A stretch of DNA of 64,000 nt from Terriglobia bacterium. Lineage in GTDB: Bacteria > Acidobacteriota > Terriglobia > Bryobacterales > Bryobacteraceae. The DNA is taken from contig JAIQFE010000001.1 of the NCBI GenBank assembly GCA_020073445.1, positions 310,001 through 374,000 on the forward strand, given 5' to 3'. A program made the translations under genes and the position numbers. Below, one piece after another: positions 1 through 64,000 of this stretch (position 1 is the stretch's first letter; each line of letters starts with the position of its first letter). The notes under the pieces were generated by a model. It was not told the DNA's origin. It did not search any database and saw only the letters and a program-made list of their open reading frames with translations.

Positions 1-2
1 TC

Positions 3-263
3 ACCCAGGACGTGCTGCCGTTCTCGAACACGGTGACCGAGCGCGAAGCGAAGGTGTTCGGGGCGAACAAGATCGGTCTGGAGCGCCGGGGGTTCACACC
101 TGACGCCATCGACGCGCTGCACAAGGCATTCCGTTTGCTCACCCGCGCGGGACTCAACACCTCGCAGGCAGTAGAAAGCATTCGCGAGGAGATCACCGGT
201 TCGCCTGAAGTGAACGAGCTGCTGGAATTCATTGCGGCGTCGCAGCGCGGGTTCATAAAGTAA
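3..263 (+). CDS. lpxA: LpxA, acyl-ACP--UDP-GlcNAc O-acyltransferase, C-terminal part (5' end outside window)
   Basis: The frame is open from the first bases, so the gene begins upstream; 86 residues are visible. They match the end of LpxA: the last beta-helix residues followed by the all-helical C-terminal domain, with the typical NKIGLERRGF hinge. LpxA puts the first R-3-hydroxyacyl chain on UDP-GlcNAc in the cytoplasm, the first step of lipid A synthesis. The stop is 4 bp before lpxI, so the two are almost certainly co-transcribed. The in-frame GTG at base 12 is internal, because the conserved sequence continues upstream of it. A second full-length LpxA homologue lies at 12765-13553. The His active-site region is not visible here. 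Confidence 0.88.
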   Translation, partial: TQDVLPFSNTVTEREAKVFGANKIGLERRGFTPDAIDALHKAFRLLTRAGLNTSQAVESIREEITGSPEVNELLEFIAASQRGFIK

Positions 264-267
264 CTCC

Positions 268-1095
268 ATGCCTTTGGGCCCGCCATTAGGAATGATCGCC
301 GGCAACGGACGCTTCCCCGTGCTCGCGCTGGAAGCGGCGCGCAAAGCGGGGATGGAAGTGGTCGCTATCGCGATCAAGGAAGAAGCGTCGCCCGAAATCG
401 AAAAGTTGGCCGCGCGCTGCCACTGGATATCGTTGGGCGCCCTCAGCAAGCTGATCGACATCTGCAAGCAGGAAGGCATCCGCCAAGTGATGATGTGCGG
501 GCAAGTGAAGCACGTCAAGATTTTCTCTTCCATCGTGCCGGACTGGCGTTTGGTGAAGCTTCTGGCATCGCTCGAAGCCAAGAATACCGAGGCGTTGATC
601 GGCGGCGTGGCCAAGATCCTGGCGGACGAAGGCATCACGCTCACTGATTCGACGTTGCTGCTAAAAGAACTTCTCGCACCCGAAGGAGTGCTGACGCGCC
701 GCAAGCCATCCTCCGATGAGGAGCGCGATATCGCCTACGGCCGCCGCATTGCCGGCGCGCTTTCCGAGCACGATGTCGGGCAAAGCGTCGCCATCGCCGA
801 ACGGGCTTGCGTGGCCGTCGAAGCCATGGAGGGCACCGACGCAATGCTTCGCCGGGCGGCCTCACTGGTCGCTTCAGAAGAGATGGGCGGGAAACCTCTG
901 CGGCTGGTCAAAGGATCGCGGCGGCGCCAGCACCTGCTGTTCGACGTCCCCGTGGTTGGGCCTCAAACTATCGACGTAATGCGCGAGACCGGGACCACGG
1001 CCCTGGCGATCGACGCGGGCCGCACGCTGCTGCTCGATCGCGACGAACTGCTCTCGCGCGCCAATGCGGCAGGTATCACCATCATCGCAGGGTAA
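268..1095 (+). CDS. lpxI: LpxI, UDP-2,3-diacylglucosamine diphosphatase
   Basis: This 275-residue protein matches the LpxI (DUF1009) family. It has the N-terminal GMIAGNGRFP motif, a central MMCGQVKH segment, and the C-terminal DVPVVGPQTI and GRTLLLDR motifs. LpxI hydrolyses UDP-2,3-diacylglucosamine to lipid X and UMP, replacing LpxH in many alpha-proteobacteria and other phyla. It starts with ATG 4 bp after the LpxA stop, which fits an lpxA-lpxI lipid A operon. The length is normal for the family. No defects were seen. Confidence 0.93.
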   Translation: MPLGPPLGMIAGNGRFPVLALEAARKAGMEVVAIAIKEEASPEIEKLAARCHWISLGALSKLIDICKQEGIRQVMMCGQVKHVKIFSSIVPDWRLVKLLASLEAKNTEALIGGVAKILADEGITLTDSTLLLKELLAPEGVLTRRKPSSDEERDIAYGRRIAGALSEHDVGQSVAIAERACVAVEAMEGTDAMLRRAASLVASEEMGGKPLRLVKGSRRRQHLLFDVPVVGPQTIDVMRETGTTALAIDAGRTLLLDRDELLSRANAAGITIIAG

Positions 1096-1167
1096 TTGCG
1101 TAGGACTCTCTAAGTAGAAATCCCTAAGCCGCTCCTGCTTCTATTTTCGAGGGCCGATATATCGATC

Positions 1168-1995
1168 GTGGATACTTTCTCCCGGTCCTGGGACATGATT
1201 GGCGAGAGTTTCGCGGTCCTTCGCAAGGACAAGAAGCTGGTACTGTTTCCGATTTTGAGCGGCATGTCCACGCTGGCGATCGCGGCCATGTACTTTCTGC
1301 CGCTGTTCCACATGGGCGTTCTCGAGCAGTACAAGGCGTACCGCACGGTGGACCCCACAGTCTATGCGTGGCTGTTCCTGTGGTATTGCACCAACTATTT
1401 CGTGATCATTTTCTTCAACTGCGCTCTCGCGGCGTGCGCGCAAATTCGCTTTGGCGGCGGCGAACCGACGATCGGTGCGGGCATGGCCCAGGCCGGCTGG
1501 AAGATCCCCAGCATTCTGATGTGGGCCGTGGTGGCGAGCACGGTCGGCATCATCCTTCACGCGATTGAAGAACGCTCATCATGGTTAGGCAAGATCGTCA
1601 GCGCAACACTGGGCATCGCGTGGGCGATGGCGACGTACCTGATCGTACCGGTGCTGATTTTCGAGGACGACGGCGTGTTTGGTTCGATCCAGCGTTCCGG
1701 TGAACTACTGCGCCAGACGTGGGGAGAGCAGATCGTCAGCGGTTTCGGCTTCGGCCTGCCCTCGCTGTTGCTGGCGGTTCCCGGGATCCTTCTGGGAATG
1801 GTCGGCTTTAAGCTACATCCGCTCGGATTCCTGATCGCGGTGCCCTACTTCCTGTTGCTGAGCGCGGTGATGAGCGCCGTGCGCGGGATTTTTACGGTCG
1901 CTCTGTACCGCTACGCAACCGCGGGAGAAGCGCCCGCCGGATTCTCCTGCAGCAGTTTCAAGGAAGCGTTCGTCGACAAACCGAGCCGGTACTAG
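1168..1995 (+). CDS. DUF6159-family integral membrane protein
   Basis: 275 residues starting with GTG. A short cytoplasmic N-terminus (SRSWDMIGESFAVLRKDKKL) precedes about six hydrophobic segments, near residues 28-48, 70-92, 110-130, 145-165, 190-212 and 218-240. The N-terminal W-x-hydrophobic pattern followed by several transmembrane helices matches what I recognise as DUF6159, a family without an assigned reaction. The gene stands 72 bp after lpxI and converges with the ABC ATPase gene 9 bp downstream. The function is unknown, and the membrane location is a prediction from hydrophobicity. Confidence 0.75.
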   Translation: MDTFSRSWDMIGESFAVLRKDKKLVLFPILSGMSTLAIAAMYFLPLFHMGVLEQYKAYRTVDPTVYAWLFLWYCTNYFVIIFFNCALAACAQIRFGGGEPTIGAGMAQAGWKIPSILMWAVVASTVGIILHAIEERSSWLGKIVSATLGIAWAMATYLIVPVLIFEDDGVFGSIQRSGELLRQTWGEQIVSGFGFGLPSLLLAVPGILLGMVGFKLHPLGFLIAVPYFLLLSAVMSAVRGIFTVALYRYATAGEAPAGFSCSSFKEAFVDKPSRY

Positions 1996-2004
1996 GTTTT
2001 TCGG

Positions 2005-2670
2005 TCACGCCTTCTCGATCCAGCCGTCGGCGATCTGGATCACCCGTTTACCGTACGAGGCGTTCGACTCCGAATGCGTCACCTGGATGATCGTGGTGCC
2101 GGATTCGTTGAGTTTCCGGAAAACTTCCATAATCTCTTTGGCCTGGTTGGAGTGAAGGTTGCCCGTGGGCTCGTCGGCAAGGATCACCTTCGGATTGGCG
2201 ATGATCGCCCGCGCGACGCCTACCAGCTGCTGCTGCCCGCCCGATAACTGATTCGGAAACAGGTCTTTCTTCCCGACCATCTGAAACCGGTCCAGCACGT
2301 CGCAGACGGCGGCGTCGCGCTCGGATTTGCGGACGTTGCGGTAGGACAGCGGGATTTCCAGATTCTCGTAGACGGTCAGCGAATCCAGCAGATGATAGCT
2401 CTGGAACACGAAACCGAAATACTTCTTGTAGATCTCGTCGCGATCCTTCTTCTTCATCGCGTGGATCGGGTAATCCAGAAAATGATACTCGCCGGTCCAG
2501 CTGCTGTCGTGCATTCCGATCAGGTGCAGCAGCGTCGACTTGCCCGCCCCGGAAGGACCCATGATCGAGACGAAATCGCCCTCCTGAATATCTACGTCGA
2601 TGCGGCGGAGGACGAACGTCTTGGTCGCGCCGTGCTGAAAAAACTTCTCGACGTTACGGAGCCGAATCAT
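2005..2670 (-). CDS. ABC transporter ATP-binding protein, LolD/MacB type
   Basis: 221 residues with Walker [10 protein letters not shown] (about 39-47), Q-loop [10 protein letters not shown], signature LSGGQQQ, Walker [12 protein letters not shown] and H-loop THSES. This is the LolD/MacB/FtsE group, which couples ATP hydrolysis to periplasmic lipoprotein or substrate movement. Two positions depart from the usual family sequence. The signature continues [10 protein letters not shown] where QQQRV is typical, and the D-loop reads NLHS where NLDS is typical. No permease is adjacent; a LolC/E-like permease lies at 31658-32887. The gene starts 11 bp after the gatB stop, so translation probably follows gatB. 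The partner and cargo are not determinable. Confidence 0.86.
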
Positions 2671-2681
2671 CTTGAATGTGC

Positions 2682-4166
2682 CTACAGTTTTTCTTTCAGA
2701 AGCCTGGTGACCGCAGCCGGATCGGCCTGGCCGCGGCTGGCCTTCATCACCTGGCCAAGGAAGAAATTCATCACCGTGGTCTTGCCGCTGCGGTATTGTT
2801 CGAGCTGCTTGGGATTCGTGGCGATAACTTCATCGATGATCTTGCCGAGCGCACCTTCGTCGCTGATCTGGGTGAGGCCTTCCTCCGCCATGATCACATC
2901 CGGTTCCTTCCCGGTGGTGAACATCTTCGGAAAGATCTCCTTCGCTAGTTTTCCGGAAATCTTTCCCTGAGACACCATGCCGACCAGGCTTCCCAAAGTT
3001 CCAGAAGAAATTGGCGACTCCTTGATGTCCTTGCCAGCTTCCTTCAGGGAGTATGTAAGGTCCCCGATGATCCAGTTTGCTGCCGCTTGCGGATCTCCAG
3101 AGCTAGTAGCCGTCCCCTCGAAGTAAACGCTTGTGGCGGAGTCCTGCGTCAACGCCTGTGCGACCGCTGGTTGAATCTTGTAGTCCTTGATGAAACGCGC
3201 ACGGCGTGCCGCGGGAAGCTCCGGCATCTTGCTCTGGATATCGCTCAGCCAGGTTTCGCTGATTCGCAGAGGAACCAGGTCGGGCTCGGGGAAGTAGCGA
3301 TAGTCATGCGCGTGCTCTTTGCTGCGCATGCTCACGGTTTCGCCGGTCTCCGGATTGAACAGGCGAGTCTCCTGCAGCACCCGCCCGCCGCTTTCGAGGA
3401 TCCCTACCTGCCGTTCGATCTCCTGATCCACGGCCATTTTCAAAAAGCGGAAGGAGTTCAGATTCTTGACTTCGGCCTTGGTACCGAACTTTTCCGCGCC
3501 TTTCAGCCGGACACTGACGTTGGCATCGCAGCGCAGATGCCCCTTTTCCATGTCGCAACTAGATACTTCCACGTACTGTAATACTTGTTTGATCGCGGTT
3601 AGATACGCATGGGCCTCGTCGGCACTGCGGATATCCGGATCGCTGACGATTTCGATCAAGGGCGTTCCCGAACGGTTCAGATCCACATACGTGTAGCGCT
3701 CCGAATCCTTGAAACCTTCGTGGATGCTCTTCCCGGCGTCGTCTTCCATGTGGACGCGCGTGATCCCGATCCGCTTATGGACGCCGCCCACTTCGATGTC
3801 GACAAAACCGTGCTCGGCTAGCGGCTGATCGTACTGCGAAATCTGGTAGCCCTTAGGCAGATCCGGATAGAAGTAGTTCTTACGGGCGAAAATCGACCGA
3901 GGATTGACCCGGCAGTTCAGCGCCAGCGAGGCCTCGATCGCGAGTTCGACGGCGTGGCGGCTCAGGACCGGAAGAGCGCCGGGCAGCCCCAGGCAGACCG
4001 GACAAACGTTGGTATTGGGCGGCGCGCCAAAGCTGGTTGGACAGCCACAGAAAATCTTGGTCCGGGTAGCGAGCTGGACGTGCACTTCCAGGCCGATCAC
4101 CGGCTCGTACCGGGCGATCGCCTCAGGAGTTACGGCGGTTGTCATGCTCGACGCCATGAAAGTCAT
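2682..4166 (-). CDS. gatB: GatB, Asp-tRNA(Asn)/Glu-tRNA(Gln) amidotransferase subunit B
   Basis: GatB is the tRNA-binding kinase/transamidation subunit of GatCAB, which converts misacylated Glu-tRNA-Gln and Asp-tRNA-Asn. The family start VIGLEVHVQL, zinc-site cysteines in the FCGCP and CPVCLG segments, and the KNYFYPDLPKGYQISQYD block are all present, and the C-terminal YqeY-like domain ends in TRLLKEKL. The open frame extends upstream to 4427, but the homology begins only near the ATGs at 4166, 4157 and 4145. I chose 4166 because GGAGGGG lies 13 bases upstream; 4157 is equally possible. That gives about 494 residues. gatA and gatC are not in the window. Confidence 0.95.
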   Translation of the reverse strand: MTFMASSMTTAVTPEAIARYEPVIGLEVHVQLATRTKIFCGCPTSFGAPPNTNVCPVCLGLPGALPVLSRHAVELAIEASLALNCRVNPRSIFARKNYFYPDLPKGYQISQYDQPLAEHGFVDIEVGGVHKRIGITRVHMEDDAGKSIHEGFKDSERYTYVDLNRSGTPLIEIVSDPDIRSADEAHAYLTAIKQVLQYVEVSSCDMEKGHLRCDANVSVRLKGAEKFGTKAEVKNLNSFRFLKMAVDQEIERQVGILESGGRVLQETRLFNPETGETVSMRSKEHAHDYRYFPEPDLVPLRISETWLSDIQSKMPELPAARRARFIKDYKIQPAVAQALTQDSATSVYFEGTATSSGDPQAAANWIIGDLTYSLKEAGKDIKESPISSGTLGSLVGMVSQGKISGKLAKEIFPKMFTTGKEPDVIMAEEGLTQISDEGALGKIIDEVIATNPKQLEQYRSGKTTVMNFFLGQVMKASRGQADPAAVTRLLKEKL

Positions 4167-4248
4167 TATACCGGCCAGGCCCCTCCGGCTGATAAAATTC
4201 CAGGAACATTCCCGCCAAAGAGGACGTAGGGGAGAACAGGGTGCTGCA

Positions 4249-4938
4249 ATGCTGAAACGTATCTTGTTGACGGTTGGGATCGTCGTTCTGACCGGGTGTG
4301 GGGATAACATCCGCCTGGGACCGATGGAGCATGAGACCAAGACCCTGGATCTGGATAAATCCGAAATGACGCGGGCGGAACTCAAGATGGGCGCGGGCGA
4401 AATGCGCGTCGCCGGCGGCGCAGTCAAGCTGATGGAAGGGAACTTCGACTATAACGATCCGGGCTCGAAGCCGCAGGTGGAATATCACTCGACGGGCGTG
4501 CGGAGCGATATCGAAATCCAGCCGTCGGGAACGGTCCAGCACGGGGAGAGCAAATGGGACGTGCGCTTCAATGACTCCGTGGGCATGGATCTAGTCGTAA
4601 AGATGGGCGCCGGCAAAGCGCACCTCGACCTGGGAACTCTGAATCTGCGTAGCGTCGCTTTCGACCTGGGCGCCGGGGAAGTGGACGCGGATTTGCGCGG
4701 CCATCCCAAGCGCAGTTACGACGTGCGGATCAACGGCGGCGTCGGTCAAGCGACCATTCACCTGCCGAAGAGCGTCGGGATCTCCGCCACGGCAGCCGGC
4801 GGCATCGGCGAGATCAACGTCAGCGGGCTGGAGAAACGCAACGGCCGCTGGATCAACCCCGGTCACGAGAATGATCCCGTGAACATCCGCCTGGACGTGA
4901 AGGGCGGCGTCGGCGAGATCGACCTGGTAGCGGAGTAA
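4249..4938 (+). CDS. Putative lipoprotein with toast-rack/DUF2154-like adhesin-type beta domain
   Basis: 229 residues starting at ATG 4249, preceded by GGGGAG. The N-terminus is a lipoprotein signal (VLTGC, lipidated Cys17). The rest is rich in glycine-containing beta strands, with repeated GAGE and GGVGEID-like turns (MGAGEMRVAGG, LGAGEVDADL, GGIGEINVSG). This resembles the toast-rack N-terminal/LiaF-like and DUF4097 beta-solenoid folds. The likely location is the outer or inner membrane periplasmic face. The gene is divergent from gatB and followed 24 bp later by rfbC. Function unknown; the fold assignment is from pattern only. Confidence 0.7.
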   Translation: MLKRILLTVGIVVLTGCGDNIRLGPMEHETKTLDLDKSEMTRAELKMGAGEMRVAGGAVKLMEGNFDYNDPGSKPQVEYHSTGVRSDIEIQPSGTVQHGESKWDVRFNDSVGMDLVVKMGAGKAHLDLGTLNLRSVAFDLGAGEVDADLRGHPKRSYDVRINGGVGQATIHLPKSVGISATAAGGIGEINVSGLEKRNGRWINPGHENDPVNIRLDVKGGVGEIDLVAE

Positions 4939-4962
4939 CCGTTCGCGCTAACCTAACAAGTA

Positions 4963-5517
4963 GTGAGCGCCAGCGCCGCAGAGTCAATCCGTATTTCCGT
5001 TCCTAAGTGCGATCCCGGTATCGGGCATGTGATCCGCACTTCGGATTCAGCCGACCTGATCGACGGCGTGATCCTGCGTCCGTTCGACTTGTGGCCCGAC
5101 GACCGCGGCTACTTCCTGGAAGTCGCACGGATCGGCCAAGGTTTGGCCGCCGGATTTCCGGCCGAGAGCACGCAGGTTTCCGCAGCGCTGAGCTATCCGG
5201 GCACTATCAAGGCCTTTCATTATCATCTGCATCAAACCGACCTGTGGGTTCCAGCCACAGGTATGTTTCAAGTGACTTTGGTGGATCTGCGTCCGGAATC
5301 CCGCACCTTCGGTCGCAAGAATACGATGTACGCGGGTGCACTGAAGCCCTGGCAGTTCCTGATTCCACCCGGCGTGGGGCACGGCTACAAAATCATCGGC
5401 GAGCAGCCCGCGATCCTGGTCTACGTAACCAATCGCCTGTACAATCCCAAGGACGAAGGGCGCGTCGCTTACAACGACCCCTCCATCGCCTACGATTGGG
5501 AGCTCCAACACAAGTAA
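4963..5517 (+). CDS. rfbC: dTDP-4-dehydrorhamnose 3,5-epimerase family protein
   Basis: 184 residues from a GTG start. The cupin-type core DLWPDDRGYFLEV, IKAFHYHLHQTDLW, LVDLRPESRTFG and LIPPGVGHGYKIIGE follows RfbC/RmlC, which epimerises dTDP-4-keto-6-deoxyglucose at C3 and C5. The histidine motif is diverged from the usual RGLHYQ, so the exact substrate could differ. The stop overlaps the rfbB start as TAATG, which pairs it tightly with the 4,6-dehydratase. No rfbA or rfbD is adjacent, so the full dTDP-rhamnose pathway would need genes elsewhere. Confidence 0.88.
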   Translation: MSASAAESIRISVPKCDPGIGHVIRTSDSADLIDGVILRPFDLWPDDRGYFLEVARIGQGLAAGFPAESTQVSAALSYPGTIKAFHYHLHQTDLWVPATGMFQVTLVDLRPESRTFGRKNTMYAGALKPWQFLIPPGVGHGYKIIGEQPAILVYVTNRLYNPKDEGRVAYNDPSIAYDWELQHK

Positions 5518-6536
5518 TGAAGTTCCTGGTCACCGGAGGCGCCGGCTTCATCGGAAGTGCGTTCATCCGTTTACTATTGGGCGATCCCGATGCCTCGCGT
5601 CGGGTGGTAAATCTCGACAAGCTCACCTATGCGGGAAATCTCGAGAACCTGGCGACGATCGCGGGTGATTCGCGCTACCGCTTCGTTCACGGCGATATCT
5701 GCGACGCCGCACTGGTGAACGCGCTGGTGGCTGAAGAGAAACCGGACGTGATCGTGAATGTCGCGGCCGAGTCGCATGTCGACCGCAGTATTCTTTCGCC
5801 GGCTCCAGTGTTCGAAACCAACCTGCGCGGAACGTTCACGCTGCTGGAGGCGGCGCGCACTCACCAGACTCCGCGGTATCTGCAGGTATCAACCGACGAA
5901 GTCTATGGGAGCATCGATCCGCCGCACGAAGCCGACGAGAATTATCCGCTTCGCGCCAGCAGCCCTTATTCGGCATCGAAGGCGGGCGCGGATCTACTCG
6001 CCCTGTCGTACTTCGTGACGTATAAGATGCCGGTGAGCGTAACCCGCGCTTCGAACAACTACGGCCCGTATCATTTCCCTGAGAAACTCATTCCGCTGAT
6101 GATTTCGAATGCCATGGAGGACAAACCTCTTCCGATTTACGGCGACGGCCAGCAAATACGCGACTGGTTGTACGTCGACGACCACGCCCGGGCCATCCTG
6201 GCGGTGATCGAGCGTGGCCGCGCCGGAGAGATTTACAACATCGGCGGCAGCCGCGCGCTGCCGAACCTCGATGTGGTGCGCAAGATCCTGGCAGCGGTGG
6301 GAAAGCCGGAAAGCCTGATGCAGACAGTGAAGGATCGCCCCGGGCACGATCGCCGGTACGCTCTTTCCAGCGAGAAACTGATGCGCGAAACTGGCTGGAC
6401 GGCTCGGGTAGCCTTCGAAGATGGTCTGCGCGCGACCATCGAATGGTACCGGTCGAATACGGCCTGGACCGCGCATGTCAAGAGCGGCGAGTATCAGAAG
6501 TATTACCAAAGCAACTATGGCGGCCGCGCGGTTTAG
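5517..6536 (+). CDS. rfbB: dTDP-glucose 4,6-dehydratase
   Basis: 339 residues of the extended SDR family. The NAD-binding TGGAGFIGS motif is near residues 6-14, the dehydratase triad T126-D127-E128 sits in STDEVYG, and the catalytic pair Y151/K155 sits in YSASK. It converts dTDP-glucose to dTDP-4-keto-6-deoxyglucose. The ATG at 5517 overlaps the rfbC stop by one base. The frame continues open for 510 bases upstream, but that part overlaps rfbC and has no similarity, so it is not coding. The product feeds the epimerase encoded just upstream. Confidence 0.95.
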   Translation: MKFLVTGGAGFIGSAFIRLLLGDPDASRRVVNLDKLTYAGNLENLATIAGDSRYRFVHGDICDAALVNALVAEEKPDVIVNVAAESHVDRSILSPAPVFETNLRGTFTLLEAARTHQTPRYLQVSTDEVYGSIDPPHEADENYPLRASSPYSASKAGADLLALSYFVTYKMPVSVTRASNNYGPYHFPEKLIPLMISNAMEDKPLPIYGDGQQIRDWLYVDDHARAILAVIERGRAGEIYNIGGSRALPNLDVVRKILAAVGKPESLMQTVKDRPGHDRRYALSSEKLMRETGWTARVAFEDGLRATIEWYRSNTAWTAHVKSGEYQKYYQSNYGGRAV

Positions 6537-6589
6537 CTCCTCACTCACGTCAAATCGTTCGTAATATCATGATTTAGGGAGGAATCCGC

Positions 6590-8359
6590 GTGCGCTGGTT
6601 CCCGCTGGCCCTGCTTTTGGGCGCGTTCCTTGCTGACGCGCAAAACACGCCGCTGCCTGCCGCAAACACGGACTCCGGACAGAAAGTCCGCATCGAGGGG
6701 ACGATCCTCAGTTTGAATGGCGACCTGGTTCGCAAAGCCACTGTGCGCCTGCAGGGGACTGGGGGTCAGCCCGGCCAGCCGACTAGTTACATCGAAACCA
6801 CCGACAGCGCGGGCAAATTCATCTTTGACGACGTCGCTCCGGGCCGATACACGCTGTCGGCGGAGAAGCCGGGATTCGTAACCGCCCGATACGGCGCTCG
6901 GCCCAACGGACTCGGCGGCACGCCGCTCGATCTTACCGGCCGGACCGAGATGAAAGATCTGCAGGTTAAGCTGACTCCTCAGGGCGTCATCGCGGGAAGG
7001 GTAGTGGATAAGGACGGCGACCCGGTCGTTTCCGTGCAAGTGCAAGCGATGCGCTTCGCCTATACCGGAGGACGAAAGCAGCTGCAGCCAGCCGGCGGGA
7101 CAACAACCAATGATCTCGGTGAGTATCGCCTAATCAGTCTTGCACCGGGGCGCTATTACATCAGCGCTACCGACAACCGCCGCGCGATTCAGGGGTTCAT
7201 TCAAGAACGGCCTGGGCGGGCCGGGACCGTACCGGAAGGAAACATCACAACGTTTTATCCGAACGGAGCGGATGTTTCCGCCGCCGTTGCGGTGGATGTC
7301 GCGGCGGGTGCCGAGATGCGAGGCACGGACATCCGGTTGCTCCAGGGGAAAGTTTACACCGTGCGCGGCAAAACGGTGAATGCGTCCGGAGCGCCTCCAT
7401 CGGGCTTTCTGCAACTCATCCGTAAGGACAGTGGCGGCAATCTTCCTGCCATTCTGAACGGCGGCGGCTCCAGCCAGGTGCGGCCGGATGGAACTTTCGA
7501 ATTCCGCGGTATTCTTCAGGGAACGTATGTCCTGCAGTTAGCGCAAGTAAACTCGGTCAACGGTAATCCGGCCGCCGATCTGACTGGACGCATGGAAGTC
7601 ACCGTCGGCGACTCCGACATCGACAACCTGGAGTTGCCCCTGGTCCCTCACCCCGAAATCATGGGGACGGTGACACTGGAAGACGGTGATATCGCAAGTC
7701 TGGTCAAGCCCGCGCAGAAGACGCCGGGAGTAGCTGCCGCCGGAAACGCGGTGCGGCCACAGCCTGGCCGTCTGGCACTTACGCTCTTTCAAACTGAAAA
7801 CGGTTTCGGCATTGCCGTCACCGCTCAGGTGAAGGAAGACGGCACATTTCAATTCAGCTCCGTTGGCCTAGGCAGGTATGCTCTGAACGTGAATTCCCTG
7901 CCGCAAGGAACGTACCTGAAGTCGGCCCGCTTTGCAGGACAGGACGCAATCAAGGGATTCATCGACACAACCTCTGGTACAGGCGGAACGCTGGAACTGG
8001 TGCTCTCTTCGAAAAGCGCCGACATCGCAGGCTCGGTCCAGAACGATAAAGGAGAAGCCCAGTCAGGCGTGATGGTCACGTTATGGCCCAAGATTCCTGA
8101 TTCGAACCCCATTGGAGGAGTCCGGCCGGCCATGACCGATCCGAGCGGCGGATTCCAATTCAAAGGTCTCGCCCCGGGGGACTATTACGTCGCTGCCTGG
8201 GAGGATCTGGATCTAGGGCTCGTCCAAAGCGTCGATTTCCTGAGCCATTTCACCAGTGAAGCGACTGCGGTCACGTTGTCCGAGAGCAGCCATGAGAGCC
8301 GCGATGTCAAACTTGTGCCGGCCGACAAAATCGCCTCCGAGGTTGCCAAGCTACAGTAG
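6590..8359 (+). CDS. Exported carboxypeptidase-regulatory-like (beta-sandwich) repeat protein
   Basis: 589 residues from GTG 6590, preceded by AGGGAGGA at the correct spacing. An N-terminal signal peptide (WFPLALLLGAFLADAQ) is followed by repeated CarboxypepD_reg-type Ig-like units, each with a G-x-V...DxxGxFxFxxVxPGxY pattern. They are near residues 35-100, 130-200, 240-330 and 470-570. Such proteins are abundant in Acidobacteriota and usually lie on the surface or in the periplasm, as carbohydrate- or protein-binding scaffolds. There is no TonB-dependent barrel domain and no catalytic motif. Downstream is murJ, 40 bp away; a functional link is not evident. Confidence 0.8.
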   Translation: MRWFPLALLLGAFLADAQNTPLPAANTDSGQKVRIEGTILSLNGDLVRKATVRLQGTGGQPGQPTSYIETTDSAGKFIFDDVAPGRYTLSAEKPGFVTARYGARPNGLGGTPLDLTGRTEMKDLQVKLTPQGVIAGRVVDKDGDPVVSVQVQAMRFAYTGGRKQLQPAGGTTTNDLGEYRLISLAPGRYYISATDNRRAIQGFIQERPGRAGTVPEGNITTFYPNGADVSAAVAVDVAAGAEMRGTDIRLLQGKVYTVRGKTVNASGAPPSGFLQLIRKDSGGNLPAILNGGGSSQVRPDGTFEFRGILQGTYVLQLAQVNSVNGNPAADLTGRMEVTVGDSDIDNLELPLVPHPEIMGTVTLEDGDIASLVKPAQKTPGVAAAGNAVRPQPGRLALTLFQTENGFGIAVTAQVKEDGTFQFSSVGLGRYALNVNSLPQGTYLKSARFAGQDAIKGFIDTTSGTGGTLELVLSSKSADIAGSVQNDKGEAQSGVMVTLWPKIPDSNPIGGVRPAMTDPSGGFQFKGLAPGDYYVAAWEDLDLGLVQSVDFLSHFTSEATAVTLSESSHESRDVKLVPADKIASEVAKLQ

Positions 8360-8399
8360 CGAAAACGGCGTGTTCATGGGGGTGTGATACCGTGCGGAG

Positions 8400-9755
8400 G
8401 TGAGCCCCGCCCAGGCCGCCGAACGACGCGCATCGCATCAGCGCGTCTTCACAAACGCGGCCCTGGTGGGCGTCCTATCCACCGCCGCCAAGCTGGCTGG
8501 AGCCGCCAAAGTAATGGTGACGGCGCGTTATATCGGCGCCGGAGACCAGCTGGACGCATTCGTAATCGCTTTCCTGCTGCCCGCGTTTTTCACCGAAATC
8601 GTGGCGGGATCTTTCAGCGCAAGCTTTATCCCCGCCTTCATTCGCGTGCGGTCAGACCAGGGAGAGGCGGCGGCGCGGATGTTCGCGCGAACCGGGCTAG
8701 CTCTGGTTGTGGGAGCGATGCTCGCCGTAGGCGTCTTGCTGGCCATGGGCGGACCGTGGCTCTTGCCGCTGTTGGGGTCCAGTTTCTCAGCGGAAAAATT
8801 ACGCATCACCACGGACCTGTTTTTGGCGCTGATCCTGTGGCTGCCGCTCAGCGGGTGCATCGCGTCGTGGCGCGCGGTATTGAACGCGCACAACGCATTC
8901 GCCCTGGCTGCTGCGGCGCCGCTGACCACGCCCCTGGCCACCATCGTTTTTCTGTACGCGGGCGCGAATCGATGGAATGTGTTCACGCTGTGCTGGGGAA
9001 CTTTGGCGGGAGTCGCGGCCGAAACCCTGATCCTGGGATGGGGCGTGCACCGGTTGGGAATCCCGATTCTTCCGGCTTGGCGTGGCTGGACCCCGGAGAT
9101 GTCGGCGATCCGCGGCCAGTATTTGCCGCTGCTGGCAGGAACGATGTTCGCGGCCCTGTGCCCGCTGATCGATCAGGCGGTGGCTGGCTCGCTTGGATCG
9201 GGGAGCGTATCGGCGCTGGCATACGGAACCAAGTTGTCGTCAGTATTGGCGGCGATCAGTGCGACGGCTATCGCCATGGCGGTTCTGCCGGAATTCTCCC
9301 GGCTGGCGGCGCAACACGATTGGAGCCACCTTCGCCATACGGTGCGCGTTCACTCTGCGGTGATCGTCGGGCTGGCTTTACCGGCGGTGGGCGCGATCAT
9401 CTGGCTCTCCGGCCCCATTGTGCGAACGTTTTACCAGGGCGGCGCGTTTGATGCGTCGGCCGCGCGGGTGGTGACCACCGTACAGCAGTTTGCTCTGCTG
9501 CAAGTACCGTTCGCCATTCTGTTCGTGGCGGCGGGACGGCTGGCGGTGGCCATTTCCGAATCGGCCGTCATGATTCGGGCGTCCCTGCTGACGGTGGGCG
9601 CAACCGTCGTAGGTGATCTGATTCTGTCCCGCACCATGGGCATCGCCGGAATCCCCCTGGCCGACGCACTGGCCCACGCGATTGCCATCGCAAGCCTGGT
9701 CTACTTTCTGTACCGCCGTGAGCCGCGCTTGTTCGTCTCACGGACCAACCGCTAG
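8400..9755 (+). CDS. murJ: MurJ, lipid II flippase
   Basis: 451 residues starting at GTG 8400, with GGAG just upstream. The MVIN/MurJ pattern is clear: an early amphipathic LVGVLSTAAKLAGAAK segment, then R-Y-I-GAGDQLDAFVIAFLLPAFFTEI, then SGSVSALAYGTKLSSVLAAISATAIAMAVLPEFSRLAA. About 12 to 14 hydrophobic helices are spread along the chain. MurJ moves lipid-linked peptidoglycan precursor across the inner membrane. The length is somewhat shorter than the E. coli protein (about 510 residues). A related Wzx polysaccharide flippase is less likely, given the MurJ-type sequence blocks. Confidence 0.88.
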   Translation: MSPAQAAERRASHQRVFTNAALVGVLSTAAKLAGAAKVMVTARYIGAGDQLDAFVIAFLLPAFFTEIVAGSFSASFIPAFIRVRSDQGEAAARMFARTGLALVVGAMLAVGVLLAMGGPWLLPLLGSSFSAEKLRITTDLFLALILWLPLSGCIASWRAVLNAHNAFALAAAAPLTTPLATIVFLYAGANRWNVFTLCWGTLAGVAAETLILGWGVHRLGIPILPAWRGWTPEMSAIRGQYLPLLAGTMFAALCPLIDQAVAGSLGSGSVSALAYGTKLSSVLAAISATAIAMAVLPEFSRLAAQHDWSHLRHTVRVHSAVIVGLALPAVGAIIWLSGPIVRTFYQGGAFDASAARVVTTVQQFALLQVPFAILFVAAGRLAVAISESAVMIRASLLTVGATVVGDLILSRTMGIAGIPLADALAHAIAIASLVYFLYRREPRLFVSRTNR

Positions 9756-9774
9756 GCTAGTGCAGGGAGTCGGC

Positions 9775-11256
9775 GTGTCCAGCGAAGTTCCACTACAATC
9801 GGGCTCAACATCCGGCAGGGCGCCTAAGGAGTCGCGCCGCTGGCTCAAGCGGCAGGTACCGAAGGAGCACCTCTACCGCCTGTCCCCGCGCCGTCCCAAG
9901 CCGAAGCGGCTGGGGCGAATGGAACGCTGGGACCGGATCCGCCGCGTGATCCGCGCCTGGTGGGTCTGGCTGGCTGTAGCGATCGCCGCGCACCTGGCCG
10001 GAAATTGGATTCTGACGTTTTTTGCCGGCATCGTGTCGTTCATCTTTTATCACACGACTCCCGAATCGCATCCCGCTGTCTATGCGCTCGAAACGGACAT
10101 CGACGTGGAATCCCGGGAATTCCCTATCACGATGGCGGGCATGACCGGTATGCCGCTGGTTCCCGGAAATCAGGTCGCTCTGTTCAACAACGGTGACGAA
10201 TTCTTCCCGGCGATGCTGGAAGCGGTGGAATCGGCAAAACATTCCATCACGATGGAGCAGTACATCTTCTGGGATGGCCGCATCGGACAGCGTTTCGCCG
10301 AGGCCTTCGCCGAAAAGGCCCGCAGCGGAATTCCAGTCAAGCTGCTGCTGGACGGCATCGGTTCTTCTACTCTGGGCGAACCGGTGCTTCGGATTTTGGA
10401 GGCTGGCGGATGCCAGCTCGCCTGGTTCCGGCCGATCCACTGGTACACGATGAACCGGTCCATCCACCGGGATCACCGCAAATCCCTGATCGTGGATGGC
10501 AAGATTGCGTTTACCGGTGGCGCGGGGCTCGCCGATCACTGGCTGGGCCGAGCCAAGAATGCGCGCTCCTGGCGGGACATCATGATTCGCGTGGAAGGTC
10601 CAGCCGCGCTCGAACAGCAAAGCGGGTTCGCGCAGAACTGGCTCCAGTGCACCGGCGAGATCCTCACCGGGCACGATTATTTCCCGGTTCCGAAGCCTAC
10701 TGGAAACGTGGATGTACAGACAATCTCGAGTTCGCCTTTTGAAGGAACAGGCGCGGCCGGAACCATGCACCTGATCGCGCTCCAGTGCGCGCGGCGGCAT
10801 CTGTATATCGGCAACCCGTATTTCATTCCGGACGCACGCATGATTGAGATGCTCGCCCGGGCTTGTGCGCGGGGCGTCTCCGTTAAATTGATGGTGGCGG
10901 GCAAGCACAACGACACGTGGTGGGCGCGCCAGAATAGCGTGCGGCTGTACGGCAAACTGATCGAAGCAGGCGTCGAGATCTACGAGTTCCTTCCGACCAT
11001 GCTGCATCAGAAGATTCTCATCGTGGACAACGCCTGGGCCTCGGTGGGCACGGCTAATTTCGACAACCGGTCGCTTGCGCTCAATGAAGAGACCAGCGTG
11101 TGCTTCCACGACCGGACGCTGGTCAACAGTTTGCACGACGTCTTTCTCGCCGATCTGGAGCGGTCCCGCAGAGTGCAGCTAAGCCGCTGGAAACGGCGAG
11201 GCTTCTGGCAGCGCGCGGGCGAGCAGTTTGCCTCGTTAATCGAAGATCAGATGTAG
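9775..11256 (+). CDS. Phospholipase D-like/cardiolipin synthase
   Basis: 493 residues. The GTG at 9775 is chosen because GGGAG lies 6 bases upstream; the frame is open further 5', inside murJ. A basic N-terminus precedes a hydrophobic stretch near 62-92 (membrane anchor), followed by two HxK(x)4D catalytic motifs: HRKSLIVD with the downstream GGAGLADHW, and HQKILIVD with GTANFDNRS. These define the PLD family that includes ClsA/B, which makes cardiolipin from phosphatidylglycerol or phosphatidylethanolamine. It sits between murJ and an EEP-family gene, an arrangement reminiscent of clsB next to an EEP gene (ybhN-clsB-ybhP) in enterobacteria. Confidence 0.88.
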   Translation: MSSEVPLQSGSTSGRAPKESRRWLKRQVPKEHLYRLSPRRPKPKRLGRMERWDRIRRVIRAWWVWLAVAIAAHLAGNWILTFFAGIVSFIFYHTTPESHPAVYALETDIDVESREFPITMAGMTGMPLVPGNQVALFNNGDEFFPAMLEAVESAKHSITMEQYIFWDGRIGQRFAEAFAEKARSGIPVKLLLDGIGSSTLGEPVLRILEAGGCQLAWFRPIHWYTMNRSIHRDHRKSLIVDGKIAFTGGAGLADHWLGRAKNARSWRDIMIRVEGPAALEQQSGFAQNWLQCTGEILTGHDYFPVPKPTGNVDVQTISSSPFEGTGAAGTMHLIALQCARRHLYIGNPYFIPDARMIEMLARACARGVSVKLMVAGKHNDTWWARQNSVRLYGKLIEAGVEIYEFLPTMLHQKILIVDNAWASVGTANFDNRSLALNEETSVCFHDRTLVNSLHDVFLADLERSRRVQLSRWKRRGFWQRAGEQFASLIEDQM

Positions 11257-11276
11257 CGCTCATCCATCGATCACCC

Positions 11277-12002
11277 ATGCACCGATTCCGAATCGCAACT
11301 TACAACATTCACAAGTGCCGGGGCGTGGACGGGCGCGTTCATCCGGAACGCGTCGCCCGGGTTCTGGAAGAGATCGATGCCGACATCGTCTCGCTCCAGG
11401 AAGTGGTGAGCCACGAAGGAACCACTACCGCCGATCATCAAGCCGATTATCTGGCCGGCCGCCTGGGTTTCTTCGGCGCGATGGGTGAGACGCGCAAACA
11501 TCGCGGCGGCGCCTATGGAAACGTGACCCTGAGCCGTTGGGATTTCAAGACAGTCCGCCCGATCGACATCACCATCGGAGGTCGCGAGCAACGCGTGGCG
11601 CTGCGGACCGATATCCGCTTGGGCGGCCACATTCTCCATCTCTTTAACGTGCACCTAGGGACAGCCGTGCGCGAGCGCCGCCAGCAGGCGCTTCGCTTGG
11701 TCGATCGCGATCTGCTGCGGGCCATCGATATTTCCGGGCCACGGATCGTGCTGGGCGACTTCAACGAATGGGTGCGCGGATTGGTCACGAAAACACTGGT
11801 GGCTGAGTTCCACCTCACGGACTTGCGCGCACACCTTCCGCGAGCGCGCAGTTATCCGGCCCTTCTTCCCTTTTTGCACCTGGATCACATTTATTTCGAC
11901 CATCACCTGAGGGTCGAAAAAGCGTTCTACCATCGCAGCCGGCGGTCGCTGATTGCTTCCGATCATCTGCCACTGGTCGCAGATCTGGTTCTTCCCGAAT
12001 AA
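11277..12002 (+). CDS. Endonuclease/exonuclease/phosphatase (EEP) family protein
   Basis: 241 residues starting at ATG 11277. EEP-fold motifs are ATYNIHKCRG (metal-binding Asn), DIVSLQEV (metal-binding Glu), FNVHLG, LGDFNEW and the C-terminal SDHLPLVADL (catalytic His). The fold cleaves phosphodiester bonds in DNA, RNA or phospholipids. The position directly after a cardiolipin-synthase-type gene resembles the E. coli clsB-ybhP pairing, which suggests a role in lipid metabolism rather than DNA repair; that is inference. It ends 3 bp before truA. Confidence 0.85.
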   Translation: MHRFRIATYNIHKCRGVDGRVHPERVARVLEEIDADIVSLQEVVSHEGTTTADHQADYLAGRLGFFGAMGETRKHRGGAYGNVTLSRWDFKTVRPIDITIGGREQRVALRTDIRLGGHILHLFNVHLGTAVRERRQQALRLVDRDLLRAIDISGPRIVLGDFNEWVRGLVTKTLVAEFHLTDLRAHLPRARSYPALLPFLHLDHIYFDHHLRVEKAFYHRSRRSLIASDHLPLVADLVLPE

Positions 12003-12005
12003 ACT

Positions 12006-12758
12006 ATGCAGACATTTCGTTTGACACTGGAATACGACGGCTCGCGCTTCTCCGGCTGGCAGGAACAGATCAACGCCCGAACCGTACAGGGCGAACTGAA
12101 GCAAGCCGTGCAGGAGCTGTTCCGCACTGATGTGGAAGTGCAGGGCGCGGGCCGAACCGATGCCGGAGTGCACGCGGTCGGCCAAGTGGCGCATTTGAAA
12201 ATCCGCGGCAAGGGCCCCGCGCTCACGGCTTCGCAGATTCTGCGCGACTTGAACGACAAGCTTCCCGCGAGCATCGCCGTCTTGGATGTGACCGAGGCCC
12301 CGCCGCGCTTCCACGCGCGCCACGACGCCAAATCGCGAGCCTATTTCTACCAGATTTCGACGCGCAAGGCGGCGCTTTCGAAACGTTTCGTCTGGTGGGT
12401 GAAGGAACCGCTGGATGTCGCGCGCATGCAGCAGGCGGCGGCGCTGATCGCGGGGCGCCATGACTTCGTCGCGTTCCGTGCGGCGGATCCCTCGAAGCCC
12501 GGCGAGTCGACCATCGTGGTGGTGGACTCGGCCGAAGTGTCCGTCGACGACAACCTGATCGTCTTTCGCATCGAGGCGTCGCACTTCATCTGGAAGATGG
12601 TCCGGCGGCTGACAGGGACACTGGTGAAAGTCGGCAAGGGAGAAGTGTCCGTGGAAGAGTTTCGAAATCTGCTCAGCGGAAAGAAGAATCCGAAGCTCGA
12701 TATCGCGGCGTGGACTGCTCCAGCCTCGGGCTTGTTTCTGGAAGGCGTGCGCTATTGA
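12006..12758 (+). CDS. truA: TruA, tRNA pseudouridine(38-40) synthase
   Basis: 250 residues with the catalytic motif GRTDAGVHA (nucleophilic Asp52) and the start LTLEYDGSRFSGWQ typical of TruA. It isomerises uridines 38-40 in the anticodon arm of tRNAs. The C-terminal SHFIWKMVRRLTGTLVKVGKG block is the conserved FLxxMVR region. The length is normal. It closely follows the EEP gene and converges with lpxA (12765-13553), with 6 bp between the stops. Confidence 0.96.
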   Translation: MQTFRLTLEYDGSRFSGWQEQINARTVQGELKQAVQELFRTDVEVQGAGRTDAGVHAVGQVAHLKIRGKGPALTASQILRDLNDKLPASIAVLDVTEAPPRFHARHDAKSRAYFYQISTRKAALSKRFVWWVKEPLDVARMQQAAALIAGRHDFVAFRAADPSKPGESTIVVVDSAEVSVDDNLIVFRIEASHFIWKMVRRLTGTLVKVGKGEVSVEEFRNLLSGKKNPKLDIAAWTAPASGLFLEGVRY

Positions 12759-12764
12759 AGCGCG

Positions 12765-13553
12765 TTATTCTCGCGCGATCCCGCGCTTGCTCGATCGGAT
12801 GAATGCCACCAGATGCCGCGTGTGCTCCGTGGGAATCTCGGTTTCAATGCGCTGGAGCGCGTCTTCTAACTTCAAGCCCGACCGGTACAGAAGCCGATAG
12901 GCCGCCTTCAGCGCTGTGATATCGGCTTCGCCGAACCCGGCGCGCTTGAGTCCCACCAGATTCAAGCCGTGCGCCGCGACGTTGAAGTCGGTGTAGAGAA
13001 AGAACGGCGGAAGATCGCTGTTGACCCGCGTGTTGCCGCCGATCATCGCCAGCCGGCCGATGCGCGAATACTGATGAATCACCACGCCGCCGGAGATGAA
13101 CGCCTGATCCTCCACGTCCACGTAGCCGGCGACCAGCGCGCAACTGGCGATCACCGCGCGGTTCCCGATCCGGCAATTGTGCGCGATGTGGCCCGAGGTC
13201 ATGATGTAGTTCTCGTCGCCGATGACAGTCTCGGACTCGGGCGCCGTGCCGCGGGAAATCGTATAGTGCTCGCGAATGATATTCCCGTTCCCGATCTTCA
13301 GATAACTGCGCGCGCCCGTAAAATTCTTATCCAGCGGGTCTGTGCCGAGCACCGTACCGGCCGAAATCTGATTACGCTCGCCCAACGTGGTCCAACGCTT
13401 GACGTAGACATACGGTTCCAGGCGCGAACCGGCGCCGATGGCGACTTCGTCTTCGATAATCGAGAAGTCCCCGATGATGACTCCCGGGCCAATTACAGCA
13501 CCCGGATGCACACGAGCCGTAGGCGCTACTTGCGCGGAGGGGTCAATTGGCAT
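12765..13553 (-). CDS. lpxA: LpxA paralogue, acyl-ACP--UDP-GlcNAc O-acyltransferase
   Basis: 262 residues with hexapeptide repeats of a left-handed beta helix (residues 5-185). The active-site segment SGHIAHNCRIGN carries the catalytic His, and the all-helical C-terminus has LVGLKRAGF and YRSGLKLEDAL. This is the full length of a normal LpxA. It is a second copy, since the window begins with the end of another lpxA that is linked to lpxI. This copy stands alone, 19 bp upstream of the coxC-like gene's 3' end. It may differ in acyl-chain length preference or acceptor sugar (UDP-GlcNAc versus UDP-GlcNAc3N); that cannot be told from the sequence alone. Confidence 0.9.
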   Translation of the reverse strand: MPIDPSAQVAPTARVHPGAVIGPGVIIGDFSIIEDEVAIGAGSRLEPYVYVKRWTTLGERNQISAGTVLGTDPLDKNFTGARSYLKIGNGNIIREHYTISRGTAPESETVIGDENYIMTSGHIAHNCRIGNRAVIASCALVAGYVDVEDQAFISGGVVIHQYSRIGRLAMIGGNTRVNSDLPPFFLYTDFNVAAHGLNLVGLKRAGFGEADITALKAAYRLLYRSGLKLEDALQRIETEIPTEHTRHLVAFIRSSKRGIARE

Positions 13554-13572
13554 GTCTTGGATACACGTGGAG

Positions 13573-14169
13573 TCAGGATATAAGAAGAATCACGAACAGC
13601 GCGACCCACAGCACCCCTAGGAAGTGCCAGTAAAAGGCGACCGTGTCCACGGTTTCGCGGCGGGGCCGGCCCAGCACCACGATGAACAGCGCGATCAAGC
13701 CGCCGATCAAGTGCGCCGCATGCAGTCCCGTAAACATGTAAAAAAACGAGCTATAGGGGTTCTGCGCCAGATAGTATCCACGATGGACCAGGTTCAACCA
13801 GGCGGATAGCTGGGACGCGAGAAACGCCGCGCCCAGGCAGGCCGTTACCACGAGCAGCCTGGCAGCCGCCGGATGCTGGCCGCGGCGATACGCACGCCGT
13901 GCGGCCTCGAACGTCCCGCTGCTCGCCAGGATGATCGCGGTGGAAAGCCACAAGGTCTGGGGTAACGTGACCGGAGCCCAAAACGGGGGCGTCCGCGAGC
14001 GCCAGTAGAAGGCGAAGACCAGCGCCACGAAGAACGCCAGGATCGAACCGCAGGCGATCAGCAGGCCCAGGCGGTACATGCCGGGCGGCGACTTCGAGGG
14101 ATCTTCGAGCGAGGCGGGAAGCACAACTACCCGGGAGGTTTTCCCGGCCCGATCGCTCAGCAACGCCAT
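13573..14169 (-). CDS. Cytochrome c oxidase subunit III family protein (orphan)
   Basis: 198 residues with five hydrophobic helices (near 33-53, 66-86, 104-124, 142-162 and 176-197). Subunit III marks are SGTFEAARRAYRRG, YSSFFYMFTGLHAAHLIGGL and the C-terminal VAFYWHFLGVLWVALFVILL. It is the length of the short CoxC/CyoC type. Subunit III helps maintain proton uptake of haem-copper oxidases in the inner membrane. No subunit I, II or assembly gene is beside it, so it would serve an oxidase encoded elsewhere. Its start is 28 bp from the divergent PGPGW-type gene. Confidence 0.87.
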   Translation of the reverse strand: MALLSDRAGKTSRVVVLPASLEDPSKSPPGMYRLGLLIACGSILAFFVALVFAFYWRSRTPPFWAPVTLPQTLWLSTAIILASSGTFEAARRAYRRGQHPAAARLLVVTACLGAAFLASQLSAWLNLVHRGYYLAQNPYSSFFYMFTGLHAAHLIGGLIALFIVVLGRPRRETVDTVAFYWHFLGVLWVALFVILLIS

Positions 14170-14197
14170 ACCTCTATTTTACGCCCTACCATGGAAT

Positions 14198-14413
14198 ATG
14201 AGGCACATCGTCCGTACTATCATCGGCGTTGGCCTGCTGATCCTGGGTGCGATCGGCAGCCTGTTACCGGTAGTGCCCGGATTCGTGTTCATCGCGGCGG
14301 GGATTGCCGTGCTCGGCACCGACCACGCCATCGTGCGCCGTTTCACGCCGTACGTCCATCGTGTACGGGCCTGGCTGGAGCGGCGCGGAATCCTAAAGCC
14401 CCGTGCTCCTTAG
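14198..14413 (+). CDS. Small PGPGW-type transmembrane protein
   Basis: 71 residues from ATG 14198. Two hydrophobic stretches are separated by a short loop, IGVGLLILGAIGSLLPVVPG and FVFIAAGIAVLG, and followed by a basic tail ending RRGILKPRAP. The P-V-V-P-G turn matches the family of small putative transmembrane proteins named PGPGW. No biochemical role is known. The open frame extends upstream to 14078, but that part overlaps the divergent coxC-like gene. A hairpin with a T-run follows 7 bp after the stop. Confidence 0.7.
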   Translation: MRHIVRTIIGVGLLILGAIGSLLPVVPGFVFIAAGIAVLGTDHAIVRRFTPYVHRVRAWLERRGILKPRAP

Positions 14414-14419
14414 GTGGGA

Positions 14420-14441
14420 CCGGCTTTTAGCCGGGCTTTTT
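14420..14441 (+). terminator. Intrinsic terminator after the PGPGW-type gene
   Basis: CCGGC (14420-14424), loop TTTTA, GCCGG (14430-14434), then GC and five T residues. It terminates rightward transcription just after 14413 and overlaps the 3' end of the leftward SDR gene. The reverse strand has no T-run, so it is one-directional. Confidence 0.65.
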
Positions 14442-15227
14442 CGGTTGCTTGAAGCGTTGTGCCGTTCGAATCGACCCCCAGCGGATCAGTCCGCCCGGCA
14501 GCAGCCTGAGGATCCACACCAGCAGCTTGTAACGCATCCCTGGAACCACGAACAACTCGCCCCGGTCGAAGCCGCGCAGGCTGTCTTCGACGACGAAATC
14601 CGCGGTCATCCACCAGGCGGCGGGAATCCGCGAGCGATCCATACGCACGACATCGTGAAACTCAGTCAGGATGAAACCCGGGCATAGCGCCTGCATGGTC
14701 ACAGGCGACGAATTCACGGCCAGCTCCATAGCCAGGCCCTCGGTGAATCGATTCATCCAGGTTTTGGTGGCGCCGTAGCTGACACTCTGGGGCGATGCCG
14801 CAAACGCCGCCACGGAAGAAACGTTGATGATGCCGGTTCCGGCTTTGGCTCGCGGCAGCAGATTGGAAAGTGCCGCATGCGAGAGACGCATGGTCGCCAG
14901 CACGTGCAGACGGTGCATTTGCTCTTGGATATGCGGATCGGTTTGGACGAAGTAACCCAGGCTGCCGAATCCTGCATTGTTGACCAACAGACCCAGGTCG
15001 GCTGCGTCTCGAATGCGCGCGGCAGTCGCCGCTAGTGCAGCATCGTTGGTCAAATCGGCGGCCAAGACCTCGGCGCGGATGTGATATTGTTCGCCGACCT
15101 CGCGCGCTAGCGATTGCAGCCGGTCCTCCCTGCGGGCGATCAGCAGCAGATCGTAGCCGCGCGCAGCCAGCTTTCGCGCGAACACCGCGCCCAGACCGCT
15201 GGAAGCTCCTGTGATGACGGCTAGCAT
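14427..15227 (-). CDS. Short-chain dehydrogenase/reductase
   Basis: 266 residues with the classical SDR layout. The nucleotide-binding TGASSGLG is near residues 6-13, NNAG in the middle, VSSVAA contributes the catalytic Ser, and YGATK supplies the catalytic Tyr and Lys. An RR-E-D pattern after the second strand (LLIARREDR) suggests NADP. The C-terminal PGMRYKLLVWILRLLP is hydrophobic and may rest on the membrane, as in the DltE/YqjQ-like group. The substrate is unknown. It lies 32 bp after the start of the YihY gene's 3' end on the same strand, so the two may be co-transcribed. Confidence 0.85.
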   Translation of the reverse strand: MLAVITGASSGLGAVFARKLAARGYDLLLIARREDRLQSLAREVGEQYHIRAEVLAADLTNDAALAATAARIRDAADLGLLVNNAGFGSLGYFVQTDPHIQEQMHRLHVLATMRLSHAALSNLLPRAKAGTGIINVSSVAAFAASPQSVSYGATKTWMNRFTEGLAMELAVNSSPVTMQALCPGFILTEFHDVVRMDRSRIPAAWWMTADFVVEDSLRGFDRGELFVVPGMRYKLLVWILRLLPGGLIRWGSIRTAQRFKQPKKPG

Positions 15228-15259
15228 GTCGGCATTCTCACTCTTCCATCTTCACTTCG

Positions 15260-16084
15260 TCATTCCGTCTTCACTTCGTCCTGGCGGTGGCCTCTGGCGG
15301 CCCATTCCGCGCCGGCCAGCACCAGCATGGTGGCTAAGAAACTCAAGAACAGAATCGTGGCCGAGTAGCGGAACACGCCGTACTCCCTCTGAATGCGGGC
15401 GTCCACGTGAGGCCAGACCAGAACGTTCAGGTACTTCAGCGCTTCGAGCAGCAGCCCGGTGCCGATCGCCGCGGCGATCACGCGCGGAAGCGGTGGCCGC
15501 CCGTTCGGCAGATAGCGATAGATCAGAAACAGCATCAGCGAGGTCAGCGGCACCGCGGCCAGCTTGAAAAAAAGAATCGAGGTCCACTGCTCGATCCGCA
15601 GACCGGCTGACGAGCCGACGCGCAGTTCGGTGATGCCGAGCGAAAGCAGTGCCAAACTGCCGCAGGCGAAGATCAGCGCCAGGCTCACCACCTGATTATG
15701 CAGATAGCTCCGATTCTTGCGGATGCCCCAGATCTTGTTGAGCGCCACCTCTAGCGGCTCGAAAATGCCGTTCGACGAAAACAGCAGCAGCAGAATCGCT
15801 ATCCAATCGGTCACCGGCCGCGCCGGAAGGTTGCTGCTCAAGAAGGAGCCGAGGGCGTCCGGGAAGTAATCGCGCAGCGCGAAGTCGATCGCCGCGACGG
15901 TGGTCTGGCGGCTGAAGAATATCCGCGAAATGGAAACGCTCACGATCAGGAAGGGAAAGAATCCCAGCAGCACGTTGGCGGCCACGGAGAAGGCGAGCGC
16001 GTGCACTTCCGTCTCGGTCCAGTAGCGCAGAGTGGGAAGAATTGCGTCCCAGATCGATAGGGGAAATCCCCGGCGGTGCTGCAT
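15260..16084 (-). CDS. YihY/virulence factor BrkB family membrane protein
   Basis: 274 residues with about six transmembrane helices. Family landmarks are [20 protein letters not shown] near the start, the central [18 protein letters not shown] and [19 protein letters not shown]. The YihY/BrkB family was once called RNase BN but has no accepted enzymatic activity; a transport role has been proposed. The C-terminal part is short. The start is separated by 45 bp from the divergent ComEA-like gene, so this interval probably holds both promoters. Confidence 0.86.
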
Positions 16085-16129
16085 GGTCTCTATAGGTTAG
16101 CGATTAGACTTAGCGGGTACACTAGGGGC

Positions 16130-16501
16130 ATGAATACTTCTATTCTCCGGCGCCTGATTGCGCCCCTGATAGCCTGTGCTCTCTTGATCGGCGTGGCCGC
16201 GGCCCAAACCAAGGACGCTTCGAAGACTGCGACCACCAAGACGCCTGCGAAAGCAGCGGATACCGCCAAAGCAGACACGACGAAAAAGGCTGGCGCCCTG
16301 CTCGATATCAACTCCGCCACCGCGGACCAGCTTAAGGCCCTGCCGGGCATCGGCGATGCGTATTCCGCGAAAATCATCGCGGGCCGGCCCTACGCCAAGA
16401 AGGACCAGCTGGTATCGAAGAGCATCGTTCCGCAGGCCACCTACGACAAGATCAAGGATTCGATCATTGCCAAGCAAGGCACCGCGACGAAGAAGAAGTA
16501 G
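16130..16501 (+). CDS. Exported helix-hairpin-helix protein, ComEA-like
   Basis: 123 residues from ATG 16130. A signal peptide ([17 protein letters not shown]) is followed by a Lys/Thr/Ala-rich linker (residues 25-55). Then comes a helix-hairpin-helix module beginning [26 protein letters not shown] in two pieces ([18 protein letters not shown] and the following residues), ending [10 protein letters not shown]. ComEA-type HhH proteins bind double-stranded DNA non-specifically in the periplasm during natural transformation; many relatives are uncharacterised. The stop overlaps the start of the radical SAM gene by one base, so they share an mRNA, though a functional connection is not obvious. 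Confidence 0.82.
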
Positions 16502-17832
16502 TGACGGTTGTCCTTATCTCCACGTATGAGCTCGGCCACCAGCCGTTCGGGCTGAGCTCGCCCGCGGCCTGGCTCGCCCGGGAGGGCCATGACGTGGCGT
16601 GCCTGGACCTGGCGGCCGGTACCTTCGATGAAGCTCCGGTTCGGGCCGCGGACCTGGTCGCCTTTTATCTGCCGATGCACACGGCGACGCGGCTGGCGAT
16701 GCCGGTGATCGAGCAGGTGAGGCGGCTCAACCCCACCGCACGCCTTGTCTGCTACGGCCTGTACGCTCCCCTGAATGCAGACCTGCTGCGCGGGCTCGGC
16801 GTCGAAACCGTGATTGGCGGAGAGTTTGAAGCAGCGCTCGTGGAACTCGCGAACGGCGAGAAAGTCTCCACCCGAAGCATCGACCGCCTCACCTTCATCA
16901 CACCTGATCGCCGAGGTCTGCCGGGCTTGGAATCGTATTCCCATCTGCGGCAAAACGGGAGCAAAACAACCGCGGGATACACCGAGGCTAGCCGCGGCTG
17001 CAAGCATCTGTGCCGGCACTGTCCGGTGGTTCCGGTCTATGACGGACAATTTCGCGTGGTTCAGCGCGAGGTGGTGCTCGAAGACGTCCGGCAACAGGTT
17101 GCCGCGGGCGCGCGCCACATCACGTTCGGCGACCCCGATTTCTTCAACGGACCTACGCACGCCATGCGCATCGTGGAAGCGTTCCATGCCGAATTTCCCG
17201 AAATCACTTACGACGCCACCATCAAGATCGAACATCTCAAGCAGCATCGCGAGCTGCTGCCGGCTCTGAAGCAGACCGGCTGCCTGTTTATCACCAGCGC
17301 GGTCGAATCCATTGACGATTCCGTTTTGGCCCTGCTGGAAAAAGGCCACACACGTCAGGATTTCTACGAGGTTGCCACGTCTGTGCGCGAGACCGGACTG
17401 TCACTCCAGCCGACGTTCATCGCTTTCATGCCCTGGACCACCATCGAAGGCTACGGCGCGTTATTGCACGCGATCGCGGAATTGGAGCTTGTTGAGAACA
17501 CGGCGCCCGTGCAGCTCGCATTGCGCCTGCTGGTCACGCAGAAGTCGCGGCTGCTGGACCTGCCCGACATCCGGGCTGTGATCGGCCCATTTGACCAAAA
17601 GGCGCTGGTGTATCCGTGGAAGCATCCCGTTCGGGATGTCGACACGCTGGCGAATTTGGTGTTCCAACTGGTGAGCCGCCGCCAGGATGAGAACAAAACA
17701 CGCGCCGAAATCTTCGGTGAAATCTGGGAGCTGGTTCTGCATACTCCGGCTCCGACGCTTCGGCCGCAACCCCCGGTTCCTCATCTCGACGAGCCCTGGT
17801 ATTGCTGCGCCGAACCGGCACCGCAGGTCTGA
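16501..17832 (+). CDS. CCAEP-tail B12-binding-type radical SAM protein
   Basis: 443 residues. The N-terminal ~140 residues resemble the B12-binding fold seen in many radical SAM enzymes, though without a clear DxHxxG motif. The radical SAM cluster motif is CKHLCRHC (C-x3-C-x2-C) near 171-178, followed by FGDPDFFNG and TYDATIKIEHL. The chain ends in tandem cysteines C435-C436 in the tail CCAEP. I recognise this as the CUAEP/CCAEP-tail radical SAM family, in which some members carry selenocysteine at the second Cys; here both codons are TGC. The ATP-grasp gene follows 3 bp later, a pairing that suggests a two-enzyme modification or peptide-ligating pathway. The reaction is unknown. Confidence 0.85.
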   Translation: MTVVLISTYELGHQPFGLSSPAAWLAREGHDVACLDLAAGTFDEAPVRAADLVAFYLPMHTATRLAMPVIEQVRRLNPTARLVCYGLYAPLNADLLRGLGVETVIGGEFEAALVELANGEKVSTRSIDRLTFITPDRRGLPGLESYSHLRQNGSKTTAGYTEASRGCKHLCRHCPVVPVYDGQFRVVQREVVLEDVRQQVAAGARHITFGDPDFFNGPTHAMRIVEAFHAEFPEITYDATIKIEHLKQHRELLPALKQTGCLFITSAVESIDDSVLALLEKGHTRQDFYEVATSVRETGLSLQPTFIAFMPWTTIEGYGALLHAIAELELVENTAPVQLALRLLVTQKSRLLDLPDIRAVIGPFDQKALVYPWKHPVRDVDTLANLVFQLVSRRQDENKTRAEIFGEIWELVLHTPAPTLRPQPPVPHLDEPWYCCAEPAPQV

Positions 17833-17835
17833 GTC

Positions 17836-19050
17836 ATGAAGCGAGTGCTGTTGGTCGCCGCGACCACCGGATATCAGGTCCGCGAATTTGCAGAAGCCGC
17901 CCGCGCGCTCGAGGTCGAACTCGTTCTCGCTACCGACCGCTGTCACATCCTGGAGAATCCCTGGGGCGACGATGCCGCCCCGGTTCGTTTCGAGGACCCC
18001 GAGCCAGGCATCGAGGCATTGGCCGCACGCGGGCCCTTTGACGGAATCCTCGCGGTGGGCGACCGTCCTGCGTGCGTGGCGGCTCAGGCCGCCGAACGTC
18101 TCGGCTTGCGTTTCCATCCCGCCGAGGCGGCTCGCGCGGCGTCGAATAAGCTGCTCGCGCGGGAACATTTTCGAGCCGCCGGAATGCCGGTCCCGGAGTT
18201 TCGGCGGATGCCGGTCGCGGAAGCCTCTCCCGCAGGCGTCCGGTTCCCCTGCGTTCTGAAGCCGCTCGATTTCTCCGGCAGCAGAGGCGTCATCCGCGCT
18301 AACAACCCGGAGGAATTCCGCGAAGCGGCCGCTCGAATTGGCCGCATGCAAGACGGCGACTTAATCGTCGAAGACTACATTCCGGGCCGCGAATTCGCTC
18401 TCGAAGGCGTGGTTACTTCCGGGAGGCTCCAAACCCTGGCGTTGTTCGACAAGCCCGACCCTCTGGAGGGGCCTTTCTTCGAAGAGACCATCTACGTCAC
18501 CCCCTCCCGCGAGCCTGATCGGGAGCCAAATGACGTCCAGCAACAGATCCGCGAGACGGCCCAGGCTGCCGTGACCGCCCTGGGATTTACGGACGGCCCG
18601 GTGCACGCGGAATTGCGGGTGAACGGTCAGGGTGTTTGGATTCTTGAGGCCGCCGCCCGGCCGATCGGCGGGCTATGCGCGCGCGTGCTCCGTTTTCGCG
18701 CCCCTTTTTGTACACTGGAACAGCTACTGCTCCGCCACGCGCTGGGCGAAGATGTTTCGGCCGCAAGGCTGGCGCCGGGAAGCCATGGAGTAATGATGAT
18801 CCCGATCCCTCATTCGGGGGTATATCGGGGGGTGAGCGGGGTCGAAGATGCCCGCACGGTGAAGGGGATAGAAGATATCGTGATCACCGCCAAGGAGGGC
18901 CAGGAAATGCTTGCGCTTCCGGAGGGCTCTACCTATTTGGGCTTCCTGTTCTCTCGGGGTGAATCCGTCGATCTAGTACTGAATGGGCTGCGGGAAGTAC
19001 ATCAGCGCTTAAAGTTTGGGTTGTCTCCCGCGCTTCCGATCGTAAAATAG
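17836..19050 (+). CDS. ATP-grasp domain protein, partner of the radical SAM protein
   Basis: 404 residues. An N-terminal Rossmann-like pre-ATP-grasp domain (1-105) is followed by ATP-grasp motifs: PCVLKPLDFSGSRGVI, IVEDYIPGREFALEGV, and the metal-binding HAELRVNGQGVWILEAAARP. The C-terminal part is PurK/BL00235-like. Such enzymes form carboxylate-amine or thiol bonds through an acylphosphate. It begins 3 bp after the radical SAM stop, with no intervening promoter, so the two are one unit. The following gene, ugd, is 7 bp downstream with its own TAGGAG, and may be part of the same transcript. Substrate unknown. Confidence 0.84.
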   Translation: MKRVLLVAATTGYQVREFAEAARALEVELVLATDRCHILENPWGDDAAPVRFEDPEPGIEALAARGPFDGILAVGDRPACVAAQAAERLGLRFHPAEAARAASNKLLAREHFRAAGMPVPEFRRMPVAEASPAGVRFPCVLKPLDFSGSRGVIRANNPEEFREAAARIGRMQDGDLIVEDYIPGREFALEGVVTSGRLQTLALFDKPDPLEGPFFEETIYVTPSREPDREPNDVQQQIRETAQAAVTALGFTDGPVHAELRVNGQGVWILEAAARPIGGLCARVLRFRAPFCTLEQLLLRHALGEDVSAARLAPGSHGVMMIPIPHSGVYRGVSGVEDARTVKGIEDIVITAKEGQEMLALPEGSTYLGFLFSRGESVDLVLNGLREVHQRLKFGLSPALPIVK

Positions 19051-19057
19051 GAGCTTC

Positions 19058-20416
19058 ATGAACGTCGCAATCCTTGGAACAGGCTATGTCGGACTGACCA
19101 CCGGAGCCTGCCTAGCTTACTTAGGTCATGAGGTCACGTGCGTTGACCCGGATGCCGGCAAGATCGGCGCTCTCCAGCGCGGGGAAGTTCCCTTCCACGA
19201 GCCACATCTGGAAGACCTGCTGGTGGCGGCCCGGCCGAATTTAAAGTTCACCATGGACTATTCGGAGGCCATTCCCGACGCCCAGGTGGTGTTTATCGCC
19301 GTGGGCACGCCCCCCGGCGTGGGAGGCGCACCCGATCTTCGCTATCTGCAAGCTGCCGCCGAGGGCGTTGGCGAGCGTTTGGGCCATCACTTCACCGTGA
19401 TCGTGAACAAATCCACGGTGCCGATCGGAAGCGGTAACTGGGTAGGCGCGCTGGTGCGCGATGCGGCCGAGCGCCGCGGGCGCGGCAAGGATTGTTTCGC
19501 CGTGGCTTCGAATCCCGAGTTTCTCCGCGAAGGCAGCGCGCTGCTCGACAGCCTGTACCCGGATCGCGTGGTGATCGGCGCCGATGATCCTCGGACCGCC
19601 GAGGTGCTCTACACGCTGTATCGCCCGATCCTCGATCAAACCTTTCAGCCGCCTTCGTTCTTGCCGCGGCCGGACCGCGTGGGCGGCGTGCCGCTGATTT
19701 CCACCGATCTCGCTTCGGCCGAACTGATCAAGTACGCTGCCAACGCGTTCCTGGCGCTCAAGATCAGCTATATCAACGAAATTGGACAACTCTCCGAGAA
19801 AGTCGGCGCGGATATTTCGCAGGTAGCCCGCGGCATCGGCTTGGACGCCCGTATCGGCACGCGCTTTTTACAAGCCGGCATCGGGTGGGGCGGATCGTGT
19901 TTCGGAAAGGACACCGCCGCACTGGTATCGACGGCATCCGAATACGGGCTCGATATGCAGATTGTAAAGGCCGCCCGCGACGTCAACAAGCGTCAACGGG
20001 AACGGGTGGTGGAGAAACTTCTCGGCGAGCTGAAGATCCTCAAGGGCCGTACCGTCGGCTTACTGGGTCTGGCATTCAAGCCGCACACGGACGATCTGCG
20101 GGAGGCCCCGGCGCTGGACGTCGCGCGGCATCTTCTGGAACGCGGCGCGCGCGTGAAGGTCCACGATCCGGTCGCGATGAGCCGGTTCAAGAAAGAACAT
20201 TCCGGCATGGATGTCTGCATGGCCAACGACGCGCACGAAGTGGCTCGGGATGCGGATGCAGTGGTCCTGGTCACCGAATGGCCGCAGTATCTGGAATTGG
20301 ATTGGGAATCGCTGGCGTCTGTGATGCGAACCCCCATCCTGTTGGACACACGGCACGCGCTGGATCGCGGGCGCATCACCCGCGCAGGATTCCGCTACAT
20401 CACGCTGGCTGGCTGA
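19058..20416 (+). CDS. UDP-glucose/GDP-mannose dehydrogenase family protein
   Basis: 452 residues of a normal UDP-sugar dehydrogenase. NAD-binding GTGYVGL is at residues 7-13, then VGTPPGVGGAPDL, NPEFLREG, the catalytic-Cys motif WGGSCFGKD, and the C-terminal GLAFKPHTDDLREAP. It oxidises UDP-glucose to UDP-glucuronate in two NAD-dependent steps (UGDH/TuaD); a GDP-mannose preference cannot be excluded. The product would feed capsule or exopolysaccharide synthesis. TAGGAG upstream supports the ATG at 19058. Confidence 0.93.
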   Translation: MNVAILGTGYVGLTTGACLAYLGHEVTCVDPDAGKIGALQRGEVPFHEPHLEDLLVAARPNLKFTMDYSEAIPDAQVVFIAVGTPPGVGGAPDLRYLQAAAEGVGERLGHHFTVIVNKSTVPIGSGNWVGALVRDAAERRGRGKDCFAVASNPEFLREGSALLDSLYPDRVVIGADDPRTAEVLYTLYRPILDQTFQPPSFLPRPDRVGGVPLISTDLASAELIKYAANAFLALKISYINEIGQLSEKVGADISQVARGIGLDARIGTRFLQAGIGWGGSCFGKDTAALVSTASEYGLDMQIVKAARDVNKRQRERVVEKLLGELKILKGRTVGLLGLAFKPHTDDLREAPALDVARHLLERGARVKVHDPVAMSRFKKEHSGMDVCMANDAHEVARDADAVVLVTEWPQYLELDWESLASVMRTPILLDTRHALDRGRITRAGFRYITLAG

Positions 20417-20461
20417 TACGACAGACCGGCTGATAAAGCAGGCCGGATACAATAGGGGCAG

Positions 20462-21274
20462 GTGAGCCATCTGCACCATCTGGAACAGGTCCTGGCACAG
20501 GAAAGCCCCAAGGTCCGAATGGACCGCGCGGCGCTGGATCTGGCCACGATCCACTTCCCGAATCTCGAGCCAGAGCCCTTCCTGGATCAATTGAACGATC
20601 TCGCCTCGTCGCTCGGGGATCGCCTTCGCAACTTCAACGACGGACGCGATTTCGTCGAAAAAGCCAGCAGTTATCTGTTCGGCGAGCTGGGTTTCCACGG
20701 TAACGAGACCGATTTCTTCGACCCCCGGAACAGTTGCCTGAATCAGGTGCTGGAGCGGCGGACCGGCATCCCCATCACGCTGGCCGTCATGTACATGGAG
20801 ATCGCGCGGCGCCTGCATATGCCGGTATTCGGCATCGGCCTGCCACGCCATTTTGTACTCGAATTCAACGACGGCAATTTCGCGACTTATATCGATCCGT
20901 TTCATGGCGGCCGCATCATCTCCGCTCAGGAATGTTACGCGCTGGCCGGCGCCAAGGTCGCTGATCCCATCCTTCTGCAGCGGGCGACTCCCAAACAGAT
21001 CGCCATGCGGATGTTGCAAAACCTCCAGGGAGTTTACTTGCGGGCGGGAGATCACGAGAAGGCCGTCTCCACGCTCGATTTGCTCCTTTTGGGAGCGCCC
21101 GAGATAGGATCCTGGTACAAACGGCGCGGAGTGCTCTCACTGGAGTTGAAACGGTATCACGCCGCTCGCCGGGATTTACTGAAATATCTGGAGTTAGAAC
21201 CGGAAGCCACGGATCGTGAAGCGATCCAGAAACAGCTTCATGCGATTCATTTATTGCTGGCGCAGGTGAGTTAA
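20462..21274 (+). CDS. SirB1 family transglutaminase-like/TPR protein
   Basis: 270 residues from GTG 20462. The SirB1 core is visible: NFNDGRDFVEKASSYLFGELGFHGN, NSCLNQVLERRTGIPITLAVMYMEIARRL, and GIGLPRHFVLEF with a catalytic-like Cys/His arrangement. A C-terminal region of two TPR-like helices (VYLRAGDHEKAVSTLDLLL, WYKRRGVLSLELKRYHAARR) follows. The family is widely conserved and sometimes linked to peptide-chain-release-factor genes, but has no agreed function. It lies 45 bp after ugd. Confidence 0.87.
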   Translation: MSHLHHLEQVLAQESPKVRMDRAALDLATIHFPNLEPEPFLDQLNDLASSLGDRLRNFNDGRDFVEKASSYLFGELGFHGNETDFFDPRNSCLNQVLERRTGIPITLAVMYMEIARRLHMPVFGIGLPRHFVLEFNDGNFATYIDPFHGGRIISAQECYALAGAKVADPILLQRATPKQIAMRMLQNLQGVYLRAGDHEKAVSTLDLLLLGAPEIGSWYKRRGVLSLELKRYHAARRDLLKYLELEPEATDREAIQKQLHAIHLLLAQVS

Positions 21275-21317
21275 GTACCCCCGCTGTGCTAACATTGCCA
21301 TCAAACTCCTAGTACCC

Positions 21318-21614
21318 ATGCAGGATTCTCTTCCAGATAGCGACGCGGTACTTGCCCAGTTCAACCGGCTGATTCAGGAACTGTTGCGCGGCAGCATGAA
21401 CCGCAACACCTTCCGTCCCTGGGAAGTCGAGCTGCTGCTGGATATCGAAGCTTGCAACCTCCGCGATTCCTCGCGGCGGGAGACCCTGCGGCGATACCAG
21501 CGCGCGGTGCAGCGGCACATGGAAAAAGGCGCGCGCCTGCCCTTGAAGCTGTCCGAATACCTGGAAGCAGTAAAGGCCAAGAAGGCTCCGAAGGATGGGG
21601 CCGAGGAGCCTTAA
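21318..21614 (+). CDS. Small conserved hypothetical protein
   Basis: 98 residues, charged and predicted helical, with no signal or membrane segment. It contains RPWEVELLLDIEACNLRDSS followed by an arginine-rich helix (RRETLRRYQRAVQRHMEKGA) and a lysine-rich tail. I do not recognise a named domain. The gene is flanked closely by SirB1 (43 bp) and the YggX-like gene (35 bp) on the same strand, and the low-complexity basic composition fits a small nucleic-acid-associated protein, but this is only a guess. Confidence 0.62.
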   Translation: MQDSLPDSDAVLAQFNRLIQELLRGSMNRNTFRPWEVELLLDIEACNLRDSSRRETLRRYQRAVQRHMEKGARLPLKLSEYLEAVKAKKAPKDGAEEP

Positions 21615-21649
21615 CCCACTGCGCTATCCTGAAGTTGAGGGGAACACAA

Positions 21650-21979
21650 ATGGGTTGCGGTACTGGTGGGAGAGGGCCTAGCGTCGAAGAAACCAACAAA
21701 AGCGGACGTACAGTGATGTGCGTCAAGTTCCAGCGCGAGATGCCCGGCCTGGACGAGACGCCTTTCGATAATCCCCTGGGTCAGCGCATCTTCGAGAACG
21801 TCTCCAAGGAAGCCTGGAAGATGTGGATTGAGCAGATGAAGATGATCATGAACGAATACCGCCTCAACCTGGGAACCCAAGAGGCGCAGGAGTTCCTGCT
21901 CAAGCAGATGGAAGAGTACTTCTTCGGTGAAGGCGCCGCGCTACCGCCCGGCTTCGTTCCGCCCCAGGCCAAGAAATAG
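21650..21979 (+). CDS. yggX: YggX-like Fe(II)-trafficking/oxidative damage protection protein
   Basis: 109 residues. Residues 23-109 (CVKFQREMPGLDETPFDNPL, then GQRIFENVSKEAWKMWIEQM, ending in PPGFVPP) follow YggX, the small protein that protects Fe-S enzymes and binds Fe(II), with its key N-terminal Cys (MCVKFQ). ATG 21650 has GAGGGG 7 bases upstream and gives a 22-residue Cys/Gly-rich extension (MGCGTGG); ATG 21716 gives the standard family length of about 87. I keep 21650 because of its ribosome site. Same direction as the preceding small gene. Confidence 0.82.
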   Translation: MGCGTGGRGPSVEETNKSGRTVMCVKFQREMPGLDETPFDNPLGQRIFENVSKEAWKMWIEQMKMIMNEYRLNLGTQEAQEFLLKQMEEYFFGEGAALPPGFVPPQAKK

Positions 21980-22010
21980 GCCTAAGAACTATTCCAGCAC
22001 GCCGCTGAAC

Positions 22011-22448
22011 TTAATCCAGCACGCCGCTAAACGATGGCTCGTGGTGCGGCTTATACGCCACGCAGTCGATCTCCACCAGCATTTCCGCCTGGTGAAATTT
22101 CGCCTCGACCGTGGTGCGCGCCGGTTTGTGTTCCCCGAAAAACTCCGCATAAACGCGGTTCATTTTGGGGAAATCCGCAATGTCGCGCAGGAATACCGAA
22201 CACTTGACGACATCGTGAACCGCCACACCCGCGGCGTGGAGAATCCGCTCGATGTTTGAGAGCGTCAGGCGCGTCTGGAATTCGACGTCGCCCTCCGCCA
22301 GCTTATCCGTAACCGGATCGATGGGACCCTGGCCGCTCACGTAAACGAAATCCCCGGCATGTACGGCCGGACTGTAGTGTCCCCGCGGCGAGGCTCCGCC
22401 GGCGGGGACAATCTTTTTCACGCTGACGCCGGACCAGGGCTTATCCAT
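22011..22448 (-). CDS. RidA family protein (YjgF/UK114)
   Basis: 145 residues with the RidA fold: HYSPAVHAGDFVYVSGQGPID, a central beta-alpha region, the VVKCSVFLRDIADFPKMNRVY strand-helix and the family-end ARTTVEAKF. RidA deaminates reactive enamine/imine intermediates made by PLP enzymes. The Arg-Thr-Thr-Val motif near residue 115 is where the active-site arginine of RidA lies. Its start is 8 bp after the 3' end of the NYN-LOTUS gene on the same strand, so the two probably share a transcript. Confidence 0.9.
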   Translation of the reverse strand: MDKPWSGVSVKKIVPAGGASPRGHYSPAVHAGDFVYVSGQGPIDPVTDKLAEGDVEFQTRLTLSNIERILHAAGVAVHDVVKCSVFLRDIADFPKMNRVYAEFFGEHKPARTTVEAKFHQAEMLVEIDCVAYKPHHEPSFSGVLD

Positions 22449-22456
22449 TTCCTGAA

Positions 22457-23812
22457 TTATCCGTTGCCGGGCTTTTTCCGGCCACGCGGACGGCGGCTGG
22501 CTCCCCCGCTACCGGGTCCCGCGGGTTTCGGAGTGCGCCGGCGTACGGAGGGCGCTCTCTTGGGTTTGGCGGGCGGCGGATTCGGCTCGAAGATGGTGGG
22601 CTGGCCTTCCACGTAGGGCTGCGGCTCCTCAACCTCTTCCTCGACTTCCGCGGCGGCCTGCGGCTCGGGAGCGGGCGGCTCGGCCGGCGGATAAAACTCC
22701 GCCCCCAGATACACCATCATCACGCCCTGCTCTTCCTGCGGTTCCATGCGGACCACGGTCTTGTCCTGCGCGTAGTTCAGAAATTCGCTGAATTGCTGGA
22801 AACCGTATGCTGTGGTGTCGATACTGGGATGCTCTTCTTTGAACCACTGCGCCAGATCCTCGACCGGGACGCCGTTCTCGATATCGAGACGGTGGTTCTC
22901 GGCGACATCGCGAAGCGCCGGCAGCAGATCCTCGGGCTTTAGCGTGGCCCGCTCCGGCTGCGACGAACCTTTGCGTTCGATGATGTAGCGCCCGCCGGTT
23001 CCGCTGACGTTCACCAAGTCCTCGCGCTTGAGCTTTTCCACGAAGTCCGAGAAGCTCGTTCCGCCGTAAGCACGTTCATTGAACGCCGGATCCAGCTGAA
23101 GCATTGTGGATTTGAGCAATCCGAGCTGCGGCTGCACGCCGCGGCGTTCGAGCACCTGCAGGGCGCGTTCCACCAGTGGCATGGCTTGCGCCAATTCGAG
23201 CGGAGCAGGCCGCTGACGGCGGTCGCCGCCCCGATCCGGACCGCGCTCAGGACGATCCATGCGTTCGGGCCGGTCGCCCAAGGGACGATCACCGCGCGGA
23301 CGCGCTGCCCGCGTTTCACCCGGAAGGATGACGCTGGCCGGCAAATCCGATAACAGCGATTCAAAGCTGATGAACTCGTGGCAATTCTGCTGAAGGATCG
23401 TCGAGGTGAACGCTTTGCCGCCCACCACGAACACGGTCTTGCCGTACTCTTTCAGCTTGTTGACCAGCGGAATGAAATCGCTATCGCCGCTGACGATGGC
23501 GAAGGCGTTCACATGCGTATGGGTAAACGCCATCTCCAGCGCATCCAGCGCGAGATTGATATCCGCTCCGTTCTTATCGCCGCGCGGCGAAGGAATTCGC
23601 TGCACCATCTGTACGGCGTTTTCCGCCATCTGACGCGTCGCTCCGTCCTGGCGTCCCCAGTTGGCGTAAGCGAACTTGGCCACCAGATCCCCGCGCTCCT
23701 TGAGCGCATCCAGCGCGAGCGACACGTCGAACTCGCGACGTAATGTCGACTTGAGTCCGATCTCGATGTTGTCGTAATCGACGAACACCGCGATGTTTAA
23801 CTTATCTTGCAT
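22457..23812 (-). CDS. NYN domain (PIN-like RNase) protein with two OST-HTH/LOTUS domains
   Basis: About 451 residues from ATG 23812; a TTG at 23830 would add six. NYN/LabA-DUF88 domain (residues 1-150): VFVDYDNIEIG carries the first Asp pair, DKNGADINLALDAL the second, and AIVSGDSDFIPLVNKL the third acidic group. A basic RPRGDRP-type linker (170-215) leads to two LOTUS/OST-HTH domains, about 215-285 and 300-370. The tail is acidic, Pro-rich and then Arg/Lys-rich (GRKKPG). NYN domains are metal-dependent RNases, and LOTUS domains bind RNA. Target unknown. Downstream RidA shares the strand. Confidence 0.9.
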   Translation of the reverse strand: MQDKLNIAVFVDYDNIEIGLKSTLRREFDVSLALDALKERGDLVAKFAYANWGRQDGATRQMAENAVQMVQRIPSPRGDKNGADINLALDALEMAFTHTHVNAFAIVSGDSDFIPLVNKLKEYGKTVFVVGGKAFTSTILQQNCHEFISFESLLSDLPASVILPGETRAARPRGDRPLGDRPERMDRPERGPDRGGDRRQRPAPLELAQAMPLVERALQVLERRGVQPQLGLLKSTMLQLDPAFNERAYGGTSFSDFVEKLKREDLVNVSGTGGRYIIERKGSSQPERATLKPEDLLPALRDVAENHRLDIENGVPVEDLAQWFKEEHPSIDTTAYGFQQFSEFLNYAQDKTVVRMEPQEEQGVMMVYLGAEFYPPAEPPAPEPQAAAEVEEEVEEPQPYVEGQPTIFEPNPPPAKPKRAPSVRRRTPKPAGPGSGGASRRPRGRKKPGNG

Positions 23813-23866
23813 TGTCAGTTTCTTCTCCAATCCGCACGCGCCAACGGCGCCATGCGTTGCGCTCCA

Positions 23867-24268
23867 TCAAACTGTCTGTTTGACTGAGCTTCGGATGAAT
23901 TCCACAATCTCCTGGAGGGAGGCTCCGGGTTGAAAAACCGCGGCCACTCCCAGCCGTTTCAATTGCGCGGCATCTTCGTCCGGTACGATGCCGCCTACGA
24001 TGACCAATACATCGGTCATCTTCTGTCCTTTAAGTAGCTCCATCACGCGAGGCACGATGGCGTTGTGCGCTCCGGAAAGAATGGACAGGCCGATGACCTG
24101 CACGTCTTCCTGTAGCGCGGTATTGACGATCATTTCCGGGGTTTGCCTGAGACCGGTATAGATCACTTCCATACCTGCATCCCGCAAAGCGCGCGCGATT
24201 ACCTTCGCGCCCCGGTCGTGTCCGTCGAGGCCGGGTTTGGCGACCAACACCCGGATTCTATGATCCAT
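23867..24268 (-). CDS. Cobalamin-binding small subunit of an acyl-CoA mutase
   Basis: About 133 residues from ATG 24268 (a GTG at 24295 would add nine). It is a stand-alone B12-binding domain: [17 protein letters not shown] contains the DxHxxG cobalt-ligating His, LSILSGAH the SxL motif, and [11 protein letters not shown] the GG motif. These three are the classical base-off/His-on set of methylmalonyl- and isobutyryl-CoA mutases. The matching large subunit is at 26910-28523 on the same strand, with three other genes between. In other bacteria the two subunits are commonly adjacent. Confidence 0.9.
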
Positions 24269-24420
24269 AAAAAACTGCGATTGAGACTCCGACACGCCCC
24301 TGTTGCCTACCCGGCATCAGCGGTGCATCCTCGACTTGAGGATATCACGGCAAGGCGGGGTCAGGCCCCCGAGCCGCAAAATGAGCCCAATTCGCAAAAA
24401 GCTAAGATTGGAATTACCAA

Positions 24421-25209
24421 GTGAGCTTGTTTCGAATCGCTCTCGCGAACCTAAGGTTCCCGGCGACTCCCGAGGAGTCGGTTCGGCTAGCCGAACAAGC
24501 CGTCGCGCAAGCGGGCAGCGAGGGCGCGGGCCTCATTTGCTTTCCGGAATGCTTCGTTCCCGGTTATCGCTGCATGGGGAAGCAGGTGCCGCCCCCCGAT
24601 CCCGTCTTCCTGGAACGCGCGTGGTCTACTATTGCGGCAGCCGCGGCGAAGGCGCATCTCGCCGTGGTTCTCGGCACCGAGCGAGTCCTGGAGGGCGCGC
24701 TCCTGATCACAGCTCTGGTCATCCAACAAGACGGAACGATCGCCGGGTTCCAAGACAAAGTCCAACTTGACCCCTCCGAGGACGAGATTTATTCGCCCGG
24801 CTCCGGAAGGCGGGTTTTCCACACGGGTCCCCTGACGTTCGGAGTCGCCATCTGCCACGAGGGCTGGCGTTATCCGGAAACCGTCCGCTGGGCTGTCCAG
24901 AACGGCGCGCACATCGTGTTCCACCCCCATTTAGGCGAAGCCGAGCCGTACAGTTACAGACCGTCCAGTTTCGCCGATCCGGCAAACTCCTTCCATGAGA
25001 AAGCAGCGCTATGCCGCGCCGCCGAGAACACCTGCTATTTCGCAACTGTGAACTGCGCAAGCGCTGGGTCGCCGACCACTTCCGCCGTGGTGCGCCCGGA
25101 CGGGACACTGCTCAGCTATCAGCCCTATGGCAAAGAAGGTTTGCTGATTGCGGATATCGACATCGCAACAGCCACAGGATTCCTCGCGAGCCGCTACAAG
25201 ACCGTCTAG
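24421..25209 (+). CDS. Carbon-nitrogen hydrolase (nitrilase) family protein
   Basis: 262 residues from GTG 24421. The Glu-Lys-Cys triad is in place: FPECFVPGYR (Glu about residue 40), DKVQLDPSEDEIYSPG (Lys) and FGVAICHEGWRYPE (Cys). The family cleaves C-N bonds in amides, nitriles and carbamoyl compounds; a 262-residue size without other domains fits branch members such as omega-amidase or N-carbamoylputrescine amidase. Substrate not predicted. The gene diverges from the small mutase subunit with a 125-bp gap, and converges with the AraC gene 17 bp downstream. Confidence 0.87.
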   Translation: MSLFRIALANLRFPATPEESVRLAEQAVAQAGSEGAGLICFPECFVPGYRCMGKQVPPPDPVFLERAWSTIAAAAAKAHLAVVLGTERVLEGALLITALVIQQDGTIAGFQDKVQLDPSEDEIYSPGSGRRVFHTGPLTFGVAICHEGWRYPETVRWAVQNGAHIVFHPHLGEAEPYSYRPSSFADPANSFHEKAALCRAAENTCYFATVNCASAGSPTTSAVVRPDGTLLSYQPYGKEGLLIADIDIATATGFLASRYKTV

Positions 25210-25226
25210 CGTTCCATGGCTCCGAC

Positions 25227-26126
25227 TCAATGCCCTGCCGATCCCGCCCGCCACATTGCAGGCGAACCGACCACGGACCGCCGGTATTCCCCTGGCGCGA
25301 TCCCCAAGACCCGCTTGAATGCCTTGTGGAAGGCTCCATCCGAGTCATAGCCGACCGCTTGGGCCACATCCGCCAGCTTCCGGTCGCTCTCGCGCAGCAG
25401 GTCGCTCCCGCGGTACATCCGCCAGCGCGTGAGATATTCGAGCGGCGATTCGCTCATCAGCGCCTTGAAGCGCTGCGCGAATGCCGAGCGTGACATACCG
25501 GCTTCGGAAGCCAGGCTGGCGACCGTCCAGGGATGATCGATCCGCTGGTGCATGGAATTCAGCGCCGCGCCGATGTGCGCATCGGAGAGAGCGTGCAGCC
25601 ATCCAGTCCCGTTGCCCTCACCGTCGGTGAGATGTGCCCGCAACGCCTGAATCAACAGAAGGTCTGCCAAATGGCGAACCGCTACTTCCGAACCTGGCGT
25701 GGACCCGCTGACTTCAGACGCAAGCAGCTCCAGTGTCTTCTGGAGTGGAAGCGCTTGCGGTTGGCCCCCTCGAATCAGGATTAAAGGCGGAAGGAAATCG
25801 GTGAGAGGCTTGCTGTGCGTATCGTCAAAGCTGAACCTGCCTGCGATGATCGCCGCGGGAGCGTCTCCCGCGGTAGACAACACATACTTTCGGCCAGGGG
25901 CGAGAAGAAAGAAATCGCCGTGCGAAAGTTGCAGGCGCTCAGCCGCGTCGGAGAAGTCGATCCAGGCCTGCCCGTAGGAAATCAATCCGAATGCGGAGTG
26001 GGACCCTGCATCGGCTCGCGGAGTCCACGTAGTACTTAGCTGAATACGTCCATAACAAACGCCTTGGACACGAACAGCGCTCAGAAAATCGGTGATTGCA
26101 TCCATGCTACGACTGACCTCACTCAT
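25227..26126 (-). CDS. AraC family transcriptional regulator
   Basis: 299 residues. The N-terminal cupin-like sensor domain (about 20-180) contains LQLSHGDFFLLAPGRKY and LTDFLPPLILIRGG; two AraC helix-turn-helix motifs make up the C-terminal ~100 residues (WTVASLASEAGMSRSAFAQRF; KLADVAQAVGYDSDGAFHKA). It matches the AraC subgroup with an AraC_binding_2/cupin_6 domain. It is divergent from the outer-membrane protein gene across 135 bp, which makes that gene and itself likely targets. The ligand is unknown. Confidence 0.9.
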   Translation of the reverse strand: MSEVSRSMDAITDFLSAVRVQGVCYGRIQLSTTWTPRADAGSHSAFGLISYGQAWIDFSDAAERLQLSHGDFFLLAPGRKYVLSTAGDAPAAIIAGRFSFDDTHSKPLTDFLPPLILIRGGQPQALPLQKTLELLASEVSGSTPGSEVAVRHLADLLLIQALRAHLTDGEGNGTGWLHALSDAHIGAALNSMHQRIDHPWTVASLASEAGMSRSAFAQRFKALMSESPLEYLTRWRMYRGSDLLRESDRKLADVAQAVGYDSDGAFHKAFKRVLGIAPGEYRRSVVGSPAMWRAGSAGH

Positions 26127-26226
26127 GCGATCGAACAGCTTTGGACGATCGGACAGAATCTACGGACTAACGATCAAAGCCGTTCCTGGCCCCTGCACAT
26201 CCATAGCTGTGTAGATGCAAATGAAA

Positions 26227-26250
26227 GCCGGCGGGTTGCCGGCAAAGGAG
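26227..26250 (+). promoter_or_regulatory. Leader hairpin next to the ribosome-binding site of the barrel-protein gene
   Basis: GCCGGC (26227-26232), five-base loop GGGTT, GCCGGC (26238-26243), followed at once by AAAGGAG (26244-26250) and the ATG at 26262. A six-pair GC-rich stem flush against the ribosome-binding site could limit ribosome access or protect the mRNA. It lacks a T-run, so it is not an intrinsic terminator. Confidence 0.4.
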
Positions 26251-26261
26251 AGAACTCGCAT

Positions 26262-26855
26262 ATGTTCGGAAATAAAGGTGTTGTTGCACTCGTGTTAGGA
26301 GCGTCGGTACTGGGGCTGCCGGCCTTCGCGCAGAGTGAGGAGTACAAGTCTGACGTGACCGTTCAAGCGTTGGGCAGTTTCGTAAAGAGTACGACGGATA
26401 ACGGTGTGACCCATTCCGCTACCAACAGCGGCGGTGTCTTGGGGACGTATCGTTATTATTTCGGCCGTCACAACGGCGTGGAGTTCAACTACGGCTACGC
26501 GCTCAACACGCAGCAGTACGCGCTGGGCGGCAATGTCTCGAGCACGAAGGCGTACTCGCATGAGGCGACCGCGGCCTATGTGTGGCGGATGCCGCTTCGA
26601 CGGGTCACACCATTTGCGCTGGCCGGAACGGGCAGCTTAGTCTTCGATCCGAAAGATATCGGCGGTGACGCACTGGCTCGTCCAGTGTTCGTTTACGGCG
26701 CCGGGGCGGACGTCGATCTCGGCGCGCGCTTCTTCCTGCGGGCTCAATATCGCGGACTGGTTTACAACAGTCCGACGCTGGCTGTTTCGACGGTGAGCGC
26801 GGAACTGCTCACACATCGCGCCGAACCGTCAGTCGGTTTCGGCTTCCGGTTCTAG
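26262..26855 (+). CDS. Outer-membrane beta-barrel protein
   Basis: 197 residues from ATG 26262, with AAAGGAG upstream. A signal peptide (ending GLPAFA|QSEE) is followed by alternating amphipathic strands, and the chain ends in the barrel signal SVGFGFRF with terminal Phe. Strand-rich regions YRYYFGRHNGVEFNYGYAL and FLRAQYRGLVY resemble OmpW/OprF-like small barrels of eight strands. Located in the outer membrane. The divergent AraC gene may control it, and a strong terminator follows. Ligand or pore role unknown. Confidence 0.83.
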   Translation: MFGNKGVVALVLGASVLGLPAFAQSEEYKSDVTVQALGSFVKSTTDNGVTHSATNSGGVLGTYRYYFGRHNGVEFNYGYALNTQQYALGGNVSSTKAYSHEATAAYVWRMPLRRVTPFALAGTGSLVFDPKDIGGDALARPVFVYGAGADVDLGARFFLRAQYRGLVYNSPTLAVSTVSAELLTHRAEPSVGFGFRF

Positions 26856-26880
26856 TCACAACTGGACAACAAACCGGAGA

Positions 26881-26911
26881 GGGACTGCCGGGCAGAGGCA
26901 GTCCCTTTTTT
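26881..26911. terminator. Strong intrinsic terminator between converging genes
   Basis: Nine-base stem GGGACTGCC (26881-26889) pairs with GGCAGTCCC (26897-26905) across a 7-base loop, followed by six T residues. It ends rightward transcription of the barrel-protein gene. The leftward mutase gene ends at 26910 and so overlaps the T-run, where its own stop lies. Confidence 0.88.
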
Positions 26912-28523
26912 ATAGGAAGTTCGTTTCCGTGTAGCTGCCGAACACTTCTTTCAGCGCCTCGCAGATTTCCCCGACCGTCGCATAGGCCCGAACCGCATCC
27001 AGAATATAGGGCATGGTATTTTCGGTGCCTTCCGCCGCACGCCGCAGGTCACCTAAGGTCTTGACGACTGCATTTTCGCTCCGTCGCCGCCTTACTTCGC
27101 GAACCCGTTCGATTTGCTTGCTCTCCGCCGATTCGTCGATCTGGAGAACCTCGATGGGCTGCTCAGCTTCTTCAGTGAACTTGTTCACACCGACGATCAC
27201 CTGCTCGCCCTGCTCGATCTCGCGCTGGTATTCGTAGCTGGCCTGCGCGATCTCGGATTGCGGGAATCCGCGCTCGATGGCCGGGATCATTCCACCCATT
27301 TCATCGATGCGCCGGATGTAATCGTTGGCAGCCGCTTCCACATCGAGCGTCAGGCGTTCCAGGAAGTAGCTTCCGCCCAAAGGATCGGGTTCGGCCGTCA
27401 CCCCGGTCTCATACGCGATCACCTGCTGCGTCCGCAGAGCCAGCGTCACGGCATCCTCCGACGGCAGCGCGTACGCTTCGTCGAGCGAATTGGTGTGCAG
27501 GGACTGGCATCCGCCCAGCACAGCCGCCATAGCTTGCACCGCCGTGCGCACGATGTTGTTGCGCGGCTGCTGCCAGGTCAGCGAGCATCCCGCGGTCTGC
27601 GCATGGAACCGCAGCTTCCAGCTGGCTTCGTTCGTCGCGTGAAACCGATCGCTCATTACATACGCCCAAATCTTTCGCGCGGCCCGGTATTTGGCGATTT
27701 CCTCGAAGAAATCGTTATGCGCGTTGAAAAAGAAACTCAGGCGCGGCGCGAAGGAATCCACCGGCAGGCCGCGAGCCAGGACGTGTTCCACATATTCGAT
27801 GCCATCGCGCAGAGTGAAGGCCAGTTCCTGCACCGCCGTCGATCCCGCTTCGCGAATGTGATAACCGGAAATGGAGATCGGGTTGAATCGCGGGACGCGC
27901 TGCGTGGCGAACTCGATGGAATCGGTCACCAGCCGCATCGACGGGCGCGGCGGATAGATGTATTCCTTCTGCGCGATGTATTCCTTGAGAATGTCGTTCT
28001 GGAGAGTGCCCGACAGCCGCGCCCAATCCACCCCCTGCTTCTCGGCGACCGCCAGATACATCGCCCATATGACGGATGCCGGCGAATTGATGGTCATCGA
28101 GACGGTGACGTCGCCCAGCGGGATTCCCTGAAACAGCGTTTCCATGTCGGCGAGCGACGAAATCGCCACGCCGCACTTCCCCACCTCGCCCAGTGCCGTT
28201 GGACGATCCGGATCGACGCCCATCAATGTCGGCAGATCGAACGCAACGGAAAGACCCGTTTGGCCCTGCTCGAGCAGATAGCGAAAACGCGCGTTGGTCT
28301 CCTCGGCCGTGGCGAAACCCGCGAACTGCCGCATGGTCCACAGCCGCCCGCGATACATCGACTCGTGGATGCCGCGGGTATACGGAAACTGCCCGGGTGC
28401 GCGCTGCTCATCCGTGAGCTCGAACCCGTCTAGACTCTTGGGCGTGTAAACCGGATCGAGCAGCAACCCGCTTAAGGTGCGATACGACTTATTGGCAGTC
28501 GGGGGAGCCGCCATCGTCTCCAT
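26910..28523 (-). CDS. Acyl-CoA mutase large subunit, isobutyryl-CoA mutase-like
   Basis: 537 residues, the TIM-barrel catalytic chain only, with no B12 domain. Conserved family blocks are [69 protein letters not shown] (cobalt-side His) and [13 protein letters not shown]. Residues facing the acyl group are Phe67 and Gln185, 118 apart. They are the isobutyryl-CoA mutase pair (F80/Q198), not the methylmalonyl-CoA mutase pair (Y89/R207). Its cobalamin partner is at 23867-24268. It probably rearranges a branched acyl-CoA rather than methylmalonyl-CoA; the real substrate is untested. Confidence 0.88.
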
Positions 28524-28636
28524 TGTATGTCGTTGAACGTGAAACTCCGTAACGTTTTTGACCGCCGGTGCATCTCCCCAAACTCAGCTGACGTAGTAGG
28601 ATTGTTAAAGCAGTTCAAACAAGGAGGCGCCCTGAG

Positions 28637-29236
28637 ATGTGGAATCGGCGCAAAGAAGAAGAAAAACCAGCACCTAGGCCGATCGCGGCTCAGCCGGCTC
28701 AGCCGCCACCGCAACCAGTCAAGACGCAACCCGCCAAGGAGACAAGCCCCATGTCCAGTGTTCCGATTCGCCCCACGGAGTCCTTTGATGCGACGCGCGC
28801 CGGCAATGCCGTGCTCGGAAAATCGGTCGTCGTCAAAGGGCAGATCCTTAGCCGCGAGGACTTGACCATCGATGGCGAAGTGGAAGGCACCATAGAAATG
28901 CAGGAACACCGCCTCACCATCGGGCAGAACGGGAAAGTCCGGGCCAGCGTGAAAGCACGCGAAGTCATCGTGCTGGGCACGTTGCACGGAAACGTGGAGA
29001 CCGGCGACCGGATCGACATCCGCAAGGAAGCCAAACTAGTGGGCGATATCCGCACCGCGCGCATCGTGATCGAAGACGGCGCGTATTTCAAGGGTAACGT
29101 CGACATCGTTCGCGTCGAGCTTTCCAAGCCCGCCGCGGCCGCATCCGCCTCGAAGCCTTCGACTGCTCCACCCGCAAATTCTCCCGTTTCGACCGGTCCT
29201 GCCATGGCAGCTGGCGTCGGCGAAATCAAGCGTTAG
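28637..29236 (+). CDS. Bactofilin family cytoskeletal protein
   Basis: 199 residues starting at ATG 28637, with AAGGAGG upstream. A basic/proline-rich N-terminus (1-45) is followed by the bactofilin beta-helix core (about 60-165): GNAVLGKSVVVKGQIL, DLTIDGEVEGTIEM, VIVLGTLHGNVETGDRIDI and AYFKGNVDI. An Ala/Pro/Ser-rich tail follows. Bactofilins polymerise without nucleotide into membrane-linked filaments that position envelope enzymes, polarity factors or stalks. It diverges from the mutase gene across 113 bp. The following methyltransferase-like gene is 20 bp downstream. Confidence 0.93.
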   Translation: MWNRRKEEEKPAPRPIAAQPAQPPPQPVKTQPAKETSPMSSVPIRPTESFDATRAGNAVLGKSVVVKGQILSREDLTIDGEVEGTIEMQEHRLTIGQNGKVRASVKAREVIVLGTLHGNVETGDRIDIRKEAKLVGDIRTARIVIEDGAYFKGNVDIVRVELSKPAAAASASKPSTAPPANSPVSTGPAMAAGVGEIKR

Positions 29237-29256
29237 GCATGCTGGATTAGATCAGG

Positions 29257-29838
29257 TTGGAAACCCGCAGCAGCAGCGGTCTGGATCAATTCTGCTCTTT
29301 GCTGGTAGAGCGGCCCGGACTAACACTTTTGGATCTGGCCGGCGCTAATCAGAGCACCATGGGGTTCCTTACGAACCTGGGCCATCGGGTCTATTCCGAC
29401 GACTTTCTTTTGCAAATGGACCGCTGTTTCGGCGACGGCGATTTTTATGAAAACCAGTCGGATCCACAAAAAGCGGCCCAGTTCTTGGCTTCCGCGCTGG
29501 ACTATCCCGCCCAGCATTTCGACGGGGCGCTGGTCTGGGATTCGCTGGAGTTTCTGACCGGGCCGCTGCTGGAAAACGTGGTTGAGCGCTTGAACAATAT
29601 GCTGCGCCCAGGCAGCTACATGCTGGCGTTATTTCACAACGAGGAGCGCGTCGAGACCATTCCGACCTATTCCTACCGGATCCAAGACCGCAAGACGATC
29701 CTGCTCGCTCCGCGCGGAAGGCGCCGGCCCGCGCAATTCTTCAACAACCGCAGCTTGGAAAAGCTGTTTCAGGATTTCGAGTCGGTCAAGTTCTTTCTGA
29801 CGCGCGACCACCTGCGCGAAGTCATCGTCCGGCGGTAG
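29257..29838 (+). CDS. Class I SAM methyltransferase-like protein
   Basis: 193 residues from a TTG start. A short pre-strand motif LLDLAGANQSTMGFL stands where the SAM glycine loop (usually D-x-G-x-G) should be, and FDGALVWDSLEFLTGPLLENVVERLNNML reads like the post-motif-I acidic loop and following helix. LRPGSYMLALFHN matches the methyltransferase strand 5 region. The glycine-rich loop is degenerate (DLAGAN), so activity is doubtful. The gene stands 20 bp after bactofilin, suggesting co-expression. Start choice is uncertain because no strong ribosome site was seen. Confidence 0.68.
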   Translation: METRSSSGLDQFCSLLVERPGLTLLDLAGANQSTMGFLTNLGHRVYSDDFLLQMDRCFGDGDFYENQSDPQKAAQFLASALDYPAQHFDGALVWDSLEFLTGPLLENVVERLNNMLRPGSYMLALFHNEERVETIPTYSYRIQDRKTILLAPRGRRRPAQFFNNRSLEKLFQDFESVKFFLTRDHLREVIVRR

Positions 29839-29849
29839 TGCTAGTTGGG

Positions 29850-29912
29850 CCACTCGCTGGCGCTCGTGGTCCGGTGAAGGCGGAGTACCGAACCGCGAAC
29901 GATAGTGAGCGG
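29850..29912. repeat. Imperfect palindromic intergenic repeat (REP/BIME-like)
   Basis: Two 26-base arms in opposite orientation, 29850-29875 (starting CCACTCGCTGG) and 29887-29912 (ending GTGAGCGG), are separated by 11 bases. When one is reverse-complemented they agree at most positions. The region between the methyltransferase-like gene and lysS carries no open gene. The left arm has the CTCGCTGGCGCTCG pattern that often occurs as dispersed copies in Acidobacteriota, which I infer, not observe, here. Confidence 0.5.
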
Positions 29913-29951
29913 CTCCGGTGTCCTCTATACTCCATTTAAGGAGTCCCTTTC

Positions 29952-31400
29952 TTGTCCCTGGAAGACGATCTATTTGCTCAGCGCCTCCGCCGCACCGCGG
30001 AAATCGAGGCTCTGGGCTTTCGCGCTTACGGCCAGCGCTTCGACGCGAGTCACACCATTCCGCAGATACTGGCCGATTACAGCGCCAAGACCGCGGAGGA
30101 ACTCGCCGGCAAGCCGCGCGTCCACATCGCCGGCCGGATTCAAACCGTCCGCCGCATGGGCAAGGCCGGCTTCATGCACCTGATGCAATCGGGTGAGCGT
30201 CTGCAAGTGTACGTCCGCAAGGATGCGGTTCCAGAAGCGGATTACTCGCTGTATGAAGGACTCGACTTGGGCGATATCGTGGGCGTGGACGGGTATCTGT
30301 TCCGCACGCGCACCGGCGAGCTCTCGGTGCACGCCGAAAAGCTGACGTTTCTCTCTAAGATCCTGCTGGCGATGCCGGAGAAGTGGCACGGGCTGGAAGA
30401 CGTGGAGATTCGCTACCGCCAGCGCTATCTGGATCTGATCGCGAATCCGGAATCGCAGAAGATTTTTATAACGCGGGCAAAGATCATTTCTTCCCTGCGG
30501 CGCCAGCTCGAAGAGCGCGGCTTCGTGGAAGTGGAAACGCCCATGATGCAGGCGGTCTACGGCGGCGCGACGGCGCGTCCGTTTGTCACGCACCACAACA
30601 CGCTGGATATGGACCTCTATTTGCGCATCGCGCCAGAGCTGTATCTCAAGCGTCTGATTGTCGGCGGCCTGGAGCGCGTGTACGAGATCAACCGTAATTT
30701 CCGCAACGAAGGAATCTCGACGCAACACAACCCTGAGTTCACCATGCTCGAGTTCTATCAGGCGTACACGGATTACCAGGGACTGATGGATTTGACCGTG
30801 GACCTACTGAAACAGACGGCCCTGGATGCCACTGGATCGACCGTCGTCGACTACCAGGGAACCAAGCTCGATTTCGGAAACATCCGGCGTCTTTCGATGC
30901 AGGAAGCCGTGGGCAATTCCTCTCTAAAGGGGCACGCGCTGGTCGAAGCGTTTGAACGGCAGGTGGAACCGACTCTGGTCGAGCCCACCATCATTTACGA
31001 TTACCCGGTGGAGGTCTCGCCACTCTCCAAGCACAAGCGCGACGACCCGGCTTTCGTCGAGCGTTTCGAGATCTACGCGGCCGGCATGGAGATCGGCAAC
31101 GCTTATACCGAGTTAAACGATCCCAAAGAGCAGTGCCGCCGCTTCGAGATGCAGTTGGAGTTGAAGGCTGCGGGCGACGAAGAAGCGCACCAGATGGATG
31201 AAGACTATCTGCGCGCTATGTCCTATGGGATGCCTCCGACGGGTGGCGAAGGTATCGGCATCGACCGTCTGACCATGATCCTGACGAACTCGAAATCCAT
31301 CCGCGACGTAATTTTGTTCCCCCTCTTGCGGCCGGAAGGCGAGATCGGGATGGCGGAGAAGCTGAAGAATTCAGAAGGCAGAAGTCAGAACTCAGAATGA
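29952..31400 (+). CDS. lysS: LysS, lysyl-tRNA synthetase
   Basis: 482 residues of class II LysRS, from a TTG start with AAGGAG 8 bases upstream. It has the OB-fold anticodon-binding domain (about 55-150: [20 protein letters not shown]), class II motif 1 ([20 protein letters not shown]), motif 2 ([10 protein letters not shown]) and motif 3 ([14 protein letters not shown]), plus the conserved [11 protein letters not shown] end. The last eleven residues (after AEKLKNSE) come from a repeat region described below, so the original stop was probably shorter. Charges tRNA-Lys with lysine. Normal otherwise. Confidence 0.95.
31369..31398. repeat. Left copy of a short CAGAAGTCAGAA-type repeat
   Basis: Tandem-like run of CAGAAG/CAGAA units at the lysS 3' end, continued into the first codons of the adjoining pseudogene. 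It is the reverse complement of the run at 31617-31650 (ATTCTGACTTCTG units). The pair brackets the decayed four-helix-bundle gene, so the element may be the boundary of an inserted module. Confidence 0.6.
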
Positions 31401-31637
31401 GCGAGCGCGCCAGTGCCAAGATATTTCAAGATCTGCTCGTCTGGCAAAAAGCACACCAATTCGTGTTGGACGTTTTATCGTTTTTCCGCGGCAAGGGTCT
31501 CTAGAAGAGTGCCGTACTACTTGATTCTGCCCCAAGATCTGAACTACGGTGACAGCGGAGAACTTATGCGCCAACTCGAGGAGGTAAGCCGCATGCTGTC
31601 CGTATACTCGAAAGCGATTCTGACTTCTGCATTCTGA
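31397..31637 (+). pseudogene. Remnant of a four-helix-bundle (S23/avd-type) protein gene
   Basis: The ATG overlaps the lysS stop. The first frame reads [21 protein letters not shown] in part (its first 35 residues, to the TAG at 31502), which is the typical start of this family (IFQDLLVWQKAHQF). A second frame, 31413-31637, resumes with YYLILPQDLNYGDSGELMRQ and LEEVSRMLSVYSKAILTS, the family's end. The intervening ~40 residues are missing and the frame is shifted. The family sits inside 23S rRNA intervening sequences or diversity-generating systems in other organisms. No product is expected. Confidence 0.75.
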
Positions 31638-31650
31638 CTTCTGACTCCTG
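31617..31650. repeat. Right copy of the CTGACTTCTG-type repeat
   Basis: A run of ATTCTGACTTCTG units immediately after the pseudogene stop region, inverse to the left copy at 31369-31398. The units are imperfect copies of each other (ATTCTGACTTCTGC, ATTCTGACTTCTGA, CTCCTG). It ends just before the LolC/E-like start at 31658. Confidence 0.6.
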
Positions 31651-31657
31651 TCTTTTT

Positions 31658-32887
31658 ATGTTCGAACTCTTCATCGCCCGTCGCTACCTTCGTGCCAAGC
31701 GCAAACAGGTAGTTATCTCCGTGATCACGGCGATCTCCGTAATCGGCGTGGCCGCGGGGGTGATGGCGCTGGTGATCGCGCTGGCGATCAACAATGGATT
31801 CCGCAGCACCCTGGAACGCAATCTTCTCGGTCTGACCGCGCATGTCTCGATCCAGGAAAAGACGATCGGCGAAGGCATCGAGGGCTGGGAGCCGCTCTCC
31901 AGGCAACTCGCGCGGCTGCCGCACGTCAAGACCGCAGCGCCCGCCTTGTATGACGTCGGGTTTCTCTCAGGACCCGTCAATGGCGATGGCGCCTCGATCA
32001 AGGGAATCTCGATCGCAAGGGGCGCGCCGGTACCGGAAGCACTGCTGCACTTGAAGGCGGGCTCGATCGAAGCGCTGCACAGCGAAGAAGGAGAACAGCC
32101 GGGAATCATCCTGGGCTATCGGCTGGCGGAGCGGCTCGGCGCCGTAGTAGGAAAATCAGTCGCATTGACCATCGCCAACGGACACATGACTCCTTACGGT
32201 GCCCGGCCCAGCACCATCCAGCTGCGCGTGGCTGGAGTATTTGAATCGGGCTTCTTCCAGTTCGACTCTTCCCTGGCTTTCATGGATCTTCCTACCATGC
32301 AGCGGCTTTTCGGATTGGGCGACGTTCTCAATGCCATCGAGCTGTATCTGGATGACGTCGACGCTGCTCCGCAAGTCGCCGCAGCGGCAGAAACTCTGAT
32401 CGGATCCAAGCTAGCCGCGACCACCTGGCAGGAGCAGAACGGCCAGTTGCTGAACGCTTTGAAAATGGAGCGCGTCGTTACCGTAGTCACCATCGGACTG
32501 ATTCAAGTGGTGGCGGCGCTGAATATCCTGATCGCCTTGGTGATGATGGTGATGGAAAAGCACCGCGACATCGCGATCCTGATGTCCATGGGCGCCCGCG
32601 CCAAACAGATTCGCAGGATTTTCGTATGGGAAGGCGCGATGATCGGGGCGGTGGGAACCATCATCGGACTGACGGTGGGTTACACGATTTGCTACTTCGC
32701 GGATAAATACCAGTGGCTGCGCCTGGACGAGCAGATTTACTCGATTTCGTTTGTCCCCTTCACGACGCGCTGGGTCGACGGCGTATGGATCGCTGGGGCG
32801 GCCATCGGGGTCAGCCTGATCGCGACGATTTATCCCGCGCGCAGCGCGACAAAGATCGCCCCGGTCGAATCGCTGCGCTACGAGTAG
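31658..32887 (+). CDS. LolC/LolE-type ABC transporter permease
   Basis: 409 residues with the LolCE/MacB-type topology: one N-terminal transmembrane helix (about 18-45), a large periplasmic domain, and three C-terminal transmembrane helices (about 270-300, 325-350, 370-400). The start FELFIARRYLRAKRKQVVISVITAIS is the LolCE entry block, and the end PARSATKIAPVESLRYE the family exit. Lol permeases extract lipoproteins from the inner membrane. No ATPase is adjacent; a LolD-type ATPase lies at 2005-2670. GTC-rich spacing and no clear ribosome site were seen. Confidence 0.9.
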   Translation: MFELFIARRYLRAKRKQVVISVITAISVIGVAAGVMALVIALAINNGFRSTLERNLLGLTAHVSIQEKTIGEGIEGWEPLSRQLARLPHVKTAAPALYDVGFLSGPVNGDGASIKGISIARGAPVPEALLHLKAGSIEALHSEEGEQPGIILGYRLAERLGAVVGKSVALTIANGHMTPYGARPSTIQLRVAGVFESGFFQFDSSLAFMDLPTMQRLFGLGDVLNAIELYLDDVDAAPQVAAAAETLIGSKLAATTWQEQNGQLLNALKMERVVTVVTIGLIQVVAALNILIALVMMVMEKHRDIAILMSMGARAKQIRRIFVWEGAMIGAVGTIIGLTVGYTICYFADKYQWLRLDEQIYSISFVPFTTRWVDGVWIAGAAIGVSLIATIYPARSATKIAPVESLRYE

Positions 32888-32920
32888 GCGCTGCGCTGCC
32901 GCACTGCGAAAGCAAGTGAT

Positions 32921-33916
32921 ATGCTCGGTCTGAATATGCGACCACTTTTCGTATCCGCATGCCTGTTTTTCGCCGCGCTCGCGCCCGGCCAAACCGCCCA
33001 ACCCGCCGGTCCCAACGCCGTCAAGTTGACGAAATACATCCTGGGCGTCGCGGATCTCGACAAGAGTTACGCCTTCTATCACGCGCTCGGCCTGGATCTG
33101 CAAAATAATGCGCCCGCGCTTACGGCCAAACCGAATGCACTGAATGACGCGCTACGCGGCTTGGTGGACGTGCCGCCCGGCACAAAGTTCCGCAACATGA
33201 TGCTCAAGATCCCCGGAGCAGAGTTTCCGATCGAGGTCACCGAGTTCACCGGCATGGACGTGCATGCGGCCAAGCCGCGTATTCAGGATCCCGGCGCGTC
33301 ACTGCTGGTGCTGAACGTGGATGATGTGAACGCTGCGCTGGCAATCGCAAAAAAGGCAGGCGGGGAAGTGATCACCACCGGCGGTTCGCCGGTCAAGCGT
33401 GCCAGAGGCGCCGACCGCGTCGTGACGGTGAAAGATCCCGACGGCTATTACGTGGAACTGGCGCAACCCACCGCTGCAGCATCGGGCAGCGGGAAAGTTA
33501 TCGGCGCCACGTTTGGCTCGATGGTGGTGCAGAACGCCGAAAAGGCGGCGGCCTTTTATCGGGATCACTTCGGTTTCGCAGCCAAGACGAATGGCCCGAC
33601 CCCGAATTTCAACGCCAATCTGGGAACTCCCGGCGCCCAGGTCGTAACCGCGGAAATGACGGTTCCCGGTACAACGCTGTCTTGGCGGTTCATCGAATTC
33701 CAGGGCGTGGACCGCAAGCCCTACACGCCACGGATCCCTGACCCCGGTGCACCGGCGATCGGCCTTCAGGTGCGCGACATCGATGCTGCCATCGCCGCGG
33801 TGAAAGCTGCCGGAGGGTCCTCGGTCACCCAGGGCGGAAACGTCAAGCTGGGCAACGGCAAGGTCGGCTTCGTGCGCGATCCTAACGGCCTTCTGGTAGA
33901 ACTCGCGCAGAACTGA
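32921..33916 (+). CDS. Exported protein with two VOC (glyoxalase-fold) domains
   Basis: 331 residues with a signal peptide ending about residue 27 (MRPLFVSACLFFAALAPGQ). Two VOC/glyoxalase domains follow, near 35-185 and 195-330. Both contain the LTKYILGVADLDKSYAFY and GSMVVQNAEKAAAFYRDHFG type openings and G-x-KVGFVRDPNGLLVELAQ type endings. Metal-binding His/Glu positions are partly replaced (VEL endings keep one Glu). Such exported VOC pairs are common in Acidobacteriota with unknown substrates. GC-rich neighbours on both sides. Confidence 0.84.
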   Translation: MLGLNMRPLFVSACLFFAALAPGQTAQPAGPNAVKLTKYILGVADLDKSYAFYHALGLDLQNNAPALTAKPNALNDALRGLVDVPPGTKFRNMMLKIPGAEFPIEVTEFTGMDVHAAKPRIQDPGASLLVLNVDDVNAALAIAKKAGGEVITTGGSPVKRARGADRVVTVKDPDGYYVELAQPTAAASGSGKVIGATFGSMVVQNAEKAAAFYRDHFGFAAKTNGPTPNFNANLGTPGAQVVTAEMTVPGTTLSWRFIEFQGVDRKPYTPRIPDPGAPAIGLQVRDIDAAIAAVKAAGGSSVTQGGNVKLGNGKVGFVRDPNGLLVELAQN

Positions 33917-33942
33917 TATATTCTCCGGGAAGGAGCGGACCC

Positions 33943-34854
33943 ATGGACCAAGCGCGACCCAAACTGCCCAAAGAGGCCATACAACTCTACAATCTCTTTA
34001 TTCACGGCCGGATCAGCCGCCGAGCTTTCATGGAAGGCGTGCAAAAGTTCGCGATCGGCGGCCTGACCACGGCGGCCGTCGTCGAAGCGCTGATGCCGAA
34101 CTACGCTCTGGGACAGCAGGTGTCCAAGACCGACGACCGCATCAAGGCCAGCTACGAGACCGTCCCGTCGCCGCAAGGCAACGGAAGCATCAAGGGATAT
34201 TTCGTGCGGCCCGTCAGCGCCGACACTCGAAACGCGATGCCGACGAAATTGCCCGGCGTTATCGTCGTCCATGAGAATCGTGGTCTGAATCCTCACATCG
34301 AGGACATCGCAAGGCGGTTCGCACTGGCCAACTTCATGGCGTTCGCGCCGGACGGACTCACCTCGGTGGGCGGCTTTCCCGGTGACGATTACAACGGCGG
34401 CCAGTTATTCAGCAAGGTCAACGGCCCGAAGATGCTGGAGGACATGATCGCCGCTGCCAGGTGGCTGAAGGCTCGCCCGGATTGCACGGGTAAGATCGCC
34501 GCGACCGGCTTCTGCTACGGGGGCGGCGTCGCCAACACGTTGGCAGTGAGGCTGGGAGCCGATATCGCTGCTGCGGCTCCGTTCTATGGCGCGGTTCCCG
34601 GCAACGACGACATTCCGAAAATCAAGGCGGCGATTCTGGTCCATCATGGGGAGCTCGATACGCGGCTGGCCGCGAGCTGGCCGGCGTACGACGCTGCCCT
34701 GAAGACAGCAGGTGTTCCGCACGAAGGCTATATCTACCCTGGCGCGGTTCACGGCTTCAATTGCGATGCGACGCCGGAGCGCTACAACAAAGCTGCGGCC
34801 GATCTCGCTTGGCAGCGCACGATCGACTGGTTCAATAAGTACACGCGTGCTTAA
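33943..34854 (+). CDS. Tat-exported dienelactone hydrolase family protein
   Basis: 303 residues from ATG 33943, with GGAAGGAG upstream. The N-terminus carries a twin-arginine signal (ISRRAFMEG, then a hydrophobic stretch), so export in folded form is likely. The alpha/beta-hydrolase core has the DLH marks: VVHENRGLNPHIEDIARRFA, the nucleophile elbow GFCYGGG (Cys), HHGELDTR (Asp) and PGAVHGF (His). Dienelactone hydrolases open lactones in aromatic degradation; many homologues are general esterases. The downstream gene starts inside its last codons. Confidence 0.88.
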   Translation: MDQARPKLPKEAIQLYNLFIHGRISRRAFMEGVQKFAIGGLTTAAVVEALMPNYALGQQVSKTDDRIKASYETVPSPQGNGSIKGYFVRPVSADTRNAMPTKLPGVIVVHENRGLNPHIEDIARRFALANFMAFAPDGLTSVGGFPGDDYNGGQLFSKVNGPKMLEDMIAAARWLKARPDCTGKIAATGFCYGGGVANTLAVRLGADIAAAAPFYGAVPGNDDIPKIKAAILVHHGELDTRLAASWPAYDAALKTAGVPHEGYIYPGAVHGFNCDATPERYNKAAADLAWQRTIDWFNKYTRA

Positions 34855-35530
34855 TTCCGCCAAGTTGCCGCTCGCTCTGCTGGGTGCCGCATACCTGTGC
34901 GCTGCGCAGCCAAAGCCCGCCCCGTCGCAGAAAACAGTTTTCGAGAACGAATTTGTTCGGGTGGTAGAACTCCGGGTTCCGGCTGGTGTTTCCGAAGCCA
35001 GGCATAGTCATGCTCGCGGGGTAACCGTTGCTCTGACCGCTTACGACAATGAGATGACCGCCTTCCCGGCCGGAACCGTGACCAGGAGACATACGAACTT
35101 TGGCGAGGTGCGCTGGGCCGATCCGGTCACCCACGAGGCGCGCAATACGGGAACGACCGAACAGCGCGTGCTCCGGGTCGAGTTGAAGCGTGAAGCGCCG
35201 GCCGTATCCGGTGCGGCCACCAGAACGCCCGATCCACTGGATTCGCTGATCGTGTGCAAAGACACCCAGAAGCTGATCTTCGAGAACCCGTTTGTGCGCG
35301 TGATCGAAGAGCGAGTGCCCGCGGGCGTGGCCCAGCCCAAGCACCGCCATGGCCACGGCGTGCTGATTCCGCTCGCAAATTCCGATATTGAGTCCGTGGA
35401 CGATCCTGGCGGCCCGCCCACCCGGCGGCAATTGAAATTCGGCGAGGCAGGCTGGAGGGAACGCGTGGTTCACGCGGTCAAGAACGTCGGTACCACGGAG
35501 TTGCTCAATATCAGAGTCGAGCTGAAATAA
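34847..35530 (+). CDS. Exported double-cupin-like protein
   Basis: 227 residues from GTG 34847, overlapping the hydrolase stop by 8 bases. A signal peptide (KLPLALLGAAYLCAAQ) is followed by two repeated halves. Each begins FENxFVRVxExRVPAGV (residues about 35 and 145) and each continues with a histidine in HSHARG and HRHGHG, then a short beta motif ending in LRVELK or IRVELK. The repeat pattern is cupin-like. Substrate or partner unknown. Lack of a strong ribosome site suggests translational coupling to the upstream gene. Confidence 0.7.
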   Translation: MLNSAKLPLALLGAAYLCAAQPKPAPSQKTVFENEFVRVVELRVPAGVSEARHSHARGVTVALTAYDNEMTAFPAGTVTRRHTNFGEVRWADPVTHEARNTGTTEQRVLRVELKREAPAVSGAATRTPDPLDSLIVCKDTQKLIFENPFVRVIEERVPAGVAQPKHRHGHGVLIPLANSDIESVDDPGGPPTRRQLKFGEAGWRERVVHAVKNVGTTELLNIRVELK

Positions 35531-35533
35531 GCT

Positions 35534-35884
35534 ATGCCCGAACTAATAGCCGGACCCCACCTGATCCCTGTCCCGGGGAACAAGATCATCGAGGAATACG
35601 TCGGCCGAGTGAACAACAAGGAATCACAGGTCAGCGTGGCGCGCATGCGCAGCCCCGCGGGGTGGTCCGAGCCCGGCCAGCGTCCCGATTTCGACGAATT
35701 CACGGTGGTACTAAACGGAACCCTGCACGTCCAACACGACAAAGGCGTGTTGGAGATTCAAGCGTGACAGGCCGTGATCGCGCGGAAAGGCGAGTGGGTT
35801 CGTTACAGCACCCCGCAGGGAGCTGAATACGTGGCCATCTGCGTTCCCGCTTTCGCGCCCGATACAGTCCACCGGGACGCATGA
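35534..35884 (+). pseudogene. Cupin-domain gene with an in-frame TGA at codon 78
   Basis: Codons 1-77 encode PELIAGPHLIPVPGNKIIEE to DKGVLEIQA, the first part of a cupin. TGA (35765-35767) interrupts; the same frame then continues QAVIARKGEWVRYSTPQGAE, AICVPAFAPDTVHRD to a TGA at 35882-35884. The continuation is the expected cupin C-terminal strand pattern, so the gene was a 116-residue single-domain cupin. One base change (or one sequencing error) would restore it. It lies 3 bp after the double-cupin gene. Sec readthrough is considered in the findings. Confidence 0.75.
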
Positions 35885-35922
35885 AACCCTTTGCGGGTGA
35901 ATAACATCCCAAACCGGCTGGA

Positions 35923-35952
35923 TTGACAGTTCGGGGCCCGTCCCTCTATGAT
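35923..35952 (+). promoter_or_regulatory. Sigma-70 type promoter of the GldA-DUF4340 operon
   Basis: TTGACA (35923-35928), an 18-base spacer, TATGAT (35947-35952). One mismatch to the consensus -10 and a full match at -35; the expected start of transcription lies about 40 bases before the ATPase ATG at 35998. No other near-consensus site was noticed nearby. Confidence 0.75.
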
Positions 35953-35997
35953 ATGGAGGGTCTGTACGACCATCTCCACTCGTCCTGAGTACACCTT

Positions 35998-36993
35998 ATG
36001 ATCAAAGTCGAAGGGCTTACCAAGCGATACGCCCGAAACGTCGCGGTCGATCACATTTCGTTTGAAGTAGAAAAAGGCCAGATCGTCGGTTTCCTGGGGC
36101 CGAATGGCGCGGGAAAGACCACCACCATGCGCATGCTCACCTGTTTCATGCCGCCCACCGAGGGTTCGGCAACGGTGGCCGGGTTCGATGTTCGCGAGAA
36201 CCCCATGGAGGTGAAGCGGCGCATCGGTTACCTTCCGGAAACGCCGCCCGTTTACCCGGAAATGGAGGTCATCGAGTACCTCGATTTCGTGGGGCGAATT
36301 AAAGGCGTACCCAAGGCCAGCCTGCGGAGCCGCATTGATGAAGTGATGCAGAAGACCGCCGTCACCGACGTCCGCAACAAGGAAATCGGCAAGCTGTCCA
36401 AGGGCTACCGGCAGCGTGTGGGCCTGGCTCAGGCGATCGTGCATAATCCCGACGTCCTGATCCTGGATGAACCGACCTCCGGCCTCGATCCCCATCAAAT
36501 TATCGAGACGCGCGATCTGATCAAAGGGCTGGCCGGAGATCACACCATTATTCTTTCCACCCACATCCTGCCGGAAGTCGAAGCGATGTGCCAGCGCGTG
36601 ATGATCATCAATCGCGGCAAGCTGGTGGCCACCGACACGATGGAGAATCTGAGCAGCCGCCTGCACGGCGCCGAGACCGTGGCGGTCGAGGTGCTATCGC
36701 GCGACGGAACGTCGTCGCCTGAATGGGTGCGGAGCGTTCACGAGAAGCTGGAGAAGGTGGCCGGCGTTAGCCGCGTGATCGACAAGGATGCCAAGGACGC
36801 CCGGGCCCGTTTTACCGTGGAAAGCCAGAAAGGCAGCCATGTGCGTCCCGAGCTGGCGCGAGCTGTAATCGAGGCCGGCTGGCAGCTCAATGAGCTGCAT
36901 GGCATGGGCCTGAGTTTGGAAGAGATCTTCCTGGAGTTGACGACGACAAAATCGGAGCCCGCGCCGCAAACCGTGGCGGAGGAGGCAAAATGA
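35998..36993 (+). CDS. ABC transporter ATP-binding protein, GldA-like
   Basis: 331 residues: Walker A GPNGAGKTT near 38-46, Q-loop YLPETPPVYPE, signature LSKGYRQRVGLAQ, Walker B VLILDEPTSGLDP and the H-loop STHILPE. A C-terminal extension of about 100 residues follows (RDGTSSPEWVRSVHEKLEKV region). This is the DUF4162/CcmA type that runs with ABC-2 permeases such as GldF and NosY. It begins the four-gene unit here; downstream genes overlap by 4 and 13 bases. No clear ribosome site precedes the ATG. Confidence 0.92.
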   Translation: MIKVEGLTKRYARNVAVDHISFEVEKGQIVGFLGPNGAGKTTTMRMLTCFMPPTEGSATVAGFDVRENPMEVKRRIGYLPETPPVYPEMEVIEYLDFVGRIKGVPKASLRSRIDEVMQKTAVTDVRNKEIGKLSKGYRQRVGLAQAIVHNPDVLILDEPTSGLDPHQIIETRDLIKGLAGDHTIILSTHILPEVEAMCQRVMIINRGKLVATDTMENLSSRLHGAETVAVEVLSRDGTSSPEWVRSVHEKLEKVAGVSRVIDKDAKDARARFTVESQKGSHVRPELARAVIEAGWQLNELHGMGLSLEEIFLELTTTKSEPAPQTVAEEAK

Positions 36994-37754
36994 ATACCTG
37001 GACTATTGCCCGCAAGGAATTGAGCAGCTATTTCCGCTCGCCGATCGCATACGGCGTGATGTGCTTCTTCGCTTTGATCACCGGCTTCTTCTTTTATTCG
37101 GCCGTCCGCTTCTTCCTGGCGCAGAGCCTGCAAGCGACGATGATGGGCCAGTCCGTGCCGCTCAACGTGAACGAATGGGTGGTGCGGAACGTTCTTTCCA
37201 ACATGAGCGTGGTGGGACTCTTCATCATTCCCATGATCACCATGCGCCTGTTCGCCGAAGAAAAACGTACCGGCACCATCGAGCTTCTGGTGACTTCTCC
37301 TCTTCGCGATAGCGAGATCATCCTTGGCAAGTGGCTGGCGGCGTTTATCCTGTACCTGACGATTTTGGCCGTAGCCGGACTGAACATGCTAGTCCTGTTC
37401 GCTTACGGAAATCCGGACTGGCGGCCGATGGCCGTCGGTTATCTCGGCCTGATCCTGCAAGGCGGATGCTTGTTATCGATCGGTACGTTTATTTCGACGG
37501 CCACGCGCAATCAAATCGTCGCCGGTGTCGCGACGTTCGGAGTTTGCCTGCTGCTGTGGGTGTTGGATTGGGTATCGCAATTTGATTCTTCTAAGCTTTT
37601 TTCGGTGATCAGCTATCTTTCGGTGACATCTCATTTCGAATCGTTCGCGCGCGGCGTGCTCGATTCCAAAGACGCGATCTATTACGTGAGCATGATCGTG
37701 TTTGGCCTGTTCCTGACGGCGCGATCGATGGAATCGATCCGGTGGAGGGCGTAA
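36990..37754 (+). CDS. ABC-2 type permease, GldF-like
   Basis: 254 residues with six hydrophobic helices, near 20-42, 68-90, 113-135, 143-165, 175-197 and 222-245. The start TIARKELSSYFRSPIAYGVM and the LFAEEKRTGTIELLVTSPL block are typical for GldF/ABC-2 permeases. It overlaps the ATPase stop by 4 bases (ATGA). It would form the membrane pore for the complex; the substrate is unknown. In gliding Bacteroidetes GldA-F-G contribute to motility and secretion, and in other phyla to undefined export. Confidence 0.9.
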   Translation: MNTWTIARKELSSYFRSPIAYGVMCFFALITGFFFYSAVRFFLAQSLQATMMGQSVPLNVNEWVVRNVLSNMSVVGLFIIPMITMRLFAEEKRTGTIELLVTSPLRDSEIILGKWLAAFILYLTILAVAGLNMLVLFAYGNPDWRPMAVGYLGLILQGGCLLSIGTFISTATRNQIVAGVATFGVCLLLWVLDWVSQFDSSKLFSVISYLSVTSHFESFARGVLDSKDAIYYVSMIVFGLFLTARSMESIRWRA

Positions 37755-39121
37755 TGGCAACTACTAAGACCCATCGCGTCGCGAACTTCGCCCAGGCGGC
37801 CACCTACACTCTGATCGTCATCGCGATTCTGGGCGTCGTGAATTTCCTGGCGCAGCGCTACAACAAGAGCTTCGACTCGACCGCCAACAAGAAATACACG
37901 CTTTCCGATCAGACCGCCAAAGTCGTCAAGGGGATACAGGGCGACCTCGTCATTACGTATTGGGACCGGCCCAACGGCTTCCCCAACGCGGAGGATCTGT
38001 TCAACCGCTACAAGGGCCTTTCGCCGAAAGTCACGGTGGAGTATCAGGACGTCGACAAAAAGCGCACCGAAGCGATTGCGGCCGGTGTGAAGAATCCGCT
38101 TCCGAATATTTTCGTCAAGGTCGGCAATAAGACCGAGACCGCCAAGAGCCTCACGGAAGAAGAGGTCACCGGCGCGATGGTGCGCGCACTCAAGGGCGGC
38201 GATCGCACTGTCTGCTTCACCAGCGGTTTTGGCGAAGCATCCACCACCGATACCACGGCCGGCGAAGGATTCGGCAACGCCAAGGATCTGACCGAGAAGA
38301 ACAACTACAAGACCAAGGTGGTTCCGCTCATTCCGAAGCCGGATATTCCGCTGGATTGCACCATCCTGGTGGTGGCTGGGCCCAAGCGGGATTATCTCCA
38401 GCCTGCGGTGGACGCGATCAAAGCCTACGTCGAGAACGGCGGCCGCGCACTGATCATGCTGGATCCTCCGTTGAAATTCAAATCCGAGATCGACGAGAAT
38501 CCGGGTCTGGTTGCGGTGCTGGATAGCTGGGGCGTGAAGATGGACAAGGACCTGGTGCTCGATTTGAGCGGCGTGGGCCAGCTGTTCGGACTCGGCCCCG
38601 AATTTCCCATCGTGACGAAATACGATGATCACGCCATCGTGCGCGAGATGAAGGACCTGCCGACCGGGTTCCCGATCGCGCGTTCACTGCAGGTCGCCAA
38701 GGGTGACAAAACGATGGTCTCGGCGCTGTTTTCGACCACCGATGACGCCGTGGCCACGGAAGATCTCAAGAATCCGCAGGTCAACGTAAAAGCCGCCAAG
38801 CCCGGCGCGCGCGTCTTAGCAGCCGCCGGAACCTACACCACCGGCAAAGAAAACGGCAACGGACGGTTTGTGGTGGTCGGCACCTCACGCTGGATCGGCA
38901 ACGGATTTCTCGCTTTCAACGGAAATCGCGACCTGTACATGAACATGCTCAACTGGCTGAGCTCGGATGAGGATCTGATCTCCATCCGGCCCAAGGATCC
39001 CGAGGATCGGCGGCTCAATATGAATCCGCGCCAGGCCACCATGCTGTTCTATCTCAGCGTGGTACTGATCCCGCTGGCGATCATCTTCGCGGGCGTGGGC
39101 GTGTGGTGGAAGCGCCGCTAG
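37742..39121 (+). CDS. GldG-family ABC transporter auxiliary protein
   Basis: 459 residues. One N-terminal transmembrane helix (about 15-38), a large periplasmic/extracytoplasmic GldG (ABC_transp_aux) domain beginning QRYNKSFDSTANKKYTLSDQ, and a C-terminal helix (about 435-455) ending WKRR. Internal marks are VEYQDVDKKRTEA, GGRALIMLDPP and GNGRFVVVGTSRWIGN. It overlaps the permease end by 13 bases. The pattern is an intramembrane-assembled transporter in which this protein provides a periplasmic platform. Confidence 0.88.
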   Translation: MEGVMATTKTHRVANFAQAATYTLIVIAILGVVNFLAQRYNKSFDSTANKKYTLSDQTAKVVKGIQGDLVITYWDRPNGFPNAEDLFNRYKGLSPKVTVEYQDVDKKRTEAIAAGVKNPLPNIFVKVGNKTETAKSLTEEEVTGAMVRALKGGDRTVCFTSGFGEASTTDTTAGEGFGNAKDLTEKNNYKTKVVPLIPKPDIPLDCTILVVAGPKRDYLQPAVDAIKAYVENGGRALIMLDPPLKFKSEIDENPGLVAVLDSWGVKMDKDLVLDLSGVGQLFGLGPEFPIVTKYDDHAIVREMKDLPTGFPIARSLQVAKGDKTMVSALFSTTDDAVATEDLKNPQVNVKAAKPGARVLAAAGTYTTGKENGNGRFVVVGTSRWIGNGFLAFNGNRDLYMNMLNWLSSDEDLISIRPKDPEDRRLNMNPRQATMLFYLSVVLIPLAIIFAGVGVWWKRR

Positions 39122-39141
39122 TAGTCTGACAGGAAATAGCC

Positions 39142-40488
39142 ATGAAGCTCGCACGTTTGTTGATCGCAGCCGTGGTTCTTGCGGGGCTCGTCGGCTTGCT
39201 GTATTGGTCGAATCGCACGGAAGAAGCCAAAGCGACTAAAGGCGACCCCAAGGCTGCACCGAAAATCCTCGATCTCAAAGAAACCGACATCAAGCAAATC
39301 GAAATCCGGCATCGCGACGGTGAGACGACCGTCGTAAAACGGGACGGTTCCGGCAAATGGACGATCACTGCGCCCCAGGCCCTAGCCGCCGACCAGAGTG
39401 CCGTGGGCGCCGTCACTACGGCCGTAGCCACTCTGTCTTCGGATCGTGTGGTGGACGAGAATGCCAGCAATCTTTCGTCTTACGGCCTGGATCCGCCGCG
39501 CATCGGCATCACCCTGACCATGGCGGACGGGAAGACTCACGTATTGCGCATCGGCGAGGATACGCCGACCGATGGCGGTTCTTACGCGATGCTCGACGGC
39601 GATAAACGCCTGTTCACCATCGCCAGTTTTGGAAAGACTTCGCTCGACAAGCAATCCAAGGATCTGCGCGAAAAACATCTGATGGTGTTCGACCAGGACA
39701 AGCTCAGCCGCGTGGAGCTGGAAGTTGCCGGGAAACCGCCGATCGAGTTCGGACGCGCCGGAACCGATTGGCAGATTCTGAAGCCGAAACCCATGCGCGC
39801 CGACGGCTTCCAGGTGGACGACCTGGTTCGCAAGCTGAAGGATGCCTCGATGGACACCGAGACCGATCCGAAGGCTGCGGCAACGGCGTTCGCCAGCGGC
39901 CAGAAGACCGCGACCGCCAAGATCACCGGCGCCGAAGGGACACTGACGTTCGAAGTTCGCAAGGCGAAATCGGGAACAACGGACGACTACTACGCCAAGT
40001 CCAGCACCCAGGACGGCCCCTACAAAGTCACCAAAGAAATCGGCGACGGGCTAAACAAGTCGCTGGACGATTTCCGCAACAAGAAAGTATTCGATTTCGG
40101 TTTCAACGATCCCAACCGCATCGAGATCAAGGACGGCGCCCAGAGCAAGGTGATCGAAAAGTCCGGCGAGAACTGGACCTCAGGCGGCAAGACGATGGAC
40201 TCGATCTCGGTCCAGAATCTGATCGACAAGCTGCGCGATCTCGCCTCGACGAAGTTCGTCGACAGCGGATTCACCACGCCTGTCCTGGAGCTGACCGTGG
40301 CTTCGAACGACGGCAAGCGGACGGAGAAGGTCCAGATCGCTGCGGCGGGTGCCAATTTCCTGGCGCGCCGTGAAAACGACAGTTCGCTGTATCAGCTGGA
40401 TGCGAATGCCGTGACCGGTCTGCGCGAAGCGGCGGCTGGGGTCCAGCCGGCGCCTCCTCCGGAAACCAAGGACGGAAAGAAGAAGTAG
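39142..40488 (+). CDS. DUF4340 domain protein
   Basis: 448 residues: an N-terminal helix (LLIAAVVLAGLVGLLYWSN, about 4-25) then alternating beta-rich repeats of a DUF4340 type, such as KIGNGDRVKD-like IKQIEIRHRDGETTVVKRDG, FGKTSLDKQSKDLREKHLM and KSGENWTSGGKTMDSISVQN. Three similar blocks around 45-190, 195-300 and 310-430 can be seen. The family is found beside GldG in Acidobacteriota and others and is predicted periplasmic. Its stop overlaps the pncB GTG by one base, so the NAD salvage genes may share the transcript. Confidence 0.88.
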   Translation: MKLARLLIAAVVLAGLVGLLYWSNRTEEAKATKGDPKAAPKILDLKETDIKQIEIRHRDGETTVVKRDGSGKWTITAPQALAADQSAVGAVTTAVATLSSDRVVDENASNLSSYGLDPPRIGITLTMADGKTHVLRIGEDTPTDGGSYAMLDGDKRLFTIASFGKTSLDKQSKDLREKHLMVFDQDKLSRVELEVAGKPPIEFGRAGTDWQILKPKPMRADGFQVDDLVRKLKDASMDTETDPKAAATAFASGQKTATAKITGAEGTLTFEVRKAKSGTTDDYYAKSSTQDGPYKVTKEIGDGLNKSLDDFRNKKVFDFGFNDPNRIEIKDGAQSKVIEKSGENWTSGGKTMDSISVQNLIDKLRDLASTKFVDSGFTTPVLELTVASNDGKRTEKVQIAAAGANFLARRENDSSLYQLDANAVTGLREAAAGVQPAPPPETKDGKKK

Positions 40489-41879
40489 TGGGCGACCCCT
40501 CCGAGCCCGCTCGGTCCGCGCCCCAGCCCATTCAGCCGCAGTTGGGTGCGGCTCTCAACACGGATCTGTACGAGCTCACGATGGCGGCCGGCTATTTCGA
40601 AGCCGGCAAGGCCGAAAACCGCGCGACGTTCGAACTATTCGTGCGGCGTCTGCCGTGGAATCGCAACTTCGTGGTCGCGGCTGGATTGGCCCAGGCAGTC
40701 GATTACCTGCTGAACCTCAAGTTCACCGAGGCGGAGATCGCTTATCTCAAGACGCTGCCGCAATTCGAACACAACCATTCCGAGTTCTTCGATATGCTCG
40801 CCGGGATGCGGTTCACAGGCGACTTGTTTGCCGCACGCGAGGGAACGCCGCTGTTCGCGGGCGAGCCGTTTCTGACCGTGCGGGCACCGTTGATCGAAGC
40901 GCAGTTGATCGAAACCTACCTGCTGGCCACCATCGGATTTCAATCGACCATCGCGACCAAAGCGGCTCGCGTGGTGAGAGCTGCTCTGGGACGCGACGTG
41001 GTCGAATTCGGAACCCGCCGCGCACATTCGCCCGAGGCCGGGGTGCTAGCCGCTCGCGCGGCCTATATCGGCGGTTGCACGGGGACCAGCAATGCGGAGA
41101 CGGGATTCCGCTACGGCGTTCCGGTATTCGGCACTGCGGGGCACTCCTGGGTCATGTCGTTTCCCGGCGAGCTGGCGGCCTTCGAACGATTGCAGCAGTT
41201 ACTGGGCGAAAGCACGGTGTACCTGATCGACACGTATGACACGCTTGAGGGTGCGCGCCGCGCCGCTTCACTGGGCCGCCCGCTGTGGGGAGTAAGACTC
41301 GATAGCGGCAACCTGGGCGAGCTCGCGATGGCCGTTCGGCGCATTCTGGATGAAGCCGGGCTGCGCGATTCCAAGATCATGGTCACCGGGGATCTGAACG
41401 AGTACAAGATTCAGGAGCTGATGGCTGCCCGCGCGCCGATCGATGTGTTCGGCGTCGGCACAGAGCTGGCGACCTCGGCCGATGCGCCTTCGCTCGGCGT
41501 GGTCTACAAGTTAGTCGAACTGGAAGACGCCGGTGGCCGCCGCTATCCCGTGAAGCTCAGTCACGACAAGCAGACATTGCCGGGAGCCAAGCAGATCTTT
41601 CGCGCGGCCGACCACGACGTGCTGGCGCGCGCCAGCGAGTGTATCGCGTGCGGGGAAGCCGGAGCATGCGAGGCGCTGCAGCGCCCGGTGATGATCGCCG
41701 GCCAACTGGTGGAATCGCTACCGACCATCGCCGAAACCCGCCGCTATGCTGCCGAATGTCTGGGCCGATTGCCTGCCACCTGCCTGAGCTTGTTCGCCGC
41801 TGAACACGCTTGGCGCGTGGACATCAGTCCGGAGCTCGCGGCGTTAAATGAGAGTGTCAGCAAGGGCACCGCAGTATGA
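40488..41879 (+). CDS. pncB: PncB, nicotinate phosphoribosyltransferase
   Basis: 463 residues from GTG 40488, whose first 20 residues are a low-complexity leader. NAPRTase marks are NTDLYELTMAAGYF, RRLPWNRNF, FGTRRAHSPEAG (with the phosphorylated His), GCTGTSNAETGFRYGVPVFG and VTGDLNEYKI. It makes nicotinate mononucleotide from nicotinate, PRPP and ATP. Length is in the family range. It overlaps the DUF4340 stop and is followed by pncA, a nicotinamidase that supplies its substrate. Confidence 0.95.
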   Translation: MGDPSEPARSAPQPIQPQLGAALNTDLYELTMAAGYFEAGKAENRATFELFVRRLPWNRNFVVAAGLAQAVDYLLNLKFTEAEIAYLKTLPQFEHNHSEFFDMLAGMRFTGDLFAAREGTPLFAGEPFLTVRAPLIEAQLIETYLLATIGFQSTIATKAARVVRAALGRDVVEFGTRRAHSPEAGVLAARAAYIGGCTGTSNAETGFRYGVPVFGTAGHSWVMSFPGELAAFERLQQLLGESTVYLIDTYDTLEGARRAASLGRPLWGVRLDSGNLGELAMAVRRILDEAGLRDSKIMVTGDLNEYKIQELMAARAPIDVFGVGTELATSADAPSLGVVYKLVELEDAGGRRYPVKLSHDKQTLPGAKQIFRAADHDVLARASECIACGEAGACEALQRPVMIAGQLVESLPTIAETRRYAAECLGRLPATCLSLFAAEHAWRVDISPELAALNESVSKGTAV

Positions 41880-41886
41880 TGGCGAT

Positions 41887-42483
41887 ATGAAGACGGTCTT
41901 TTTCGACGTCGACACCCAGTTGGATTTCCTGTATCCGGCGGGCGCTCTGTACGTTCCGGGCGCGGAACACATCGTTTCGCGCGTGGCCGCGCTCAACCGG
42001 TACGCCGCGGAACACGAAATCCCGGTGGTCTCCACCATGGATGCGCACACGGAAGACGACCCCGAATTTCGCGACTGGCCGCCGCACTGCGTCGCCGGAA
42101 CTGCGGGCCAACAGAAACCCGCCGCTACGTTGCTCGAACCGCGCACGACGATTCGCAGCGCACGTGAAGACTTCGACTGCAAAGGCGCCCGGCAGATTCT
42201 CCTCCAGAAGCAATCCATCGATTGCTTTACCAATGCGAACCTGCCCGCTCTGCTGGACCAGTTGAAGGTAAAGAGTTGCGTGGTGTACGGCGTAGTCACC
42301 GAGATATGCGTGAGAAACGCGGCTTTGGGCCTGCTGAAAGCAGGCCTGAATGTGATGCTGGTGACCGACGCCGTCCGCAGCCTGGACGACACGAAATGCG
42401 CGCAGTTTTTCCAGGAGTTCGCGGCCGCCGGCGGGGAGCTAACCACCGTGCAACAGGTGACCGGATTCTCCCTACCCGTCTAA
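41887..42483 (+). CDS. pncA: PncA-like nicotinamidase (isochorismatase family)
   Basis: 198 residues from ATG 41887. Isochorismatase-fold motifs are FFDVDTQLDFLYP (catalytic Asp), DAHTEDDPEF and WPPHCVAGTAG (metal-binding His pair), an internal Lys in LLQKQSIDCF, and GVVTEICV with the catalytic Cys. Hydrolyses nicotinamide to nicotinate, which pncB then uses. The gap to pncB is only 7 bp, so the pair forms a nicotinamide salvage module. An earlier in-frame start (41848) is not needed. Confidence 0.9.
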   Translation: MKTVFFDVDTQLDFLYPAGALYVPGAEHIVSRVAALNRYAAEHEIPVVSTMDAHTEDDPEFRDWPPHCVAGTAGQQKPAATLLEPRTTIRSAREDFDCKGARQILLQKQSIDCFTNANLPALLDQLKVKSCVVYGVVTEICVRNAALGLLKAGLNVMLVTDAVRSLDDTKCAQFFQEFAAAGGELTTVQQVTGFSLPV

Positions 42484-42684
42484 GATCTCCTCGCCTGAGA
42501 GATTCCCGCATCGCCCACACTAACAAATCGACGGAGGATTCGTCCTCTGAACCGTGGACTAGGCGTTCCGTCAGACTCGCGCTGATCCTGACCGAGCGCG
42601 GCTCTTCTGGGCAACCAGAGCGGGGCGCCTATTTCTTTCACCCCCCTAAATCGAATACCCTGTAAATTACAGGAGCCTCAAGAC

Positions 42685-43674
42685 TTGCGCGTCAAAGAAC
42701 TGGCCGTTTTGCTGGAAGCGCCGTGGGAGGGCGAAGGAGACCGCGAACTCCGCCGTGTGGCGACGCTAGAAGACGCCGGCGATGAGGACCTTTCGTTCGT
42801 TTCCAACGGGCGCTCCGTCAAGCTCGCCAGCCTCTCCCGCGCGGCGTGCCTTCTGGTCCCCGACGATTTCGTAAACGAGCCTCTTCGTACGGTTATTCGC
42901 ACGCGCGATCCGCGAGCCGCCGTTGCCCGGGCCATTCCGAAGCTGCATCCCCATCCTGAGCCGTCCCCGGGTGTTCATCCGACCGCCGTGTTGGGACCCG
43001 GCGTGGTGATCGGCAAGGGTGCTTCCATCGGACCCCTGGTGAGCCTGGGCGCCGGGGTACACATCGGCGAAGGCTCCTTCGTCGGAGCCGGGTCGGTGAT
43101 CGAGGACTATGTCCACATAGGCCGGCGCTGCGTCCTGCACCCGCAGGTGACGGTATATCACGACGTAACCCTGGGAAATCACGTGATCCTGCACTCGGGT
43201 TGCGTCATCGGAGCCGACGGATTCGGCTTTATCCTGACCGACGGTGCCTACGAAAAATTCCCGCAGGTGGGCCGCGTGATGATCGGCGACAACGTCGAAA
43301 TCGGCGCCAATTCCTGCGTGGACCGGGCGGCGTTGGGTGTCACCTCTATCGGCGAAGGGGCCAAGCTCGATAACCTGGTGCACATTGCGCACAACTGCCG
43401 CATTGGCCGCCACGTGGTCATCGCGGCGCAGACGGGACTCTCGGGCGGTGTGGTGGTCGAGGACTACGCGGTAATTGGCGGGCAGGTTGGGATCGGCGAC
43501 AAGGCACGGATCGAATCGCGCGCCGTGCTGGGTTCCGGAAGCGGCGTACTGACGTCGAAGATCGTGCGCGCGGGGCAGGTTATGTGGGGGACGCCGGCCC
43601 GTCCGCTGAAGCAATACCTGGAGCAACTGGCAGTGTTGTCCCGCATGGCGAAGAAACGCCGCCCCGACAGCTAA
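42685..43674 (+). CDS. lpxD: LpxD, UDP-3-O-acylglucosamine N-acyltransferase
   Basis: 329 residues from TTG 42685, with CAGGAG 10 bases upstream. LpxD layout: an N-terminal uridine-binding domain (1-95), then a left-handed beta-helix of hexapeptides (100-290) with the active-site His in NLVHIAHNCRIG and the typical GADGFGFI segment, and a helical tail (PARPLKQYLEQLAVL). It adds the second R-3-hydroxyacyl chain in lipid A synthesis. Upstream 200 bp shows no gene. Its 3' end converges with the JAMM-like gene, 3 bp apart. Confidence 0.94.
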   Translation: MRVKELAVLLEAPWEGEGDRELRRVATLEDAGDEDLSFVSNGRSVKLASLSRAACLLVPDDFVNEPLRTVIRTRDPRAAVARAIPKLHPHPEPSPGVHPTAVLGPGVVIGKGASIGPLVSLGAGVHIGEGSFVGAGSVIEDYVHIGRRCVLHPQVTVYHDVTLGNHVILHSGCVIGADGFGFILTDGAYEKFPQVGRVMIGDNVEIGANSCVDRAALGVTSIGEGAKLDNLVHIAHNCRIGRHVVIAAQTGLSGGVVVEDYAVIGGQVGIGDKARIESRAVLGSGSGVLTSKIVRAGQVMWGTPARPLKQYLEQLAVLSRMAKKRRPDS

Positions 43675-43677
43675 CGT

Positions 43678-44793
43678 CTACGGTGCCCACTCCAGCGCCT
43701 GCGTCACGCTTAACCCCGCATCGAGGTTAATCACCAACCGGAAGCGAACCTTGTTGGACATATTGCGGTAAACCATACTTCCGTTGCTGAGGTTGGCGCG
43801 GTCGAGGTTGACGTGCTTGGTTTCGCTGCCATCGTCAATCTCCAGCTCACCGCTGCTGGCCAGGCGCACCGCACGTGAATCGGGATTCCAGCGGACCGTC
43901 AAGTTGTCGCCGGTGCGCTCCACCGCGAATAACAGGGCGAAATCGGAAAGGCCACGCTGCGGAGCGGTGATGCGCGAAGCCTCATAGCCCAGCAGGACTC
44001 CCAGCAGCAAGAAGACGAAGCTCGCCACCATCCACATCCCAGTCCGCGATTTCGTCGCGCGAGGCGCTTGCGGTGTGTGTTTGGGCTCCTCCTCAGGTTC
44101 GGCGGAAAAGATGCGATAGTACGGCCGCGGGGCACCCGAGGATTCCGGCGCCGCGGCCACCTTATCTTCATTGGATGGCGGCGGAGCGGCGACTTCGTCT
44201 CGCTTCTCTGGCTGCCGCTCCTTCCGCTTCCTTTCCTGCATCGGCGCACGCCGGGGCGGCTCTTCCCCGGTCATCTCCCAGCGGCGGAACGGGAATTCCA
44301 GCGGCGTTGCGGCAGGGAACGCGCCATTTTCGCGCACGAAAAATCCCGCCACCCCCGGTTTGGTTGCGAACGGTTTCACCAGCAACGCGACCCGGGCGGC
44401 GGAAGGCAAAAACTGGCCCAATAGCTGGATGTCTTCCGGCTGCAAGGCGAGCCCCTCGCGAGTGTGACTGCGATAATATCCGACGATTTCCGCACTCCGG
44501 CGCTGGCACACCTCGTTAAACAACGCTCGCTCGGCGTCGGTCAGAAGATAGGACGGCCCGCGAGCATAGGTGCAAGGAATGGCTTCGAAATCCTCGATGC
44601 GAATGGTGTCGGACTCGATTGTGCCGATCAGAACGCCGCCGACTTCGGCGCCGCGCTTCGGAACCAGCCCAAAGCCGCGCATGATGTCGGCGCTCAAGCG
44701 GTCGACCACCTCGATGCTGAGGTGGATCGCCACCGGCTGGCCCGGGGCTTGCCACACGAAATAACCGGGGACGGCTTGTGTAGCTGGCTCCAT
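43678..44793 (-). CDS. Membrane-anchored protein with degenerate JAMM/MPN domain
   Basis: 371 residues. An N-terminal MPN/JAB-like domain (about 20-165) has EVGGVLIG (Glu50) and GYYRSHTREG to PED121. The JAMM signature needs Glu, His-x-His and Asp; Glu50, His110 and Asp121 occur at the right spacing, but the first His is Arg108 (R-S-H for H-S-H). A Lys/Arg/Glu-rich linker (180-250), one membrane helix (about 253-270, MWMVASFVFLLLGVLLGY) and a C-terminal beta domain (280-371) follow. Topology unassigned. The MPN part may be a non-catalytic or altered-metal binder. It diverges from rsmI with 25 bp between starts. Confidence 0.75.
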   Translation of the reverse strand: MEPATQAVPGYFVWQAPGQPVAIHLSIEVVDRLSADIMRGFGLVPKRGAEVGGVLIGTIESDTIRIEDFEAIPCTYARGPSYLLTDAERALFNEVCQRRSAEIVGYYRSHTREGLALQPEDIQLLGQFLPSAARVALLVKPFATKPGVAGFFVRENGAFPAATPLEFPFRRWEMTGEEPPRRAPMQERKRKERQPEKRDEVAAPPPSNEDKVAAAPESSGAPRPYYRIFSAEPEEEPKHTPQAPRATKSRTGMWMVASFVFLLLGVLLGYEASRITAPQRGLSDFALLFAVERTGDNLTVRWNPDSRAVRLASSGELEIDDGSETKHVNLDRANLSNGSMVYRNMSNKVRFRLVINLDAGLSVTQALEWAP

Positions 44794-44818
44794 TTCAGTT
44801 AAGGTTCATGGTACTACG

Positions 44819-45631
44819 ATGCCCGGTTCGCTCTACCTTGTCGCGACTCCCATTGGCAATCTGGAAGACATCACGCTGCGCGCCTTGCGCGTGCTGCGCG
44901 AGGCCGATCTGATCGCTTGCGAAGACACGCGTCAAACCGGCAAACTATTGCAACACTTTGGCGTCGACAAGCCCATGGTCAGCTATCACGAGCATAACGA
45001 AGCAGCCCGGACTCAGGAACTGGTCGCGAAACTCGAAGGCGGTGCGGACATCGCTTTGGTTTCCGATGCGGGCACGCCTCTGGTGTCCGACCCGGGATAC
45101 CGGCTGGTAACCGCGGCGATCGGCGCGGGAATACCCGTGGTCCCGATACCCGGCGCGTCGGCGCTGCTGGGGGCGTTGTCGGGGGCGGGCCTGCCCACGG
45201 ATGCATTCCGGTTCTGCGGATTTCTCCCACCGAAGAGTGGCCAGCGTAAGAAAGCTCTGGAAGAGCTTAACAGTGAGGATTGCACGCTCGTTTTCTATGA
45301 AGCGCCACACCGGATTTTGGATGCGCTGTCGGATGTTTCCGCGGTGTATGGCGAACGCCCGGTTGTTGTCGCGCGCGAGCTGACCAAGCTGCACGAAGAA
45401 TTCCTGCGCGGCACCGCGGAGGAAGTTCGAGCCCAACTGTCCGCGCGTGCGTCGGTGAAAGGCGAGATAGTTCTGTTAATCGGCAAGGGCACACCGGTCG
45501 TCTCCGATACGCCGGTGGAGGAGGCCGTGCGCGAATTGGAACAGAAAGGAATGCCGCGCATGGACGCCATCAAGCAGGTGGCTCGCGAACGCGGCCTCTC
45601 CAAGCGCGAAGTCTATAAACAGGTCACGTAG
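44819..45631 (+). CDS. rsmI: RsmI, 16S rRNA (cytidine1402-2'-O)-methyltransferase
   Basis: 270 residues of the tetrapyrrole-methylase fold. Start SLYLVATPIGNLEDITLRAL, CEDTRQTGKLLQHF, ALVSDAGTPLVSDPGYRLV and GFLPPKSGQRKKAL are classical RsmI blocks. It 2'-O-methylates C1402 of 16S rRNA. Length normal. Its last 8 bases overlap the converging hemH stop. Confidence 0.94.
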   Translation: MPGSLYLVATPIGNLEDITLRALRVLREADLIACEDTRQTGKLLQHFGVDKPMVSYHEHNEAARTQELVAKLEGGADIALVSDAGTPLVSDPGYRLVTAAIGAGIPVVPIPGASALLGALSGAGLPTDAFRFCGFLPPKSGQRKKALEELNSEDCTLVFYEAPHRILDALSDVSAVYGERPVVVARELTKLHEEFLRGTAEEVRAQLSARASVKGEIVLLIGKGTPVVSDTPVEEAVRELEQKGMPRMDAIKQVARERGLSKREVYKQVT

Positions 45632-46577
45632 TAGGTCTGGCTTGGAAGCCGGACGCTACCGGCCTTCGGGGAGCCGCACAGCACCCTTCCGCACACTGCT
45701 CGTGATCCTGCTCGACCATCTCGGCAATCATCTCGATCATCGCCGGATGCGTGCCCGCAGTCCCGGCGCGGACCATCTTCACGCCCAACTCCTGGCATAC
45801 CGCTCGAGCTTCCGTATCCAGATCGTAGAGCACTTCCATGTGATCCGAGAGGAACCCGATCGGCACGATCACAACGTCGGAACGAATTTCACGCAAGTAG
45901 TCGCCGATATCGGGTTCGAGCCAAGGCTGCGTCGGCGGGCCACTGCGGCTCTGATACGCAAGCTTCCAGTCGTTTCGACCGACGCCCTGCGCGACTGCGG
46001 CGCACGCGCTCTCCAGCTCCCGGACATAAGGACTCGATTCGGCCATCGATACGGGCACGCTGTGCGCGGTGAACACCAGCCTCCCGTGCGGCAACTCTGC
46101 CAGTGCCGCGCGCACGCGATCGGTCATCGCCTGGTTAAACTTTGGCTGCCCCGAAAACGGCCGGATTTTGGAGACCTGCGGGGCACCCTCGCCCACCGCG
46201 GCGCGAGCCCGCTCGATGTCTTCGATGTACTGCCGGCAACCAGAGTATGAACCGAATGCCGAGGTCACGAACGCAACCGCCCGCTTGATTCCATCGTCGG
46301 CCATCTGGCGCATCGTATCTGCCAGCATGGGGTGCCAGTTGCGATTGCCCCAATAGATCGGCATGTTCACAACCGGCCGCAGCGCTTCGATCAACGCCCG
46401 GTTTTGCTCGTTGATGGGGCTGCGTCCGTCGAAGTGGTAATAATGCTCGGCGACCTGGAGGATGCGCTCGCGCGGAACATTCCTGCCGCGCAGGACGTTC
46501 TCCAGGAACGGAATCACGTCTTCGCGTTTTTCGGGCCCGCCAAAAGAGACGATCAGCAGTGCGTCGTATTTAGACAC
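45624..46577 (-). CDS. hemH: HemH, ferrochelatase (proto- or coproporphyrin type)
   Basis: 317 residues: LLIVSFGGPEKREDVIPFL, GNRNWHPML, FTAHSVPVSMAESSPYV with the catalytic His, YQSRSGPPTQPWLEP and PIGFLSDHMEVLYDLDTEA with the catalytic Glu. It inserts ferrous iron into the porphyrin. The chain ends in a cysteine-rich EQCAEGCCAAP tail, which could be a [2Fe-2S] ligand set as seen in some bacterial ferrochelatases. The stop overlaps rsmI's end. The GNRNWHPML region leans toward the coproporphyrin-type (CpfC) group. The overlap with hemD is not physical; hemD is at 55.6 kb. Confidence 0.9.
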   Translation of the reverse strand: MSKYDALLIVSFGGPEKREDVIPFLENVLRGRNVPRERILQVAEHYYHFDGRSPINEQNRALIEALRPVVNMPIYWGNRNWHPMLADTMRQMADDGIKRAVAFVTSAFGSYSGCRQYIEDIERARAAVGEGAPQVSKIRPFSGQPKFNQAMTDRVRAALAELPHGRLVFTAHSVPVSMAESSPYVRELESACAAVAQGVGRNDWKLAYQSRSGPPTQPWLEPDIGDYLREIRSDVVIVPIGFLSDHMEVLYDLDTEARAVCQELGVKMVRAGTAGTHPAMIEMIAEMVEQDHEQCAEGCCAAPRRPVASGFQARPTT

Positions 46578-46586
46578 GTTCTCAGC

Positions 46587-46988
46587 CTATCGCGGGTAGG
46601 GATGTCCCCGCAGCGTAGTCAGCGCGCGGTAGATCTGCTCCGCCAGCACGACGCGCGCGAGCTCATGCGGCATGGTCAGCGCGGATAGCGAGACAAGCAG
46701 ATCTGCTTTCGGTTTCCATTCCGGCGGCAACCCGTCGGCACCGCCGATCACGAATACCAGATCCCGGTCGAACAGCGCGGTGAGCTTTTTCGAGTCGAGC
46801 GCCTTGCCCGCGGGATCCAGCAGAATCTTGCGCGCCGAAGGATGCTTCGCCCAGGGATCGAAACGCCCCGGATGAATCTCGCGCATCTCGCAGGTGGCAA
46901 ACCGGCCCGAGCGCTTGATGTACTCCTCCGCCATGGCGTTAGCGTGCGTATCGCGCGCCTTGCCGACGTAGTAGAGGAAGACCTTCAC
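46587..46988 (-). CDS. rlmH: RlmH, 23S rRNA (pseudouridine1915-N3)-methyltransferase
   Basis: 133 residues starting at GTG 46988 (VKVFLYYVGKARD). The frame is open further upstream, but that part lies in the palindromic repeat. Family marks are LVFVIGGADGLPPEWK (SPOUT knot SAM site) and the exact family end EQIYRALTTLRGHPYPR. It methylates pseudouridine 1915 in 23S rRNA. A little shorter than the usual 155 residues. It shares the strand with hemH, whose start is 9 bp downstream of the stop. Confidence 0.9.
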   Translation of the reverse strand: MKVFLYYVGKARDTHANAMAEEYIKRSGRFATCEMREIHPGRFDPWAKHPSARKILLDPAGKALDSKKLTALFDRDLVFVIGGADGLPPEWKPKADLLVSLSALTMPHELARVVLAEQIYRALTTLRGHPYPR

Positions 46989-46993
46989 GGAGC

Positions 46994-47053
46994 GCACAGG
47001 CTGAAGGCCTGTGCCACATTGCCGTTTGCGTGGCACAGGCCTTCAGCCTGTGC
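46994..47053. repeat. Perfect 24-bp inverted repeat (REP-like palindrome)
   Basis: GCACAGGCTGAAGGCCTGTG... (46994-47017) is the exact reverse complement of 47030-47053, with a 12-base loop. It lies just upstream of the rlmH start and carries no gene. The sequence GCACAGGCCTTCAGCC is of the kind that is repeated in acidobacterial genomes, which I infer rather than show. It might be a RAYT-type transposable hairpin or act on rlmH expression. Confidence 0.8.
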
Positions 47054-47064
47054 TCCAAAGCCGG

Positions 47065-47274
47065 TCATACGAGTTTCCTGAAGAACTCAGTCCCGTTGCG
47101 TGTTTCTACCAGCTCGACTTTGTCGCCGATTTTCACGCGTTCCCCGATAATTCGTGCGGTCAGCCGCCCGCCACTGTCAAGCGACACGATCGCCAGTTGA
47201 TACGGCGCGTCCGCCACGAACTCGGCAGGCGCCGCGTGGACCACGGTTTCGGTGTAGATTACTCCGGTACTCAT
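47065..47274 (-). CDS. OB-fold (DUF35-like) small protein, thiolase partner
   Basis: 69 residues. The strand pattern AEFVADAPYQLAIVSLDSGGRLTARIIGERVKIGDKVELV is the OB-fold half of DUF35 proteins; the N-terminal zinc ribbon, with its four cysteines, is absent. In the archaeal acetoacetyl-CoA thiolase/HMG-CoA synthase complex a DUF35 protein clamps the two enzymes. The start overlaps the thiolase stop as ATGA. It probably binds CoA-thioester near the thiolase. Only its reduced length is unusual. Confidence 0.78.
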   Translation of the reverse strand: MSTGVIYTETVVHAAPAEFVADAPYQLAIVSLDSGGRLTARIIGERVKIGDKVELVETRNGTEFFRKLV

Positions 47275-48431
47275 ATGGCTCCTAGCACGGTCACCACGGC
47301 AGTGGCGCCCGAGCCACCCAGATTCTGCGCCAACCCAATCGAATGCCGATCCAGCTGCAGCTCGCCAGCCTCGCCGCGAATCTGCAGGGCCACATCGCAG
47401 ATTTGGCCGACCCCAGTCGCTCCCACCGGGTGACCCTTGGCCTTAAGGCCGCCACTGGCGTTCACCGGGCGCTCGGCACGCAAGCACGTGCGGCCCTCCA
47501 GCACGTATGGGCCGCCTTCGCCTTTCTTGATGAATCCCAGGTCCTCCGTCGCCACGATCTCGGCGATGGTGAAACAATCGTGCACTTCGGCGAACTCGAT
47601 ATCGCGAGCGCTCACGCGTGCCATCTTGTAAGCTTTTTCGGCCGCCTCGCGGACGGCCCAGAATGTCGTGATGTCGGCTTTCGCATCCAGCGCGACGTAA
47701 TCGGACGTCTGCGCGATGCCCAGAATCCGCACTGGCTGGTCCGTGAACTCAGAGGCTCGCTCCAGGGGCACGATGACCACCGCCGCCGCCCCGTCGCTGA
47801 TCAGTGAACAGTCGAACACGGTGAGCGGCTCCGAAATCATTTTGCCTGCCAAGGCCTGTTCCATGGTGATGACCTTGCGCATGTGCGCCAGAGGATTTTT
47901 CGCGCCATTGGCGTGATTCTTCACCGCCACCGCGGCCAATTGCTCGCGAGTGGTCCCGTACTGATACATGTGGCGCTTAGCGATCATCGCAAAGAGCGCG
48001 GGAAAGGTGGCCCCTGCGCGCCCTTCGCCGGCCATGTCTCCTGCCCCCGCCAGGATTTCGGTGACCTTGGGCGTGGTCTGCGAGGTCATCTTTTCGACCC
48101 CCGCGACCAGGACGATATCGTTGAGCCCGGCGGCTACGCTCGAAACCGCGTGGAAGAAGGCCGACCCGCCCGAGGCGCAGGCAGCCTCAAATCGAGTACA
48201 TGGTACTCCTGTGAGTCCTAAACTTCCGGCGATGTAGGGAGCCAGGTGATTCTGGCCCACAAACGACGGTCCGGCGAAGTTTCCCAGGTAGAAAGCCTCG
48301 ATCTGTGAAGGACTTACGCCTGCGTCCTCCATGCACTTTTCGCCTGCCTCTACCGCCAGGGAGCGTAGCGTGCGCTCCGGGAACGCCCCGAAGGCTGTCT
48401 TGCCAATCCCCACAATTGCAACCGGCCTCAT
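47271..48431 (-). CDS. Thiolase family protein (SCP-x/acetyl-CoA acetyltransferase type)
   Basis: 386 residues. Catalytic Cys in FEAACASGGSAFFHA, His in EVHDCFTIAE and GGLKAKGHPVGATGVGQ. These match the SCP-x/archaeal type thiolases, which are usually coupled to a DUF35 protein, as here (47065-47274). The reaction is either acetoacetyl-CoA formation or cleavage of a beta-ketoacyl-CoA; direction and chain length are unknown. No HMG-CoA synthase is nearby. The gene starts at ATG 48431 and diverges from the sigma factor gene. Confidence 0.88.
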   Translation of the reverse strand: MRPVAIVGIGKTAFGAFPERTLRSLAVEAGEKCMEDAGVSPSQIEAFYLGNFAGPSFVGQNHLAPYIAGSLGLTGVPCTRFEAACASGGSAFFHAVSSVAAGLNDIVLVAGVEKMTSQTTPKVTEILAGAGDMAGEGRAGATFPALFAMIAKRHMYQYGTTREQLAAVAVKNHANGAKNPLAHMRKVITMEQALAGKMISEPLTVFDCSLISDGAAAVVIVPLERASEFTDQPVRILGIAQTSDYVALDAKADITTFWAVREAAEKAYKMARVSARDIEFAEVHDCFTIAEIVATEDLGFIKKGEGGPYVLEGRTCLRAERPVNASGGLKAKGHPVGATGVGQICDVALQIRGEAGELQLDRHSIGLAQNLGGSGATAVVTVLGAI

Positions 48432-48538
48432 ATATCATTAGGATATCGTGACCGCCGATAGACTATAGACTGGCGGGCCAGACTGCACGCTTGGGCGTCC
48501 TTCCGCGTCATCCGTATGCGGGGTGAATTGTCCCCAGC

Positions 48539-49129
48539 ATGGTCATGTCCAGTTTGTTAGCGGTCACTGAACGCGTGATGAGCGAAACGCCCGGATCCAC
48601 CCGGTACGATGCCACTCCGCTCTCCTCGGAGCAGCAGAACCGATTTGTGGCCGAAAACATGCGCCGCGTGTTCCTGCTGATTTATCGCGTGGTGGGCAAC
48701 GTCGCCGACGCGCAGGACCTCACCCAGGAAGCGTTCATCAAAGCCCTGCAGCGTCAGGACCAACTCAAGGATTTGGAGAAGGCCGCGCACTGGCTTTCGC
48801 GCATCGCCACCAACACCGCGATCGATTTTCTGCGACGCGCCGGGCGGGTGAATTTCGCCGATTTGGAAAATCTGCCCGAGCCGGTATTGCGCTCACATCA
48901 GGAGAATCCGGAACAGAGGGTATTGCGCGCGGAGCACAGGGACCGCCTGGAAGCCGGCCTGGAAGTCTTGACCGCCCGCGAAAGAATGGCTCTGTTGCTG
49001 CGCGACGTCGAGGATCTGCCGGCCGAGGAAGTCGCCTTGCGATTGAACTGCTCGAAAGCTACCGTGCGCTCGCATATCGCCAACGCGCGGGTGAAGCTGC
49101 GGCGCTACATGGAACGGAAAAAGATATGA
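48539..49129 (+). CDS. ECF-type RNA polymerase sigma factor
   Basis: 196 residues with sigma region 2 (FLLIYRVVGNVADAQDLTQEAF, then HWLSRIATNTAIDFLRR) and region 4 (LTARERMALLLRDVEDLPAEEVALRL, then CSKATVRSHIANARVKLRRYM). Directs RNA polymerase to envelope-stress or other regulated promoters. Its stop overlaps the anti-sigma start (ATGA), so both are made from one mRNA in a balanced ratio. The start could also be the Met in the VMSETPG or SSLLA region. Confidence 0.93.
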   Translation: MVMSSLLAVTERVMSETPGSTRYDATPLSSEQQNRFVAENMRRVFLLIYRVVGNVADAQDLTQEAFIKALQRQDQLKDLEKAAHWLSRIATNTAIDFLRRAGRVNFADLENLPEPVLRSHQENPEQRVLRAEHRDRLEAGLEVLTARERMALLLRDVEDLPAEEVALRLNCSKATVRSHIANARVKLRRYMERKKI

Positions 49130-49767
49130 GTCGGGAAGCCATGAGCCGGCATGTGATGGAAACCGAACTGGCCTTGTACGCCACGGGCGATCTGCCTTTC
49201 TGGCGCGGCACGCTGGTCAAGTTTCACGTGCGTCGATGCGACGAATGCCGCAGCCTGGTGGAAGCGTTGCGCATGGACCGGCAAGAACTGCGCCGGTCGG
49301 CCGATGACATGCCGGCCGAGATCTCTTCGAACTTTGATTGGGACCAGCTGGCCGCGGAAATGACCGCCAATATTCGCGTGGGTCTGGCCGCCGGTGAGTG
49401 CGTCACACCCCGTGAACGTAAGGTCGCGGCGATCTCCTGGCGTCCAATGGCGATCGCGGCCGGTTTGGTCGTGTTGCTGGCGGGAGCCTGGTGGTTGAAT
49501 ATTCCGCGCTCCGATACGGAAACCATTGTCCGTGCGCTCCGCAACATAGGGACCGGAGGACAGGTCGCTCCGCAGGAAGAGCATGGCCCTGTGGTGGGAG
49601 CGTCGTCCGCGGGAGTCGTGCTGGTGGAAAACGGCGGGCGGATGGGAATCGAGCAAGGCGGGTTGGAGCCGGTGATGTTCTCGGTGAGCACGCAAGGCTC
49701 AGCCAGCGCGCGTTACGTAGACCAGGACACAGGGCAAGTGACGATTACGGCGACCTATGTCCAATAA
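49126..49767 (+). CDS. Zinc-finger anti-sigma factor, membrane-anchored
   Basis: 213 residues. The N-terminal zinc-finger anti-sigma motif H-x3-C-x2-C (FHVRRCDECRS, residues about 34-43) is followed by a charged helix (45-100), one membrane helix (about 108-124, WRPMAIAAGLVVLLAGAWW) and an extracytoplasmic tail. It would sequester the sigma factor encoded upstream until a signal is received at the membrane. Its 11 last bases overlap the next gene, so all three likely share a transcript. Confidence 0.87.
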   Translation: MSREAMSRHVMETELALYATGDLPFWRGTLVKFHVRRCDECRSLVEALRMDRQELRRSADDMPAEISSNFDWDQLAAEMTANIRVGLAAGECVTPRERKVAAISWRPMAIAAGLVVLLAGAWWLNIPRSDTETIVRALRNIGTGGQVAPQEEHGPVVGASSAGVVLVENGGRMGIEQGGLEPVMFSVSTQGSASARYVDQDTGQVTITATYVQ

Positions 49768-50863
49768 GGCCATGTGCAACATGTCCAATAAAATTTCATT
49801 AGCGCTCGCCATGGCCGGTGCAATCTCGCTGCACGCGCAGGCGCTCAATCACAAAATCGATTTTCCCAAGGACTCTCCGGTCAGCGTGATCTCGGAAGAT
49901 TTCGGCAATTCCAACGCCACAGCGCGCGGCGCGAACGTGATCGACGTCAACGCCGCACTATCCTTGCGCAACTCCGGCCAAAAGCGGATCCGCAGCATGA
50001 CGCTCATGGTCAGCACGCCGGACGCCGCGGGCAAAGGATCAGTCTCGGTTCCGACGCTGGATGCAGGGCCCGGCGAAACCTTCTCCATCCACATCGGCAC
50101 ACGCCTGGTCCGGCCGCTCACCGCCGGAAACCCTTCGGTCGAAGTAACGCTCGACGGCGTCCTGTTCGACGATTTGAGTTTTTACGGACCGGACACGCTG
50201 CATTCGCAGCGCAGCATGATCCGTTGGGAGCTTGAGGCGCAGCGCGACCGGAAATACTTCAAGACGCTGCTTGCGACCAGCGGCCCGGAAGGACTCCGCA
50301 AGGAGATGCTTTCGAGCCTCGCCCGGCAAGGCGACAGTTCCCAGCGCGGTGTGCAGATGGTGCGCGGCCGCGCCACCAACATCGAGGCGGAACCCGAGTC
50401 CCAGTTTGCGTTCCTGGACATCCCGGAATCGCCGGTGGAGGCTTCCAACGGGCGCGCGCGGATCGGGGCAGGCATGGCCGGTGCGCCGCAGTTCGAGGTG
50501 CGGAACCGGTCCAATCGTCCGGTAAGGCATCTTGAAGTCGCCTGGATCGTCAAGGATCGGCAGGGACGCGAGTTTCTGGCGGCTTCCATGCCCGCCGATA
50601 TGACTCTGGTCCCGAATCAGAGTGGCCAGGTGGCCCAGGATGCGGCCTTGCGCTTCGATCGGCCCATTTCCATCCAGAGCATGTCGGGCTTTGTCTCGAG
50701 CGTTGAGTTCGCCGACGGCTCACAGTGGATTCCCAGCCGCGGCGCGCTGGATCAGACCCGGCTGCGGCAGCTTATCAATCCGTCGCCCGAAGAGCAGCGG
50801 CTTTCCCAGATCTACAGCAAGAAGGGCATCCAGGCGCTGATCGACGAGCTCAAAAAATTCTAA
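49757..50863 (+). CDS. Exported protein of the sigma/anti-sigma operon, function unknown
   Basis: 368 residues. Start choice is not certain: ATG 49757, 49772 or 49781. The last gives the most normal signal peptide (NKISLALAMAGAISLHAQA). The mature part shows two beta-sandwich-like stretches (VIDVNAALSLRNSGQKRIRSMTL; PQFEVRNRSNRPVRHLEVAW), and a helical tail with LSQIYSKKGIQALIDELKKF. No named domain was recognised. It lies behind an ECF sigma and its anti-sigma and is probably part of the regulated response or sensory assembly. Confidence 0.75.
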   Translation: MSNKAMCNMSNKISLALAMAGAISLHAQALNHKIDFPKDSPVSVISEDFGNSNATARGANVIDVNAALSLRNSGQKRIRSMTLMVSTPDAAGKGSVSVPTLDAGPGETFSIHIGTRLVRPLTAGNPSVEVTLDGVLFDDLSFYGPDTLHSQRSMIRWELEAQRDRKYFKTLLATSGPEGLRKEMLSSLARQGDSSQRGVQMVRGRATNIEAEPESQFAFLDIPESPVEASNGRARIGAGMAGAPQFEVRNRSNRPVRHLEVAWIVKDRQGREFLAASMPADMTLVPNQSGQVAQDAALRFDRPISIQSMSGFVSSVEFADGSQWIPSRGALDQTRLRQLINPSPEEQRLSQIYSKKGIQALIDELKKF

Positions 50864-50886
50864 CGTCCACCCACGTATGATGGGGT

Positions 50887-51228
50887 GTGATGCCTGCCCC
50901 TCCCCTCGAAGTGGATCCCCAGGAAGTCAAACGGCGTCTCGACTCCGGTGAAAAGCTCGATCTGATCGACGTCCGCGAGCCCCACGAATTTGCGCTTGCG
51001 AAAATTGAGGGCGCCACGCTGATTCCGATGCGCGCCGTACCCGGCGAGCTTCAGGATCTGGACGCCCGCGCCGATGAAGGCACGCTGATCGTCTATTGCC
51101 ATCACGGCGTCCGCAGCCTCAACGTCGTGCATTGGCTCCGCGAGCAGGGCGTGGAAGCCTGCCAGAGCATGGCCGGCGGCATCGACGCGTGGAGCTTGCG
51201 CGTCGATCCGTCTGTTCCCCGTTACTAG
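50887..51228 (+). CDS. Rhodanese-like domain protein
   Basis: 113 residues (GTG 50887 or ATG 50890). Single rhodanese domain: LIDVREPHEFALAKIEGATLIPM and the active-site Cys loop VYCHHGVRSLNV. Such proteins carry persulfide sulfur for thiouridine, molybdopterin or detoxification. The six-residue CHHGVRS loop fits a GlpE/thiosulfate-type rhodanese. It ends 1 bp before the next gene's ATG, so they are coupled. Confidence 0.9.
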   Translation: MMPAPPLEVDPQEVKRRLDSGEKLDLIDVREPHEFALAKIEGATLIPMRAVPGELQDLDARADEGTLIVYCHHGVRSLNVVHWLREQGVEACQSMAGGIDAWSLRVDPSVPRY

Positions 51229-51229
51229 A

Positions 51230-52426
51230 ATGCGACGAGCCCCGCTGTATCTGGCCGGCGCTGCGGCGGCGACCACCGTAGTTTCCATCGCCGCAAGCCA
51301 GATTCTGTTGGGCCTGGCACTTATCGCCCTGTTGACGGAGCGCGACAAATGGCGATGGCCGCCGGTGACCTGGCCGGTGGTTCTGTGGGTGGCGTGGACG
51401 TTAGTCTCGCTCGCGGCTTCGGGCCATGCACAGGGCGGGCTGCCGCAGGTGAAGAAATTCTACGTCTGGCTGATGCTGTTCGTGGTGTATTCCGCACTCC
51501 GCACCTTGCCCCAGATTCGAGCGGTAACGCTGGCATGGGCAGCCGGGGCGACGTTGTCCACGCTATGGGGTTTCGCACAGCTCGTCCACATGTACCGCTC
51601 CACGCCGCGATTCTTTTACTACGTCTACGTCAACGGCAGCCGCATCACCGGCTTCGTCGATCATTGGATGACGTTCAGCGCGCTCCTCATGATGGCCCTG
51701 CTGATGGCGGGCGCGATGCTGCTGTACTCGGCCGGCCGGCGTCCATCCCGCTGGCTCATGGCCGCGCTCACAATTGTCGCGGCCGGGATACTGCTCGCTT
51801 TCACCCGAAGCATGTGGCTGGGAACCATCGCCGGCGCGCTGTGGCTGCTGTGGTGGAAAAACAAATGGCTGGTCGCGGCCGTGCCGCTCTTGATTGGGAT
51901 CGTCTTGCTGGTGAATCCCATGAAGGTGCGCGACCGTGCTTTATCCAGCTTCGGCGCGCAAGTGGGTGTTCTGGACTCGCGCGCGCATCGCGCTGCTCTA
52001 CGGCGGGTTGGTTGGGAGATGATAGCGGCTCACCCCATCGTGGGCGTGGGACCCGAGCAGGTGGGCCCGCAGTTCATGCAGTATTATCCCGCCGACCTCC
52101 CTCATCCCTTTCCCATCGGGTGGTACAAGGAGCATCTGCACAACCTCTACGTCCACTATGCGGCGGAGCGTGGGTTGCCGGCGCTGGGCATATTGCTCTG
52201 GCTGCTGGGCCGTGCACTATTCGACTTCTGGATCACGTTGCGCCGGCTACCCGCCCAGTCCGAAGCTCGCTGGGTGTTGCATGGCGCCATCGCCGTGATC
52301 ATCGCGGTGATGATTTCCGGTTGGACCGAGCTGACCCTGGGTCATAGTCAGGTACTGGAGATGTTCTTAGCCGTCTTAGCGTGTGGGTATATCGCGGTCG
52401 CCGCTCGCGGTAGCGAGTTCTCATGA
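51230..52426 (+). CDS. O-antigen ligase family membrane protein
   Basis: 398 residues with about eleven hydrophobic helices. The Wzy_C-like domain has a large periplasmic loop (240-330) including a PIVGVGPEQVGPQFMQYYP region and an H-L-H-N-L-Y-V motif (YKEHLHNLYVHYAAERG). O-antigen ligases join polysaccharide from undecaprenyl pyrophosphate to lipid A core; homologues also include polymerases and glycan transferases for other polysaccharides. The gene begins 1 bp after the rhodanese stop. It is consistent with the Wzt-like and lipid A genes elsewhere in the window. Confidence 0.86.
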   Translation: MRRAPLYLAGAAAATTVVSIAASQILLGLALIALLTERDKWRWPPVTWPVVLWVAWTLVSLAASGHAQGGLPQVKKFYVWLMLFVVYSALRTLPQIRAVTLAWAAGATLSTLWGFAQLVHMYRSTPRFFYYVYVNGSRITGFVDHWMTFSALLMMALLMAGAMLLYSAGRRPSRWLMAALTIVAAGILLAFTRSMWLGTIAGALWLLWWKNKWLVAAVPLLIGIVLLVNPMKVRDRALSSFGAQVGVLDSRAHRAALRRVGWEMIAAHPIVGVGPEQVGPQFMQYYPADLPHPFPIGWYKEHLHNLYVHYAAERGLPALGILLWLLGRALFDFWITLRRLPAQSEARWVLHGAIAVIIAVMISGWTELTLGHSQVLEMFLAVLACGYIAVAARGSEFS

Positions 52427-52474
52427 AGGATGTTACGCGCTCACACTCGGAAAAGGTGAACCGATGAGAAATGC

Positions 52475-52867
52475 ATGGAGTACCTGCCATTTCGCATCGC
52501 AGGCCGGGATTTCGTGATCGATGCATCGCGCGTTCGGGCGATCGCGCCGTTTGAGGGATCTCCAGAACGCCACAGCGTTCCGATTATCGATCTTAGAAGG
52601 AGACTGGGTCTGCCCGGAGTCGTTTACGGCAGACGGCAATTTCTGGTGGTGGTCGAAACCGGCGCGTCCGAATCGGGCATAGCTGGTTTCGTCGCGGACT
52701 ACGTTTCGGATTTGATCAAAGGATCTCCGGACCAGCGTCGCGGTGGTAGGCTGCGCGGACGGGGCCGTCCGAAATGGGTATTGGACCCAGACACTCTCTC
52801 GATCAAAGACCCTAGCTCTTTATCCCCTCAAAGCCCTGCTCAATCTCTCGTTTCGCATCCGGAGTGA
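52475..52867 (+). CDS. Small CheW-like domain protein
   Basis: 130 residues. The first 90 follow the CheW fold in outline: LPFRIAGRDFVIDASRVRAIAPF, VPIIDLRRRLGLP, FLVVVETG and IAGFVADYVSDLIKG. Full CheW domains are ~140 residues, and several strands are short here. The tail is Gly/Arg-rich (RGGRLRGRGRPKWV). No chemotaxis genes are beside it. CheW domains couple receptors to CheA, but stand-alone ones may scaffold other signalling. Its 3' end overlaps the leftward dapA gene by 56 bases. Confidence 0.65.
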   Translation: MEYLPFRIAGRDFVIDASRVRAIAPFEGSPERHSVPIIDLRRRLGLPGVVYGRRQFLVVVETGASESGIAGFVADYVSDLIKGSPDQRRGGRLRGRGRPKWVLDPDTLSIKDPSSLSPQSPAQSLVSHPE

Positions 52868-53696
52868 CCACGGTCAAGGGCAGGCGTGTAGGACCGCCAT
52901 AGTAACCCTTCAGATCCATCGCATACTTCAATCCAGGAATCCCGTAGGTGGTCGCACACAGCTTCGAGGCACAGGCGATCCGATTCTGCCAGTCCATGGC
53001 AGCCTCGAATTCGCGGGTGCGGTGCGCCTCGTAGATGCTGATGCACGCGTAAGGGACGGCGTTGGCGAGGGCCAGGATCGCTCCGGAGCATCCTGCCGCC
53101 AGCGATTCCGCCAGCAGGCCAGCCGCGCCTGTGAGCACCTGGAAACCCGGTTTCACCGCAGCGATAAATCGCTTGGTCCCTTCGAGGTTGCCGGAACTAT
53201 CTTTCATCCCGATGATGTTTGGGTGCTCGGCGAGCGTAGCGACCGCGTCGGGCGTGAGATCGATGCCGGTGACTTGGGGAAAGTGATACAGGAGGATCGG
53301 AATTTTCGCCTGATCCGCGACCGTGCGGAAGAATAAGATCTGCGTCTCCATGCGGCTCATCATGCTCCTGAAATAGTGAGGAGCCAACACCAGTCCCGCT
53401 TTATAGCCCAGCTCAGCGGCGCGATTTGTGAGCTTAACCGATTCCCGGACGCTCTCCGCTCCCGAGCCGGCGATCAGAACTTTGTCGGACGCCGCATACT
53501 GCGCCGCCCACTCCCACAGCTGGATCTTTTCTTCCGCCGTGAGGTAGGGAGTTTCCCCTGTGGAACCCGTGACCAGATATCCAGCGAGACCGGTACGATT
53601 CCATTTTTCGATATTGTGCTGGACTTTGACCTTGTAGAGGTCGCCGTTGTGATCGAAGGGGGTCGTGATGGCGGGGAAAATACCTTGCAGCTTCAT
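52812..53696 (-). CDS. Dihydrodipicolinate synthase/DapA-family aldolase
   Basis: 294 residues starting at ATG 53696; upstream frame continues into a repeat but is not conserved. TIM-barrel class I aldolase marks are TGSTGETPYLTAEEK, YHFPQVTGIDL and the Schiff-base Lys in IIGMKDSSGNLEG. The family includes DapA, sialic acid lyase, KDG aldolase and HOGA. The LYHFPQVTG where DapA has LYN-P-x-R-T suggests it is not the true DapA. Substrate undetermined. Faces the CheW-like gene tail. Confidence 0.86.
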   Translation of the reverse strand: MKLQGIFPAITTPFDHNGDLYKVKVQHNIEKWNRTGLAGYLVTGSTGETPYLTAEEKIQLWEWAAQYAASDKVLIAGSGAESVRESVKLTNRAAELGYKAGLVLAPHYFRSMMSRMETQILFFRTVADQAKIPILLYHFPQVTGIDLTPDAVATLAEHPNIIGMKDSSGNLEGTKRFIAAVKPGFQVLTGAAGLLAESLAAGCSGAILALANAVPYACISIYEAHRTREFEAAMDWQNRIACASKLCATTYGIPGLKYAMDLKGYYGGPTRLPLTVVTPDAKREIEQGFEGIKS

Positions 53697-53731
53697 GGAA
53701 AACCAGGTGGTGCAGGCTTTCGCAGTTTGCC

Positions 53732-53757
53732 AAAAAAGGGGACAGACCGCTCTGTCC
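53732..53757 (-). terminator. Leftward hairpin terminator
   Basis: On the minus strand: stem GGACAGA, loop GCGG, stem TCTGTCC, then CC and six T (plus-strand A-run at 53732-53737). It would stop leftward transcription from the atp genes. A near-identical hairpin of the opposite orientation lies at 53796-53825. Confidence 0.65.
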
Positions 53758-53795
53758 ACTGCGACCGCGCTTCACCGAATAACGGCCTTGCGTCT

Positions 53796-53825
53796 GGGGG
53801 ACAGAGTAGTCTGTCCCCCTTTTTT
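53796..53825 (+). terminator. Rightward hairpin terminator
   Basis: Perfect ten-base stem GGGGGACAGA/TCTGTCCCCC with a GTAG loop (53796-53819) and six T (53820-53825). It faces the leftward atpE gene. With the hairpin at 53740-53757 it forms a mirrored pair with the same core (GGACAGA), spaced by about 38 bases. Confidence 0.75.
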
Positions 53826-53839
53826 CACTCGAGCTTGAA

Positions 53840-54145
53840 CTAGCCCTTCAGGACGATGGCCAGTGCGTAGATGGTCAGGGTCTCGATGAACACCAGACCG
53901 AGAATCAGTGCGAACCGGATTCCGCCGGCCGCTCCGGGATTCCGCGCGATGGCTTCCGCCGCGCCCGCTACCGCCTTGCCCTGTCCGATACCGCACAGGC
54001 CGCCGGCGATGCCCAACCCGATCATGCCGCCAAGGAACTTAATTTCTCCGGGCGCGATGCCCGATGCACCGGGAGTTTGCCCGAACATCGGGCAAGCCAC
54101 CAGCAAAAACAATGCTGCCAGAAGCAGCGTCTTCTTGTTAACCAT
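53840..54145 (-). CDS. atpE: AtpE, F-type ATP synthase c subunit with N-terminal leader
   Basis: 101 residues. After an N-terminal hydrophobic segment with a signal-like end (TLLLAALFLLVACPMFGQ, about 6-23) the two-helix c subunit begins: helix 1 (GLGIAGGLCGIGQGKAVAG), polar loop ARNPGAAGGIR, and helix 2 with the essential proton-binding Glu88 in LVFIETLTIY. The extra N-terminal part resembles the cleaved leaders seen in some bacterial c subunits. It follows atpB by 107 bp. No atpF or F1 genes follow. Confidence 0.92.
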   Translation of the reverse strand: MVNKKTLLLAALFLLVACPMFGQTPGASGIAPGEIKFLGGMIGLGIAGGLCGIGQGKAVAGAAEAIARNPGAAGGIRFALILGLVFIETLTIYALAIVLKG

Positions 54146-54251
54146 TCGTGTGTACCTTCTCTTTCGTATGAAATTGCGCCGAGGAGGTGGTTCCGGGCTG
54201 TCCTGGGGGATCAGTGGCTCACACTCGACGCGATAATGCCAGTTATGAAAA

Positions 54252-54989
54252 TTAGTGCTCGTGCGACGTTGCCATACTCACGTAGATCATCGTGAGCAAA
54301 GAAAAAACGTAGGCTTGCAGGAACGCCACGAAGACGTGCAGGCCCATAAAAATGACGGGGACCACCAGCTTGGTCAAGCTGATGAAGACGTTGGTAATCT
54401 GTTCGCCCGCGAACATGTTGCCATAAAGACGAACCGTGAGCGACAGCATGCGCGCGAAATGCCCGATGATTTCGATCGGGATCATCAACCACGCCAGCGC
54501 TAGAATCGGACCCATGAAGTGCGCCAGGTATTTGGCCGGACCAAGTTCCCGGAAGCCCTGGTAGTGGTAGTAAACCCAAGTGCACAAAGCGAGCCCGGCA
54601 GGCACGGAAACTTCCATGGTGGGCGATTCAAAGATCGGAATGATTCCGATCAGGTTCATCGCGGCGATGAAGACAAACAAAGTGCCGAAGAAGGCCGAGT
54701 ATTTCTCGGGGTGTTGAATTCCCACTTCGGAGGCCTGGGTCTTGATGAAGCTGTACAACAATTCGAAGATGTGTTGAAGTTTGCCTGGCTTGTCCGGCGA
54801 AAGGCCTGCTTTTATGACAGCCGCCAGCACCATCAGGATGACGACTACCAGCAGCTCCATCACGATCCAGTTTTGCCACGGCCGCGCCGCATTCTCGGCG
54901 TGAATGTTGAACAACCCCAGGATCGTAGTGGCGACACCCGCGAGATAGTCGTTAAACAGGGCGGTCAGCCACAATTCATGTTCTGGCAT
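54252..54989 (-). CDS. atpB: AtpB, F-type ATP synthase a subunit
   Basis: 245 residues with about six hydrophobic helices. The essential Arg is in MLSLTVRLYGNMFAGEQI, the family block near residue 170, with VFVAFLQAYVFSLLTMIYVS in the final helix. Forms the proton channel against the c-ring. It begins 14 bases inside the end of the atpI-type gene. Length normal. Confidence 0.95.
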   Translation of the reverse strand: MPEHELWLTALFNDYLAGVATTILGLFNIHAENAARPWQNWIVMELLVVVILMVLAAVIKAGLSPDKPGKLQHIFELLYSFIKTQASEVGIQHPEKYSAFFGTLFVFIAAMNLIGIIPIFESPTMEVSVPAGLALCTWVYYHYQGFRELGPAKYLAHFMGPILALAWLMIPIEIIGHFARMLSLTVRLYGNMFAGEQITNVFISLTKLVVPVIFMGLHVFVAFLQAYVFSLLTMIYVSMATSHEH

Positions 54990-55353
54990 GCAAGATTAAC
55001 TCGTAGAGAATTTCCAGGATCACCGCCGCGAAAACCGCCAAAAGTCCCGCCAACACGGCCACCGGCGTGATTCCAAGAATCCTCACTATAACATAGGCGG
55101 CGACGCCGACGATGGCATAGCGGAGTGCGATCAATACGCCCCAGCCGGCCGCTTTTGGCGTGGACGCGCCCATGACATGCGCCAGGCTGCTCAGCAGTTC
55201 GAAGTTGACGTAAGAGAGCCCGGCCCCGGCCAGGAATCCGGCGGCTGCTCCTCTGCCCCGTGCGACGAACATCGCCGCCGTTCCCACTATGCCAACCACT
55301 AGCGTGAGGTACTTGATGCGGATCAGCGCGCGGTCGTAATCAAAGCCGGTCAT
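54976..55353 (-). CDS. ATP synthase subunit I (AtpI-like) membrane protein
   Basis: 125 residues with four hydrophobic helices (about 15-30, 36-52, 72-90, 95-117). The AtpI family helps c-ring assembly and Mg/Ca transport in some bacteria and typically precedes atpB, as here (14-base overlap with atpB start; 4-base overlap with the upstream gene). Its sequence itself is weakly conserved, so the assignment uses context too. Confidence 0.78.
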   Translation of the reverse strand: MTGFDYDRALIRIKYLTLVVGIVGTAAMFVARGRGAAAGFLAGAGLSYVNFELLSSLAHVMGASTPKAAGWGVLIALRYAIVGVAAYVIVRILGITPVAVLAGLLAVFAAVILEILYELILHART

Positions 55354-55577
55354 GCATCACGGCCCAGGATGCGGATCAGCTGAACGATGCCGGAGACCAC
55401 CCCGAGGATTAAGAAAACAAAGCGCAAGAAGGTGGTCGAGAACAGGTAGTCGAGACCGTAGCCGATCGCGTAGCCAGCTAGGGCGCTGGCCGGCATCAGC
55501 ATGATGACCGGAGAATAGCGGGCCATCAGGCGAAAAAACTCGCTTTCCTGCTTGTCCTTTCTTGGTTTATCGGTCAC
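55350..55577 (-). CDS. AtpZ/AtpI-type small membrane protein
   Basis: 75 residues with a charged N-terminus (KPRKDKQESEFFRLMARYSPV) and two helices (about 24-44 and 52-70), containing the GYAIGYGLDYLFST block. This is the AtpZ/DUF of small proteins at the head of many atp operons. Overlaps the downstream subunit I gene by 4 bases and the hemD stop by 4. The F0 head of the operon is thus hemD-atpZ-atpI-atpB-atpE. Confidence 0.82.
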   Translation of the reverse strand: MTDKPRKDKQESEFFRLMARYSPVIMLMPASALAGYAIGYGLDYLFSTTFLRFVFLILGVVSGIVQLIRILGRDA

Positions 55578-56392
55578 TTCTTAGATTGTAGGATCTCGTG
55601 TGCGCGCTGCGAAGTTTCGTTGACCAGGAAGCCCATTTTGGGGTGCGACGGTTCGAAATCGACCGGCAGGTTGTGCTCACGCAGCGTTTCACTGGTGCTG
55701 GGGCCGACCGACGCGACCATCGTGCGATGAAGTGCCGCGCGGACCTGTTCCTCGAGCTTTTCTTCCGCGGCGATCCGCAACAGGTGCGGAATCTGGACGG
55801 ATGTCGTGAACAGAACGACGTCGAACCGGCTCGCCGCGAGCCGCCGCACGGCCTCACGCAACGGACCCGTGTCCTCCGGAAGCTCCCACTGATAAACGGG
55901 GACAGTGGTCACCTGCGCGCCGCGGGCTCGCAGGCCTTCGAGCAGCTCAAGACTGGAGCGGCCAAACTCCTGGACGGCGATGTTGCGCTCGGGGCGGGCT
56001 TCGGTCGCGGACAGGATTTCGCGCCAGGTGTTCGGTTCAGGCACGCTCACCGCCACGGGCACGTTCCATTCGCGCATGACGGCGGCGGGCTTCGATCCTC
56101 GAACAACGACGGCAAGTTTGCGCAATGCGTCTATGAACGATCCAGGCGGGTAGCGAGTTTCGAGGATCTGATTGAGCAGCCGCGCGCCGACGCCGGTGAG
56201 GAAGATCACCGTGTCGAACTCGCCCGCAAACAGGCGTTCGGCAAACGCGAAGGCTTGGGGATTATCTTGAAGCGGGATTTCGCGCATGGACGGGGCAACG
56301 AACGGATCGCCGCCCCGTGCGCGAATCAGCTTCTCGATTTCGGCGGAACGCCGGCTTTCGAGGGATAGAACACGTAGCCCGTCAAACTGCAT
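55574..56392 (-). CDS. hemD: HemD, uroporphyrinogen-III synthase
   Basis: 272 residues, two interleaved Rossmann-like HemD domains: VLSLESRRSAEIEKLI, DTVIFLTGVGARLLNQIL, VVVRGSKPAAVMRE, then DVVLFTTSVQIPHLL, VASVGPSTSETLREHNLPVDFEPSHPKMGFLV. Converts hydroxymethylbilane to uroporphyrinogen III in haem synthesis. Overlaps the atpZ-like start by 4 bases, so it likely heads the atp mRNA. hemH is at 45.6 kb. Confidence 0.86.
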   Translation of the reverse strand: MQFDGLRVLSLESRRSAEIEKLIRARGGDPFVAPSMREIPLQDNPQAFAFAERLFAGEFDTVIFLTGVGARLLNQILETRYPPGSFIDALRKLAVVVRGSKPAAVMREWNVPVAVSVPEPNTWREILSATEARPERNIAVQEFGRSSLELLEGLRARGAQVTTVPVYQWELPEDTGPLREAVRRLAASRFDVVLFTTSVQIPHLLRIAAEEKLEEQVRAALHRTMVASVGPSTSETLREHNLPVDFEPSHPKMGFLVNETSQRAHEILQSKK

Positions 56393-56413
56393 TGCGGGCC
56401 TTTGCCTTGCCGT

Positions 56414-56800
56414 TTAGTTGGCAGCCGGCGGTGCGGTCGACGGCTCCGTGCTGCCGCGATGGCAGGTGAAGCAAGTGACGTGTACTTTGCCGTCCGGGAA
56501 CTTCGAGTTGATGTCGCCGACCATCTGGATCATCATGCGAGCCATCACTTTTTCCTGCTTCGTATCGGCGGACCGGTCGTCAGCGACGTGGCAGAAGTTG
56601 CAGCCACCTTTGTCGGCCAAACCGAGCGCGGGTACGAATGCCCGCATGTTGTCCATGTAGTTCTCGGGAGTCAGAACTTTGAGATTCTTGGGGGGACCGC
56701 CCTTGCCGCCCTTGGCGCCACCTTTTCCGCCCTTGTCTTGGGCGAACATCACGAGAGCAGCGAGCATGGCCACAGCAACCATCAGGAGGATTTTGCGCAT
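56414..56800 (-). CDS. Small periplasmic diheme cytochrome c (reaction-centre cytochrome-like)
   Basis: 128 residues. A signal peptide (RKILLMVAVAMLAALVMFAQ), a Gly/Lys-rich linker (22-40), then two CxxCH haem motifs, CNFCH (67-71) and CFTCH (110-114), with a methionine-rich helix between (MARMMIQM). The pattern MDNMRAFVPALG to CNFCH matches the photosynthetic reaction-centre cytochrome c family but about one half of it. This family is common in non-photosynthetic Acidobacteriota. Electron carrier of unknown partner. Confidence 0.83.
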   Translation of the reverse strand: MRKILLMVAVAMLAALVMFAQDKGGKGGAKGGKGGPPKNLKVLTPENYMDNMRAFVPALGLADKGGCNFCHVADDRSADTKQEKVMARMMIQMVGDINSKFPDGKVHVTCFTCHRGSTEPSTAPPAAN

Positions 56801-56894
56801 GGGGCTATTATACTGAGTATCTTGCTCAAAGCAAGCTTGAGTTTAACGCGGCGTTAATGAAGCTTCATTAACGGCCTGGTCTTATCGACTGGTC

Positions 56895-57155
56895 TTAACG
56901 GCCGAAGTAAGCGGCGTTCTTGGCAGCGAAGTCGGACCACTTCTCCGGAAGATCGTCCAGCGCGAAAATCGCCGACACAGGACAAACCGGAACACATGCC
57001 CCGCAGTCGATACACTCGACCGGATCGATATAAATCAATTCTTCGGTGGCAAATTTGGGATCGTCTTTTTTCGGATGGATACAATCCACCGGACAGGCGT
57101 CCACACATGCCGCGTCTTTGGTGCCGATGCAGGGTTCTGCGATTACGTAAGCCAT
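56895..57155 (-). CDS. 7Fe-8S/4Fe-4S type ferredoxin
   Basis: 86 residues. Cysteines C9, C17, C21, C25 and C48-x2-C51-x2-C54-x3-C58-Pro give the two-cluster layout of the FdxA 7Fe ferredoxins (3Fe-4S plus 4Fe-4S): CIGTKDAACVDACPVDCIHP and CIDCGACVPVCPVSAI. Electron carrier in the cytoplasm. The tail (PEKWSDFAAKNAAYF) is the FdxA-type C-terminal helix. Downstream of the tRNA-Arg on the same strand. Confidence 0.93.
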   Translation of the reverse strand: MAYVIAEPCIGTKDAACVDACPVDCIHPKKDDPKFATEELIYIDPVECIDCGACVPVCPVSAIFALDDLPEKWSDFAAKNAAYFGR

Positions 57156-57289
57156 ACAGGGGTCAAATCACCTCAAAACTTCCTGGTGAAAGGGAACTAC
57201 CTTCATACCACAGCCCGTTGCAGTAGTGCAATTTTCTGGCAGCGAACGGGTAGATTCGCACCGCCATCTGTCGCTGTTACCCCACGTTA

Positions 57290-57366
57290 TGGTGGGGACG
57301 GGCAGATTCGAACTGCCGACCTGTCGCTTAGGAGGCGACCGCTCTATCCAACTGAGCTACGTCCCC
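57290..57366 (-). tRNA. tRNA-Arg (CCT)
   Basis: Cloverleaf on the minus strand: acceptor GGGGACG/CGTCCCC, D-stem GCTC/GAGC, anticodon stem GTCGC/GCGAC with loop CTCCTAA (anticodon CCT, reads AGG), T-stem GGCAG/CTGCC with TTCGAAT, discriminator A and encoded CCA. All stems fully paired. It lies 5 bp after purD on the same strand. Confidence 0.96.
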
Positions 57367-57371
57367 GCACT

Positions 57372-58601
57372 TCAAGGAGCAATCGTTCTGATTGTAGCAG
57401 GACCCCATCGTTTCAGTCCTTTTGCTGCAATGTCGTGGCGGTAATGCATGCCATCGAAATGTATCTTTTCGATCGCGGCATAGGCATTCGCGGAAGCTTT
57501 GGCGAGATCGGCGCCAGAGGCGGTTACGCCCAGCACGCGGCCTCCCGCGGTTTCGAGTCCTTTGGGACCTTGTTTCGTGCCGGCCTGGAAGACCTGTGTC
57601 CCGCACGTGTGGATTCCGGTGATCACATCGCCGGTCCGGACCTGCCCTGGATAGCCAGCCGCGGCCAACACAACGCACACGGAAGGCTCCGACTTCCAGC
57701 GCAGCGAGACGCCCGCCAAGTTTCCGGTCGCGGAAGCCAAGAGAACTTCGCCAAACGGGGAGTCGAGACGATGCATCAAGGGCTGTGTTTCCGGATCGCC
57801 CAAGCGTACGTTGAATTCGAGCACCTTGGGGCCGTTCGTTGTCATCATCAGTCCTGCGTAAAGGAATCCGGTGAAGCGAGTGGCTTCGACCACCGGGCCG
57901 ATCACAGTATCGAGCACGTGCTGCGCGTCGGCTTTCGGGAGGATGCGGCCGTCGCAATATGCTCCCATGCCGCCGGTGTTGGGGCCGGTATCGCCATCGC
58001 CCACGGCCTTGTGGTCTTGCGTGGCTTCGAGCGGAACGATGTTCTTCCCGTCGCTGAGTGCGATGAAGCTGACTTCTTCACCTTCGAGAAATTCTTCGAT
58101 CACCAGACGGGGGCCAAGTGAGCGCACCGCGGCCTCCGCTTCGGCGCGGTCCTTCGCGATGATGACGCCTTTGCCCGCCGCGAGCCCGTCCGCTTTAATC
58201 ACAACAGGATGGTCGAACTCAGCGAGCGCGGTAATTCCCGCTTCGACAGATTCCACGCGGGCGTAGCGAGCAGTGGGAATACCCAGGCGTCGCATGAACT
58301 CTTTGGAGTGAATCTTGCTGCCTTCGAGTTGTGCGGCGTCTTGCGCCGGACCGACGATCTTTCGCTTGGCGGCGCGGAACTGGTCGACTACGCCGGCTAC
58401 CAGCGGAACCTCTGGACCGACGACGGTGAGATCGGGATCGATGGAGTTCGCCGCAGCCAGATAATCCGTGGTTGGCAGAAGCTGACCGATCTCGGCGATC
58501 CCAGGATTGCCGGGTGCACCGAAGATCTGATGACCTTCTTGCGCCAGGCGCCACGCGATTGCGTGCTCGCGGCCGCCGCTGCCAATAATGAGAATCTTCA
58601 C
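57372..58601 (-). CDS. purD: PurD, phosphoribosylamine--glycine ligase
   Basis: 409 residues of the ATP-grasp GARS: KILIIGSGGREHAIAW, ADGLAAGKGVIIAKD, EEFLEGEEVSFIAL, DHKAVGDGDTGPNTGGMGAYC and VLEFNVRLGDPETQPLM. Joins phosphoribosylamine and glycine in step 2 of purine synthesis. Length slightly under 430. No other pur genes adjoin. Starts near 58601 with a divergent mnmG 77 bp away. Confidence 0.96.
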   Translation of the reverse strand: MKILIIGSGGREHAIAWRLAQEGHQIFGAPGNPGIAEIGQLLPTTDYLAAANSIDPDLTVVGPEVPLVAGVVDQFRAAKRKIVGPAQDAAQLEGSKIHSKEFMRRLGIPTARYARVESVEAGITALAEFDHPVVIKADGLAAGKGVIIAKDRAEAEAAVRSLGPRLVIEEFLEGEEVSFIALSDGKNIVPLEATQDHKAVGDGDTGPNTGGMGAYCDGRILPKADAQHVLDTVIGPVVEATRFTGFLYAGLMMTTNGPKVLEFNVRLGDPETQPLMHRLDSPFGEVLLASATGNLAGVSLRWKSEPSVCVVLAAAGYPGQVRTGDVITGIHTCGTQVFQAGTKQGPKGLETAGGRVLGVTASGADLAKASANAYAAIEKIHFDGMHYRHDIAAKGLKRWGPATIRTIAP

Positions 58602-58678
58602 GAGACGAGAATTTTCACGAGACCAGAATCTTTACGGGAATTGTTAGTTTACCGCGGCAAGTTAGAATGTAGCTACAA

Positions 58679-60472
58679 GTGTCGAAGCCTTATCAAGTGA
58701 TTGTGGTTGGAGCCGGGCACGCCGGCTGCGAAGCGGCGCGCGCCTGCGCACGCCTAGGCTTGCGCACGGCGATGATCACGATGAACCTCGACCTGATCGC
58801 GCAGATGTCGTGCAATCCGGCGGTCGGCGGTATCGCCAAGGGACATCTGGTGCGCGAGATCGATGCGCTCGGCGGCGTGATGGGAGAGGTCACCGATGCG
58901 GTCGGTATCCAATTTCGTTTGCTCAACACGAGCCGCGGGCCAGCGGTGTGGTCGCCGCGCGCCCAGTGCGACAAGAAACAATATCGCCTAAGGATGCGCG
59001 AGGTTCTGGAGAATGAACCAAATCTGCGGATCGTCCAGGCAGAGGTGGCTCGCCTGGTGATCACCGATGGTCCGTCGCGACGCGTCACAGGCGTCGAGCT
59101 GCGCGATGGGCGGGTGCTGGATGCGGAAGCTGTCGTAGTCACCACGGGGACGTTTCTCAACGGGCTGGCGCACGTCGGCGAGCAGACCTACAGTTGCGGG
59201 CGCAGCGGCGAGGCGCCGTCCAATCTGCTGGGCGATCAGCTACGCTCGCTCGGCCTGGAGTGGAAACGATTGAAGACCGGAACTCCCCCGCGGCTGGATG
59301 GCCGGACGATTGAGTGGTCCCGGTTCGAGCCTCAGCACGGCGATCCGGAGCCTACGCCATTTTCATTCCTTACTACAAAGATAGTACGTGAGCAGGTCCC
59401 CTGCCACATCGCCTTCACTACGGAAGAAACCCATTCAATTCTTAGAGATAGCATCCAGAGGTCGCCGCTCTATAGCGGACAGATTGAGGGAATCGGCCCT
59501 CGGTATTGTCCTTCCATTGAAGACAAGGTTGTGAAGTTCCCGGACAAGACTCGTCACCAGTTGTTCCTGGAACCCGAGGGGTTAGATACCTACGAGGTCT
59601 ACGTCAACGGTATGTCCACCAGCATGCCCATCGATGTCCAGACCAGAATGCTTGCTTCGGTGCCGGGACTGGAAGATACCGAAATGATCCGGCCGGGATA
59701 TGCAATCGAGTATGACGCGATCGATCCGCGGGAATTGAAGCATACTCTGGAGCTCAAGAACATCGACGGACTCTTTCTCGCCGGGCAGATCAATGGAACT
59801 TCGGGGTACGAAGAGGCCGCTTGCCAGGGCTTGATAGCCGGCCTGAATGCCGCCGCCCGCGTCGGCGCTTCGGATCCGGTGATCATCGAGAGAACGGAGG
59901 GCTACGTTGGCATCCTGGTCAGCGACCTGATCACCAAAGGCGCCGACGAGCCGTACCGCATGTTCACCTCGCGCGCGGAGTTCCGGTTGCATCTGCGGAT
60001 CGATAATGCGGACGAACGGCTTACACCGATCGGGCGTAGGGCAGGATTAGTGACGGACGATCGCTGGGACGTCTACACCAGGAAACAATCACAGAAGCGT
60101 GAGTTGCGCAATCTCTTTGAAACCCGCCCGGCGCTCGCAGAATGGATACGGCGGCCAGACAGCCGAATCGGCAATGTTTCCGGCCTTCCTGAGAACGATT
60201 GGGTCCACGGCGTCCTGCAGACAGTGGAGACGGAGTTCAAGTATTCGGGTTACATCGCGCAACAACAGAAGCTGGTCGCGAGGCTTCGGGATGCCGAATC
60301 ACGCCGAATTCCTGCCGAGTTCACCTATCGTGGCGTGCCGGGCCTATCGAACGAAGCGTCCGAAAAACTCGGCCGCGTTCGGCCGGAAACCTTGGGGCAG
60401 GCCAGCCGCATTCCTGGAATCACTCCGGCCGCGATTGCAGTGCTGGACGTGTACTTAAGCCTCCAGCGGTAA
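58679..60472 (+). CDS. mnmG: MnmG/GidA, tRNA uridine 5-carboxymethylaminomethyl modification enzyme
   Basis: 597 residues from GTG 58679. FAD-binding [14 protein letters not shown], then [37 protein letters not shown] and [23 protein letters not shown]. With MnmE, makes the cmnm5 modification at U34 of several tRNAs. C-terminal helical domain present (residues ~440-597). Slightly shorter than the usual ~620. Followed 10 bp later by rsmG, the usual gidA-gidB-parA-parB arrangement near many replication origins. Confidence 0.97.
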
Positions 60473-60482
60473 TATCGGGAGC

Positions 60483-61046
60483 ATGTTCCGAGACCTTCTC
60501 GCTCACGAGTTCAGGCCGTACGGTTCGCTTACCGTCGAGCAAATCGACGCTCTCGAAGCCCACTATAATCTGCTCATCCAGTGGAATACACGCCTCAATC
60601 TGACGCGTATCGAATCAGTCGAGGACGCTGTCCGGCTACATTACTGCGAATCGTTGTTTTTGGGAACCAGACTTCCGGCTGGGCAGCTTCGCATTGTCGA
60701 CGTGGGTTCTGGAGCTGGATTCCCCGGAATTCCCATCGCCATCATTCGGGCCGAGTGCACCGTCACGCTCGTAGAGTCCCATCAGCGAAAGGGCGTTTTT
60801 CTACGAGAGGCAAGCCGCAATCTCAAGAACGTTTCCGTAGTCACAGAACGGGCAGAAAATCTCAAAGCCCACTTTGACTGGCTAGTTTCACGAGCAGTCT
60901 TGACGCGAGATCTCCTCAATCTGAAGCTGGCAAACAACTTGGCGCTTTTGGTGGGCAGCGAGGAAGTGCCGGGTTCCAACCAGCGAGTGCCGCTGCGCTG
61001 GGGAAGAGGGCGCTACCTCGTGTTCCACGTGAAACACCCATGCTAA
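60483..61046 (+). CDS. rsmG: RsmG/GidB, 16S rRNA (guanine527-N7)-methyltransferase
   Basis: 187 residues: YNLLIQWNTRLNLTRIE, the SAM loop IVDVGSGAGFPGIPIAI, LVESHQRKGVFLREASRNL and the FDWLVSRAVL region. It methylates G527 in 16S rRNA. C-terminal 25 residues are not well matched to other RsmG sequences; there the coding also hosts a parS-like site. It starts 10 bp after mnmG. Confidence 0.92.
   Translation: MFRDLLAHEFRPYGSLTVEQIDALEAHYNLLIQWNTRLNLTRIESVEDAVRLHYCESLFLGTRLPAGQLRIVDVGSGAGFPGIPIAIIRAECTVTLVESHQRKGVFLREASRNLKNVSVVTERAENLKAHFDWLVSRAVLTRDLLNLKLANNLALLVGSEEVPGSNQRVPLRWGRGRYLVFHVKHPC
61021..61036. other. parS: parS-like centromere site (ParB binding)
   Basis: TGTTCCACGTGAAACA; the consensus parS is TGTTTCACGTGAAACA, so one of 16 positions differs, and half-site GTGAAACA is intact. 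It lies in the 3' end of rsmG, 36 bp before parA, as in many chromosomal parAB loci. ParB (61826-62740) should load here and spread to organise the origin region. Confidence 0.85.
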
Positions 61047-61071
61047 GATTCTGAAGGCGAAGTTAATCAAC

Positions 61072-61866
61072 GTGGCTAAGATCATTGCGATCTCGAATCA
61101 GAAGGGTGGCGTCGGCAAGACGACTACCGCCGTGAACCTAGCTGCATCTCTAGCTGCTAATGATCTGCGCGTTCTGCTAATCGACTGCGATCCGCAAGGA
61201 AACTCCACTAGTGGCCTGGGAATCGAAAAAACGCCCGAGATCAAGACGCTCTACGACGCACTATTCAGCGGAGTGGAAATCTCACAGACCATTCAGCCTA
61301 CGGCCTGTGACGGTCTGGACGTTATTCCAGCGGACAAGAACCTAGTCGCCGCCAATCTGGATCTGGTGGACCTTCCATCACGAGAGGATCGGCTCCATGA
61401 CGTCATCCAACCGATCCGCGACCGTTATGACTACATCCTGCTGGACTGCCCTCCAGCCCTGGATTTACTCACGTTGAACGCGTTGGTGGCCGCCGACTCT
61501 GTCCTTATTCCGATCCAATGCGAATTCTTCGCTCTGGAGGGAATCTCCCAGCTGATGGACACGGTGGACCGCGTAAAAGAGTCTTTTTCGCGATCGCTTG
61601 AGATCGAGGGGATTCTTCTCACCATGTACGACGAGCGCACGAACTTAGCCCGTCAGGTAGCCGATGATTTGAGAGATTTCTTTACGGATCAGGTACTTAC
61701 GACGGTTATTCCGCGCAGTATCCGCTTGGCGGAAGCACCCAGCTATGGAAAACCGATCCTGATGTACGATCCCCGTTCTCGGGGAGCTGAGAGCTATATA
61801 AAACTGGCGAAGGAGATTTTGGCGAATGAACAGCGCCGACGACAAGCCACGCAAAGCGCTGGGTAA
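61072..61866 (+). CDS. parA: ParA/Soj, chromosome partitioning ATPase
   Basis: 264 residues from GTG 61072. Deviant Walker A KGGVGKTTTAVNLAA, then LLIDCDPQGNSTSGLGIE and YILLDCPPALDLLTLNAL. A non-specific DNA-binding ATPase whose gradient moves ParB-parS complexes during segregation. No N-terminal HTH, so it is the short chromosomal (Soj) type. Overlaps parB by 41 bases. Confidence 0.96.
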   Translation: MAKIIAISNQKGGVGKTTTAVNLAASLAANDLRVLLIDCDPQGNSTSGLGIEKTPEIKTLYDALFSGVEISQTIQPTACDGLDVIPADKNLVAANLDLVDLPSREDRLHDVIQPIRDRYDYILLDCPPALDLLTLNALVAADSVLIPIQCEFFALEGISQLMDTVDRVKESFSRSLEIEGILLTMYDERTNLARQVADDLRDFFTDQVLTTVIPRSIRLAEAPSYGKPILMYDPRSRGAESYIKLAKEILANEQRRRQATQSAG

Positions 61867-62740
61867 GGGCCTTTCCGCGCTGCTCCCGGGACGGGGTCAG
61901 CCCGGGCCCATTGCGACCGCCACCGCTCCCGCACCGGCCCCCGCCGCAGCTAAGCCTGGAACGCTGCCGCTTAGCCTGATCCAGCCCAATCCCATGCAGC
62001 CGCGCACGTCCTTCAACGCGGACGGGCTCGAGGAACTGGCGGCCTCGATCCGGGCAAACGGAATCATTCAGCCGATTATCGTGCGCCGGATGGGCGACAC
62101 CTACCAGATTGTCGCGGGTGAGCGCCGCTGGCGGGCTGCCAGGATCGCGGAGCTCGAGGAAGTACCTGTCGTCGTGCAGGATGTTGCGGATCGAGCCATG
62201 CTCGAAGTCGCACTGATCGAGAACATCCAACGCGAAGACCTGAATCCGATCGAAACGGCGCACGCTTTTGACCGGCTCGGCCGCGATCTGGGATTGTCGC
62301 AGGAGGAAATCGGCCGCCGCACCGGCAAGGACCGGACGTCGATCGCTAACATCGTCCGCCTGCTAAAGCTGCCCAAGGAAGTTCAACTCCTGGTCGCCGA
62401 GCGACGCCTTTCGATGGGACACGCTCGAGCGATCCTGGGTTTGCCGACAGCGGATGAGCAGATTCAACTAGCGGAGAAGACGGTCGCCTTAGGGCTTTCC
62501 GTGCGTCAGGTGGAGACCCAGGTCCAGGAGATGACGGCGGACCGCGGCAAACCGGCAGGCTCGCGCAAAGAACCGGCCCAGGATCCGAACGTTAGGGCCG
62601 CGGCGGAAGAGTTGGAACGCGCCCTGGGAACTCGAGTCCGCATCGTCGAACTAAGCGAGCAGCGCGGCCGTATCGAAATCGAATACTATTCGCAAGCCGA
62701 TCTGGACCGGTTGTATCAGCAGATTATCGGCGGGAAGTAG
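61826..62740 (+). CDS. parB: ParB/Spo0J, chromosome partitioning protein
   Basis: 304 residues. N-terminal ParA-stimulating segment KPRKALGKGLSALLPG; ParB CTP-binding motifs (LIQPNPMQPRTSF, IVAGERRWRAARIAEL, ENIQREDLNPIETAHAF); HTH (LSQEEIGRRTGKDRTSIANI); C-terminal dimer region ending QADLDRLYQQIIG. It loads at parS and clamps along DNA. The stop is immediately before the tRNA 3' end on the other strand. Confidence 0.97.
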   Translation: MNSADDKPRKALGKGLSALLPGRGQPGPIATATAPAPAPAAAKPGTLPLSLIQPNPMQPRTSFNADGLEELAASIRANGIIQPIIVRRMGDTYQIVAGERRWRAARIAELEEVPVVVQDVADRAMLEVALIENIQREDLNPIETAHAFDRLGRDLGLSQEEIGRRTGKDRTSIANIVRLLKLPKEVQLLVAERRLSMGHARAILGLPTADEQIQLAEKTVALGLSVRQVETQVQEMTADRGKPAGSRKEPAQDPNVRAAAEELERALGTRVRIVELSEQRGRIEIEYYSQADLDRLYQQIIGGK

Positions 62741-62817
62741 TGGTGCCGGCGGCTGGATTCGAACCAGCTACCTACGGATTATGAGACCGTCGCTCTAACC
62801 AACTGAGCTACGCCGGC
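62741..62817 (-). tRNA. tRNA with CAT anticodon, probably elongator tRNA-Met
   Basis: Minus strand: acceptor GCCGGCG/CGCCGGC, D-stem GCTC/GAGC, anticodon arm ACGGT-CTCATAA-TCCGT with anticodon CAT and a T-T mismatch at the loop-closing pair, T-stem GCTGG/CCAGC, A73 and encoded CCA. The G1-C72 pair excludes an initiator. A CAT anticodon could also be tRNA-Ile2 (lysidine type); the sequence leans to Met. It abuts the parB stop. Confidence 0.9.
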
Positions 62818-62877
62818 GCTGCTACCAGCGTAAGGATCAAGGCTGGAAGCTGTCAAGTTTGGACTACAATTTCTCTA

Positions 62878-64000
62878 GTGTCTTCTCCGGCTGTTCAATT
62901 CTCGAACGTTTCTAAGAGCTACTCGATCTACGCGGCCCCGCGCGATCGATTGAAGGAGCTCGCGACGTTCCAAACACGCCGCTTTCATAAGGAGTTCTGG
63001 GCGTTGCGGGACGTGAGCTTCGACGTGCAGCGCGGAGAAACCTTTTGCGTGGTCGGGGAAAACGGTTCGGGCAAGAGTACACTTCTCCAGATCTGCGCCG
63101 GAATTCTCGCGCCCACCAGCGGCTCGGCGATTGCGCATGGCCGGGTCGCGGCACTGCTTGAGCTGGGTTCGGGTTTCAATCCCGAATTCTCTGGCAAGGA
63201 CAACGTGTACTTGAATGGCGCAATTCTTGGCCTCTCGAACAAAGAAATGGATCGCCGGTTCCCGGAAATCGAAGCGTTCGCGGAGATTGGAGATTTTATC
63301 CACCAGCCCGTGAAGACCTATTCGAGCGGCATGGCTGTCCGGCTGGCGTTCGCCGTCGCGATCCACGTCGATCCGGAAATCCTGCTGGTGGATGAAGCGC
63401 TCGCTGTGGGGGATGTCTATTTCCGGCAGCGCTGCATGCGCAAAGTACACGAACTCCGGCAGCGCGGCGTCACGATTCTGTTTGTCTCCCATGCAACCGG
63501 AGACGTCAAGGCGTTGGGGGATCGAGCCATGTGGCTGGAGAACGGTGTGGTGAAAGCACTCGGAAGAACGGACTTGGTGGTCGCCCAGTACCTTGCCGCG
63601 ATGTCTGAGAAAGATCGCGTTTACCAAGCCCATGAATTTCCCGTAGCCGAAGGGCGGAACTTGCAAACGCCGGAAGAGGTTATCGAGGAAATTCCCAACG
63701 TCGACCACCGCTTTGGCGACGGAAAAGCGGAAATCCTGGGAATTACAGTGCTGGACGCAGAGGGCTCGCGGGTCACTTCACTCAAGCCGAATTCTACAAT
63801 TGTAGTAAGAATCAGCGTAAGAGCGAAAGAAAATCTCGACCGGCCCATTGTGGGTTTCATGTTCCGCAATCACCTCGGCGTCGACTTCGCGGGCACCAAT
63901 ACCGCTCGGGAACGTCAGGATCTTCCGCCCATGATCGCCGGCGATGTTTGCACCGTCGATTTTTACCTGGATCTACCGGCATTGTACGCGTCGTCGTTCT
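62878..64000 (+). CDS. Wzt-like polysaccharide ABC transporter ATPase (3' end outside window)
   Basis: 374 codons visible from GTG 62878, still open at the window edge. Walker A is VGENGSGKST, signature YSSGMAVRLAFAVA, Walker B ILLVDEALAVGD and an H-loop VSHATGD. After residue ~240 a second domain begins (FGDGKAEILGITVLDAEGSR, then GFMFRNHLGVDFAGTNT), which is the Wzt C-terminal carbohydrate-binding domain that recognises the capped O-antigen. It exports polysaccharide across the inner membrane with a Wzm permease, expected just outside the window. Fits the LPS/ligase genes elsewhere. Confidence 0.92.
   Translation, partial: MSSPAVQFSNVSKSYSIYAAPRDRLKELATFQTRRFHKEFWALRDVSFDVQRGETFCVVGENGSGKSTLLQICAGILAPTSGSAIAHGRVAALLELGSGFNPEFSGKDNVYLNGAILGLSNKEMDRRFPEIEAFAEIGDFIHQPVKTYSSGMAVRLAFAVAIHVDPEILLVDEALAVGDVYFRQRCMRKVHELRQRGVTILFVSHATGDVKALGDRAMWLENGVVKALGRTDLVVAQYLAAMSEKDRVYQAHEFPVAEGRNLQTPEEVIEEIPNVDHRFGDGKAEILGITVLDAEGSRVTSLKPNSTIVVRISVRAKENLDRPIVGFMFRNHLGVDFAGTNTARERQDLPPMIAGDVCTVDFYLDLPALYASSF

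Follow-up and report, generated by a model that had tools for sequence, protein, structure and literature searches.

A CCAEP-tail radical SAM protein related to ArsL and its co-inherited ATP-grasp partner form a candidate two-gene pathway

ArsL moves the 3-amino-3-carboxypropyl group of SAM onto arsenic in arsinothricin biosynthesis. In pyrrolysine synthesis, the radical SAM enzyme PylB makes a new amino acid and the ATP-grasp enzyme PylC ligates it. The NF040546 family of CUAEP/CCAEP-tail radical SAM (seleno)proteins is already named in NCBIfam but uncharacterised: its name assigns no function, and the word CUAEP did not occur in the literature searched. Haft and Gwadz described Sec-assisted organometallic (SAO) systems, in which Sec/Cys pairs are proposed metal ligands and MerB-like proteins are partners (PMC13188914); the main text of this 2026 review contains no accession beginning NF0405.

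We analyzed a window of 64,000 nucleotides from a Terriglobia bacterium (contig JAIQFE010000001.1, positions 310,001 to 374,000), in which a sequence-only reading had proposed a radical SAM gene of the CUAEP family with adjacent C435 and C436 in a CCAEP tail, followed 3 bp downstream by an ATP-grasp gene. The open reading frames and domain searches confirmed both genes and their spacing (Table 1). The first starts at a GTG that overlaps by 1 base the TAG stop of the upstream ORF, and the second at an ATG at 17836. The product of the first scored 604.5 bits against the NF040546 profile, above the curated cut-off of 500, and shares the C-[C/U]-A-E-P tail of the family. Its CX3CX2C cysteines are [4Fe-4S] ligands by established radical SAM knowledge.

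Table 1. Positions within the window of the two genes and of the residues discussed in the text.
Feature	Coordinates	Strand	Remark
CCAEP-tail radical SAM gene	16501..17832	+	443 aa; NF040546 rSAM_CUAEP
CX3CX2C codons (C167, C171, C174)	16999..17022	+	[4Fe-4S] ligand motif
Tail EPWYCCAEP, residues 431-439	17791..17817	+	near the C-terminus of the 443-aa protein
C435 codon	17803..17805	+	
C436 codon	17806..17808	+	TGA (Sec) in most homologues
Radical SAM stop codon	17830..17832	+	TGA
ATP-grasp ligase gene	17836..19050	+	404 aa; L-amino acid ligase (BL00235) type
C281 codon (IGGLC)	18676..18678	+	invariant in 34 aligned ATP-grasp sequences

To compare tails, we aligned 78 of 81 radical SAM sequences, window included (L050, L092 and L095 were omitted, and U was scored as C). 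Residues E431, P432, W433, C435, C436, A437, E438 and P439 were invariant in this alignment, so the tail is not a chance feature. The expectation that the second tail cysteine would align with selenocysteine codons held, with an in-frame TGA at this position in 53 of the 80 named homologue loci and Cys in the other 27. The window copy is a Cys form, unlike the Sec members of the family, and selA was not found in its 96%-complete genome. A SECIS-like stem, which was detected by hand and then counted, follows the TGA in 51 of the 52 Sec forms whose sequence is complete, and is also present in 8/27 Cys forms. We aligned the stems of 44 of these 52 Sec forms, omitting seven with a stem in another register as well as L050 (whose radical SAM row is identical to that of L049), and found that three of five measures lay above all 500 shuffles while the other two were unremarkable. 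An Rfam scan of seven loci returned one tRNA and nothing else.

By profile score, ArsL (NF040542) is the nearest known family to the window radical SAM protein, with about 30% identity over the core and adjacent cysteines at the C-terminus in both. The relation is that of a sister family: the window protein scored 256.8 bits, well below the NF040542 cut-off of 450, none of the 31 pair- or radical SAM-bearing genomes passed this cut-off, and the ArsL tail reads RCCLKC, a motif absent from the CCAEP/CUAEP tails. The PF02310 (B12-binding) profile scored 31.5 bits, against a cut-off of 32.1. The modelled fold has among its neighbours the cobalamin structures TsrM, OxsB and TokK, plus AprD4, which is not known to be a cobalamin enzyme. 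The fold-neighbour lists included no ArsL structure, which is no evidence that none exists.

These observations bear on a redox role for the tail, in which Cys-Cys or Cys-Sec would act as a relay or hydrogen-atom donor, while an ordinary metabolite, once remodelled by the canonical deoxyadenosyl radical, would become the substrate of the ATP-grasp ligase. Such roles have precedents in thioredoxin reductase, with its GCUG tail, and in radical SAM epimerases, with their Cys donors, and PylB with PylC offers a precedent for the order of remodelling and ligation. The closeness to ArsL rather than AprD4 (257 vs 25 bits) argues against it, as does the structural model, in which the tail is predicted to be placed rather than to form a swinging arm. 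We regard this explanation as rather unlikely, though a serious competitor.

Kinship to ArsL need not mean arsenic. We searched the 81 CUAEP loci, with flanks of at most 10 kb, by BLAST with twelve ArsL-operon flanking proteins (ArsM, ArsQ, ArsN1, ArsR, ArsB, an aquaporin and others, the ATP-grasp being excluded) at an E-value threshold of 1e-8 and found a homologue at 0/81, making arsenite itself a doubtful substrate. An ATP-grasp gene is also present in 5 of the 6 ArsL plasmid loci opened (of 16), but these ATP-grasps share only 25-26% identity with that of the window, so the ArsL and CUAEP pairings are possibly convergent.

The window ATP-grasp protein matched PF13535 (ATP-grasp_4, 93.9 bits, cut-off 27) and PF18603 (LAL_C2, 44.2 bits, cut-off 29.4). 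Its best match in both sequence and predicted fold was BL00235 of Bacillus licheniformis (PDB 3vot), which has the same ATP-grasp fold and LAL_C2 domain, at 23% identity in the fold alignment; the window ligase differs in being partnered with a radical SAM enzyme. It is thus probably an L-amino-acid-ligase-like enzyme and a putative peptide ligase. The PylC model gave only 21.7 bits (cut-off 248.3), so that PylB and PylC are a parallel in how the pair may work and not members of the same family. The alignment in which C281 is invariant drew on 34 of 54 ATP-grasp matches. Selenocysteine in the ATP-grasp protein was considered and rejected: three matches had an in-frame TGA, but these lay at gene ends. 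Neither protein had a PADLOC match, and a defence role was set aside.

The sequence-only reading had staked its single pathway on the ATP-grasp neighbour recurring in other genomes, and it does: 77 of the 80 homologue genomes encode the ATP-grasp protein, 53 of them within the fetched flanks (up to 10 kb) and 24 elsewhere in the genome. Among relatives, the ATP-grasp gene was present in 24/24 genomes with the radical SAM gene and in 0/37 without it, and across Acidobacteriota the corresponding counts were 31/31 and 1/166, unlinked cases included. This near-perfect co-inheritance in two genome sets, together with the co-presence in 77/80 genomes, strongly supports, at the level of sequence, assignment of the two genes to one uncharacterised pathway. 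A general synteny of Acidobacteria that merely keeps independent neighbours together appears to explain the presence of YggX (PF04362), which lies near the radical SAM gene at 41/81 loci, but is very improbable as an explanation of the pair. The two genes are on different contigs in 7/24 relatives, and the association persists across several gene orientations and extends to MAGs that carry the labels Chloroflexi, Methylomirabilota or Latescibacterota. YggX occurs in 57/61 relatives whether the pair is present or absent; we therefore took its proximity as shared synteny by descent and rejected it as a third partner.

No other general partner emerged among the 45 largest clusters (ORFs of at least 90 aa, 81 loci). 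A survey of small ORFs (22-110 aa) lying no more than 1.5 kb from the genes at 80 loci yielded 2336, whose 14 largest families held no shared candidate for a RiPP precursor, consisting of YggX and apparent out-of-frame shadows of larger genes. This weighs against modification of a ribosomal peptide by the pair, with the ATP-grasp enzyme acting in a graspetide-like manner, as do the resemblance of that enzyme to ligases of free L-amino acids and the separate contigs noted above. Radical SAM and ATP-grasp enzymes are both known from RiPP work (PMC8939145), and yet we consider this explanation improbable here.

In three homologue genomes lacking the ligase, the surroundings of the radical SAM gene include MerB-homologous or HgcAB-like genes (L100, L105 and L116, the only such cases by BLAST among 81 loci); in L100 and L105 the MerB homologues are above the Pfam cut-off but below the NCBI MerB cut-offs. 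Through these members the family resembles the SAO systems, which the window locus does not match in this respect, since neither MerB-like nor HgcA-like genes were found there by BLAST. PF03243 was found in 1/24 pair-bearing relatives and in 2/4 pair-bearing Chloroflexi MAGs, in each case on contigs other than that of the radical SAM gene. The organometal-type neighbours also speak against the redox role described above, and together with the kinship to ArsL they make the tail at least as likely to be a ligand of a thiophilic element as to be redox-active. The earlier proposal is thus partly supported: strongly as to a single uncharacterised pathway, whereas its redox-active tail is one candidate role.

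A third role for the tail would be to ligate an auxiliary Fe-S cluster, or to complete the substrate pocket structurally, in a reaction otherwise unrelated to that of ArsL. AprD4-type radical SAM enzymes do have auxiliary clusters, and in L087 and L117 the radical SAM gene has SUF genes for Fe-S assembly in its vicinity. A further analogy is the tandem cysteines of Dph1-Dph2, which were proposed as cluster ligands (PMC11048331). Against this, SUF core genes were found by BLAST at only 2/81 loci, and selection of Sec at one of two positions would be odd for a plain Fe-S ligand. We judge this role unlikely.

We therefore favor, with a probability of roughly 0.38, a two-enzyme pathway of ArsL-type aminocarboxypropyl transfer to a thiophilic element followed by ligation. 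The Cys-Cys tail (Cys-Sec in most relatives) would hold a thiophilic atom X, a metalloid or heavy chalcogen, and the enzyme would cleave SAM to a 3-amino-3-carboxypropyl radical, whose transfer to X would give a 2-amino-4-X-butanoate amino acid. The ATP-grasp enzyme would then activate a carboxylate with ATP and couple the new amino acid to an amine or to a second amino acid, yielding a dipeptide-like product, so that the pair would make a small molecule with, perhaps, a carbon-metalloid bond at its core. More speculatively, and in our view doubtful as a whole, the family may be a widespread selenium-assisted bio-organometallic branch, in which the aminocarboxypropyl radical meets a metalloid or chalcogen held out by the Cys-Sec tail of the enzyme, the ligase, inherited with it almost without exception, completes a metalloid-containing (or seleno) dipeptide in Acidobacteria of soil and in further phyla, and ligase-free members perform the same carbon-element chemistry in mercury- or corrinoid-linked clusters.

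Neither the pairing nor the mechanism was found in print, literature coverage being incomplete; new here are the Cys/TGA alignment, the SECIS-like stem, the co-inheritance, the kinship to ArsL and the MerB/HgcAB-type neighbours. An orphan selenoprotein family known only by name becomes a testable two-gene pathway with a partner gene predicted in many uncultured genomes. If the tail is redox-active, this would still be an unusual use of selenocysteine by a radical SAM enzyme. The ArsL-type reading predicts a specific and unusual cleavage of SAM; if true, ArsL-type carbon-element bond formation would be much wider than an arsenic antibiotic, and the selenocysteine of the tail would gain a chemical reason, that of holding a soft element.

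The radical SAM protein of the window carries a CX3CX2C motif (C167, C171, C174), ends in EPWYC435-C436-AEP-APQV and is encoded 3 bp upstream of the ATP-grasp gene, in a source genome of 6.58 Mb that is 96% complete. Searched against NCBIfam, it scored 604.5 bits with NF040546 (CUAEP/CCAEP-tail radical SAM (seleno)protein, cut-off 500), followed by the arsinothricin biosynthesis protein ArsL (NF040542, 256.8 bits over residues 4-383, below the cut-off of 450) and by a third-ranked model at only 46 bits. The CUAEP/CCAEP assignment of the sequence-only reading thus holds, and it is not new because NCBI already names the family as a (seleno)protein. The words CUAEP and RCCLKC were not found in a literature search, and nothing on the radical SAM/ATP-grasp ligase pair appeared in the literature listings, although the Haft papers may mention it. 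No accession beginning NF0405 occurs in the main text of a selenoproteome review from 2026 (PMC13188914), and those of its radical SAM passages that were consulted concern other families. The ATP-grasp protein combines an ATP-grasp_4 domain with the C-terminal domain of L-amino acid ligases, and its best solved relative is the L-amino acid ligase BL00235 (E-value 2.9e-30). A UDP-glucose dehydrogenase gene starts 7 bp past the ligase gene, and this order is kept in three loci (L123, L124, L125) whose radical SAM gene lies on another contig.

Features in the window and at related loci (L-numbers denote individual loci with their flanks)
Feature	Location	Strand	Remarks
Radical SAM gene	window 16501-17832	+	ORF, 443 aa, GTG start
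ATP-grasp gene	window 17836-19050	+	ORF, 404 aa
UDP-glucose dehydrogenase gene	window 19058-20416
YggX gene	window 21707-21964		PF04362 match, Fe(II)-trafficking
Nonomuraea candida cluster with CCAEP radical SAM gene	L100:10001-17385		biosynthesis-like
Sec-tail radical SAM cluster, Terriglobia MAG	L116:8465-13903
Thermomicrobium roseum radical SAM gene	L119:8935-10371		Sec tail probably missed in the record

We retained 80 named loci from the 534 relatives found. The position of C435 was Cys in all 80, and that of C436 was encoded by TGA in 53 and by a Cys codon in 27; across 78 aligned sequences, E431, P432, W433, C435, C/U436, A437, E438 and P439 were invariant. Translation of the TGA as Sec is very probable, since nearly all Sec forms have a SECIS-like stem of six pairs downstream, its start lying 16 nt past the T of the codon: allowing two registers, at least 5 pairs formed in 51 of the 52 Sec forms with enough sequence versus 8 of 27 Cys forms, and in ~6% of shuffles. 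When 44 Sec forms were compared with 500 shuffles, paired cells (96.2% vs 86.8), cells changed on both sides (19 vs 3.9) and the covariation score (0.273 vs 0.104) were each reached by 0/500 shuffles, and slid versions of the stem scored lower. Two coarser measures did not stand out, namely pairs with changes on both sides (3 vs 2.3, 211/500 shuffles) and further pair types (6 vs 5.1, 177/500); scores of this kind are inflated by relatedness. In T. roseum (NC_011961.1), the gene annotated as ending in WFC reads on through TGA-GCG-GAG-CCG, which would give CUAEP, so that the record probably misses a Sec tail.

Among the 24 pair-bearing relatives, selA was present in all 17 Sec-tail genomes (as two fragments below the cut-off in one, G028) and was not found in six of the seven Cys-tail genomes, including the window genome; the seventh, G030, carries selA and counts against a strict selA/Sec rule. 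On a tree of 84 rows, where the closest to the window were Acidobacteriota MAGs labelled Bryobacteraceae, Terriglobia and Bryobacterales, the Sec/Cys label changed 12-13 times, with at least 7 changes forced by well-supported branches. Because of the selA pattern and these repeated changes, Cys and Sec look interchangeable at the second tail position. As an alternative to the reading preferred below, the tail could act as a redox group or H-donor in canonical radical chemistry, which we regard as somewhat less likely, or bind an auxiliary cluster, which appears improbable. At L087 and L117, SUF Fe-S assembly genes with an Rrf2 regulator are found in the vicinity of the radical SAM gene.

At 53 of the 80 loci, a ligase orthologue was located in the flanks retrieved (10 kb at most), mostly directly downstream on the same strand; at 8 of all 80, the contig ends less than 1.3 kb from the radical SAM gene. 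In 24 of the other 27 it was found elsewhere in the genome (E-value 1e-82 or better, two split in pieces), so that 77 of 80 genomes hold both genes. Of 61 relatives, 24 carried the radical SAM gene (21 above the family cut-off; fragments in G009, G037 and G039) and exactly these carried the ligase (E-value 4e-111 or better), the remaining 37 having only radical SAM kin at up to 86 bits and no ligase orthologue (Fisher p 2e-17, uncorrected for kinship). Of these 24 relatives, 17 have the two genes less than 1 kb apart, and the other 7 have them on separate contigs. We also scored at most 7 or 9 candidates per genome in 197 Acidobacteriota genomes (at least 90% completeness requested; G000 and G015 shared with the 61 relatives), with thresholds of 1e-60 for the radical SAM gene and 1e-50 for the ligase. 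Among these candidates, the radical SAM gene occurred in 31 genomes, the ligase in 32, both in 31 (within 3 kb in 21) and neither in 165. Only G103, a MAG of 92% completeness, had the ligase without the radical SAM gene. In its congener G088 (L159), the radical SAM gene is assembled without a tail in frame; the gene may be in the course of being lost, or the assemblies may have gaps. The control neighbour YggX was present in 57 of the 61 relatives irrespective of the pair. Given this near-perfect co-occurrence and the independence of the control, the natural reading is that both genes serve one pathway; that it makes a RiPP seems very improbable. YggX lies near the pair at 41 of 81 loci, many from Acidobacteriota, where it frequently follows the ligase directly and in opposite orientation. 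In G033 (C283, L139), which lacks the radical SAM gene, a diverged ATP-grasp gene (37% identity) sits beside YggX, a usual site of the ligase.

The surroundings of the radical SAM gene are telling in the three homologue genomes without the ligase (L100, L105, L116). At L100, it is accompanied by a methyltransferase, an aminotransferase, DUF169, a WelO5-like protein (below the cut-off), a LysE-type exporter (named by eye) and two MerB homologues, the only PF03243 genes found in the Nonomuraea candida genome; at L105, a Methylocapsa MAG, the sole PF03243 gene lies ~3 kb away. These MerB homologues exceed the Pfam cut-off and fall below the stricter NCBI MerB cut-offs. At L116, in whose genome no PF03243 gene was found, the neighbours are a DF family (seleno)protein, DUF169, a CpaM methyltransferase, a weak MerTP-like protein (34 bits, cut-off 180) and an HgcAB-like fusion (329 bits, cut-off 285). 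Used as BLAST queries, the MerB and HgcAB-like proteins found no counterparts at the other 78 loci, a match at L087 covering the ferredoxin part. Organometal-type neighbours thus occur at 3/3 ligase-lacking loci versus 0/78 others (p 1e-5, with n=3, a BLAST search of the 78, and a test made after seeing the neighbourhoods). One of the 24 pair-bearing relatives has PF03243, as do 2 of the 4 Chloroflexi MAGs with the pair that were searched; in each case it lies on a different contig from the radical SAM gene. DUF169 is likewise a neighbour of the radical SAM gene at L087, L096 and L097, whose genomes contain the ligase.

Three ArsL proteins shared 29-33% identity with the window protein and differ in their own ends (CCLKC); ArsL moves the aminocarboxypropyl group from SAM onto As(III) (PMC8552651; reportedly also Yao et al. 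2024). Opening 6 of 16 plasmid matches with 4-5 kb flanks, we found an ATP-grasp gene at 5 ArsL (RCCLKC) loci (L120, L122, L150, L151 and L152; two Priestia, Alicyclobacillus, Klebsiella, Pantoea) and none within 4 kb at the Pseudomonas arsQ-arsL-arsM locus. The presence of ATP-grasp genes suggests that these loci may incorporate arsinothricin-type amino acids into peptides; no report linking arsinothricin to an ATP-grasp or amino acid ligase was among the matches listed. The encoded ATP-grasps are distant kin of the window's (25-26% identity). Homologues of twelve other ArsL-operon proteins occurred at 0/81 CUAEP loci, and the lack of such ars genes speaks against arsenite being the usual substrate.

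The reading we prefer, to which we assign a probability of roughly 0.38, builds on the kinship to ArsL, the tail, the Sec/Cys interchange, the coupling to the ligase and the predicted folds documented here; from these we infer the mode of SAM cleavage, the tail as element ligand, the element's identity and the ligase substrate. The radical SAM enzyme would take the aminocarboxypropyl group from SAM and attach it to a thiophilic atom bound by its own C-terminal tail, much as ArsL does with As(III) (PMC8552651), and the ATP-grasp enzyme would then ligate the newly made amino acid.
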